From Candidatus Norongarragalina meridionalis (lineage in GTDB: Archaea > Micrarchaeota > Micrarchaeia > Norongarragalinales > Norongarragalinaceae), in assembly GCA_902384935.1 (NCBI GenBank), contig CABMDO010000007.1, forward strand, positions 1 to 37,452: a stretch of DNA of 37,452 nt. The letters are read 5' to 3'. This document shows, one piece after another, positions 1 to 37,452 of this stretch. Made by a program: the position numbers and the translations under genes. The stretch's first letter is position 1; each line of letters opens with the position of its first letter. The notes under the pieces are model-generated. The model ran no database searches. It was given only the letters and a program-made list of their open reading frames with translations, and was not told the origin of the DNA.

Positions 1-1
1 G

Positions 2-1585
2 GTTTATTTCCTTACCGCGCCTCTTTCCGGCTCGGACCAGAGCCTCCTGCTTCCCTCGTTCAGGAAAATCGCGTCGCTGAAGGCGAACAGGAACGAAGCT
101 AAGGCGATTCAGAAGAAGATTAACGATGCGATTAATCCGCCCATTACTTCCGAAATCTCAAATGCTATTGAAAAGGCGGTGGACGACGCCAAGAAGCAGA
201 TAGACACGCGCATCCTGAATCCGAACTACGACGCGGCGAAGGCCATAACCGAAGAGCCGATGCCGACGCCGTCCATCACGCCAACGCCGAACCCCGAAGA
301 CGACCTTAAGGCGGCGCTCGACGAACTCGCGGCAACTCTGCCGTCAACGCTGGAATTCAAACTTTCCGAAGCCGAGCCGCGCGACGATAAGGAATATCCG
401 CTCTCGCTCGACCCGAAGTTCGGCGACTTATTGCTTAAGGCGGAGGTTTCCGGCGATGCGAAGGCATACGTAAAGGCGACGATAAGCGGGCCTAACAACG
501 GCGAATATTCGCTGAAAATCAAAGCGGATGTCTCGAAAGCGAAGGGAACCGACGGACGCATAACGTTCGACTCGAAAATCGCCAGCGTTTCCGTGAAAAT
601 GGGCACCGCGGCGTATCCGCAGGCGAAGGAGAAGAAAACTACGGTGAAACTGACGATAACGCACGTGCTTCCCGCGGACGTGGACGTAGAACCGCCGGAG
701 ACATCCGCTTCGGAGCCTACTGATAAACAGCCGTCGACGTGGCTGCAATGCCCCGTAACCGGGCGCATATCTTCGGGATTCGGAGTCATGCGCAGCGACG
801 GCAAACACATGGGAGTTGACTGGGTTCCCGGAGCAGGCACTCCCGTCAAGGCGGCGGCTGCGGGAAAAGTTGTCAGGGCTTACACGGATCCTACCAACAC
901 CCATTCTACGAAATGCCCTAACTGCGGAACCGGCGCGCTGATAGAGCACTGGCTGTCGGACGGAAGCAGCGTATACACGCTGTACTGCCATTTCGAGGCG
1001 GGCTCGCTCACGGTGAAGGTGGACGACTACGTCGAGGCGGGACAGAGCATAGGCGCAGTTGGCGAAACCGGCTGCGCGGACGGCGCGCACCTGCATTTCG
1101 AAGTGATTGACGTCGAAAGCGGAAGGAAGCTGGATCCGACGCGCTACACGGGCTATTGCGACGGACGGCAGCAATATTCGGGATGGCACGAGAACGTCTA
1201 CGCCACGTATTTCGGATGCGGAAGCGACGCGCAGGACATGGCGAGCGGGATATATTCGACTTCGGCTACCAACTACGCCGCACTACCGGACGGATACGCG
1301 CTACGCAAGAAAATCGAGGTTAGGAACCCCGCCAACGGCAAGAGCGTCGTTCTGGACGTGCTGGACATCGGGCCGTTCTGCACGCTGGACTCCGATTACG
1401 TGATATACGGCAGCCGCCCGTTCGCGGAGAAAAATAAGGGCGTCGTGCTCGGCACGCTCGACAGGAGCTGCAACAGGAAATACAAAGCGCTCAACGGCGC
1501 GGGAATAGACCTGAGCTGCGACGCATCGGAGCAGCTGTTCGGCTCGAAGACGAACGGCCCCGTGGACTGGCGTTTCGTCGGCTGA
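2..1585 (+). CDS. M23 family metallopeptidase with C-terminal double-psi-barrel-like domain (5' truncated)
   Basis: The frame is open from the window's first base, so the start lies outside; the GTG at 179 is only an internal codon. After a helical, Lys-rich segment and a Pro/Thr linker (about 265-300) comes a beta-rich region, then an M23 (LytM-like) domain at about 740-1165. Its zinc-site motifs are visible: HxxxD (His at 806-808, Asp at 818-820) and HxH in HLHFE (His at 1088-1090 and 1094-1096). A CPNCG segment with two Cys (914-925) is inserted in the domain. The C-terminal part (about 1300-1582) has the pattern NGKSVVLDVLDIGPF followed by GIDLSCDASEQLFG, which resembles RlpA/3D-type double-psi barrels. 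M23 enzymes cleave peptide cross-links. In an archaeon the substrate could be pseudomurein-like peptide, host or bacterial wall, or a protein. M23 call strong, barrel call moderate. Confidence 0.85.
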   Translation, partial: VYFLTAPLSGSDQSLLLPSFRKIASLKANRNEAKAIQKKINDAINPPITSEISNAIEKAVDDAKKQIDTRILNPNYDAAKAITEEPMPTPSITPTPNPEDDLKAALDELAATLPSTLEFKLSEAEPRDDKEYPLSLDPKFGDLLLKAEVSGDAKAYVKATISGPNNGEYSLKIKADVSKAKGTDGRITFDSKIASVSVKMGTAAYPQAKEKKTTVKLTITHVLPADVDVEPPETSASEPTDKQPSTWLQCPVTGRISSGFGVMRSDGKHMGVDWVPGAGTPVKAAAAGKVVRAYTDPTNTHSTKCPNCGTGALIEHWLSDGSSVYTLYCHFEAGSLTVKVDDYVEAGQSIGAVGETGCADGAHLHFEVIDVESGRKLDPTRYTGYCDGRQQYSGWHENVYATYFGCGSDAQDMASGIYSTSATNYAALPDGYALRKKIEVRNPANGKSVVLDVLDIGPFCTLDSDYVIYGSRPFAEKNKGVVLGTLDRSCNRKYKALNGAGIDLSCDASEQLFGSKTNGPVDWRFVG

Positions 1586-1592
1586 GAATCTG

Positions 1593-1601
1593 TTTTTATT
1601 A
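1593..1601 (+). promoter_or_regulatory. TATA box of tRNA-Val
   Basis: The T/A run TTTTTATTA is centred near 1597. A start 26 bp downstream falls near 1623, about six bases before the mature tRNA 5' end at 1629. Confidence 0.5.
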
Positions 1602-1628
1602 GCAGCCGCAGTAATTATCTGCGCGTAG

Positions 1629-1701
1629 GGACCCGTAGTCGAATGGCTAAGACGTCCCCTTTACACGGGGAAGACTCGGAGTTCGATTCTCCGCGGGTCC
1701 A
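1629..1701 (+). tRNA. tRNA-Val (anticodon UAC)
   Basis: A full cloverleaf is visible. The acceptor stem GGACCCG (1629-1635) pairs with CGGGTCC (1694-1700), and A1701 is the discriminator. The D stem is GTC/GAC. The anticodon stem TCCCC/GGGGA encloses the loop TTTACAC, giving anticodon TAC and reading GUA. The T arm CGGAG-TTCGATT-CTCCG is canonical. No intron is present and CCA is not encoded. The 3' half from the anticodon loop onward is also the antisense coding end of a homing endonuclease gene, and the last 23 nt have a degenerate copy at 2472-2494. The tRNA itself looks intact and functional. Confidence 0.95.
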
Positions 1702-2410
1702 TCCCGTATTTTTCGTGAATTAGCGGAATTTCTTTCACAAACGCATCACGAGACGATTGCCTCAAGCGCATTATTACCCGCCCGTATTCCTTTCCGTTTG
1801 CCCGCAAAACGTTGCTGGTTATTTTCCCGAATTCTATGCCGTAAAATTTAATCATTAATTTCTTAAGTTGTTCCAAAAAACTTTTGTTGCGAGCGCTCAG
1901 CATTATTCCGAACCGTTTCTCACTCTCGAAACCGTCCGTGTCAAACAAGCCCGCCACAAAAAACTTCAATAAACGCTTATTTTCCAACTGTGCAGGGATC
2001 GAAAGATTCTCTTTTCGCAAAGGCAGTCCGATTATTCGAGTCATGTAAAGCCAAACGATTTTATTATTCAGCTTCAACTCGAAACAGTTTTCGCCTTTCT
2101 TGGGATATATTGCGCTCGCTGCATTGAAGTTTTGCCTAAACAACGCGTTTATTTTCCTCAAATAATCGGTTGAAGCGTTGTATATCCTGACCGAGGTTAG
2201 CGGAAATGCAATGTTTTTTCTTGCGGTTAGAGAAATGCTTCCGTCGCCGGCTATCGCACCCGCCAAATAGGCGATTGACTCGTTGGGTTCGAGTGGTACG
2301 CTTATCCGATACTTTGAACGCTTCATCCCGCAGATGACGAAACCGGGAAGTTTGGTGATTTTTAAGTCCGAGATGATTTCCGGATCGTTTATAGCAGCTT
2401 CGATGTCCAC
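1661..2410 (-). CDS. LAGLIDADG homing endonuclease overlapping tRNA-Val
   Basis: The predicted protein is about 249 aa. Two LAGLIDADG-type motifs are clear: LAGAIAGDG at residues 49-57 and VAGLFDTDG at residues 152-160. Both carry the acidic residue expected at the two-metal active site, so this is a monomeric two-motif enzyme that should make a site-specific double-strand break. The stop codon (TAA, 1663-1661) lies in the anticodon loop of tRNA-Val, so the last 13 or so codons are read from the complement of the tRNA 3' half. The start is a GTG at 2410; the frame stays open upstream to about 2504, but that extension reads through the tRNA-like relic and is unlikely to be coding. The gene is clearly AT-richer than its neighbours, as expected for a recently acquired mobile gene. 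No intron or intein host is present, so it is free-standing. Confidence 0.85.
   Translation of the reverse strand: MDIEAAINDPEIISDLKITKLPGFVICGMKRSKYRISVPLEPNESIAYLAGAIAGDGSISLTARKNIAFPLTSVRIYNASTDYLRKINALFRQNFNAASAIYPKKGENCFELKLNNKIVWLYMTRIIGLPLRKENLSIPAQLENKRLLKFFVAGLFDTDGFESEKRFGIMLSARNKSFLEQLKKLMIKFYGIEFGKITSNVLRANGKEYGRVIMRLRQSSRDAFVKEIPLIHEKYGMDPRRIELRVFPV
1679..1701 (+). repeat. Direct repeat, tRNA copy (att-like)
   Basis: This is the T-loop and acceptor 3' strand of tRNA-Val. It matches 2472-2494 at 19 of 23 positions, and the core TCTCCGCGGG at 1688-1697 is identical. Together the copies bracket the homing endonuclease gene like attL and attR. Confidence 0.6.
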
Positions 2411-2445
2411 GCAATTAAAAACACTCGCCCGAATTAGGTTTTTTC

Positions 2446-2494
2446 GGGACGTGGTTTCCAGTAGGGCTAGTGAATTAGAGTCTCCGCGGGCCCA
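2446..2494 (+). pseudogene. tRNA relic / distal repeat beyond the homing endonuclease gene
   Basis: Bases 2472-2494 copy the last 23 nt of tRNA-Val with four mismatches, one being T to C in the acceptor strand. Upstream, GGGAC at 2446 and GGCTA at 2465-2469 echo the tRNA 5' half, but the anticodon arm is missing and no cloverleaf forms. It is read here as the displaced 3' end of an interrupted tRNA gene, or as a decayed second tRNA. The 3' repeat is seen directly; the 5' similarity is weak. Confidence 0.45.
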
Positions 2495-2503
2495 CTGCTC
2501 CTT

Positions 2504-4258
2504 TTAGTTTCCCACGAAGCTGCGAACCGTGCCGTCAAGCCTTTCCCCGTTCTGCAGGAAGTAGTAGTTGTCCGCCTCGAGCGTCGACGTCGGATTCACG
2601 CCGGGGCTGACTATCGTCAGCTTCTTCGAGGACGGCTTTCCGCTCTTGGCTGCGGGAATGTTGACGTAAGGCACGTGGCCAGAAACTCCGGTAGTTCCCG
2701 TTATCTCCGCATAGTCCCACTCGTCTACTCTGACCGCAACGGGCAGATAGTTCGTCAGCGTGACGTCCGCGGTTGTCCACACTTTTTTCTGGAGGTCGAA
2801 ATGAATCGACACCATCTTCGGCGTCATGCTAAGTGCCTCGTCCTGCGTGACGTGCGTGACGTCTACCGCCACGGAATACGTCGCAACTTCCTTTACCGCC
2901 TCGCTGGATGATAGTTTGACGAGCATTTCAGCGTGGTCGAAGTCCAGCAACCCGCCGCGGTAGTTCGTGTCCTTCGCGAAACTCACGTCGAGAATCACGG
3001 ATTTCTTGTCGGCGGAGTAGGAAACCGTCGGCGTGCCGACCCATTTTTCCTGGATGTTCGTCACGCTTACGCCCGCGGAAACGTAATTTACGAGATCTAT
3101 CTTCCCCGCGGCAGCTGCTGCCTTTAGCCCAGGCATATCGTCGGGAATTTCCAGCGTGAATCTCGCGGTTGGCGACAACTCGCCGATTCCTACTGTTTGC
3201 GCGGTTGCGCTGGAAGCGCCGTAACCCGTGATCAGCCTGGCTATCTCGATTTTCTTCGCTTCCAAATCGGCGAACCTGCCGAATATGTAGTTCTTGGTCT
3301 GGTGGTAGGTCTGAATCCGATCGGTGCGGAAATAGCTCGGATCCAAATCACCGAAAAGCACGTTCGCCATCGAATAAGCGGTTGTTTCGGAATCGACGTT
3401 TTTCACGAACGTGCCGCCGTTGCCGCCGGTTGTGCTGAACGCGAGCTCGGCATCCTTGAAGTCGAACTTGAACTTGGCGTCAACCGCCGAACCCGAAGAC
3501 GCAGCGTTATTGACGGTGAGCGATGAAAGAGTCACCGCCTCGCCCTTGAGTTCCGGAAGCGTGCTGACGCCTCCGAACTTGATAACAGTGCCCGGCTCCA
3601 ATAATACCGCGGTAGGCCCGCGCATGCCCGCGGTCGTGAGTTTCTTTGACAAGTCGCCCCTCTGCTGCTGCGTCATGCTGAATATCGGCATGTTTTCGCG
3701 AAGTTGCGGCACTATTTCGCTGTTAAGGAAGGCAAGCATGTCCTTGGACTCGTCTTCGGGAACCGTTATCAGGAGGTGCTCGGGTTCGCCGGTGCCCCTA
3801 AATTCTATGTCTATTGTCTTGGTAGTGTCGCTGGGCGAAAGATAGATTTTCGCGTCTTTGACTTCTACCACGGAAGTGTCCGCGAACCTGAGTTCGGAGA
3901 ACCCGTTCGCCTGCGGCTGGTCGAACAGCATGAAAATCAGGCTGAAATTCGCGCTCGAATTCCCGTAGTTCTTGCACGCGGTCCTAAGCCTGCCCAATCC
4001 GTTTTCAACCTTCACCGCCTGCGTGCAGTTTACCGGATTGCCGTCCGCCTCGAAGGAAATAGGCGCGTACGTCTTGTATATCGGCGCCGCGGTCGGGCTC
4101 GCTTGCGCGGTCGCGGTGGGAACGTAAGTCGGCTGCACTATGGCGGAACCTCCAGCGAGAGCCGCGGGCTTCTGGGATATGAAAACCAATCCTGCGACGA
4201 TTACGACGAAAACAAGAGCGACTCCGATCCACGTCCCGTAATTCCTCTTCAAGCGCAT
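2504..4258 (-). CDS. Membrane-anchored extracytoplasmic protein, unknown function
   Basis: The product is about 584 aa. A short basic N-terminus is followed by one membrane segment (about residues 10-29, WIGVALVFVVIVAGLVFI) and a Pro/Thr/Ala-rich stalk (PTYVPTATAQASPTAAP). The rest appears to be beta-rich extracellular sequence with no motif I recognise. Type II topology, with the bulk outside, is likely. Start choice: the ATG at 4258 is preferred over the adjacent GTG at 4261, since both sit about 26 bp from the TATA element at 4283-4295, giving an essentially leaderless message. It is divergent from the two-TM protein at 4325 and shares that promoter. The gene ends ten bases from the tRNA-like relic. 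Confidence 0.75.
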   Translation of the reverse strand: MRLKRNYGTWIGVALVFVVIVAGLVFISQKPAALAGGSAIVQPTYVPTATAQASPTAAPIYKTYAPISFEADGNPVNCTQAVKVENGLGRLRTACKNYGNSSANFSLIFMLFDQPQANGFSELRFADTSVVEVKDAKIYLSPSDTTKTIDIEFRGTGEPEHLLITVPEDESKDMLAFLNSEIVPQLRENMPIFSMTQQQRGDLSKKLTTAGMRGPTAVLLEPGTVIKFGGVSTLPELKGEAVTLSSLTVNNAASSGSAVDAKFKFDFKDAELAFSTTGGNGGTFVKNVDSETTAYSMANVLFGDLDPSYFRTDRIQTYHQTKNYIFGRFADLEAKKIEIARLITGYGASSATAQTVGIGELSPTARFTLEIPDDMPGLKAAAAAGKIDLVNYVSAGVSVTNIQEKWVGTPTVSYSADKKSVILDVSFAKDTNYRGGLLDFDHAEMLVKLSSSEAVKEVATYSVAVDVTHVTQDEALSMTPKMVSIHFDLQKKVWTTADVTLTNYLPVAVRVDEWDYAEITGTTGVSGHVPYVNIPAAKSGKPSSKKLTIVSPGVNPTSTLEADNYYFLQNGERLDGTVRSFVGN

Positions 4259-4282
4259 CACCGGAACGTACTTCGCCGCCGA

Positions 4283-4295
4283 ATATATTTAAATA
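4283..4295. promoter_or_regulatory. Shared divergent TATA element
   Basis: ATATATTTAAATA lies between two divergent genes. Leftward, the start codon at 4258 is about 26-28 bp from the box. Rightward, a start near 4318 would give a 7-nt leader to ATG 4325. One AT element probably serves both directions. Confidence 0.55.
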
Positions 4296-4324
4296 CCGTG
4301 CCCGTAATGGTTACGGGTGAAGTT

Positions 4325-4720
4325 ATGCACAAGATGCTCTGGCTCAAGATAGGCGGGAAGCGTTTCCACATGCTGAAGCTCGCGGGTTCCTTCTTCGTGC
4401 TCGCGTCCGTGCTGATGGTTGCGCAGTCCGCGTACAACATATTCCTCGTAGTCGACAAGATCAACGCGGCGCTCATGCGCCCCGAACTCACCGAGCAGCT
4501 GTTCGGCTGGGCGATCGGCGCGCCGTACGTCTTCACGAACGAGGACGTCCTCGGCGTATTGCTCGCGCCCATCGCGGGTTTCCTGTTCTGGCTGGGCATC
4601 GCGGTTCTCGCGCTCGTAGTTTACCAGTCGGGCAAGGTGATTCTGCCGGTAGAGGAATACGAGCAGCGCGTCTCCGAACACCACCGCAGGCTCATAGAGA
4701 GGGCGGTTCGTCGGAAGTAG
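4325..4720 (+). CDS. Small two-TM membrane protein, unknown function
   Basis: The product is 131 aa with two clear hydrophobic segments: FFVLASVLMVAQSAYNIFLVV near the N-terminus, and a longer one (LLAPIAGFLFWLGIAVLALVVY) in the second half. The C-terminus is basic and cytoplasmic-looking (EHHRRLIERAVRRK). ATG 4325 is chosen over the in-frame ATG at 4307 because GGTGA (4316-4320) precedes it and the predicted transcription start lies near 4318. I recognise no family. The next gene, uL16, has its own TATA box just after this stop. Confidence 0.7.
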   Translation: MHKMLWLKIGGKRFHMLKLAGSFFVLASVLMVAQSAYNIFLVVDKINAALMRPELTEQLFGWAIGAPYVFTNEDVLGVLLAPIAGFLFWLGIAVLALVVYQSGKVILPVEEYEQRVSEHHRRLIERAVRRK

Positions 4721-4724
4721 TAAG

Positions 4725-4733
4725 TATTTTATA
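4725..4733 (+). promoter_or_regulatory. TATA box of the uL16/L10e gene
   Basis: TATTTTATA would start transcription near 4756, giving a leader of about 30 nt that carries the GGGTGA ribosome binding site at 4772-4777, nine bases before ATG 4787. Confidence 0.5.
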
Positions 4734-4786
4734 GCCGACAGGGCAGTATATTGCCTACTGTTTCGTTAGTAGGGTGAAGCACACTT

Positions 4787-5479
4787 ATGGGAATCAGACC
4801 TGCGAAGACATGCCGCGTGCTCAGGGCTCAGCCGTGGACGCGCGTTTCGAAGAGGAAGCCGCGCAAGAGCTTTGTGAAGGGAGTGCCGAACTCCAAGGTC
4901 CGCCAGTTCAACATGGGCACGGACAAGCGCTACGAGTTGGAGGTGGATTTGGTCGCCCAGACGCCGATCCAGGTGCGCGACAACTCCATCGAAGCGGCGC
5001 GCCAGGCGGCGAACAAATACCTCGAGAAGAAGCTTTTCGCTAATTTCTATTTGCAGGTGGTGGCTTATCCGCACCTCGTACTCCGCGAGCACAGCGCGCT
5101 CGGAGTGGCGGGAGCGGACAGAATCTCCAAGGGAATGAAGCGCGCCTTCGGCCGCCCTAAAGGGCGCATGGCACGCATCCACGCCGGCGAAGTGCTTTTC
5201 AGGGCGCGCATAATGGCGAAGGATTTGACGGTTCTCAAGAAGGCGCTCGACAGGGCGATGCGCAAAATCAGCGGAAAATGGAAGTGGCGCGTCCGCGACA
5301 TCACGAGCGACTCTCTGAATATGACCCGCAAGGAGCACGTCTTCAAGAAGAAGGAAATCGAGAAGCCCAAGGAGGAAACGCCCGCGGCTGCGGCAGCTGC
5401 GGCGGCGCCTGCCGAGGGCAAGGCGGAAGAGGCGGCTCCGGCTGAAGAGAAGAAGTCGGGCAAGGGCGGCAAGAAATAG
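4787..5479 (+). CDS. rpl10e: 50S ribosomal protein uL16 (L10e)
   Basis: This large-subunit protein sits near the A-site tRNA elbow. The N-terminus (GIRPAKTCRVLRAQPWTRVSKRKPRKSFVKGVP) and the core (IEAARQAANKYLEKK, ADRISKGMKRAFGRPKGRMARIHAGE) match archaeal L10e along its whole length. Archaeal homologues are roughly 170-180 aa; this one is 230 aa because of a tail from about residue 178, rich in Lys, then an Ala run, then Glu/Lys (ending GKGGKK). Such a low-complexity tail is not part of the family fold; it resembles tails seen on some archaeal stalk and surface r-proteins. GGGTGA at 4772-4777 supports the start. It is followed, after its own TATA box, by tyrS. Confidence 0.95.
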   Translation: MGIRPAKTCRVLRAQPWTRVSKRKPRKSFVKGVPNSKVRQFNMGTDKRYELEVDLVAQTPIQVRDNSIEAARQAANKYLEKKLFANFYLQVVAYPHLVLREHSALGVAGADRISKGMKRAFGRPKGRMARIHAGEVLFRARIMAKDLTVLKKALDRAMRKISGKWKWRVRDITSDSLNMTRKEHVFKKKEIEKPKEETPAAAAAAAAPAEGKAEEAAPAEEKKSGKGGKK

Positions 5480-5480
5480 C

Positions 5481-5490
5481 CTTTTAAATA
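5481..5490 (+). promoter_or_regulatory. TATA box of tyrS
   Basis: CTTTTAAATA lies two bases after the uL16 stop. A start near 5512 leaves a leader of about 8 nt before ATG 5520, so tyrS can be transcribed independently of uL16. Confidence 0.55.
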
Positions 5491-5519
5491 CGCCCTCATT
5501 TTAGCGGTTAGCGGTAGAA

Positions 5520-6575
5520 ATGGATATTGAAAAGCGCATCGAACTCTGCCTCCGTCCCCCGACAGAGGAGCTTGTCACGGAAGCGGAGCTTCGCTCGCTT
5601 CTGGAGACGAAACGCAAGCCCGTGCACTACATAGGGTTCGAGATTTCGGGGCTGCTGCACGTCGGCTCGCTTATCGTTTCCGGATACAAGGTGCGCGACT
5701 TAATCGAGGCGGGGTTCGACTGCCAAGTATTTCTAGCTGACTGGCATTCCATAATCAACAACAAGCTCGAGGGCGACTGGGAGAAAATCCGCCGCGCCTC
5801 GAAGTACTACGAGGAGGCGTTCAAGTTCTTCTGTCCCGGCGCGAAAATAGTCGTCGGAAGCGAACTCTACCACAACAACGACGAATACTGGCGGAACGTC
5901 GTGCTGTTCTCGAAGAAATTCTCGCTCGCGCGCGCGACGAGGTGCATGCAGATAATGGGCCGGCTGGAAAACGACACGTTGGAAACCGCAGCCTATTTCT
6001 ATCCCTCGATGCAATCCGTGGATATCAAGACCATCGGCGCGGACGTGGCGCACGCGGGCATGGACCAGCGCAAGGTGCACATGCTGGCGCGCGACGAATA
6101 CCCGAAGATGGGCTGGAAACCGCCGATAGCGCTCCACCATCACATTCTTCCGGGCTTGCTCGCTCCGGAAACCGACGGAAAGACGAAGATGCCTACCGAC
6201 GGGAAGATGAGCAAGTCCAAGCCCAAGACGGCGATTTTCGTTCACGACACGAAGGAGCAGATCGCGGAAAAGATGAAAGGCGCGTTTTGCCCCGCGACCG
6301 CCGAGGGAAACCCCGTACTGGAACTGGCGAAATACGTTGCATTCCGCGAGGCGAAGGAAATCACGATAACGCGGCCAGCCAAATTCGGCGGGGACGTTTC
6401 TTACGCGTCATACCCCGAACTGGAACGCGACTACGCCGCGGGAAAACTGCACGCGATGGACTTGAAGACCGGCGTAGCCGAGGCGGTGGACGATGCCGTT
6501 GCTCCGGTGCGGAAGCACTTCGAGCAGCGGAAGGAGTTGTTGGAGGTTTATTCGGAAACAAAGATAACGCGGTGA
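5520..6575 (+). CDS. tyrS: Tyrosine--tRNA ligase (archaeal/eukaryal type)
   Basis: This class I synthetase activates tyrosine with ATP and charges tRNA-Tyr. The HIGH-like motif is HVGS near residue 47 (GLLHVGS). The KMSKS loop is intact (KMSKSKPK, around residue 230). The region MDQRKVHMLARDEYP is the characteristic anticodon-proximal/active-site segment of archaeal TyrRS. Its length of 351 aa fits the compact archaeal/eukaryal form, and the bacterial S4-like C-terminal domain is absent. It overlaps functionally with the next gene: the ribosome binding site GGTGAGG of the Lys-rich protein spans the tyrS stop codon, so the two are an operon. Confidence 0.95.
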   Translation: MDIEKRIELCLRPPTEELVTEAELRSLLETKRKPVHYIGFEISGLLHVGSLIVSGYKVRDLIEAGFDCQVFLADWHSIINNKLEGDWEKIRRASKYYEEAFKFFCPGAKIVVGSELYHNNDEYWRNVVLFSKKFSLARATRCMQIMGRLENDTLETAAYFYPSMQSVDIKTIGADVAHAGMDQRKVHMLARDEYPKMGWKPPIALHHHILPGLLAPETDGKTKMPTDGKMSKSKPKTAIFVHDTKEQIAEKMKGAFCPATAEGNPVLELAKYVAFREAKEITITRPAKFGGDVSYASYPELERDYAAGKLHAMDLKTGVAEAVDDAVAPVRKHFEQRKELLEVYSETKITR

Positions 6576-6581
6576 GGAAAT

Positions 6582-6911
6582 ATGGGAGAATTCGAACGCG
6601 ATTACAAGACGGAGCTTGAGGAGACGGAGTTCGATTTGAACGACGCCACCGATACCGAGGAGCAGGCGCTCCCGAAGGAATACGACGACGAGCACCACGA
6701 AAGCACGGCGCCCGCGGCGGAGGAGCACGAGCCCGAGTACGATGAGGCGGAAAAAAGAAGGCGGGCGCTGAAGAAAAAGAAAACCGCGAAGAAAGCGAAG
6801 AAGAAGGCGAAACCGAAGAAAAAAGCGAAGAAGAAGCCCGCGAAGCGCGCCGCGAGGAAGAAAGCGAAGCAGAAAAAGAAAGCGAAACCCAAGCGGAAGA
6901 AAAAGCGCTAG
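6582..6911 (+). CDS. Small bipartite protein with histone-H1-like lysine tail
   Basis: The product is 109 aa with a sharp charge split. Residues 1-57 are acidic (many Glu/Asp), and residues 58-109 are almost entirely Lys, Arg, Ala and Pro in KKAKKKAKPKK-type repeats. No Trp or Cys is present and no folded domain is apparent. The tail resembles histone H1 C-termini and the tails of some bacterial HU/Hc1 proteins, so nucleic-acid or ribosome binding is likely. GGTGAGG at 6570-6576, overlapping the tyrS stop, is well placed for ATG 6582, so translation is coupled to tyrS. It ends overlapping the convergent phosphoesterase gene by four bases. Composition rather than homology supports the call, so the specific role is unknown. 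Confidence 0.7.
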   Translation: MGEFERDYKTELEETEFDLNDATDTEEQALPKEYDDEHHESTAPAAEEHEPEYDEAEKRRRALKKKKTAKKAKKKAKPKKKAKKKPAKRAARKKAKQKKKAKPKRKKKR

Positions 6912-7546
6912 GCGCGCAGCTCTTCGACTTCAAGATTTTCCATGTCCAGCAGCAGCGCTTTTCCGTGCTGCAGCGCGGGAACTTTGATTATTTTCGTTTT
7001 TCCTATCCGGTCCACGCCCTCGGCTTCGTGGATGTGCCCGCATATGCAGGCGCGCGGCTGTTTTTTCTCGATGAACGCCCGCAAAGCAGGGCTGCCGACG
7101 TGCTTTCCGTTGATGAAATCCGCCTTGGTGTCGAGGGGAGGAAAATGAGAAACGAAAATCGTCTGCGGCGATACCATTACTCCCGAAAGCATTTCCGTTA
7201 TTTCCTTCTCGGAATATTCGCTCGGCGTGCCGAACGGCGTGGGATTGCTGCCGCCGATTCCCGCGAAAATAATGCCCGCGACTTTTTTCGTCTTCAAATG
7301 CACCGATACGCCCCTGTTCTCCAGCAACTCCGCAACCGGCGACTCGTCCATGTTCCCGAATACCGCGACGCACGGGATTTTTATCGCGTCAAGGAAATCC
7401 TCGGCGAATCCCAGGGGACCGCGGGTGGTAAAGTCGCCGCATATTATCGCGATTTCGGGATTAGCGCGATCAATCATCGCCTGCGCCCACTCAATCGCTA
7501 TCTCTTCCGCGTGAACGTCCGAAAAGCAGATGGCTTTCATATTCAT
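6908..7546 (-). CDS. Calcineurin-like metallophosphoesterase (Icc/YfcE type)
   Basis: This is a 212-aa single-domain, two-metal phosphoesterase. The conserved motifs run in order: DVH (residues 10-12), GDFTTRG (from 37), GNMD (64-67), SHFPP, and GHIHE near the end. All metal ligands expected for the family are present. The substrate (phosphodiester, nucleotide or phosphoprotein) cannot be read from sequence. ATG 7546 overlaps the TGA of the upstream 1307-aa gene in an ATGA arrangement, implying coupled translation; an in-frame ATG at 7540 is the alternative. Its position downstream of a giant surface protein may be only operonic. Confidence 0.88.
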   Translation of the reverse strand: MNMKAICFSDVHAEEIAIEWAQAMIDRANPEIAIICGDFTTRGPLGFAEDFLDAIKIPCVAVFGNMDESPVAELLENRGVSVHLKTKKVAGIIFAGIGGSNPTPFGTPSEYSEKEITEMLSGVMVSPQTIFVSHFPPLDTKADFINGKHVGSPALRAFIEKKQPRACICGHIHEAEGVDRIGKTKIIKVPALQHGKALLLDMENLEVEELRA

Positions 7547-10500
7547 CCCGTCTGGAAGGGCATGCCGTTGTATCCCTGGACGCCGTACGAATATCCCGGA
7601 TAGCCGTACGGAATCGCCGACGAAACGCCGCCGAACATTCCGCCAGAAGCCGAAGTCGCCAAAGACGTGAGATACGACTGTCCGAAACTTGCGGGGCTGG
7701 ACTGCGTCGGGTAGAGTGAGCCGCCGACCGAACCCTGCGCGTCGGGCGCGCTCATCGATTTCATGAACATCCATGCTTCCGCGGTGCCCATGGCGATGCT
7801 GTACCACGGCGGGAGCGTCGTCGCGCACGCCTCGTTCGTTCCGAAGCGCACTATTACAAAAAGTTTGTTGTCGAACGGAATCATCTGGATGTCGCCCTGC
7901 ACTGGCGTGCAGCGCGCCACGCACGTTTTTGGCGATGCCTGCGCGGTGACCGTAACGGATGCGGATTTTTTCAGGAGAGTTCCCGACGAAGCAGTGACGG
8001 CATACGTTTTTTCGGCGGTTGCCCTGAACACGCCGTTTGGAATCGTCGCGCCAGGAGATACGTCCCACGTAACGGTTGCAGGGCAATTGGTCATCTGCTT
8101 GCCGCTACTGTCACAGCACATATAATTGAAAGTTTTCTCCGTTCCAGAGGAAACCGTGGCAACCGAAGGCGTGACGAGTATCGTGTTTCTGGTGTTCACG
8201 GAGCACGATACCGCCACGTCCGCTTGGGAATTCAGCTCCACCTGCTGGCAGCTCACCTCGGCGGTCAGCGGATAGGGTATGATTCCAGGAACGCTCATCA
8301 TCGTGCCCTTGCCCCTGCAGGTGTCGGTTTTTCCGCACGAACCCTTCACTCCCGAAAAGTCGACGAAGAAGCTCGGTATGACTATCGGGATAACCGTTTT
8401 CGCCTGCTGCATCGACGCGAGCGTGGCGTTCTTCGTCTGTTTTACCGTCGCGTTTTCCGCGTGCAGGAAGTTGCAAAGCTCGGGCTTGTTCGAGGAATCC
8501 TTGAGATTGACGCCTACGCCCATCACCGACGAGGAATAATCCCACGCCTCGCCGTCCGAGGTTTTCGCCTTCATTTCGAAAACAGCGGGATTGGAAGGAA
8601 CGCATTCGGGCGGGCGCGTCTCGTTCTCCGCGATTGTTTGCTCCACCGTCTGCGCAACTCCGACGAACGTGAACGAGCCGCCGATTGTCTTCAGGGGTTC
8701 GCCGTTCCCGCGCCTGAAAACGGTTTCATCGGCGATTTCCTGCGCCTTGCGCTTGAACGCGTCGTTCGCCTGGGCGTACGCGGATTTCGAGCACCACGCG
8801 TTCGCGCAGCACAGCCAATCGGAGCACGATTCGGCGCGCTCCCCGCCGATTCCGCCGACTCCCTGGAAGAATGACGCCTGCTGGTCGTAAGCCCACTGCG
8901 CAACAACCGAATCCCCTTCTTTTACGACGAGGTTGCCCGGTCCGCTCCACGCAATCGCCTTCGTCCCCGCCCCGCTGAAGGAAACGTCGGGCGTGAGCGA
9001 ACGCGAACCGGACTGTTTCTCGTTCAGGATGTAGACGATTTTCGCGGAACCGTCGCCGGCATCAAGCGAGCGCGGCGCCGAATAAAGCGATTGCACGCTT
9101 TCCGCGGTCATGCGGATGGGCACGGATTTATTCGCGGTTCCGCACGACGCGCCCAGCTCGAGCGAAGCGCTCGCGTCGTCCTCAAGCGAGTCTCCCTCGA
9201 CTTTTATGGGGCATTGCGTGTTCGCGTCGCGGGCTTTGAATACAAACGCCTTCTTCGTTTTATCGTAAGAATAGCATTTCTCAGTGCCCTTCGCGCTCTT
9301 GATCGAATAAACGAGAGTGCAATCCGCCGAATCCGCGATGTCGAGCGGCATCGCGTCCATCGGATAAACCGCGTCGGCGGCAAGCGTTATCGCGTCGAAG
9401 TTCGTTTTGATTGTTCCCGACGCGGCATCGAACCATATCGTGGCATTGCCCGCCTGAGGAACGGCGGAAGGTTTCGGCGAAGGCGACGGGGAAGGCGAAG
9501 GCGACGCGACAGCAGCGGTTATCGCGTACGACGCGCTCGTCCATTCGGCGTAGCATCCAGCCTTGTTCGCCGCGTCCGCCGCGGTGCCAAGGAGAGCGTC
9601 GGGAGGGAAGCGGGAGTATTCGCCGTTGCGAACCGAGAATCCGCGATAATAAAGCGTGAGCCTGCCTCCCGCCTTCGCCTCGGGCTTCACCTTGACCGCG
9701 AATTCCACCTGCCTGCTCGCGCCGCTGTCATAACGCGCTTCCGCCCATTTGAGCAGTCCGTCCGCTGGCTCGACGAAATCCTGCTTTATGTCCGTGCACA
9801 ACCCCGTGCTGTCGGGCGCGTACGACGTGGAGCGCAAAACCGCCTTCGCGTCGCGCGGATAATTGGACAGCCCCGCGAAATCCTCCATAACCGTTTTCTG
9901 CGTTCCCGCGCGCAACGCAGCGCCTGCCTCCGTGCTTCCCGAGAGCGCCGACAGCGAAAGAACTACACGATATTCCTTGCCGGCTTCGAGCGTCTTGGTC
10001 TGCTTTCCGTTTTTTCCGTAAACCGCCATGGAAACGGCAAGCGCGCTTCCCTCTTTGGAAAGCGGAATCGCCACGGAATCTCCCGCCCTGGCGGTGCGTT
10101 CCGCGGAGATGTATCCCTTGGCGGTCGCGGTAACTGCCGCGTCGCTCCCTATCTTGACTTTCAGCGCGCACACAGTAGTGACGGCGCACGAAGAAACCAC
10201 TTCATCGCCCTGCATCGCTTCGAAGGAAGCGGAAACCGATGCGCCGCCGGAAGCGTCCGTCGCGCTTGCGGTTATGATTCCCGTGTTTATTTCAAGAGTG
10301 ATGTCCGCGGCGTCGTCCTGCGAAAGCGATACCGTCGCCGACGCGTTCTTTCCGCCTGCGGAAGCGCGCGCCTCGTATCCGCCCTGCGGGAGCATGAACG
10401 ACGCCGTGCCGTAAGCGTCGGTTGATTGCGCTTCCGCTGCCTGCTTTCCGTCGGTAGTGAAGATGCCTACGGAAGCGCCCCCTATCGGGTTCCCGTCCTC

Positions 10501-11466
10501 GTCCCAGACGTTCACGTCGAACTGGAACGCCGCGCTTTCCCGCTGCATCGTAATAGTCACGTCGTCTCCCGCCGCGAAGCTGTCGCTCCGCGTTTCCGCG
10601 TATCCGTCGGCTGATGCAACAGCGTAGTAAGCCTCCGATTTGTCGAGCATCACCTCGAGAGTGCCGGACGTGTCCTCTTCGGCGACCGTGCCGCCTCCGT
10701 CCGCAATCACGCTTATAACCGCGGAAACAGGGCTGCCAGATGCGTCGACGGCGCGCACGCTCGTCTTCGCCGAATTCCCGGCATCGGTTTTAAGCACCAC
10801 GTCGAACTCCGTGAATTTTTCGGAAATTTCCTTCGCATCCGCATAACCGTCGTACGTCGCGTAGCCGTCCGCTTCCACGGAAACGTAGGCGAGCGCGCCG
10901 ATTTCCGCCCCGCCTATAACCGCGTTGCCGAACGACAAGTCCGCCTCGCCGATGAGATTGGACGTCGCGTAGTCGAACAACCGCGCGACGCCGGGCTCTA
11001 TGAGCTTGCCGTTCTCGTCGGTCACCTTTATGGTGGCATAACCCTTCGACGCGAACGAGAGCTGCGTGGCGTTGGTTTCCGGCTGTTTCTCCCGGTCGAG
11101 CTTGACGACGGCGCCGCCCTTCGTAGCGAGAATCGTGAGCACGCTCGGCGAATATCCCTGCTTCGAAACCCGCAGGCTCACCGGAAGCGCCTCGCGTATT
11201 TCGAACTTCGCGCTTCCGTTCGCGTCGGTGCGGACGCGGCCGCTTCTCGTCCCAACGGAATAGGAAATCTCCGCACCTGCGACGGGCGTCCCGTTCGCCG
11301 AATCCATCACCTGCAGGAGGAAGTCGCCGTTGTACAGGCGCACGGGCGCCTTTTTCACCGTTTCCTTGGCAGCGGGCTGCGCAAAAAACAGGAATACCGC
11401 GGCTATGAGAATCAGTGCGGCGATGCCGACGAGCCATTTCGACTCGGCTGGCAGTTCGAAGCGCAT
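7543..11466 (-). CDS. Giant membrane-anchored surface protein with repeated Ig-like/carboxypeptidase-regulatory-like domains
   Basis: The product is about 1307 aa. One N-terminal membrane anchor (residues 11-29, WLVGIAALILIAAVFLFFA) is followed by at least four successive beta-sandwich units of the CarboxypepD_reg kind, each with a pattern like DSANGTPVAGAEI, then D.NGSAKF, then a GY-containing strand. A PSPSPSPSPKP linker lies near residues 652-664. Beyond it is a Cys-rich segment (SCSDWLCCANAWC, about residue 885) and a Big2-like domain (about 1120-1180). The C-terminus is Gly/Ser/Tyr/Pro-rich and unstructured. Start: ATG 11466 lies about 27 bp from a TATA-like element (11490-11498); the longer upstream frame overlaps the YdjM-like gene and reads as non-coding. 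It is probably a cell-surface adhesin or envelope component. Domain calls are by pattern only. Confidence 0.8.
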   Translation of the reverse strand: MRFELPAESKWLVGIAALILIAAVFLFFAQPAAKETVKKAPVRLYNGDFLLQVMDSANGTPVAGAEISYSVGTRSGRVRTDANGSAKFEIREALPVSLRVSKQGYSPSVLTILATKGGAVVKLDREKQPETNATQLSFASKGYATIKVTDENGKLIEPGVARLFDYATSNLIGEADLSFGNAVIGGAEIGALAYVSVEADGYATYDGYADAKEISEKFTEFDVVLKTDAGNSAKTSVRAVDASGSPVSAVISVIADGGGTVAEEDTSGTLEVMLDKSEAYYAVASADGYAETRSDSFAAGDDVTITMQRESAAFQFDVNVWDEDGNPIGGASVGIFTTDGKQAAEAQSTDAYGTASFMLPQGGYEARASAGGKNASATVSLSQDDAADITLEINTGIITASATDASGGASVSASFEAMQGDEVVSSCAVTTVCALKVKIGSDAAVTATAKGYISAERTARAGDSVAIPLSKEGSALAVSMAVYGKNGKQTKTLEAGKEYRVVLSLSALSGSTEAGAALRAGTQKTVMEDFAGLSNYPRDAKAVLRSTSYAPDSTGLCTDIKQDFVEPADGLLKWAEARYDSGASRQVEFAVKVKPEAKAGGRLTLYYRGFSVRNGEYSRFPPDALLGTAADAANKAGCYAEWTSASYAITAAVASPSPSPSPSPKPSAVPQAGNATIWFDAASGTIKTNFDAITLAADAVYPMDAMPLDIADSADCTLVYSIKSAKGTEKCYSYDKTKKAFVFKARDANTQCPIKVEGDSLEDDASASLELGASCGTANKSVPIRMTAESVQSLYSAPRSLDAGDGSAKIVYILNEKQSGSRSLTPDVSFSGAGTKAIAWSGPGNLVVKEGDSVVAQWAYDQQASFFQGVGGIGGERAESCSDWLCCANAWCSKSAYAQANDAFKRKAQEIADETVFRRGNGEPLKTIGGSFTFVGVAQTVEQTIAENETRPPECVPSNPAVFEMKAKTSDGEAWDYSSSVMGVGVNLKDSSNKPELCNFLHAENATVKQTKNATLASMQQAKTVIPIVIPSFFVDFSGVKGSCGKTDTCRGKGTMMSVPGIIPYPLTAEVSCQQVELNSQADVAVSCSVNTRNTILVTPSVATVSSGTEKTFNYMCCDSSGKQMTNCPATVTWDVSPGATIPNGVFRATAEKTYAVTASSGTLLKKSASVTVTAQASPKTCVARCTPVQGDIQMIPFDNKLFVIVRFGTNEACATTLPPWYSIAMGTAEAWMFMKSMSAPDAQGSVGGSLYPTQSSPASFGQSYLTSLATSASGGMFGGVSSAIPYGYPGYSYGVQGYNGMPFQTG

Positions 11467-11489
11467 ATAGCTTAGAAGCGCGGGGGAAC

Positions 11490-11498
11490 AATAAAAAA
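11490..11498 (-). promoter_or_regulatory. TATA-like element of the 1307-aa surface protein gene
   Basis: On the minus strand this reads TTTTTTATT, centred about 28 bp from ATG 11466. That predicts a leaderless transcript. Confidence 0.5.
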
Positions 11499-11504
11499 GG
11501 TTCG

Positions 11505-11936
11505 TTACGCGAGCTTGAACTCCCCGTCCGCGAGCAGGTGCGAGAAGAACGCGGTGCCGCCGTAAAGCGCCAGCTTCTCGGAACGCGTCAATGCGAAAAC
11601 AACGAGAGCGAAGACTGCGAGCGCAAGGAACGAGTGCGTGATGCCGCGGTGGCGTGGTTTGATGAGCAGGACGAAAAGTACTACTGCGATCGCGGCAATA
11701 ATCGCGCCGAGGATGCGCGACTCCGACGGCAGCGAAAGATACGCAAGCGCGCCGGCGCACACCGCGAGCGAGCCGACTATCAGGCGGAAGATGTTGCTCT
11801 TCGAGTTGTCCACGTCGGGCGCCAAACCGCCGAGCAGTATCACGGCGGCGAGCTGCGGCGAAAGCTCCACCGGAACGGCGAGCGAAAGCGCGCCGCACAA
11901 AAGCAGCGCGGCGGCGGCGTGCCAGAACGCGTTCAT
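11505..11936 (-). CDS. YdjM/DUF457-like membrane-bound metal-dependent hydrolase
   Basis: The product is 143 aa with four or so hydrophobic segments and the conserved polar motifs of this family: an early His (FWHAAAALL), GGLAPDVDN, HRGITHS, and SHLLAD near the C-terminus. The His and Asp residues are the presumed metal ligands. The catalytic activity in this family is largely inferred from the motifs. ATG 11936 lies 26-27 bp from the TATA box at 11960-11966, so the mRNA should be leaderless. It is divergent from the DUF2070 gene, which uses the same box. It precedes the 1307-aa surface gene in the same direction. Confidence 0.82.
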   Translation of the reverse strand: MNAFWHAAAALLLCGALSLAVPVELSPQLAAVILLGGLAPDVDNSKSNIFRLIVGSLAVCAGALAYLSLPSESRILGAIIAAIAVVLFVLLIKPRHRGITHSFLALAVFALVVFALTRSEKLALYGGTAFFSHLLADGEFKLA

Positions 11937-11959
11937 CGCATCCTTTAAAAGAAACGCGA

Positions 11960-11966
11960 TTTATAA
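11960..11966. promoter_or_regulatory. Shared divergent TATA box (TTTATAA)
   Basis: The near-palindromic TTTATAA centred at 11963 lies 27 bp from ATG 11936 on the left and 29 bp from GTG 11992 on the right. The symmetry suggests one TBP site firing both ways. Confidence 0.6.
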
Positions 11967-11991
11967 GTAGCTCGGTGGGTTATTGGCGATA

Positions 11992-13812
11992 GTGGATTCC
12001 GGCGAACGCAAGGCGAAGGCGCTTTCCATCGGCGATTTCTTTTTCAAGCTGCCATCCCAGAGCAAGCTCGTCGCGTATCTTTTCGCGTTATGCTTCGGCG
12101 CGGGAATAATCCTGCGGCTCATAGCGGGAAGCAACGTGTGGGACGCGCTGGTGTTCGGCGGAACCGAGGGAGTCCTCCTGCTCGCGGGTCCGGCGCTGGT
12201 CGCCGCGGTGCTCGCGCCTCCGCTCTTCGCGTCCAAGCGCACGCTCAAGCACTTCCTGTTCGTAGCAACAGCCGCATCCGCAATAGAGATAGTCGTCTTC
12301 CTTATCGGAACGCTGTCGGTGCGGGGCTTCGGTACCGAGTTGCTGAATTTCGTGCTCGTCGGAAACGCCCTCGTGTTCATGGTGTGGTTCGGCGCGTGCT
12401 TCTTCGGACTCGGACTCGGTTTGGCTCGTTCCGGAGCCGTCGCGCTCGTGCACCCGTTCCTCAACGTGGCAATGCTTTTCATATGGGCGAAGTTCGGGTT
12501 CTTCGCAACCGCGCTGGACGTGGGTTCGCCGCTTCTGGCGTTCGTTAAAATCCTGCTCGCCGCGGGCGTGTTTCTTTCCGCGCTTTGGGCGATTTCCTAC
12601 GTGATAAACGCGCCTGCGAAGAAGAATTTCGGCATCTCCACGGTGGAAGCCGTTGTCCTCTTTTTTTCGCACTGGAGCAGGGGCGGCAAGGGGCTCGAAG
12701 AGGTGCTCGCGGAATTCGGCGAGGAAGTTGAAACCACAATAGGCGCCATCACATTCAGGCGGAAGGGAGGCGCAAACGACGGAAGCATCAAGTCCGTTTT
12801 CGTCGTGCCGTACGTGCATTTCGGGCCGTTCGGAAACCTCGGCGGAAGCGAGTTCCCCGCGCTGATATCCAAGGACGTTGAAACGCGGCTCGGCGCGCCG
12901 ACGCTGGTATTCCACGGAACGGTCAACCACGACTTCAATCCAGTTTATTCCTCAAGCGAATCGCTGCTCACCAACGCCGTCGTGAGCATGGCGCGCCGCG
13001 AAAAGAGAGCCGAAGGAAGGGCCGCGTTCGTGTCCGACGAATCCGGCAGGGTGGCGGGCATATCCTTCGGCACTGACGGCTTTCTCACGCTTTCGCTCGC
13101 TCCTGAAGGCACCGAGGACATCAACCTCGCCATAGGGCACGCGCTGCGCTATAAGGCGCAGGCGGTGGGCTTCGGGCACGCGCTGCTCGCCGACAGGCAC
13201 AACTCGTGCACCGACGGCACGCTGCTCGAAATAGGGAGTCCCGCATACTACAAGTTCGAGGACGCGATTTCATCGTTGTCTCCGCCCCCGCAGGCGTCGC
13301 AGAAACCGTTCAAGCTCGGCATCTCCTCTGCAACGCTGCCATTCACGCGCGAACAGGGAGTCGGAGCCATGGGGTTGCGCGTCGCCGTGTTCGAGATAGG
13401 GGGGAAACGCGGCTGTTACGTCCTCGTAGACGCCAACAACGCGCTTCCGGCGCTGCGCTCGCGCGTACTTTCGCTGATAAAACGCCACGGCTTCGACTAC
13501 GGCGATTTGATGACGACCGATTCGCATTCCGTGAACACGCTGAGCGGGGTAACGAACCCGCTCGGGTTGCGCACCGACCAGACGCGGCTGCTCGCGGCAA
13601 TCGACGCCGCGATTCACCGCGCCGCCGAAGATGCCGAACCGTGCACCGCTTCATTCGCCGAACAGCGCGTGCGGCTGCAGGTGTTCGGAGCCAATAGGCA
13701 GAGCGAACTCATCACCGCGATAAACTCAACGGTATCCGTTGCGAAAATCGTCGCGCCGTTCGTGCTGATTGCTGCCTTGGTCGTGGCTTTCCTATTGCTG
13801 GCGATGGTTTGA
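11992..13812 (+). CDS. DUF2070 family archaeal membrane protein
   Basis: The product is about 606 aa. The first 210 residues hold six to seven membrane segments, followed by a large soluble domain and one final membrane helix (VAPFVLIAALVVAFLLLAMV). The soluble domain has conserved-looking His-rich motifs: VHFGPFGNLGGSEFP, FHGTVNHDFNP, HNSC and TDSHSVNT. These fit the archaeal DUF2070 family, whose function is unknown; the His/Asp clusters hint at metal binding. Start: GTG 11992 is placed correctly for the TATA box at 11960-11966; the TTG at 11983, three codons earlier, is the alternative. It is convergent with the next gene, eight bases away. Confidence 0.82.
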   Translation: MDSGERKAKALSIGDFFFKLPSQSKLVAYLFALCFGAGIILRLIAGSNVWDALVFGGTEGVLLLAGPALVAAVLAPPLFASKRTLKHFLFVATAASAIEIVVFLIGTLSVRGFGTELLNFVLVGNALVFMVWFGACFFGLGLGLARSGAVALVHPFLNVAMLFIWAKFGFFATALDVGSPLLAFVKILLAAGVFLSALWAISYVINAPAKKNFGISTVEAVVLFFSHWSRGGKGLEEVLAEFGEEVETTIGAITFRRKGGANDGSIKSVFVVPYVHFGPFGNLGGSEFPALISKDVETRLGAPTLVFHGTVNHDFNPVYSSSESLLTNAVVSMARREKRAEGRAAFVSDESGRVAGISFGTDGFLTLSLAPEGTEDINLAIGHALRYKAQAVGFGHALLADRHNSCTDGTLLEIGSPAYYKFEDAISSLSPPPQASQKPFKLGISSATLPFTREQGVGAMGLRVAVFEIGGKRGCYVLVDANNALPALRSRVLSLIKRHGFDYGDLMTTDSHSVNTLSGVTNPLGLRTDQTRLLAAIDAAIHRAAEDAEPCTASFAEQRVRLQVFGANRQSELITAINSTVSVAKIVAPFVLIAALVVAFLLLAMV

Positions 13813-13820
13813 GGGAATAA

Positions 13821-14459
13821 TCAGCCGTTTTCGCCGAGCGTGAATCCGCCTTCCTTTTTCCCGCCCGCGTCCATCATCGCCGCGAGCTGCAGCGTGACGA
13901 CGTCCGTCGGGATTACCTCTTCCTTCTTGATGCCGATTTTCTCGAAAAACTTGTAAGCGGTTTTCTCCTGAAGCTCGCGAATCTTGTCCACCTTCGTCGA
14001 GGGAAGCGCGATCTCGACGAAAGAACCCATGTCCGCCACTTCGAACACGGCGATCCTGAGCATCATATAACCGAAGCGCCATTCCGTAACCTCGCGGGGG
14101 AACGCCCTCGCGTAGCCCATGCGTTCCAGCGATTCTCCCAGCGAAAAGGACGACTCGACGTCCACGCCGAGCTGCTCGTTCTCGTTGAGCATGTACGTCT
14201 CGGCAAGCAGGGTCTCGTTCTCGGTTTTCTTGTCCGTGCGGATGAGCATGTACGCGAAAACGCCCTCGCCGTACTGCTTCGCGTAAACCATGTCCACGAA
14301 TTCGCCGCCCGACACGAATTTCGCGTGCAGTTTCTTTATCTTCGCCACCGCCTCCTCGTCGTCGGCTACGGGGGCGGTAAGCCGTTCCTCCGGCAGCGGC
14401 CATTTAAGGGAATGCTGCACTGGCTTTTTCTTGAACAGGAATGCGTCGAGGAATCCCAT
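13821..14459 (-). CDS. Conserved-looking hypothetical protein, weakly CYTH-like C-terminus
   Basis: The product is 212 aa, soluble, mixed alpha/beta. The C-terminal stretch (GSFVEIALPSTKVDKIRELQEKTAYKFFEKIGIKKEEVIPTD) resembles the end of CYTH-domain proteins (CyaB / thiamine-triphosphatase fold), where FVEIE is followed by a helix and a GI..ED turn. The N-terminal ExExK signature of that family is not evident, so I do not assign it. ATG 14459 is preferred over TTG 14483 because a TATA-like element at 14482-14490 lies exactly 26-27 bp upstream. Confidence 0.65.
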   Translation of the reverse strand: MGFLDAFLFKKKPVQHSLKWPLPEERLTAPVADDEEAVAKIKKLHAKFVSGGEFVDMVYAKQYGEGVFAYMLIRTDKKTENETLLAETYMLNENEQLGVDVESSFSLGESLERMGYARAFPREVTEWRFGYMMLRIAVFEVADMGSFVEIALPSTKVDKIRELQEKTAYKFFEKIGIKKEEVIPTDVVTLQLAAMMDAGGKKEGGFTLGENG

Positions 14460-14481
14460 GGAAACAGGAATGCCGCGCGAC

Positions 14482-14490
14482 AATAAAAAG
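14482..14490 (-). promoter_or_regulatory. TATA box of the 212-aa hypothetical gene
   Basis: On the minus strand it reads CTTTTTATT. Its centre at 14486 is 27 bp from ATG 14459, which decides that start over TTG 14483. Confidence 0.5.
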
Positions 14491-15228
14491 CTACTTGACG
14501 CGCTTCCCTTTGTAGAGGTAGTGAATCTCGTTGTAGGGCGGCGGCGAATACAGGTCTACCCCGACGTATTGCAGCGCCTCTTCGAGCGCCTTGCGCTCGT
14601 TTTTCAGGCGGTCCTGCAACTTGAAATAACGCGCCTTCCTCACGGCGTACGCCGGAAAAACACTGGCGCGCTTGAAGAACCTGCCGAGCTGTGCAAAACG
14701 TAAATCGTAGCGGTCCACCTCCCGCAGCAGCTCCTCCCTGGTTTTGCCGCCGAACCTTTCACGCACGAGCTTCGGGACTCCGTCGGTAGTGGGCACCGTC
14801 TTGAACTCATCCAGAAGCACCTGCGGATCGAATTCCCCGCCGTTGAGTTCCGAGATAACCAGGTACCGTATGCTCTTCGGGGCGGCGTTCAGTATGTGCA
14901 ATTCCCCCGCCAGGAGTTTTTCAGCTATCCGTTTTTTGCTGAGCCTGCATGCCTGATGTGCGACGCCCAGGGGAACCAGCAGCCTTAGTTTCGAGGGATG
15001 CGGCGTAATTACTACCTGCTTTTCCTTCATGGGCAGAATCGCGGTTGCGGGGCAGTATGTGCCGCCCGACACCAGTACGAGGGGCGTGCCCGCAAGATCG
15101 AAGAGCGTTTTTAGTTTGAAGGGCGAAAAGCCGATTCGATGCGCGGCGGAAGTGATGGAAATGTATCCTTCGGGAATCACGTCGGCGACGACGGCGGGTT
15201 TTGACGCCGACTTCATTGGCTTCGCCAT
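14491..15228 (-). CDS. Hypothetical protein with possible N-terminal helix-turn-helix
   Basis: The product is 245 aa, soluble and basic. Residues 20-45 (YISITSAAHRIGFSPFKLKTLFDLAG) could form a helix-turn-helix; the middle is beta-rich, and the C-terminal third is a charged helix (LQDRLKNERKALEEALQYVG) ending in YLYKGKRVK. I recognise no family. ATG 15228 is favoured over ATG 15237 because it lies 27 bp from the shared TATA box at 15251-15259. Its stop adjoins the TATA element of the next leftward gene. Confidence 0.65.
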   Translation of the reverse strand: MAKPMKSASKPAVVADVIPEGYISITSAAHRIGFSPFKLKTLFDLAGTPLVLVSGGTYCPATAILPMKEKQVVITPHPSKLRLLVPLGVAHQACRLSKKRIAEKLLAGELHILNAAPKSIRYLVISELNGGEFDPQVLLDEFKTVPTTDGVPKLVRERFGGKTREELLREVDRYDLRFAQLGRFFKRASVFPAYAVRKARYFKLQDRLKNERKALEEALQYVGVDLYSPPPYNEIHYLYKGKRVK

Positions 15229-15250
15229 CGAACACATTGGCGAGCCGCAA

Positions 15251-15259
15251 CTTATAAAT
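15251..15259. promoter_or_regulatory. Shared divergent TATA box (CTTATAAAT)
   Basis: Centred at 15255, it is 27 bp from ATG 15228 leftward and 28 bp from ATG 15283 rightward. Both transcripts should be leaderless. Confidence 0.6.
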
Positions 15260-15282
15260 CCTGCCTCGGCAAGTAAAACATC

Positions 15283-15666
15283 ATGCCGGAACTCGCGAAC
15301 CTTCACAGGCAGTTGCGCCCTTATCTCGCCCATGAAGAGCCGGAACTCAGGCAGGCGGCGAACCACCTGTCGCTCGCGCTGAAAGCCGTCGAAACGCGCA
15401 GAATGGCGGCGGCATGCAAGAGCATCGCGGAGGCGGACAGCTTCATGGTCAAAAGCAGCCACGAGGGTGTTTTCGGGCTGGGCCAGGTTCGCGACAAAAT
15501 CGCGCAGGCAATCGAAGAGCTGCGTCCGCCGACCATGGCGGAAATGGCGGAACGGGCGAAAATCGAGGACAAGCGCGCGGAATCCATACCGTTCCCGTTC
15601 AAGGAAGGCGAGGTCGACCAGTTCCCTCCCGATCTGGGTTATCTGAAGAAAAAGAAGAAGCTCTAG
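15283..15666 (+). CDS. Small helical hypothetical protein
   Basis: The product is 127 aa. The first 80 residues are predicted helical (LHRQLRPYLAHEEPELRQAANHLSLALKAVETRRMAAACKSIAEAD), and the C-terminus carries PFPFKEGEVDQFPPDLGYL followed by a lysine run. The helical part recalls alpha-hairpin repeat proteins, but I recognise no family. The gene starts without a leader from the TATA box shared with the 245-aa gene. Its TAG stop shares the palindrome CTAG (15663-15666) with the stop of the convergent coiled-coil gene. Confidence 0.7.
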   Translation: MPELANLHRQLRPYLAHEEPELRQAANHLSLALKAVETRRMAAACKSIAEADSFMVKSSHEGVFGLGQVRDKIAQAIEELRPPTMAEMAERAKIEDKRAESIPFPFKEGEVDQFPPDLGYLKKKKKL

Positions 15667-18600
15667 ATTTCCTTCGCGCGCTTGCCGCCTTTTCTCGTGA
15701 ACAGATACGCGAGCAGCGCGATTATGCAAAGCCCGGCAGCGCCCAACAGAATACGCCACGAATCGTCGTTTCCCGAATTGGACGTCGGAATCTTCAACAG
15801 CGCGTTCCGCGCGTCGTTGGCGGTTACGTAGGCGGTGAAGAAGCTCCCGTCCTTGAGCGCGCCCTGCGCAAGCGCAACCGCCGCCTTCGTTTCCGTAGTC
15901 CCGAACTGCGCGTCGCCCTGCTGCACGAGTTCAAGCTCGCGTTCCGCTTCGGTTTGCATGCCCTCGATCGAACCCTCGAGCTCCAGCCGCCGCGACTCCA
16001 CGTCGTCAATCAGACCCGCCGTTTTCTCGGCGTCGGATTTTGAAAGCGCCTTTTCCGCCTCGGTAATCGCTTTTTCCAGCGCGGTTCTGGAACGCAGTCC
16101 CTCCTGATAGCGGAGGAAGCGCTTGCGCACCGCTTCGCGGTCCTGCGACGCCGAGAACGCCTTGTCGAAAAGCGCCTCGGTTGCGCGCGCAGTCTTTTTA
16201 GCGTCGTCCAACTTGTCGGAAAGAGCAGCCAGCAGTGCATTATTTTCCTCGACGCCGCGCTCATCGGCTGCCTGCAACGCGGCGGCATTCTCCGCCAGTG
16301 AAATCGCCGACAAATAATCGCCGATTGCGAACGTTTCGCGCGCTTTCTGCGTCGCGTTCTTCGTTTCCGCCGAGCACGACGAGCATTTCAGCGCGGATAT
16401 CTTCTCCTGCGCCAGCGCCTTCAACGCGTCGTGCAAACCTTTCAGCGCCGCCTTCGTTTCGGCGTCGGTCTGCGCAGCTGCCAAACGCGCGTTCGCTTGC
16501 GAAGCAACGGCGCGAACCGCGGTTGAATTGAAAGCAAGTGCGGCATCTATCTCCCGTTGCGCTTCGTTCTTGTCCAGAGCGGTCTGATTGGCGGCGATTA
16601 TCGCGTTCTCGGCGGCGAAAAGAAGTTCGAGCGCTTTTCCGTATTTCCCCTCGGCGATTCGCGCCTCGGCGTCGGAAACGCGCGTGTCGTTGGTTCCCGA
16701 CGCTTTAAGCTCCGCGAGCTTCGTCGCCGCCGCGATTTGCAGGGAATCGCATTCGACCAGAACGTGCGATTCATAGGACGCGCCCGCCGGGAACGAGTCC
16801 TGTTTGAACTGAAGCATGAGCGCTCCTGCAAGGAACTCCGTCTTGTATTTCATCGGCGTAACCACGGAAACGGATTTAGCCGAGCATGCTAGCGTCTGCA
16901 CGTCGTCGTATTCGAAGTTCCGCAGTTCCTCGGCGTTGTTGCGCAGAACGTAGAGCAACTCGATGGAAACGTTGGTTTTTTCGGAAAACGTTTTTTCGAC
17001 GGAAACAGGATTCGGTATGCGGTATTCGATCGCGAACGTGTTCGCGCCTTTCAGGCACGGAACGATCGCGCGCGCGGTGCGTTCCTCGAGCAGTGCACCG
17101 GTAACCGCCTCGACGTCGAACGCAAAGGTTTTCTCGACGAGAACGTCTGCGTCGCGGACGCAATCAAAGCGAACGGTCCAGCGTTTCGCCGCCTCGCGCT
17201 CGTTCGCGGACAGTGTTTCCGAGACTTCGGTTTTTTTGCGCGCGAGGACTTCCGAATCCCGCACGGTCAGCACGTAGACGCCGCCCGCCTCAACGCGCTG
17301 CAGCATTATTTTTCCGCCCTGCACGGACACGCCGTCGCCCGCCGAAACAACCGTTGCGTTCTCCAGCGAAACAGGCGGTTCGAGCGCGAGAAGCGAATCG
17401 TATTCGAGCGAGAGGAGGTTGCGGAAGGTAATAGCCGTCGTCGCGATTGCGGGCGCGTCGAGGCGCACGACGTCGTCGTACGTCGTTTCCGTTTCCGCCC
17501 CCGCCTCCAAGTGCCGTTTCAGGATATTCGGCGTGTCGACGTCGAGCTTCGAAAGCATCGCCTCGATGTCGTCGCGCGCCTGCGCGAGCGAACCCGCGTT
17601 CTTCGCGACGTCCGTCTCGCCTCCCTTGAATAACCGTGCGTAATCGTCGAGCCGCATCTGTTCCGCGCGCGAAAGGAATTCGGAATCCTGCGACGCGGCG
17701 TCGTATTCGTCCTTGAGAACGCCGAACTCTTCCGTCTCAAGCGCGTACGCGCCTTCCTCGATTTTGCGAAGGTCGTCGCCGAGCGCCAGAAGCAGCTGCT
17801 GGTTCGACTCGGTTTCTTCCGCGGACGCAATCGCGCTCCTGGCTTGCGACAGTTGCGCCTTCAACGCAGAAACGTCTATTCCGTCCTTCGCCACTTTTTC
17901 CAAAAGCGCGCCGACGCTCTCCGCCTTCGCGAGCAGCTCGGTTTTTTTCTCCCTCGCGAACGACGGCTTCTCCGCCGCATCGCGCACGTCCCGCAACTGC
18001 GTGATTTCCGACAAGTAGAAGTTGATGCGCTCGCCACGTGTTTTAAGCGAAGACGAAAGCGAATCATAGTTTTTGGAGAGCAATGCGGACGCAGACGAAG
18101 CGGCGTAGGGATTCGACGCTCGCGCCTTTTCAATTGCAGCCGACGCAAGCCGCTGTTCCTCCAGCACGCGCAGCCGCAGCGCGCTTTCAAGCGAGCGCGA
18201 CCTTTGATCCGCCTGCTTCGAAATAGTTTCCGCTTCCGTTGCCTTAGCAACCGCCGTCCGCAGCGAAATTATGCCACGGGTAAGCCATCCCTGCGCCTTC
18301 AGCCGCTCCAAACGCGGGCTCTCTTCTTTCATCGCGTTCGCGTCGTCGAGAAGCTGCTGCGCGCGGTTCAAATCGTCCTCGAAAGAAGCGAGTTGGTATT
18401 CCGAAGCCAGCGATTCTCCTGCGCCCACCAGAAGGAACGCGCTTTCGCCGACATCGCGGAGGTTTTCGCGTTCAACCGCGTCGAGAGCCCGCGAAGCGGC
18501 GGTTATCTTTGCGTCCGCCTGTGTTGCGAACGCATCCCGTTCGGCATTCAGGCCGTCCAGCACATCCTGAACCCTGTCGCGATACTCGGCCTGCTGCCTT

Positions 18601-19238
18601 AACAGCGAGTCATCGGAAACAAGCGCATTCGCCGCGTCCGTTATCGGCGCGGCGGACGGACTCCATGCGAGAGCGTTCCACGCGAACGAGACGCGTTCCG
18701 ACGCGTTCACGAACCGCTGCGCTATGCTTTCGCCGTTCGCGTCCCGCTCCTCTATCTGTTTTTTCAGTTCCCCGAATTCGGCGAACAATCCGCCCGCGGC
18801 GCCGGTGTAATTCTCATCCGTCGCCTGCTCGAACTCCGCGATCTTGCTGTCGAGCGCTTCGAACCCTTTTTTCGCGGAGTCCGACGCCTCGGTCAGCGCC
18901 GAGGCGCCGTAGGAAAAGCACCAGAACGAGTACTGGCGATAGGCGAGCACTCCCGCGGCTCCCCAACTCAGCGAAAGCCGCTGCTGCCACGCAACCGCCG
19001 CCGCATTCGCCAAATCCGAGTTCGCCTTGTCCGCGAGCGTCACCGCGTCGCCAAAATCCTTGTCCGAACGGGCGTTGCGGGCGATTTCTATCGTAGAGAA
19101 ACCCGAACAGTCGCGGGGAAGAAGAAAGAGCGATGCCAACGAGGGGCTTTCGGACTTCAGGAGATACGAATATTCGGAAAAGGAGAACGCAGCTGCTATC
19201 GGAACGAGCAGCAAAAGCGCGATTACCCCCAATCGCAT
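15663..19238 (-). CDS. Giant secreted coiled-coil protein with C-terminal membrane anchor
   Basis: The product is 1191 aa. A signal peptide (MRLGVIALLLLVPIAAAFS) is followed by long Ala/Glu/Lys-rich helical stretches predicted as coiled coils (about residues 110-560 and 880-1120), separated by a beta-rich segment (about 590-870). A CSSC pair lies near residue 955. The C-terminus has one membrane helix (WRILLGAAGLCIIALLAYLF) and a basic tail (RKGGKRAKEI), giving type I topology with the bulk outside. ATG 19238 is about 26 bp from a TATA-like element (19259-19267). Function unknown; a cell-surface stalk or spacer is plausible. Confidence 0.8.
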   Translation of the reverse strand: MRLGVIALLLLVPIAAAFSFSEYSYLLKSESPSLASLFLLPRDCSGFSTIEIARNARSDKDFGDAVTLADKANSDLANAAAVAWQQRLSLSWGAAGVLAYRQYSFWCFSYGASALTEASDSAKKGFEALDSKIAEFEQATDENYTGAAGGLFAEFGELKKQIEERDANGESIAQRFVNASERVSFAWNALAWSPSAAPITDAANALVSDDSLLRQQAEYRDRVQDVLDGLNAERDAFATQADAKITAASRALDAVERENLRDVGESAFLLVGAGESLASEYQLASFEDDLNRAQQLLDDANAMKEESPRLERLKAQGWLTRGIISLRTAVAKATEAETISKQADQRSRSLESALRLRVLEEQRLASAAIEKARASNPYAASSASALLSKNYDSLSSSLKTRGERINFYLSEITQLRDVRDAAEKPSFAREKKTELLAKAESVGALLEKVAKDGIDVSALKAQLSQARSAIASAEETESNQQLLLALGDDLRKIEEGAYALETEEFGVLKDEYDAASQDSEFLSRAEQMRLDDYARLFKGGETDVAKNAGSLAQARDDIEAMLSKLDVDTPNILKRHLEAGAETETTYDDVVRLDAPAIATTAITFRNLLSLEYDSLLALEPPVSLENATVVSAGDGVSVQGGKIMLQRVEAGGVYVLTVRDSEVLARKKTEVSETLSANEREAAKRWTVRFDCVRDADVLVEKTFAFDVEAVTGALLEERTARAIVPCLKGANTFAIEYRIPNPVSVEKTFSEKTNVSIELLYVLRNNAEELRNFEYDDVQTLACSAKSVSVVTPMKYKTEFLAGALMLQFKQDSFPAGASYESHVLVECDSLQIAAATKLAELKASGTNDTRVSDAEARIAEGKYGKALELLFAAENAIIAANQTALDKNEAQREIDAALAFNSTAVRAVASQANARLAAAQTDAETKAALKGLHDALKALAQEKISALKCSSCSAETKNATQKARETFAIGDYLSAISLAENAAALQAADERGVEENNALLAALSDKLDDAKKTARATEALFDKAFSASQDREAVRKRFLRYQEGLRSRTALEKAITEAEKALSKSDAEKTAGLIDDVESRRLELEGSIEGMQTEAERELELVQQGDAQFGTTETKAAVALAQGALKDGSFFTAYVTANDARNALLKIPTSNSGNDDSWRILLGAAGLCIIALLAYLFTRKGGKRAKEI

Positions 19239-19258
19239 GACGAAGCAACGGAATCACT

Positions 19259-19267
19259 GTTTTTATG
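19259..19267 (-). promoter_or_regulatory. TATA-like element of the coiled-coil surface gene
   Basis: On the minus strand it reads CATAAAAAC, about 26 bp from ATG 19238. Confidence 0.4.
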
Positions 19268-19304
19268 GGTTTGCGGGACAACGAATCAGGCTTCCAGCGG
19301 ATGG

Positions 19305-19312
19305 TTTTTAAA
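19305..19312 (+). promoter_or_regulatory. TATA box of the DUF5678/retropepsin cassette
   Basis: TTTTTAAA centred near 19309 predicts a start near 19335, right at the GGTGA ribosome binding site (19335-19339) that precedes TTG 19345. Confidence 0.5.
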
Positions 19313-19344
19313 CAAGTGGACGGCATAACCATTTGGTGATATGA

Positions 19345-19557
19345 TTGGCGTCGAGTCTGGCAATGGACGCTCAGAAGTGGTTGACAAATCATCCCGTTGA
19401 AGCCTCAAAATACCAGGGAATGTGGGTTGCGATTAGTGGTAATGGTATAGAACTCAGCGCGGAAAGTTTGCTGAAACTACTTAAAGAAAAGGGAAAAACA
19501 AATTATCTAGTTACTAAAATTCCGACTCTCAAAGAGCTGGAGGACGTACTTTATTAG
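19345..19557 (+). CDS. DUF5678-like small protein
   Basis: The product is 70 aa. The core WLTNHPVEASKYQGMWVAISGNGIELSAESLLKLLKEK matches the pattern of small archaeal/bacterial DUF5678 proteins (WL..HPEEA.KY.GKWVAV, then a short helix and a final strand). The start is uncertain: TTG 19345 lies five bases after GGTGA, while ATG 19363 would give MDAQKWL, closer to the family's usual N-terminus. It lies 14 bases before the retropepsin-like gene and is AT-richer than its surroundings, as is that gene. Function unknown; the pairing suggests the two act together. Confidence 0.7.
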   Translation: MASSLAMDAQKWLTNHPVEASKYQGMWVAISGNGIELSAESLLKLLKEKGKTNYLVTKIPTLKELEDVLY

Positions 19558-19571
19558 AAAGGGCGGCTACT

Positions 19572-19991
19572 GTGTGTCTAGAACTAAGGTACATCCCATA
19601 CTACGATCCGGGAACCAAAAAACAAGTAACTAGGCCAGTTATTTCGGTTACACTTGAACATCTTGGCAGGACCCTCCCGCTCATAGCGCTAGTAGATTCA
19701 GGAGCCGAATTTAGCCTTTTTAGGGCGGACTTTGGGCAGGGCATTGGCATACCCGTCGACAGAGGACCAGTACTACAAAAAGGCGGAATTAAAGGCACCA
19801 TATCGTGCAGATCGCAAGAAGCTACTCTGAAGTTTTTTGACGGAAAACATAGTGGGGAAATAAAAACAGATATAATGTTTTCAAGGGAATACGAACAACC
19901 ATTTGCGCTGCTTGGTCGCGACACGATTTTCAAATTATACGACATCACATTCAAAGACAAAGAAAAAAAATTCATTTTTAAGAAGATCTGA
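19572..19991 (+). CDS. Retropepsin-like aspartic protease
   Basis: The product is 139 aa, a single half-barrel in length, so activity would need a homodimer as in retroviral proteases. The catalytic motif is LVDSGAEFSLF (Asp at residue 42). The C-terminal segment (FALLGRDTIFKLYDITFKDKEKKFIF) has the hydrophobic-Gly-Arg-Asp pattern that follows the active-site loop in this fold. The start is a GTG at 19572 with only a weak GC-rich site upstream, so translation may depend on the preceding gene. There is no reverse transcriptase or integrase nearby, so this is a cellular protease and not a retroelement. Confidence 0.82.
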   Translation: MCLELRYIPYYDPGTKKQVTRPVISVTLEHLGRTLPLIALVDSGAEFSLFRADFGQGIGIPVDRGPVLQKGGIKGTISCRSQEATLKFFDGKHSGEIKTDIMFSREYEQPFALLGRDTIFKLYDITFKDKEKKFIFKKI

Positions 19992-20006
19992 ATCAAGGCT
20001 GCGGGC

Positions 20007-20441
20007 TTAGCCGACAACCTCGAACGGTACGGATTTTTTCTCCACGCCGTCGAGATAGAATTTCAGGACGTACCTTCCCGACTCCTGTGGGAGCTCGATG
20101 CAGCAGGAACTGAAGCTTCCAGAACCCTGAAGCGCCATGCCGGGCCAGCCGACGGTAATGGTATTGCCGTCGCTTCCTTCTATGCCAACTGTAAGATAAG
20201 CGCCGTTCGTGATGTCCGTAGTGCCGCTGATTCCCATCCTATCTGTTTTCATGAACGTCGACGTCTCGAAACCCTTGGAGTTCGGCCCGATTGCGCCGGT
20301 CGAAGGATATTTCTCGACGTGCGCCGACGCAATTCCCCCAGTCTGCGGCAGCGAAAGCCAGCCTTTTTCCGACGCGATGTAGCCTAGAAGCGCGACTATG
20401 ACGAGCGCGCAGACGATTATCGCTATGTTTTTCCCGTCCAT
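20007..20441 (-). CDS. Membrane-anchored small extracytoplasmic protein
   Basis: The product is 144 aa: a short N-terminus, one membrane helix (IAIIVCALVIVALLGYIA, residues 6-23), then a Gly/Ser/Thr-rich outer domain with likely beta strands and a CC pair (SSCCIEL) ending in KFYLDGVEKKSVPFEVVG, which looks like the last strands of an Ig-like fold. The ATG abuts the alaX stop, so it is the last gene of the smc-alaX cluster. No family recognised. Confidence 0.7.
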   Translation of the reverse strand: MDGKNIAIIVCALVIVALLGYIASEKGWLSLPQTGGIASAHVEKYPSTGAIGPNSKGFETSTFMKTDRMGISGTTDITNGAYLTVGIEGSDGNTITVGWPGMALQGSGSFSSCCIELPQESGRYVLKFYLDGVEKKSVPFEVVG

Positions 20442-21140
20442 CTAAATCACCAGCCTTATTTCGATTCTTTTCTTCCCGCCGCCGGGATTCTTGCCCTTCG
20501 ACATCGCGACGCGGCCGATTTCCGACGTGTTTTTCACGTGCGTGCCGCCGCAGTCCATGGATTCGAACCCTTCAATCCGCCATTTGCGTCGCAATCCCGC
20601 GGGAAATCCGCTTCCCGGCGCGCGCGTCCACGGATTGAAAGCCGCGCCCTCGCTTTCCTCGAACCATATTTCCACGTCGAGGTTGCGCGAAATGATTTCG
20701 TTGGCGCGGGCTTCGGCAGCAGTGATAGCCTCGGGCGTCAGTTCCTTGGTAAAAGTGTAATCGCTCCGTTCTTTCTCTTCGTCGACCCGCCCGGATGACG
20801 CGCTACATTGATTGTCGAACTCCCTGAGCGCGAAGAAACCGACGTGCGCCGCGGTGTGCAGCCGCATTGTCTTGTAGCGCCGCTCCCAATCGATGGCGCC
20901 GTGAACCTTTTGCCCGACGGAGAAAGAGGAAGCGTCTTCAACGAGGTGAAGGATGTCGTCCCCTTCTTTTTTCGTATCGGTTACGCGGATGCCGCCTATT
21001 GTCCCGACATCGCCCACCTGCCCGCCGCCTTCCGGAAAAAACAGCGTCTGGTCGAGAACGATTGCGTTTTCGCGAACCGCGGTTACCTTAGCGTCGAATT
21101 CTTTCGCGTACGCGTCCTTCCAGAACAATCGTTCGGTCAT
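20442..21140 (-). CDS. alaX: Alanyl-tRNA editing protein AlaX
   Basis: The product is 232 aa. It is a stand-alone relative of the AlaRS editing domain that hydrolyses mischarged Ser-tRNA-Ala or Gly-tRNA-Ala. The zinc-site motifs are both present: HTAAH (His 95 and 99) and CGGTH (Cys 197, His 201). The N-terminal beta-barrel signature TLFFPEGGGQVGDVG is also clear, so this is the longer AlaX form with the AlaRS C-domain-like N-terminal barrel. ATG 21140 overlaps the TGA of the preceding small gene (ATGA), indicating translational coupling within the smc cluster. Confidence 0.92.
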   Translation of the reverse strand: MTERLFWKDAYAKEFDAKVTAVRENAIVLDQTLFFPEGGGQVGDVGTIGGIRVTDTKKEGDDILHLVEDASSFSVGQKVHGAIDWERRYKTMRLHTAAHVGFFALREFDNQCSASSGRVDEEKERSDYTFTKELTPEAITAAEARANEIISRNLDVEIWFEESEGAAFNPWTRAPGSGFPAGLRRKWRIEGFESMDCGGTHVKNTSEIGRVAMSKGKNPGGGKKRIEIRLVI

Positions 21141-21373
21141 TTCGCGGACCGCGGGACGAACTGGTATTTGTATTTTCGGACGCCCTTGAATCCCGCCCTG
21201 CCCATTTCCGCGACTACACTGTTCCACGGATGCCCGCCGTAGTGCGTCAGAATCGCCGCGGTTTTCGACGGACCCAGACCGTGTCCGATGGCGAGCGCCC
21301 TGACGGTGTAGTTCGTGATTCCCTGCCTTGCGAGCGTTACATGTTCGGGTTTTACCAATATTTTCGGCAGCAC
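21137..21373 (-). CDS. Small basic protein between smc and alaX, unknown
   Basis: The product is 78 aa from GTG 21373 (alternative TTG 21391, inside smc). GGGGTGA at 21387-21381, overlapping the smc stop, is seven bases from the GTG and decides the start. The sequence GHGLGPSKTAAILTHYGG resembles a helix-hairpin-helix-like turn, and the C-terminus GRAGFKGVRKYKYQFV is basic; both fit nucleic-acid binding. I recognise no family. It is sandwiched by overlaps with smc and alaX. Confidence 0.65.
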   Translation of the reverse strand: MLPKILVKPEHVTLARQGITNYTVRALAIGHGLGPSKTAAILTHYGGHPWNSVVAEMGRAGFKGVRKYKYQFVPRSAK

Positions 21374-21380
21374 CTGAGCA

Positions 21381-24300
21381 TCACCCCTCAACAGCCTTCG
21401 GCGGTTCCCCGTTATTTAACTTTACCTGCACTATCTTCGAGCCTTCCTTGCCCGCCATCGCGACTCCGATGAGCGCGTCGGCGTGCTGGCATACGACTTC
21501 GTTGTGCGACACTATTATGAACTGGCTCTGCTTGCTGAGCTGCCTCAGGAGCAGCGCGAGCTTGCGTGAGTTCTCCTGATCCAGCGCCGCGTCCGCCTCG
21601 TCCAAAACGTAAACGGACGTCGGGTTCGAGGATTGAATCGCAAAAAGGAACATCAGGGCGACGAGCGACTTCTCGCCTCCGCTCATCAGCTCGAGGTATT
21701 TCACTTCCTTGTTCTCGAGCTTCACCTGGAACGTGAGCCCGCCTTCGAACGGGTTGTCGGGATTTTCCAGATAGAGCGAGCCGTCGCCGGTGAAGACGTA
21801 CCGGAAGAGTTGGCGGAAATTGTCGTTCACGGCGTTGAACGCCTGCATGAACGTGTTCTTCTTCCTGCCCTCTATCTCCGTTATGATAGAAATGATCGCT
21901 TCCTTCTCGGTTTTGAGCTGCCCGACGCGCTGCTTGTGCTCGTTCAACTCGCCGACGCGCTGGTCGTAAAGCTCGATCGCCTTGAGATTCACCATGCCGA
22001 GAGCGCGCACGTTCTCGTCAAGGCGCGATTTTTCAGCGAGAAGCTCCGCCTTGTCCGTGACGTCGAGCGTTTCCACGTTCGCGAATTCCTCGAGCCGCGC
22101 CCTCGCTTCGGACAATCTGGTTTCCACCTCGACGCGCCTTAACTCGGATTGCCGTTCCGTGCCGTCTATTTTCTCGAACTCGAACTGCAGCTTTCCTTTC
22201 CTGTTGCCAAGCTCGTTCGCCTTCCTCACGAGCGCCTCGCGCTCGTCCGCGAGCTGCCCGTAACTCTTGCTCAGTTCGCGCATCTCCTTGGTGCGCTCCG
22301 CCAACAGCGAGCGGGACTTCTTTATGACGCCGTCCGCCTCGGTCATCTGCGTGCGCGACGCCGATTCCTCCTCCTTGCGCTCGCGCTCCTGCTTCTCGTA
22401 ATCCGTAAGCTGGCGTTCGTAACCCGAGAGCGTCTTTTCCTCGGCGCCAAGCTCGCTCTGCTTCGCGCTGAGCTGGATGCGCAGTTCGCTGATTTTGTGC
22501 TCGAGCTCCTTCACGGCGTTTCCGAGCCGTCCTTCGGTTTCGAAGTCCACCTTCTGCTTCGCGTCGAGGTACTTGACGTTCAGGTCCGAGAGTTTGCGTA
22601 TTATGTCGGAGCGCTCTTCTTCGTAGTTCCGCAACTGCTCCTCGCACTCGCTTATCCCGCTTCGGAGTTCGTCGAGCGACTTCTGCAAATCGTGGCGCTT
22701 GCGCTCGAATTCCTTCTCCTCGTTCTCGACGTGTTGCAGCTCTATTTCGGCGCTGCGCGCCTTCAATTGCGAACGCTCGCGCTCCTGCCGCGACGCGCGG
22801 ATTTCCTCGCGCAGCGCGTACAAGCGATCCGTGACGGCGCGCTTTTCGTCCGTCGAATTCTTCACCGCCGCCTCGTGCTTCTGCAAATCGGCGCGTTCCT
22901 TCAGGATATTGATGCGTTCCCCGCCCTTTCCGCCGGTTATCAAACCGCTGGGCTCGATGAGCTCGCCTTCCATCGTGACGAGGCGTCCCTCGTTTATCAG
23001 CGCCGAGGCGGAGTCGAAATCGCGCATAACCAGCGTGTTCGAGCACGCGAACTGGAACGCCCGCTTGAAGCGTGCATCGAATTCTACGAGATTAATGAGG
23101 AAGTCTACGGCGCCTTTTTTCTTCAGCAGTTTTTCGTCTTCCGAAGGCGGCGTCTGGATTTTGTCAAGCGGAATAAGCGAGATTCTTCCGAGCTTGTTCT
23201 CCTTCAGGTATTCCACTACTTTTCCCGCGGTTTTCACGTCGTCCACCACGACGTAGTTCATGCGCGAGCCGAGCGCGGCGTTCACCGCTACCGAGTATTC
23301 GGTTTCGTACGAGCAAAGCTCCTGCACGGTGCCGTGGATTCCCTTGATTTTCTCGCGCATGGCGATTACCGCTTCGAGGGAACGGGTAAGCGCGTCCGCC
23401 GAAGCGCCGCGCAGGCGGATGTTTATGTCGGCGGCTTTCTGTTTAGCCGCGAGAATCGCATCTTCCAAGCGGGGTATGCGCTCGTTTAAGTCGCGCTCCT
23501 CGTCGAACAGCGCCTTCGAGGCGGCGTCCATTTCCGCAACCTCGTCCTTCGCGAGCTTCATCTGGCTGGCGAGTTCCTTTTTCCGCGAGGCGAAATCCTC
23601 GAGCGGCGTTCCCGCACGGAGCCTGTCGAGCTGGTCTTCGCGCAGCCGCCTTATCTCCGACGTCTTTCCCGCTTCCGCCTGCACCACGGTTAAACGCTCC
23701 TTCGCGCCGTTCATTTCCTCCTGCAGCGACTCCATCGCCTGCCGCGCGTTCTGGAAATCCTTCGAGAACTCGTCGGACGCGGACATGATGCGCTTGTATT
23801 TCTCGTTCTCCTGCGAAAGCATGCCGTCGAGTTCGCCGCACGCTTCCTTTAACGAAGAAATGCGCGCCCTGCCGCCGTCCACCTCGTCCGCGGCTCTTGT
23901 CCTGTTCAAGCCTACGTCGCGGAGCACCGTCTCTATCTTCTCAAGCGACGCCTTGCGTTCAATTATGGTCGCCTGCGCCTGGTTAATCGCCGCTTCCAAC
24001 GACGAGATATCCCTCTGCAGTTCGAGTTCCTTGCCCTGGCTGCTCGCGACTATTTTCGCGTTCACCTCTTCCGCGGTCGCGTTTATCGCCGCCACGTCCG
24101 CGTCGATGGCGTCCATCTGCGTTTTCAGCGCGTTGAGTTTAGAGCGCGAATCAGCGGACGCGTCGACGAGCGATTCGAATTCCTTGGAAAGTTCCTCGAC
24201 GTCTATCGACAGAAGCGTCGCGTTCACGCGCTTGAGCCGCGCGTTCAAATCCAGGAATGTCTCGGCATCGCGCTTTTCCTTGCCGAGTTCCTCCAAAAAT

Positions 24301-24851
24301 CCCTCGCGTTCGCTGAGAACCGCGCGCGCTTCTTTCAGTTTGTCGTCAACCTTGTCGAGTTCCGAAAGCGCCTCCTTCTTCTTCGTCTCGTATTCGGTGA
24401 CGTTCGCGATGAAATCTATCAGCTCGCGCCTGTCCTTGGGATTCATCTCTACGATGCGCTGAACCTCGCCCTGTTTGATGACGTTGTTCTTCGAGAGCCG
24501 CGAGCGCGCGAGGAACTCTTCCATCACGTATTTTTTCACGCGCTTGCCGTCTAGCAGGTATTTGGTTTTCCCGTCCTTCCTGAGCATGTGCTTGATTTCA
24601 TGCTCGGCGCCGTTTGTTTCGAGAGAGAGAGCCACCTCGGCGACGTTGTTGTCCTGGAAAATCAAATCCTTAGTGCGCTTGACGCGCATCGCCTTCAGGC
24701 TGGATTCGCCGAACGCGAAGAGGACGGAATCGATGATGTTCGTCTTTCCGGAGCCGTTCGGGCCGACTATGCCGCAGACGCCCTGCGTGAGATGAACCGT
24801 CCCCGTCTTGAAGGACTTGAAGTTCCTCATCACGATTTTCTTGATGAACAT
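21381..24851 (-). CDS. smc: Chromosome segregation protein SMC
   Basis: This 1156-aa ATPase organises and segregates the chromosome as a V-shaped homodimer. Walker A is GPNGSGKT at residues 30-37 and the ABC signature MSGGEKS is near residue 1053. Walker B with the catalytic Glu is VYVLDEADAALD near 1077. Two long coiled-coil arms flank a hinge (about 505-670, ending IEPSGLITGGKGG with the Gly-rich hinge motif). Length and order match canonical archaeal/bacterial SMC, not Rad50. ATG 24851 lies about 28 bp from the TATA element 24877-24883, so it should be leaderless. No scpA or scpB is visible in the window. Confidence 0.96.
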   Translation of the reverse strand: MFIKKIVMRNFKSFKTGTVHLTQGVCGIVGPNGSGKTNIIDSVLFAFGESSLKAMRVKRTKDLIFQDNNVAEVALSLETNGAEHEIKHMLRKDGKTKYLLDGKRVKKYVMEEFLARSRLSKNNVIKQGEVQRIVEMNPKDRRELIDFIANVTEYETKKKEALSELDKVDDKLKEARAVLSEREGFLEELGKEKRDAETFLDLNARLKRVNATLLSIDVEELSKEFESLVDASADSRSKLNALKTQMDAIDADVAAINATAEEVNAKIVASSQGKELELQRDISSLEAAINQAQATIIERKASLEKIETVLRDVGLNRTRAADEVDGGRARISSLKEACGELDGMLSQENEKYKRIMSASDEFSKDFQNARQAMESLQEEMNGAKERLTVVQAEAGKTSEIRRLREDQLDRLRAGTPLEDFASRKKELASQMKLAKDEVAEMDAASKALFDEERDLNERIPRLEDAILAAKQKAADINIRLRGASADALTRSLEAVIAMREKIKGIHGTVQELCSYETEYSVAVNAALGSRMNYVVVDDVKTAGKVVEYLKENKLGRISLIPLDKIQTPPSEDEKLLKKKGAVDFLINLVEFDARFKRAFQFACSNTLVMRDFDSASALINEGRLVTMEGELIEPSGLITGGKGGERINILKERADLQKHEAAVKNSTDEKRAVTDRLYALREEIRASRQERERSQLKARSAEIELQHVENEEKEFERKRHDLQKSLDELRSGISECEEQLRNYEEERSDIIRKLSDLNVKYLDAKQKVDFETEGRLGNAVKELEHKISELRIQLSAKQSELGAEEKTLSGYERQLTDYEKQERERKEEESASRTQMTEADGVIKKSRSLLAERTKEMRELSKSYGQLADEREALVRKANELGNRKGKLQFEFEKIDGTERQSELRRVEVETRLSEARARLEEFANVETLDVTDKAELLAEKSRLDENVRALGMVNLKAIELYDQRVGELNEHKQRVGQLKTEKEAIISIITEIEGRKKNTFMQAFNAVNDNFRQLFRYVFTGDGSLYLENPDNPFEGGLTFQVKLENKEVKYLELMSGGEKSLVALMFLFAIQSSNPTSVYVLDEADAALDQENSRKLALLLRQLSKQSQFIIVSHNEVVCQHADALIGVAMAGKEGSKIVQVKLNNGEPPKAVEG

Positions 24852-24876
24852 GTAGTTTTAGGAAAAGCGCGCCAAG

Positions 24877-24883
24877 TTATTAA
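24877..24883 (-). promoter_or_regulatory. TATA box of smc
   Basis: TTAATAA on the minus strand, about 28 bp from ATG 24851, sits in an AT-rich block shared with the upstream region of the divergent giant gene. Confidence 0.5.
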
Positions 24884-24893
24884 TATTATTAGG

Positions 24894-24922
24894 TGGGGCG
24901 GTTTCCACTGGTTTGCGCCCCA
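24894..24922. other. Perfect 7-bp stem-loop between smc and the giant adhesin gene
   Basis: TGGGGCG (24894-24900) pairs with CGCCCCA (24916-24922) around a 15-nt loop. It lies upstream of both divergent promoters, so it may be a protein-binding inverted repeat more than an RNA structure. Confidence 0.45.
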
Positions 24923-24931
24923 AATAAAACG

Positions 24932-24939
24932 TTTAAATA
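24932..24939 (+). promoter_or_regulatory. TATA box ahead of the 1708-aa gene (distal)
   Basis: TTTAAATA predicts a start near 24962, leaving about 176 nt of leader before ATG 25138, far longer than elsewhere here. A second candidate, TTTAAAA at 25029-25035, would start near 25058. Confidence 0.45.
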
Positions 24940-24983
24940 CCGCCTTCGCCAAGATTTTACCATTACGCAAGAGTAACCTGCGT

Positions 24984-25022
24984 ATATTCGGGCATATAGG
25001 CGAATATCGGGGAATATTTGCC
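24984..25022 (+). promoter_or_regulatory. Two mutually exclusive hairpins in the putative leader
   Basis: ATATTCG (24984-24990) can pair with CGAATAT (25001-25007). The same CGAATAT segment, extended to 24999-25007, can instead pair with ATATTTGCC (25014-25022), giving nine pairs with one G-U. Only one can form at a time, as in attenuators and riboswitches. No known riboswitch class is recognised. Confidence 0.4.
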
Positions 25023-25052
25023 GAAGCCTTTAAAACATCGGAAAAAATAAGA

Positions 25053-25136
25053 ATGGTGCTATGTGGGTGGTTGGCGCTTCCCGTTAATACAATAGGGGTT
25101 AGCGTCGGCTCTGTAACGTTAAAAGAGGTTGAATGA
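25053..25136 (+). CDS. Candidate 27-aa leader ORF before the giant adhesin gene
   Basis: ATG 25053 opens 27 hydrophobic codons (MVLCGWLALPVNTIGVSVG and so on) ending in TGA at 25134-25136, one base before ATG 25138. The ribosome binding site of the large gene (GAGGTTGA, 25125-25132) lies inside its last codons, so coupling is possible. No ribosome binding site precedes it, and it may be chance. Confidence 0.25.
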   Translation: MVLCGWLALPVNTIGVSVGSVTLKEVE

Positions 25137-25137
25137 T

Positions 25138-28100
25138 ATGAATTGCAAGAAGTTGGTGTCTCTGTTCGTTTTGATGGCGTTCGTCGCTTCCGTCGGCGCA
25201 GTGACGTGGCCGACGACGTGGATGTTCCTAGCGAACGACTCCAATGATTTGTCTTGCGGAAACATGGATGTCATGGTGTCGTATGCCCAAATAGACACTA
25301 GTTATCTGTATCTCAGACTTAACACGCGAAATGCGCCCAACTACGACCCATCCGGAAGCAGTTGCGATCACCCACTATACAAGTGGTTCCTTGACCAGAC
25401 TGGCGACGGCTACGTGCAAGGGCAAGCGATAAGGAATGCAGAGTGGATGCTCGCGACAGGGGACATAAACAACGACCACGTAGGTGAGATTTATCTTATT
25501 CCGCTGACGCCCCAGTGCCCGACTGGCAGCATTAACTGGGCAAACTACAGAATAACTAATACGAGCATCGCAGACACCCGGATAACTGGCAACTATCTTG
25601 ATATGGCGATTAAGCTTTCATCGATTAACAACGTCGGAGCCCAAACGCTTTGGTGGATTACCGACAAGAACGACAACAACATCTGCCAGCAGCCGCAGGG
25701 CAACGCCGACTGGCCGAACTATGGCGGCGGACAGGGACCGTTCATTCCTGTCCCAGGCATAAGCCTGGTTAAGTCCGTGACGCCGTCGTCCGCCTATCCT
25801 GGCGACACGGTCACGTTTACAGTTATTGCCAACAACACGGGGCAGACATATCTCAACATAACCGTTGGCGATCAGCTTCCTTCTGATCTGACGTATGTCG
25901 ACGGTTCCGCAAACTACGCGCCGCAGAGCGTCGTCGGAAACGACATAGTTTGGTATTTGCCGAGCGTTCCCAACGACACGGTAAGGACAATAACGTTTGA
26001 CGCCACCGTCAATGCGGAAGCTGGAAGCGTCACGAACTACGCCAACGTGTTCGGCGAATACACTTCGGCCAGCAACGTCAGTGCGAGCGCAATCGCAACA
26101 CTGGAGATTCTTGGCCTACCGCCGGTTGAGCCATACATAAACGTCAGCAAAACGGCGTATCCCACGGACGTCATGCCTGGCGAAAACATTACGCTGAACA
26201 TAACGATGACCGGTGGGGGCGACCCGACGATAACGACAATGCCGACGGACACCGTGCTCGTAATCGACCGCTCGATTAGCATGAACCAATTCATCACGTC
26301 TGGCGGCGTTCCGATACACAAGCTAGACGCCGCCAAGGCGGGAGCGCAGAGTTTCGTCAACATCCTCGACCAGACCGCACAGGCGGGACTCGTATCATAC
26401 GCATCCACAGCAACGCTCAACAGCTCGCTCGCCCTCATGACCGACTCGAACAAGAGCGCGCTGAACACCGTAATCAACAGCCTCCCCTCGCCCAGCGGAT
26501 CCACAAACATGGGCGCTGCGATAAACGCTGCAGTCGCAGAACTAAGTGAAAACGGAAACGGGGGCACGGTGAAATTCATCGTCCTCCTTACCGACGGCAT
26601 GCCGACGTGCTCTGCGTCCGGTTGCAGCGGAAGTGACACACCGCGCCCTGAGGACTACGCCTACGCCCGCGACGCCGCCAGTGCGGCTGCGACAGCGGGA
26701 TACTCCCTCTACGCCATAGGATTCGGCGATAACAGCAGTATCAACGGAACCTTCCTTGAAGAAATTTCGGGCGGAAGATACTACTACGCACCCGACGCCG
26801 ACAAGTTGCGTCAGATTTACGAGGGAATCGCGAACAATATAAGCAATATCGCGGCAGGCACATTGATAGTCACCGACGTCCTTCCGCCGAACGTCAATTT
26901 CGAAGGACCAGTTCCGATACTAAACTGTACACCAGGATACGATTCAGCGACGCGCACGATTTCATGTACGCGCTCCAATATCGGAATAGACGAGACATGG
27001 AGCCTGATATTCAACGTTTCAATAAACGAGAGCGGAATTGACATCCCGACTAACGCGAATTTCTCGTACGCGTACGTTGCAGCTAATGGCTCCAATCAGA
27101 GCGGAACGGCGCCCAGCCCCTTGGTGAATGTAACGAACGTCGCGCCCGTGATTGACTCCATGCTTGCGACGCCAAACCCGGCGGACCGCGAGGAGAACGT
27201 AACCTTCGAGGCGAGCGCAACCGATCCCAACGGCGACAACCTTACGTACTATTGGGACTTCGGCGACGGCAACAACGCGACGGGAACGAACCTGACGCAC
27301 GCCTTCCAGGCAGAGGGCAACTACACCGTAACCTTGATTGTGAGCGACGGCTCGCTGAATGATTCTCAGACGCTCGTGGTAGTCGTCGTATCCGGCTGCC
27401 AGTACACCGCATGGGTTGACGACGCCTGCACGACCAACAGCACGATGAGGCAGACGAGAACCGACGATTCTGGCTACTCGTACTGCAACGTGCTCGAACA
27501 GTACGTTCCGAACGAGGAGCAGTGCGGCTGCGTGCTGAACGACGCTTCCCTTGACTGCGTGAGCCCCGGACTCAGGGAGCACTACTTCACATGGAACTGG
27601 GGATACTGCGGACCTAACTACTCCGACAACATTACTGATATAGCCTGCAACTCGAACTACACCTGCGACGGCTTTGAAAACATGGTTGACGGATGCTTTG
27701 ACGACGGCTGGATGAACCAATCGCAGACGTGCAGAGACCAGTACGGCAATTCCTACGAGGAATACCGGTCCGTTGAGAATGAAAGCTGCAGATGCTCTGC
27801 GTCCGCGACCAACTGGCTCTGCGTGAGTCCAGGCTTCGCGAATGCAACGTACGACCTCTGGAACTTCGATTACTGCAGCGGAAGCTACGTGCTGACCGAA
27901 TCGAACTCTACCTGCGACTCCGATTACGTTTGCGGCAACTGGACGAACGTTGAGAATGGCTGCGTTGACGACGGCGTGATGAACCAGTCGATGACGTGTT
28001 TCGACCAATACGGCAACAACTACACGAATTATACCACGACTGCCGACTCGAGTTGCGGATGCAATGCTTCCGCAAGCGGCAGCCTCTGCGTAAGCGACGG

Positions 28101-30264
28101 ATTCGCAAATGTCACGTACGACCTCTGGAACTTCGATTACTGCAGCGGAAGCTACGTGCTGACCCAAACGAACGAAACGTGCTCGTGCCAGTATTCCAAC
28201 TGGACGAACACCGAATGCGTTGGTGACGGACTGATGGGGCAGACGAGGACTGGCGCGGATTACGTATACTGCACCGACACCTCGAGGCAGGTGGAGAGCG
28301 AGCAGTGCAACGCCGTGGAGTGCGAAAGCACCGCAGGCGCGCTTAGCGAATATTACTCGTGGAGCGGACACGGAGGCGTCTTCGCCGACGGAATCGGACT
28401 CCGCCCCGAGGCGAGCAGAGACATCGTCGTAACGCTGCCTGAGGGCGCCACGGTCGTGAAGGCTTTCATGTACTGGAACGCAATCAACCAGAACGGAGCG
28501 AAGAACGACTTCAGCGCCATGACGCTCAACGGAAACGCGGTCACGGGCGATGAAATCGGCTCTTTCGTGAACCAGGGACCCGACTACTGCGTGCTTCCCG
28601 TAAGCTACCGCGCCGACGTGACTGACCTGGTTACCGGAAGCGGAACCTACACGGTAAACGGCGACATCTCCAACATGTTCGACGTTGAGGGAGCCGAACT
28701 CGTAGTGGTTTATTCCGACGAGGGAAGCCCGAACGTCCGCGTGATGATTAACGACGGAGCCGGAAACGACCGCTTCAACGTCGCGACGACGTTCAGCGGC
28801 TTCGCGTCCGCTTCCAGCGCCAACATGATCTTCATAGGAGGAGGCGGAGGACCCGCGAACTCCTCGACCAACGACGCTGTTGAATCGCTGTTCAACGACA
28901 ACTCGCTTTCAACGACGTCTTGGGACCAGAGCGACGGACACGAGTGGGACACCGACGCGTTCGATGTTTCAGCATACGTTTCCTCGGAAGACACCAGCGG
29001 AACCGCCCAAATCAAGGGACAGGGACTGCTGAACATGGACTGGGTTGCAGGCGTGCTTGTAGTGACGGAAGCGGAGGCAACACCGACACCGTCCCCGAGC
29101 CCTTCGCCGTCGCCCACTCCGACTCCCGTGCCGTCGTGCTCCGAGAACGAGCACATGGTGACAGTTGACGGTGCAATCGATTACCTCGACGTCGGCAACA
29201 CCGACAGCGAGGCGACTCACGCGCTCGACGGCTGGAGCGCGGCGAACATCAGCGGCGGATACGGCGGATGCAACGGCGGCGCTGGTTGCTCGTACAGGCA
29301 GATTCTTGAGCCCGTCGAGAGCACCTGCAGCGACGACGGACGCAACGCCACGTTCACGCTGAACGTCGGCGAGGGGCGCTACGCGGACAAGCTCCGCCTG
29401 CGCGCACTCGACGGCATGAGCAACTACGACTCGTTCGACGTTTACGTTGACGGCGAGTTCCTGGCGCACTACACGGACACGGTGGACGGAGTGGAGCTCT
29501 GGAACACGCTGGAATACGCGCTTGCGAACAAGACCGGCACGATAACGGTATTGCTCAGCGCGACCGACGAGATATGGCCGTTGTGCGGAACCTACGGACA
29601 GGTCGCGTTCGACTGGGCCGACATAGGCGGATTCACGTGCGAAGCGAACACAGAACCTTCGCCGTCCCCGAGCCCGTCGCCCGAACCTACGGCAACCCCG
29701 ACGCCCACGCCTGAAACGCCGATATACGGCGGCGGTGGCGGAGGACAGGACTGCGTAGCATCGGGAACGTGCAACACGCCGCAGCCTCCTGCACCGAGCG
29801 TGCAGGCTGAAAACGGTGCAATTTACAACGCGACGCCCACCCCGACGCCCGAGCCCGCAAAGCTCGAGTCGGGAACGAACACGACGGTGCCGCGCAGGAA
29901 CTACCACGTCTACCCGCTGACGACTCCGACGCCGACTCCGTTGCCCGTTGAGTTCGCAACGCCGACTCCCGGAGCGATAACCGGCTTCGCCTCTGCATTC
30001 TCGGGCCCGTGCAGCGCGGGATTGTTCATCCTCGCGCTGATAGCGGCGGTGCTTGCGTACCTGCTCAAGCCTCCGAAGCTGTTCGATGCGGCAAAGGAGA
30101 AGACGAGCGTGTACAAGTTCGCCGTAATCGGGCTCGGAGCGTTCGCCCTGCCCTACGTCGCGTCCTACTTCATGGACGCGTGCCAGGCGCAGATGATAGC
30201 GCTCGCGGAGGACATCATCGTCGGCGGCGCTCTCGGGTACTTCAAGTACCTGAAGAAAAAATAG
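25138..30264 (+). CDS. Giant adhesin-like surface protein (DUF11, VWA, PKD, Cys-rich repeats, C-terminal TM)
   Basis: The product is about 1708 aa. Order: signal peptide (1-21); an N-terminal beta domain; a DUF11-type domain (about 208-325, SLVKSVTPSSAYPGDTV); a von Willebrand A domain (about 366-571) with MIDAS residues DRSIS near 377 and TDGMPT near 485, apparently inserted in a second DUF11-like domain; a PKD domain (about 668-750, YYWDFGDGNNATGTNLTHAF); Cys-rich tandem units (about 752-1060); a DUF3344-like domain (about 1062-1314); a PTPSPSPSPSPTPTP linker; another beta domain; more TP-rich linkers; and two to three C-terminal membrane helices. Many Asn-x-Ser/Thr sites suggest glycosylation. 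ATG 25138 follows GAGGT by eight bases. Likely a metal-dependent adhesin anchored at its C-terminus. Confidence 0.88.
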   Translation: MNCKKLVSLFVLMAFVASVGAVTWPTTWMFLANDSNDLSCGNMDVMVSYAQIDTSYLYLRLNTRNAPNYDPSGSSCDHPLYKWFLDQTGDGYVQGQAIRNAEWMLATGDINNDHVGEIYLIPLTPQCPTGSINWANYRITNTSIADTRITGNYLDMAIKLSSINNVGAQTLWWITDKNDNNICQQPQGNADWPNYGGGQGPFIPVPGISLVKSVTPSSAYPGDTVTFTVIANNTGQTYLNITVGDQLPSDLTYVDGSANYAPQSVVGNDIVWYLPSVPNDTVRTITFDATVNAEAGSVTNYANVFGEYTSASNVSASAIATLEILGLPPVEPYINVSKTAYPTDVMPGENITLNITMTGGGDPTITTMPTDTVLVIDRSISMNQFITSGGVPIHKLDAAKAGAQSFVNILDQTAQAGLVSYASTATLNSSLALMTDSNKSALNTVINSLPSPSGSTNMGAAINAAVAELSENGNGGTVKFIVLLTDGMPTCSASGCSGSDTPRPEDYAYARDAASAAATAGYSLYAIGFGDNSSINGTFLEEISGGRYYYAPDADKLRQIYEGIANNISNIAAGTLIVTDVLPPNVNFEGPVPILNCTPGYDSATRTISCTRSNIGIDETWSLIFNVSINESGIDIPTNANFSYAYVAANGSNQSGTAPSPLVNVTNVAPVIDSMLATPNPADREENVTFEASATDPNGDNLTYYWDFGDGNNATGTNLTHAFQAEGNYTVTLIVSDGSLNDSQTLVVVVVSGCQYTAWVDDACTTNSTMRQTRTDDSGYSYCNVLEQYVPNEEQCGCVLNDASLDCVSPGLREHYFTWNWGYCGPNYSDNITDIACNSNYTCDGFENMVDGCFDDGWMNQSQTCRDQYGNSYEEYRSVENESCRCSASATNWLCVSPGFANATYDLWNFDYCSGSYVLTESNSTCDSDYVCGNWTNVENGCVDDGVMNQSMTCFDQYGNNYTNYTTTADSSCGCNASASGSLCVSDGFANVTYDLWNFDYCSGSYVLTQTNETCSCQYSNWTNTECVGDGLMGQTRTGADYVYCTDTSRQVESEQCNAVECESTAGALSEYYSWSGHGGVFADGIGLRPEASRDIVVTLPEGATVVKAFMYWNAINQNGAKNDFSAMTLNGNAVTGDEIGSFVNQGPDYCVLPVSYRADVTDLVTGSGTYTVNGDISNMFDVEGAELVVVYSDEGSPNVRVMINDGAGNDRFNVATTFSGFASASSANMIFIGGGGGPANSSTNDAVESLFNDNSLSTTSWDQSDGHEWDTDAFDVSAYVSSEDTSGTAQIKGQGLLNMDWVAGVLVVTEAEATPTPSPSPSPSPTPTPVPSCSENEHMVTVDGAIDYLDVGNTDSEATHALDGWSAANISGGYGGCNGGAGCSYRQILEPVESTCSDDGRNATFTLNVGEGRYADKLRLRALDGMSNYDSFDVYVDGEFLAHYTDTVDGVELWNTLEYALANKTGTITVLLSATDEIWPLCGTYGQVAFDWADIGGFTCEANTEPSPSPSPSPEPTATPTPTPETPIYGGGGGGQDCVASGTCNTPQPPAPSVQAENGAIYNATPTPTPEPAKLESGTNTTVPRRNYHVYPLTTPTPTPLPVEFATPTPGAITGFASAFSGPCSAGLFILALIAAVLAYLLKPPKLFDAAKEKTSVYKFAVIGLGAFALPYVASYFMDACQAQMIALAEDIIVGGALGYFKYLKKK
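27541..28175 (+). repeat. Tandem Cys-rich repeats within the giant adhesin, 89-codon unit
   Basis: About two and a half units of LCVSPGFANATYDLWNFDYCSG type repeat with a 267-bp period. Bases 27847-27897 and 28114-28164 are identical over 51 bp. The first unit (from 27541) is more diverged. Perfect identity in one part points to recent duplication or gene conversion. Confidence 0.85.
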
Positions 30265-30276
30265 CCAAAGCGTTTG

Positions 30277-30285
30277 TTTTTATTT
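30277..30285 (+). promoter_or_regulatory. TATA box of the CPA2 antiporter gene
   Basis: TTTTTATTT centred near 30281 lies about 25 bp from GTG 30306, supporting that start and a leaderless message. The T-rich stretch may also terminate the upstream giant gene. Confidence 0.5.
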
Positions 30286-30305
30286 CCTGATTCTTTTCTT
30301 TTCGC

Positions 30306-32348
30306 GTGGTAGACGTAACGCTGTCCATCGTCCAGATAGGAGGCGTGGTGCTCACCGCGCTCGCCTTCGGCGCAATCTCGTCGCGGCTCGGCTTCTCGTC
30401 GTCCATCGGGCACATAGCCGCGGGCATTCTCCTCGGCCCCCTGATGCTCGGCTATCTTATCCCGAACGAGGGCATGGCGCCGCTGTTCGGCGAAATCGGC
30501 ATCATGACGCTGATGTTCTACCTGGGATTGGAGCTCAGCATAAAGCGCTTCAAGGAGCGCGGCGCCGTCGCGACGATTCTCGTGATGGCGGAGATGCTCG
30601 CCTCGTTCGCCATAGGCTTCACAATAGCGAAAATGTTCGGCTACGGCGACTTGGAGGCGCTGGTCATAGGTTCGCTGCTTCCGATGGCGAGCACGGTAAT
30701 CATAGCGAAATTCATACTTGAAAAAGGAATCATGGACTCGCCCGAGGCGAGAATCAGCATCTCCTCGCTGATAGTCGAGGACTTCTTCGCAATCCTCATA
30801 CTCGTGGTGCTCTCGACGATGTCGGTGCACGGCGGCACGTCGCTGAACGTCGCCGTGCTCAACGGCGTGCTTTTCACGATAGCCGCGTTCTTCGTGGTGA
30901 ACAAGCTTTCCGACCCGATTCTCGGGTTCCTGGCGCGCTACGGGCAGGAGGATAAGATGGCGCTCTACGCCATCGGCGTGGGCATACTCGTCGCATACTT
31001 CGGAACGCTGCTGGGGTTGTCCTCGGTGCTCGGCGCGTACTTCGCGGGCTTCGCGCTGGCGGAAACGAAATACGCGGAACGCATCAAGAAGGAGCTCGGG
31101 CTTTTCCGGGAATTCTTCGTCCTGTTCTTCTTCGTGTCCTTCGGCTCCACCGTAATCCTGCCTCACTCGGCTACGGTGGGATGGGTGCTGCTCGCGGCGC
31201 TTCCGCTTTATTTCATTTCGAAAATACTCATATACGGCGTGTTCGGAACCGCGTTCGGATTGACGAACGAGTCCGCGGTGACGTGCGGGTTACTGATGAC
31301 TCCCATCGGCGAATTCAGCCTCATCATTGCAGCGGCAGCCGCGCCCCTGCTGAAAGCGCCGGCGGACGTCACGGGGCTGGCGTTCCTGCTCGTGATATCC
31401 ACTACCATGGTCGGACCCGCACTCTACAACCGCCGCGGCTCCGTTTCCAAGCTGTTCCTGCGGCTATATCCCAAGGACATCCAGCACGCCGTTTCCACCG
31501 TCGGAAAAAGGCTGTCCATGGTAGGCGAACGGTTCGGGGACGAAAAGGCGCTGAAGAACGAGCACACCGTCGTGATACGCAACCTCTTCATGAACCTCGT
31601 CGTAATCGTGTCTCTTGTTTATATCAGCTATCTTCTGGACATGAAAATCGACTTTCCGTTCATGCCCGGCCCGAGCTCGGTTTCCGTGGGCTTGCTCCTG
31701 CTTCCGCTCATCGCATGGCCAATATACCGCTCGCTCAACGAACTGATATTCCTGGTGCGCCGCGTCGCGGAGCGCACGCTCACGGTTGCGTTCCCCGAAC
31801 TCGCTTCCGCCGAATCGCTCGCGCAGCAGGCGTCCGAGGTGTTCGCCTCGCTCGTGCTGTCGATAATCGGCGCGCTCGCCTGCGTCGTGCTGTATTACGG
31901 CGCGCCGCCGCTGTTCCTGATAATCCCGGGCGCGTTCACGGTGCTCGCGGTGATGTACCTCAGCAAGTCCCTGTACGGGCTGTTCGAGCAGTACGAGACG
32001 CTCGACGCGCTGATTTCCGGCGAATCCGGGGAATACAGGGAATTCGAGAAGCAGTCGCGCGACTTCCGCGACCTGCACCAGAGCCGCCTGCGCGCGAGGC
32101 AGTCAATAGAGGAGGCGCTGCAGGCGGGCGATACTAATCGCGCCCGCTCGCTGCTTTCGGAATTCAAGCGCAAGGAAGAGAAGGCGATAGGGCATCTGGT
32201 TGGCTCTAAGTACCGCCTCACGCCGAAGCAGGCGCACGAGGCGGCGGCCGTCGGGGAGACGGAGCACACGCGGCGCGCGCTCGAGGATTATTTCCGCAAG
32301 AATCCGCCCAGCTTCCTGCTCGGGGCGGGAAAAAAGAAAAAACGCTAG
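30306..32348 (+). CDS. Kef-type monovalent cation:proton antiporter (CPA2 family)
   Basis: The product is 680 aa. Residues 1-385 form the antiporter core of about 12 helices, with the family's recognisable segments ISSRLGFSSSIGHIAAGILLGP, MFYLGLELSIKRF, and SSLIVEDFFAILILV holding the acidic ion-binding position. It exchanges Na+ or K+ for protons across the membrane. After the core come further membrane segments (about 419-445 and 515-557), then a charged helical tail (570-680) ending in a lysine run. No TrkA-N/RCK nucleotide-binding domain is present, unlike KefB/KefC. Start GTG 30306 fits the TATA spacing. Confidence 0.9.
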   Translation: MVDVTLSIVQIGGVVLTALAFGAISSRLGFSSSIGHIAAGILLGPLMLGYLIPNEGMAPLFGEIGIMTLMFYLGLELSIKRFKERGAVATILVMAEMLASFAIGFTIAKMFGYGDLEALVIGSLLPMASTVIIAKFILEKGIMDSPEARISISSLIVEDFFAILILVVLSTMSVHGGTSLNVAVLNGVLFTIAAFFVVNKLSDPILGFLARYGQEDKMALYAIGVGILVAYFGTLLGLSSVLGAYFAGFALAETKYAERIKKELGLFREFFVLFFFVSFGSTVILPHSATVGWVLLAALPLYFISKILIYGVFGTAFGLTNESAVTCGLLMTPIGEFSLIIAAAAAPLLKAPADVTGLAFLLVISTTMVGPALYNRRGSVSKLFLRLYPKDIQHAVSTVGKRLSMVGERFGDEKALKNEHTVVIRNLFMNLVVIVSLVYISYLLDMKIDFPFMPGPSSVSVGLLLLPLIAWPIYRSLNELIFLVRRVAERTLTVAFPELASAESLAQQASEVFASLVLSIIGALACVVLYYGAPPLFLIIPGAFTVLAVMYLSKSLYGLFEQYETLDALISGESGEYREFEKQSRDFRDLHQSRLRARQSIEEALQAGDTNRARSLLSEFKRKEEKAIGHLVGSKYRLTPKQAHEAAAVGETEHTRRALEDYFRKNPPSFLLGAGKKKKR

Positions 32349-32357
32349 TTATTTTAA
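32349..32357 (+). promoter_or_regulatory. TATA box of the candidate C/D box sRNA
   Basis: TTATTTTAA starts at the base after the antiporter stop and is centred at 32353. Transcription would begin near 32379, immediately before the C box at 32382. Confidence 0.5.
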
Positions 32358-32378
32358 CGCGGGCGGGGAAATATTTCC

Positions 32379-32444
32379 AGAATGATGAGCTATAGAACAA
32401 CCGCTGAGGCGACAAGCCCGTGACGAAGTTGATAGCGTCTGACT
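32379..32444 (+). ncRNA. Candidate C/D box sRNA (2'-O-methylation guide)
   Basis: Between the antiporter and ndk genes all four boxes appear in order: C box ATGATGA (32382-32388), D' CTGA (32404-32407), C' GTGACGA (32420-32426, one change from consensus) and D CTGA (32439-32442). The intervals are 15, 12 and 12 nt. A TATA box lies about 26 bp before the C box. Candidate guides are the ten bases before D' (AGAACAACCG) and before D (TTGATAGCGT). The flanking terminal stem is weak, and targets could not be checked. Archaeal C/D sRNAs bind L7Ae, Nop5 and fibrillarin. Confidence 0.6.
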
Positions 32445-32449
32445 AAATA
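32443..32449 (+). promoter_or_regulatory. TATA box of ndk
   Basis: TAAATA-type element centred about 24 bp before ATG 32470. It directly follows the D box of the candidate sRNA. Confidence 0.45.
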
Positions 32450-32469
32450 CCGATAAACAAAGTGATTCA

Positions 32470-33036
32470 ATGAAACCGAAACCAGTAGAACACGCGATAG
32501 TGCTGATAAAGCCGGGATACTCGAACCGCCTCAAGGAGATACGCAGCAGGCTGGAGAAGCACGGGAAGATACTGCTCGAAGGAAAGGTTAGGCTCTCCCC
32601 GAAGGAAGCCGAGGAGTTTTACGTGATACACGACGGAAAGCCGTTCCAGCAAACGCTCGTGGATTACATGGTTTCAGGCGAGGTGCCTTTTCTCATAGTT
32701 TCGAACAAACCGGGCAAGAAGTACAACGATGCGAGCTTCAGGCAGTGGATGCGCGAACACATAATCGGCGCGACGGACCCGATCGAAGCCGCGCCCGGAA
32801 CCATACGCTACGACATGGGCGACCGCACGCCCGACGTGGAAGATAAAATCAAGAACAAGGAAATCAAGAAGAAGCGCATGCAGAACGTCGTGCACTTCAC
32901 CGCAGCGGACGAGGACCCGTACTACGAGATAGGCGTAATCCTCAGGGCGTCGGGATGGTTCGACGCGCTTCCGGAGCAGGCTAAACGCAAGGAAGATTTG
33001 AGGATACTCCTGGCTAAGCTGACGCCGAAGAAATAA
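32470..33036 (+). CDS. ndk: Nucleoside diphosphate kinase
   Basis: The enzyme transfers the gamma phosphate of NTPs to NDPs through a phosphohistidine. Visible motifs are VLIKPG (lysine of the nucleotide site), ATDPIEAAPGTIRYD (conserved Thr/Asp and Arg), and NVVH, with the catalytic His near residue 141. At 188 aa it is longer than the usual 135-155 aa: about 20 charged residues (TPDVEDKIKNKEIKKKRMQ) sit between GTIRYDMG and NVVH, and there is a basic C-terminal extension. The Asp of the common KPDG motif is Gly here. The catalytic residues look intact. Confidence 0.88.
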   Translation: MKPKPVEHAIVLIKPGYSNRLKEIRSRLEKHGKILLEGKVRLSPKEAEEFYVIHDGKPFQQTLVDYMVSGEVPFLIVSNKPGKKYNDASFRQWMREHIIGATDPIEAAPGTIRYDMGDRTPDVEDKIKNKEIKKKRMQNVVHFTAADEDPYYEIGVILRASGWFDALPEQAKRKEDLRILLAKLTPKK

Positions 33037-33048
33037 TCTCCGCCAAGC

Positions 33049-34026
33049 TCAGATGCTTACCTTGAGCTGCAGCGCCTTCTTCAGTTCGCGGTAGCGGTTG
33101 CGGATAGTGACTTCCGTAACGCCCGCGACGTCCGCGACCTCTTTCTGAGTTCTGCGCTCGCCCGTAAGCACGGAAGCGATGTACACCGCTGCTGCGGCGA
33201 CGCCCATCGGCCCGCGTCCCGAAATCAAGCCCTTCGCAAGAGCCTGTTCCAGGATTTCCTGCGCCTTCTTCTGCGTCTCCCCGCTGAGATGGAGCGACGT
33301 GACGAAGCGGGTTATGTAGAACTGCGGGTTAGTGAGCGGTACCTTTAGCTTGAGCTGCTGGGCTATCAGGCGGTACGTCCTTCCAATCTCCTTCTTCGGG
33401 ATTTCGGCGACGTTGGCAATCTCGTCCAGCGTCCTCGGGATTCCGTACTGCCTGCAGATTGCGTAGATGACTGCGGAAACGACGCTTTCAATCTGGCGTC
33501 CGCGTATAAGACCCTTCTCGACGCACTTGCGGTAAAGCAGGGCGGCGCTTTCGCGCACGTTCTCCTGAAGTCCGAGGTGCGACGCTACGCGGTTGAGCTC
33601 GGTAAGGGCAATCGCGAGATTGCGCTCGATGCTGTTCGAAATGGAAGCGCGCTTGTGCCACTTGCGCATGCGGTAAAGCTGCGCCTGCTGCGACGGCGCG
33701 ATCTTGACGCCCGACGTGTCGCGGTTGTACTGGTCGATTTCGGTTACAAGCCCCTTGTTCGGGTTCATGTACTTGAGCGGAGCGCCTGTTCTGGCGCGCG
33801 TCGCCCTCTGTTCCGCGTCGAAGGCGCGCCATTCGGGGCCTTCCTGAATCATGTTCTCCTCGATGACAAGTCCGCAGTTCCTGCAGACGAGCTCGCCGCG
33901 CTCCGCGTCGTTCGCGAAAGAGCGTCCGCCGCAATCGGGGCAGGCTGCGCCGCGCGGTTTCGCCACGGACTGCTGCGAGGTTCTGCCGTATTTAGCGGGC
34001 TTCACGGGTTGAGAGCGTTTTGCCAA
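33049..34026 (-). CDS. tfb: Transcription initiation factor IIB (TFB)
   Basis: It recruits RNA polymerase to TBP-bound promoters. The product is 325 aa: zinc ribbon (CPDC at 29-32, CRNC at 48-51), B-reader/linker (EWRAFDAEQRATRARTGAP), and two cyclin-like repeats ending in a helix-turn-helix (QKEVADVAGVTEVTIRNRYRELKKAL) that reads the BRE. Length is typical of archaeal TFB. Start: TTG 34026 is five bases after GGTGA, giving a 35-bp overlap with the end of gar1; a GTG at 33966 would remove the overlap but has no ribosome binding site. Only one TFB is visible here. Confidence 0.95.
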   Translation of the reverse strand: MAKRSQPVKPAKYGRTSQQSVAKPRGAACPDCGGRSFANDAERGELVCRNCGLVIEENMIQEGPEWRAFDAEQRATRARTGAPLKYMNPNKGLVTEIDQYNRDTSGVKIAPSQQAQLYRMRKWHKRASISNSIERNLAIALTELNRVASHLGLQENVRESAALLYRKCVEKGLIRGRQIESVVSAVIYAICRQYGIPRTLDEIANVAEIPKKEIGRTYRLIAQQLKLKVPLTNPQFYITRFVTSLHLSGETQKKAQEILEQALAKGLISGRGPMGVAAAAVYIASVLTGERRTQKEVADVAGVTEVTIRNRYRELKKALQLKVSI

Positions 34027-34213
34027 TCAGGTCACCTTCCGACTTCTTCTGAGCGAGATAGAGCGGCTTATCGACGGAAGCGATGGTATCGAAAATCACA
34101 GCCGCTTCCTTGCCGCCCGAATAAAGCTTCGTCCTTCTTTCCACGGGCTCCTTGCCGTCGGCTTCCAGCACAAGGTTGCCCTTCGCTGTCTGTTTGAGCA
34201 CGCGGAACCTCAT
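33992..34213 (-). CDS. gar1: H/ACA RNA-protein component Gar1
   Basis: The product is 73 aa, the length of archaeal Gar1. The core pattern (TKLYSGGKEAAVIFDTIASVDKPLYLAQKK, then LIGKTL) matches the Gar1 six-strand barrel, where a 'G.VYDVFGPV..PYV.VKP...LVGK' consensus is usual. Gar1 binds Cbf5 in the pseudouridylation RNP and aids substrate turnover. Adjacency to tfb in the same direction is a known archaeal arrangement, which supports the call. ATG 34213 is preceded by GTGAT and a strong TATA element at 34251-34259. Confidence 0.78.
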   Translation of the reverse strand: MRFRVLKQTAKGNLVLEADGKEPVERRTKLYSGGKEAAVIFDTIASVDKPLYLAQKKSEGDLIGKTLSTREAR

Positions 34214-34250
34214 GCTATCACGTGGGATTTCCAGAACTCGCTTAGATATA

Positions 34251-34259
34251 TTTATAAAT
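34251..34259 (-). promoter_or_regulatory. TATA box of gar1-tfb
   Basis: TTTATAAAT in an AT-rich tract. A start near 34229 gives a 16-nt leader to ATG 34213, with GTGAT as the ribosome binding site. Confidence 0.6.
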
Positions 34260-34289
34260 CTTTTGGCTTTTAAAGCTTTTCCCTTTTTA

Positions 34290-34691
34290 TTAAGCCTTTT
34301 TCTGGAGCAGCACCGCGTTCACGACGCCGTCCTGTCCCGGGCGGCTCGTCACGCGCGCGTCGCCGAGGTCCGTCTTTATGATCGAGCCCTTCACTACGAC
34401 GTTTTCGCGGGCGTAGTGCCTGTTCGCGGAGCATTCCGTAACGGTCATAATCTTCGCTTTCTTGACGCCCTGAGGCGTGGAAATGTTCGCGAAAAGCACG
34501 TACTTCGCGACTGTTTTGCGTCCGCCGCCTATCACTTTGAAGGATTTGCGCACTTCCTTTCCGCCTTCTTTCGCCACGCGGGTGCGGCCGAAGAAGCCGC
34601 CGTACTGGGACAGGCGCTTGTCCGTCATCGAGCGGCGCTTTCCGCCTGAACCGCTGCGCTTGCTTTTCACGGGCTTATGATACTGAACCAT
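34290..34691 (-). CDS. rps8e: 30S ribosomal protein eS8
   Basis: The product is 133 aa. The N-terminus is rich in Gly, Arg and Lys (HKPVKSKRSGSGGKRRS); the C-terminal core NRHYARENVVVKGSIIKTDLGDARVTSRPGQDGVVNAVLL is the diagnostic S8e signature. It is a small-subunit protein shared by archaea and eukaryotes. A possible TATA element (34740-34749) lies inside the short gap before it, so it may be transcribed apart from the upstream helical protein gene. Confidence 0.95.
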   Translation of the reverse strand: MVQYHKPVKSKRSGSGGKRRSMTDKRLSQYGGFFGRTRVAKEGGKEVRKSFKVIGGGRKTVAKYVLFANISTPQGVKKAKIMTVTECSANRHYARENVVVKGSIIKTDLGDARVTSRPGQDGVVNAVLLQKKA

Positions 34692-34760
34692 TCCATAATC
34701 ACTCTCTCAAAACGAGTGCACTTAATTGCGCAAACTCGGTTAATAAAGATTGCGAAAGCG

Positions 34761-35054
34761 TCAGTGCTGTCTTGTCGCCGAGTCTATGATGTCGCGGTAT
34801 CTGTTGTACAGCTCCATCCTGAATTTCGCCGCAGCCATCCTGCTTTCGGCGTCGGGAGCGCTAATAACGGACTTGTCCAGCAATGCGATGCTGCGCATCA
34901 CCGAAGCGTCGAGATCCGGGTGCTGGGCTTTTTCGAGCGCCCTTATCTGCTCCTGCAGACTGCGGATCGCCCTCATTCTGACTACCGACTCCTTGTGATT
35001 AAGATCCGCAAGCGCGCTGTGAAATTCCACTTCCGCGATGACGGGCTTTCCCAT
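34761..35054 (-). CDS. Small helical hypothetical protein
   Basis: The product is 97 aa and predicted almost entirely helical (three to four helices, e.g. KESVVRMRAIRSLQEQIRALEKAQ, then MRSIALLDKSVISAPDAESRMAAAKFRMELYNRYRDII). The pattern suggests a helical bundle or HEAT-like pair. I recognise no family. ATG 35054 is chosen over TTG 35072 because a TATA-like element (35076-35084) lies 26 bp upstream. It runs toward eS8 with a 69-bp gap. Confidence 0.7.
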   Translation of the reverse strand: MGKPVIAEVEFHSALADLNHKESVVRMRAIRSLQEQIRALEKAQHPDLDASVMRSIALLDKSVISAPDAESRMAAAKFRMELYNRYRDIIDSATRQH

Positions 35055-35103
35055 ATCCTTACTTGCGCGCAACCGCTTTTTATTCCTGCCCCCGCGCCTT
35101 AAA

Positions 35104-35167
35104 ACCTACCTTTAAAAAGCGGATTTTGTAATGAATTCAGCTTTCGAAAGCTAGACAGGAGGTAGGT
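35104..35167 (+). promoter_or_regulatory. Promoter/operator region of the MscS-like gene
   Basis: TATA TTTAAAAA (35111-35118) predicts a start near 35141, which falls in the perfect 14-bp palindrome AGCTTTCGAAAGCT (35139-35152), placed like a repressor operator. ACCTACCT (35104-35111) is the inverse of AGGTAGGT (35160-35167), which contains the strong ribosome binding site GGAGGTAGGT ahead of ATG 35174. Confidence 0.5.
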
Positions 35168-35173
35168 AGTAAA

Positions 35174-35854
35174 ATGGTGTTGGAAACGCTTTGGCAGAGA
35201 TTGAGCGAAGCCGTCGGCATGGCGGCTGAGAACTTCGTCTTCGGCTTGGCCGACGTGTTCGTCGTCCTCCTGTTCCTGCTAATCGGCTGGATAGTCGGAA
35301 AGATTCTCGCGGGAATCACCAAGAGGTTCCTCGAGAAGATAGAAATCGAGCAGTCGCTGAAGAAGCGCGGAATACACGACGAGCTGCTCGGGTTTACGCT
35401 GACGGACGTCATAACCAAGTTCGTCAAGATACTGACGTATGCCGTGTTCCTGGGAATCGCGGCTGACGTCGTGAACCTCGTGTTCCTCGGCGACCTCGTG
35501 ATGTGGTTCGTCGGGTACGTGCCGCTCTTCATACAGGGCGCGACCATAGTCGTGCTCGCCCTGCTCGGAGGCGGATACCTCACGGCGCGCATCAGGAAGT
35601 CGAACATGCCGTTCGCGAACTTCGTAGGATTCGTGTTCGAGGTGTTCGTGGCATACACGGCGCTCGTGATCGCGCTGCCCCTGGTGCTGCCGAACGCGGA
35701 CGTGCAGATACTGAACAACGTGCTGATGCTCGCCATCGGCGCGGTTGCCCTGGCGCTCGGGCTCGGAGGCGCGATAGCAATCGGCCTGGGCACGAAGGAC
35801 ACCGTCGCGGACGTGGCGAAGAGGAAGCGCAAGGACATCGAGAGACTGGTATAA
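35174..35854 (+). CDS. MscS-related conserved TM-helix membrane protein
   Basis: The product is 226 aa with four to five membrane segments. Segments such as VFVVLLFLLIGWIVGKILAGITKRFLEKI and ALGLGGAIAIGLGTKDTVADV match the 'conserved TM helix' repeats of mechanosensitive-channel relatives; the last resembles the pore-lining Gly/Ala-rich TM3 of MscS. The cytoplasmic beta domain of MscS is missing: the protein ends in a short basic tail soon after TM3. It could be a minimal osmotic-release channel or a channel-like scaffold. A strong Shine-Dalgarno (GGAGGT) precedes ATG 35174, unusual for this window, and a hairpin/T-run terminator follows. Confidence 0.8.
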   Translation: MVLETLWQRLSEAVGMAAENFVFGLADVFVVLLFLLIGWIVGKILAGITKRFLEKIEIEQSLKKRGIHDELLGFTLTDVITKFVKILTYAVFLGIAADVVNLVFLGDLVMWFVGYVPLFIQGATIVVLALLGGGYLTARIRKSNMPFANFVGFVFEVFVAYTALVIALPLVLPNADVQILNNVLMLAIGAVALALGLGGAIAIGLGTKDTVADVAKRKRKDIERLV

Positions 35855-35857
35855 GTT

Positions 35858-35896
35858 AGAGGGGGGTTCTCTCCCCCTTTCCTATTTTTTCTTTTT
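35858..35896 (+). terminator. Hairpin plus T-run terminator
   Basis: AGGGGG (35860-35865) pairs with CCCCCT (35873-35878), followed by TTTTTT and TTTTT runs at 35885-35896. It lies three bases after the MscS-like stop, in the convergent gap. Confidence 0.65.
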
Positions 35897-36702
35897 CACG
35901 CTTTTAGCGCAAGCCCGTCGTAGCCTATTCCGAAGTGCGCGTCACCGAAGCGGCGCTCCAGCTCCTTCTGGGGCGCAGCAGTGTGCGTCATGTGCACCGC
36001 TACGGCTTTGCGAGCGTCGAGCATTGCCGAAAGCGCCTTTGCTTCGGGAATAATGAGATGGCGCAACTCCGAAAGGCGGAAGCGCGAATCGTCGCCGTAC
36101 AGGAGGCGCGCCGCTTTCTTCACCGCCGCCATGTCCTCCGCCCACGAATCGATTAACAGCAAGTCGGCGCCCCGCATCAGCGCGAGCGATTTTTCCGGGA
36201 TATTCGGCGCGGTGTCGTTGGCGATTACGACTTTTTTCCCGCTTTTTTCCAGCACGAAGCCGGATGAGGGGAAGTCGTGGTCGAGAGGTATCGGAGTGAT
36301 GCGGAAGCCGCGGAATGTAGCGGCACGATAAGCCGTCATCGGACGCAGTTTCAAATAGCCGCCCCTTACGAGATAGCCGAACCCGCTTTTTTCGAAAGCG
36401 GCATGGAGCACTCCGCGCAGCCCGAACACTTCGGTTTTCGCGCCCCTGAACTCCCCGAGCCCGCAAATGTGGTCGTAGTGCGGATGCGTCAGGAGCAGAC
36501 CGTCAATGCCTTCAACGCCCAAGCGCGCGCCGAGTAATTGGGAACGCAAGTCCGGGGAAGCATCGACAAGCAGTTTAACGCCTTCAGCCTCGACCAGCAA
36601 TCCGAACCTTTTTCTCTCCGTACCCGAACGGCAGGTACTGCATTCACAGCCCGCCTTGGGCGTGCCCCAGGCGCATCCGCTTCCGAGAATCGTTATCTTC
36701 AT
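35896..36702 (-). CDS. MBL-fold metallo-hydrolase (PhnP-like phosphodiesterase)
   Basis: The product is 268 aa. It begins LGSGCAWGTPKAGCECSTC, the N-terminal signature of PhnP-type proteins, whose Cys cluster binds a structural zinc. The active-site motif THPHYDHI lies at residues 73-80, with later DHDFPSSG and an HMTH near the C-terminus as further ligands. PhnP acts on phosphoribosyl cyclic phosphate; no phn genes are visible here, so the real substrate may be another cyclic phosphodiester. Its ATG directly follows the rnhB stop (no spacer), so the two are co-transcribed. Confidence 0.87.
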   Translation of the reverse strand: MKITILGSGCAWGTPKAGCECSTCRSGTERKRFGLLVEAEGVKLLVDASPDLRSQLLGARLGVEGIDGLLLTHPHYDHICGLGEFRGAKTEVFGLRGVLHAAFEKSGFGYLVRGGYLKLRPMTAYRAATFRGFRITPIPLDHDFPSSGFVLEKSGKKVVIANDTAPNIPEKSLALMRGADLLLIDSWAEDMAAVKKAARLLYGDDSRFRLSELRHLIIPEAKALSAMLDARKAVAVHMTHTAAPQKELERRFGDAHFGIGYDGLALKA

Positions 36703-37353
36703 TCACATCAGCTTCGTCTGTTTCCCTTTTCCACAAATCCGCTTCGCGGTTGCCCATTCGTGGCGTATGTATTTCTGCAGCCTAGGGTCGTCCTTGTGCT
36801 GCGTCAGGAAGTGTATGGTGGCTTCGTCATGCGAATAACCGTTGCCGAAGTCGCATTTCAGCTCGCGTTTTATCGCGTCTATTTCCTCGTCGCGCTTTTC
36901 CTTCGCTATCACCGACGCCGCGCCCACGACGACGTACTTGTAGTCCGCCTTGTTTTCCGAGACGATTTTGAGTTTCTGGGGAAGGTACTTGTAAAGCCGA
37001 TTGGCGAACTTCCTCGGAATCGGGTCCGGCGAATCCACGTAGACGCACGACGCGCCGTCCATGACTTTCTTGATTGCCTCTGCGCCGCGCTGCGCCTCTA
37101 TCTCGTTCAGCGATATTTTCTTGCGCATCAGCGCGGTGATTTCCTCGGCAGTGATGATTTCGAGCGCCGCGGTTCCCTTTTCCAGAAGAAGCGGAACCAA
37201 CGCCATTCTTTTTTCGTGCGTCAGCAGCTTGGAGTCCTTCACACCCGCCTTCTTCAAGCCGGGCAGCTCGGACTCTTCCACGGCGTAGGCGCATATAACT
37301 AGAGGACCCAGCACTGGGCCGCGCCCCGCCTCGTCGACGCCGACGACTACCAT
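36703..37353 (-). CDS. rnhB: Ribonuclease HII
   Basis: The product is 216 aa. It cleaves the RNA strand of RNA:DNA hybrids and removes single ribonucleotides from DNA. The N-terminal motif GVDEAGRGPVLGPLV carries the catalytic Asp-Glu pair; VYVDSPD and the later NKADYKY..VGAASVIAK segment are typical of RNase HII. Length and motifs match archaeal RNase HII. The start overlaps the preceding partial gene by seven bases, and the MBL gene follows directly, giving a three-gene operon. Confidence 0.95.
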   Translation of the reverse strand: MVVVGVDEAGRGPVLGPLVICAYAVEESELPGLKKAGVKDSKLLTHEKRMALVPLLLEKGTAALEIITAEEITALMRKKISLNEIEAQRGAEAIKKVMDGASCVYVDSPDPIPRKFANRLYKYLPQKLKIVSENKADYKYVVVGAASVIAKEKRDEEIDAIKRELKCDFGNGYSHDEATIHFLTQHKDDPRLQKYIRHEWATAKRICGKGKQTKLM

Positions 37354-37452
37354 TTTTTCGCACCCGCATGCAGGTAAACCCGCAGGTTATACGTCTTGGC
37401 GGCGTCGTTCACATCCTGGATGGACTCGGGCGTTATGGGATACTGGTTCCCA
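37347..37452 (-). CDS. C-terminal end of an upstream gene (partial)
   Basis: The minus-strand frame is open from the window edge to TAG at 37349-37347 and encodes the last 34 residues or so (YPITPESIQDVNDAAKTYNL, then a short stretch ending AKKW). The other frame tested has a stop. The stop overlaps the rnhB start by seven bases, as expected of an operon neighbour. Too short to identify. Confidence 0.55.
   Translation of the reverse strand, partial: GNQYPITPESIQDVNDAAKTYNLRVYLHAGAKKW

What the first reader, a model, noticed from the sequence alone, without database searches (positions are those of the whole stretch)
1629..2494. Homing endonuclease lodged on a tRNA gene, with the tRNA 3' end copied on the far side
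A two-motif LAGLIDADG gene runs antisense into tRNA-Val so that its stop codon lies in the anticodon loop and its last codons are the complement of the tRNA. The tRNA's last 23 nt recur at 2472-2494 (19/23, core identical), and the interval is AT-rich. Free-standing LAGLIDADG genes using a tRNA 3' end as target, and restoring it on insertion, would be an integrase-like lifestyle for a homing enzyme. Normally such genes sit in introns or inteins.
Basis: partly seen in the sequence, partly recalled or inferred. Interest (0 to 1): 0.75.

Follow-up and report, generated by a model that had tools for sequence, protein, structure and literature searches.

The report
Selfish endonuclease genes parked on tRNAs
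In a little-known archaeal phylum, small selfish DNA-cutting genes have settled against tRNA genes, each lineage loyal to one kind of tRNA and apparently replacing the piece of tRNA gene its arrival cuts off; the window holds one such case and it belongs to a phylum-wide pattern.

Summary
A two-motif LAGLIDADG gene (1661-2410, minus) ends inside tRNA-Val(UAC) (1629-1701). A degenerate copy of the tRNA's 3' end lies beyond it at 2472-2494 (19/23; 0 of 300 shuffles). The genome is a Micrarchaeota MAG.

The window is one case of a phylum-wide habit. All four members of its subfamily, from three families, abut tRNA-Val(UAC). Of 90 free-standing relatives, 48 have an Infernal-detected tRNA at the gene's 3' end and none at the 5' end; with intron-split tRNAs read by eye, about 82 of 88 do. 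Endonuclease clades match tRNA isoacceptor: 23 changes on the tree versus 53 or more in 2000 shuffles.

About ten loci keep a tRNA fragment on the far side. In two genera, genomes without the gene have one complete tRNA where the fragment starts. The likeliest reading is homing into the tRNA gene, with the severed end restored by the element.

Two corrections: the 5' end is the commoner target, and this window's cassette is inverted relative to its neighbours. The nearest relative keeps a tail copy without the endonuclease. Cleavage is untested. Closest precedent: fungal mitochondrial mobile ORFs.

The parts
1629..1701 (+). tRNA-Val, anticodon UAC: the presumed target, still complete
   Evidence: ARAGORN
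1661..2410 (-). free-standing two-motif LAGLIDADG (LAGLIDADG_3) endonuclease gene, GTG start, 249 aa; stop codon in the tRNA anticodon loop
   Evidence: N-terminus aligns with relatives
1661..1701 (.). 41-bp overlap of the endonuclease 3' end with the tRNA 3' half
2472..2494 (+). far-side copy (stub) of the tRNA-Val 3' end, 19/23; exact core 2481-2494, plus CTG to 2497 as in the flank of relatives' tRNA-Val
2504..4261 (-). flanking 585-aa gene without Pfam match; absent from this locus in relatives (context, not part of the element)
4325..4720 (+). conserved neighbour (MHKMLWLK.. protein), the synteny anchor next to tRNA-Val in relatives
2..1585 (+). left anchor: M23-peptidase gene whose N-terminal part matches the gene at the same place in G001

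Best explanation
The window carries a tRNA-parasitic homing element. Its enzyme belongs to a Micrarchaeota-wide set of free-standing LAGLIDADG_3 endonucleases in which each clade is specific to one tRNA gene, here tRNA-Val(UAC). The enzyme is inferred to cut an unoccupied tRNA gene in a conserved arm: D-arm in the common sense class, T-arm in the antisense class of the window. Repair from an occupied copy then inserts the endonuclease gene together with a replacement for the severed tRNA end. The result is severed fragment / endonuclease / complete tRNA. The gene's 3' end is flush with, and usually runs into, the tRNA, so selfish gene and essential tRNA are hard to separate. In the window the cassette later inverted between its GGGCCCG-type ends, and the fragment decayed. 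Shown from sequence: adjacency, isoacceptor matching, fragments, empty sites, inversion relative to anchors. Inferred: cleavage, repair-driven homing, and that the restored tRNA resists cutting.
For: Subfamily 4/4 on tRNA-Val(UAC): window, G009, G030, G094. In the scan with the window protein alone, 19 of 21 evaluable free-standing hits have a tRNA on the 3' side. In the 90-gene table, 48 have an Infernal-detected tRNA within -130..+60 of the stop (37 overlapping, mode -10) and 0 at the 5' end. HEG tree against tRNA isoacceptor: 23 changes for 18 states, shuffles 53 or more. Far-side fragments begin at tRNA nt 1 in L177, L178, L148, L207, L210, L224; fragments also in L203, L205 and the window. 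Empty sites: genus g40, rpoK to tRNA-Ala 16-28 bp in three empty genomes and rpoK to fragment 13-20 bp in two occupied ones; genus g115, collinearity with two of three empty genomes runs through tRNA-Gly nt 26, then breaks at the insertion. Catalytic motifs intact; profile matches I-DmoI and intein endonucleases.
Against: Cleavage is untested. Only about 11 of 71 loci retain a detectable fragment, and in the window's subfamily only the window itself does. G001 has a tail copy without an endonuclease. Whether the living tRNA end is the replacement is unclear: the fragment is closer than the living end to empty-site tRNAs in G238 and to two of three in G048, not in G245, and only over the last 14 nt in the window. 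Several isoacceptor labels rest on intron-split tRNAs spliced by eye, and the second-round profile was seeded with tRNA-adjacent genes.
Confidence: 0.75

Rival explanations
1. Safe-harbour insertion: the endonucleases cut elsewhere (intergenic or random breaks) and survive beside tRNA genes only because insertion there is harmless; the far-side fragments are chance or unrelated duplications.
For: Free-standing homing genes are said to be largely limited to intergenic targets (PMC13405050); most loci show no fragment.
Against: Clades match tRNA isoacceptor far beyond chance; 3' ends are flush with the tRNA to within about 10 bp in many independent cases; fragments sit exactly where empty-site tRNAs start.
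Confidence: 0.12
2. Remnant of a conventional integrative element: an SSV- or phage-type element integrated at tRNA-Val leaving att repeats, and the endonuclease is a passenger.
For: T-loop-to-3'-end repeats are typical att sites (general knowledge); G001 has a perfect 20-nt tail copy with no endonuclease.
Against: The interval holds one gene and no integrase; most relatives use the tRNA 5' end, and the same arrangement recurs at some 18 isoacceptor classes with one endonuclease family.
Confidence: 0.07
3. The LAGLIDADG proteins are splicing helpers (maturases) for the intron-rich tRNAs beside them.
For: Many adjacent tRNAs carry several introns, and some LAGLIDADG proteins elsewhere act as maturases (general knowledge).
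Against: The Ala-CGC and several Gly, Thr, Val and Gln tRNAs are intronless; presence is patchy among close relatives; catalytic Asp residues are kept.
Confidence: 0.05

Closest known systems
Mobile endonuclease ORFs (mORFs) of fungal mitochondria, e.g. Allomyces atp6 and Glomus atp6/cox2/nad3 (PMC3630166)
   Same: Free-standing LAGLIDADG or GIY-YIG gene inserted at the end of a host gene, bringing a replacement for the displaced end and leaving the old end as a duplicate on the far side.
   Different: Targets are protein genes in organelles; here tRNA genes of an archaeal phylum, at either end, with clades specific to isoacceptors.
T4 SegB, free-standing GIY-YIG homing endonuclease (PMC2988022, PMC13096335)
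   Same: Free-standing homing gene in a tRNA region, driving its inheritance.
   Different: Other enzyme family; phage tRNA cluster, insertion and target between tRNA genes; no end duplication reported in the passages read.
LAGLIDADG_3 endonucleases in archaeal rRNA introns, including Micrarchaeota (PMC6125680), and inteins
   Same: Same protein family and same hosts.
   Different: Those hide in self-removing introns or inteins; these lie outside the tRNA, except L162, which is inside a tRNA-Thr intron.
tRNA-integrating archaeal elements (SSV-type integrases; general knowledge)
   Same: Use a tRNA gene as target, restore its end, leave a repeat.
   Different: Use a recombinase and carry large elements; no integrase here.

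Membership tests
LAGLIDADG homing endonuclease (LAGLIDADG_3) | family profile match and two motifs ending in catalytic acidic residues | tested here: met
   48.1 bits, cut-off 22.5; LAGAIAGDG and VAGLFDTDG; profile matches I-DmoI and PI-PfuI
LAGLIDADG homing endonuclease (LAGLIDADG_3) | site-specific DNA cleavage | not testable with these tools
   biochemistry needed; the AlphaFold model was too poor to use (pLDDT 41)
free-standing (intronless) homing element | gene outside any intron or intein | tested here: met
   tRNA complete outside the gene; ORF not fused to a host protein
free-standing (intronless) homing element | patchy presence with empty sites in relatives | tested here: met
   tRNA-Val without endonuclease in G001-G004, G006, G010, G035; tRNA-Ala and tRNA-Gly loci
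gene-restoring mobile ORF (fungal mORF type) | host-gene end duplicated on the far side | tested here: met
   window 2472-2494 and about ten other loci; not detected in the other three subfamily members (and inspection; G094 not fully testable, contig end)
gene-restoring mobile ORF (fungal mORF type) | displaced copy resembles the empty allele, inserted end is foreign | tested here: inconclusive
   true for G238, partly for the window, G048 and G097, not for G245
integrase-type tRNA-targeting element | carries a site-specific recombinase | tested here: not met
   only the endonuclease ORF lies between tRNA and copy
tRNA-intron-encoded endonuclease | gene lies between tRNA exons | tested here: not met
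   tRNA-Val 1629-1701 is uninterrupted; met only in L162

The most novel reading that the evidence does not exclude
Micrarchaeota tRNA genes host a diverse guild of isoacceptor-specific homing endonucleases that insert into the gene and rebuild it with an altered end. They would thereby drive tRNA sequence change (e.g. paired acceptor- or D-stem substitutions), local inversion and perhaps intron gain, with their own expression limited because RNase P would cut the stop codon off the message.
Probability: 0.3. Interest if true: 0.88.

Novelty: new variant of a known kind. Interest (0 to 1): 0.8.

Why it matters
Free-standing homing genes are usually described as limited to intergenic sites. A family that enters essential tRNA genes and rebuilds them would be a third safe niche besides introns and inteins. 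The isoacceptor-matched clades give ready enzyme and target pairs for cleavage tests, candidate new meganuclease specificities, and a possible force behind tRNA rearrangement and intron richness in these archaea.

Tried and rejected
Viral contigs: no relatives of the window protein; the broad profile A2 was too diverse to scan. Phage records: no match. Structure prediction with two sequences was too poor for a fold search (pLDDT 41). ARAGORN missed intron-split tRNAs; Infernal plus reading by eye was used instead. A first ARAGORN script mixed up records and only its ordered list was used, then replaced. The idea that stubs always match the empty allele better than the living tRNA end was tested and is mixed. 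Orientation (sense or antisense) is not significantly clade-bound (8 changes, P = 0.07). The G001 220-bp interval holds no endonuclease remnant. The empty-site search in the genus of G077 gave only weak hits that were not followed.

Full report
What is in the window. ARAGORN finds tRNA-Val(TAC) at 1629-1701. On the minus strand an ORF from GTG 2410 to TAA 1661 encodes a 249-aa protein with two LAGLIDADG motifs, over the Pfam LAGLIDADG_3 cut-off. Its last 13 codons are the complement of the tRNA 3' half, and its stop is formed by tRNA nt 33-35. A copy of the tRNA's last 23 nt lies at 2472-2494 (19/23). Shuffles of the flank reach at most 16, and nowhere else in the window exceeds 17. The last 14 nt of the copy and the next three (CTG) are identical to the tRNA-Val tail and flank of the same-genus genome G001, and CTG also follows the tRNA in G006 and G035, whereas the window's living tRNA is followed by TCC. 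So the far-side copy looks like the original tRNA end with its own flank.

Where it comes from. The window is a contig of a 927-kb genome; a close homologue of its endonuclease lies in a named Candidatus Micrarchaeota MAG.

The window's subfamily is tied to tRNA-Val(UAC). Close homologues were found in G009, G030 and G094. G030 (L005/L094, reading frame broken) and G094 (L109/L136) have the window's layout: antisense at the tRNA 3' end, with the C-terminus running into the tail (KYG|MDP.., KYE|WARG.., KYG|PARS*). G009 (L035/L091) lies sense at the 5' end, overlapping it by 18 nt. The G009 and G030 tRNAs are split by introns; I spliced them by eye to read UAC, and ARAGORN miscalls them. So 4 of 4 members, from three families of the phylum, sit on the same tRNA.

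Local empty sites and inversion. In most relatives tRNA-Val lies beside, and divergent from, a conserved gene (window 4325-4720) with no endonuclease between. In the window, between the same two anchors as G001, the tRNA points the other way. The layout equals a G001-like arrangement inverted between its GGGCCCG / CGGGCCC ends, plus an extra 585-aa gene. G001 has no endonuclease here but keeps a perfect 20-nt tail copy 243 bp from its tRNA; the interval shows no endonuclease remnant. Loss of the gene after insertion would explain it, but that is not shown.

The habit is phylum-wide. The scan of 60 relatives with the window protein alone gave hits in rRNA introns, in long frames (probable inteins) and in free-standing genes. 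Of 21 evaluable free-standing ones (window included), 19 have a tRNA at their 3' side by Infernal or by eye. A profile of 18 members searched over 296 genomes extended this to a table of 90 genes. In 48, Infernal places a tRNA within -130..+60 of the stop codon: 43 sense and 5 antisense, 37 overlapping, most often by exactly 10 nt so that the stop is tRNA nt 8-10. None has one within the same distance of its 5' end. At about 45 tRNAs per Mb (general knowledge) one or two would be expected by chance. Reading the remaining 3' flanks by eye adds many intron-split tRNAs, for about 82 of 88 evaluable; L150, L173, L174 and L229 show none, L141 has a tRNA on the other side, and L142 is unclear. The profile was seeded partly with tRNA-adjacent genes, so the 19 of 21 is the less biased figure.

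Clades match tRNA identity. Isoacceptor labels were assigned before any tree was built. On a tree of 83 proteins with tRNA-derived C-termini trimmed off, 76 labelled rows in 18 states need 23 changes; 2000 label shuffles give a mean of 58.8 and a minimum of 53. Clades are pure or nearly so for Ala-CGC, Val-UAC, Phe, Thr, His, Asn and Arg-UCG, while Gln, Arg-CCU, Gly and iMet each occur in more than one clade. Side and strand can flip inside a clade (Val-UAC, Phe, iMet). This is what enzymes recognising the tRNA gene itself predict.

Fragments and empty sites. For the sense class, insertion into the tRNA should leave its 5' head upstream of the endonuclease. Heads starting at tRNA nt 1 are found in L177, L178, L148 (Ala), L207, L210, L224 (Gly); D-arm pieces in L203 and L205 (Gln); 11 of 71 loci have p<0.05 against mismatched pairs and 9 of 71 p<0.01 against shuffles. 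Some of these low-p hits (L169, probably L221) may be neighbouring tRNAs or chance. In genus g40, three genomes without the gene have rpoK, 16-28 bp, complete tRNA-Ala. Two with it have rpoK, 13-20 bp, tRNA head, endonuclease, complete tRNA-Ala; the third, G048, has a longer gap of about 70-100 bp. (The name rpoK is my reading of the small upstream protein, not a database call.) In genus g115, collinearity of G238 with two of three empty genomes runs through nt 26 of tRNA-Gly and then stops at the insertion. Thus insertion was inside the tRNA gene and the tRNA is nevertheless complete.

Mechanism. Most likely the enzyme cuts an unoccupied tRNA gene in a conserved arm (D-arm for the sense class, T-arm for the antisense class). 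Repair from an occupied gene then uses the far-side fragment and the tRNA body as the two homology arms. That would copy in the endonuclease and a new tRNA end. Shown: position, specificity of lineage, fragments, empty sites. Inferred: cutting, repair, and resistance of the restored tRNA. The resistance idea is suggested by paired changes in living tRNAs (A3-U70 in the window against G3-C70 in most relatives, though G003 also has A3-U70 without the gene; A10-U25 in G097 against G10-C25 in G095/G099), but the test of stub against living end was mixed.

Comparison with the known. Fungal mitochondrial mobile ORFs have the same architecture at protein genes, with a biochemically demonstrated endonuclease (PMC3630166). 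T4 SegB is a free-standing homing enzyme of a tRNA region, but of the GIY-YIG family and intergenic (PMC2988022). LAGLIDADG_3 genes of Micrarchaeota are known from rRNA introns (PMC6125680). A recent preprint says free-standing homing genes are generally limited to intergenic targets (PMC13405050). Nine searches of the open library found no report of tRNA-flush LAGLIDADG genes in archaea; subscription papers are not covered. I rate it a new variant of a known kind.

Noticed in passing
L194 (G000:C15:6500-10500): The window's own genome carries a second such element: an endonuclease ending 27 bp upstream of an intron-containing tRNA-Asn, same strand.
   Followed up: partly
L162 (G021:C21): An endonuclease of the same family lies between the two exons of a tRNA-Thr, its N-terminus reading through the tRNA 5' exon: a tRNA-intron-encoded homing gene.
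   Followed up: partly
L190 2385-2605; L212 1108-1366: Endonuclease genes close to RNase P RNA (37 bp from the gene's 5' end) and to SRP RNA, each also with a tRNA at the 3' end.
   Followed up: no
L090 6838-7154 (G001): Perfect 20-nt tRNA-Val tail copy 243 bp from the complete tRNA with no endonuclease between; the 221-bp interval has no coding homology found.
   Followed up: partly
window 2-1585 against L090 5150-6805: Left-hand gene: N-terminal part conserved between window and G001 (45%), but the C-terminal part differs (M23 peptidase domain in the window only): an apparent domain swap next to the tRNA locus.
   Followed up: no
window 2504-4261: 585-aa protein without Pfam match; only one weak relative (28%, G006, on another contig) among 60 relatives.
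   Followed up: no
L195 (G086), gene 3' end: Two tail-like copies of the tRNA-Phe 3' end in tandem at the endonuclease 3' end, one degenerate.
   Followed up: no
G007:C45 (L163): Two endonuclease genes lie just beyond the 3' end of the 23S rRNA gene, one starting at its last base.
   Followed up: no
L187, L193 (both G011) and L162, upstream of the endonuclease: A shared motif GGCAAGCCAC(CCTCCCG) upstream of the gene.
   Followed up: no
L188, L196, L149, L151, L203 and others: Many of the occupied tRNA genes carry several introns at unusual positions (D-arm, T-arm), missed by standard tRNA finders.
   Followed up: no
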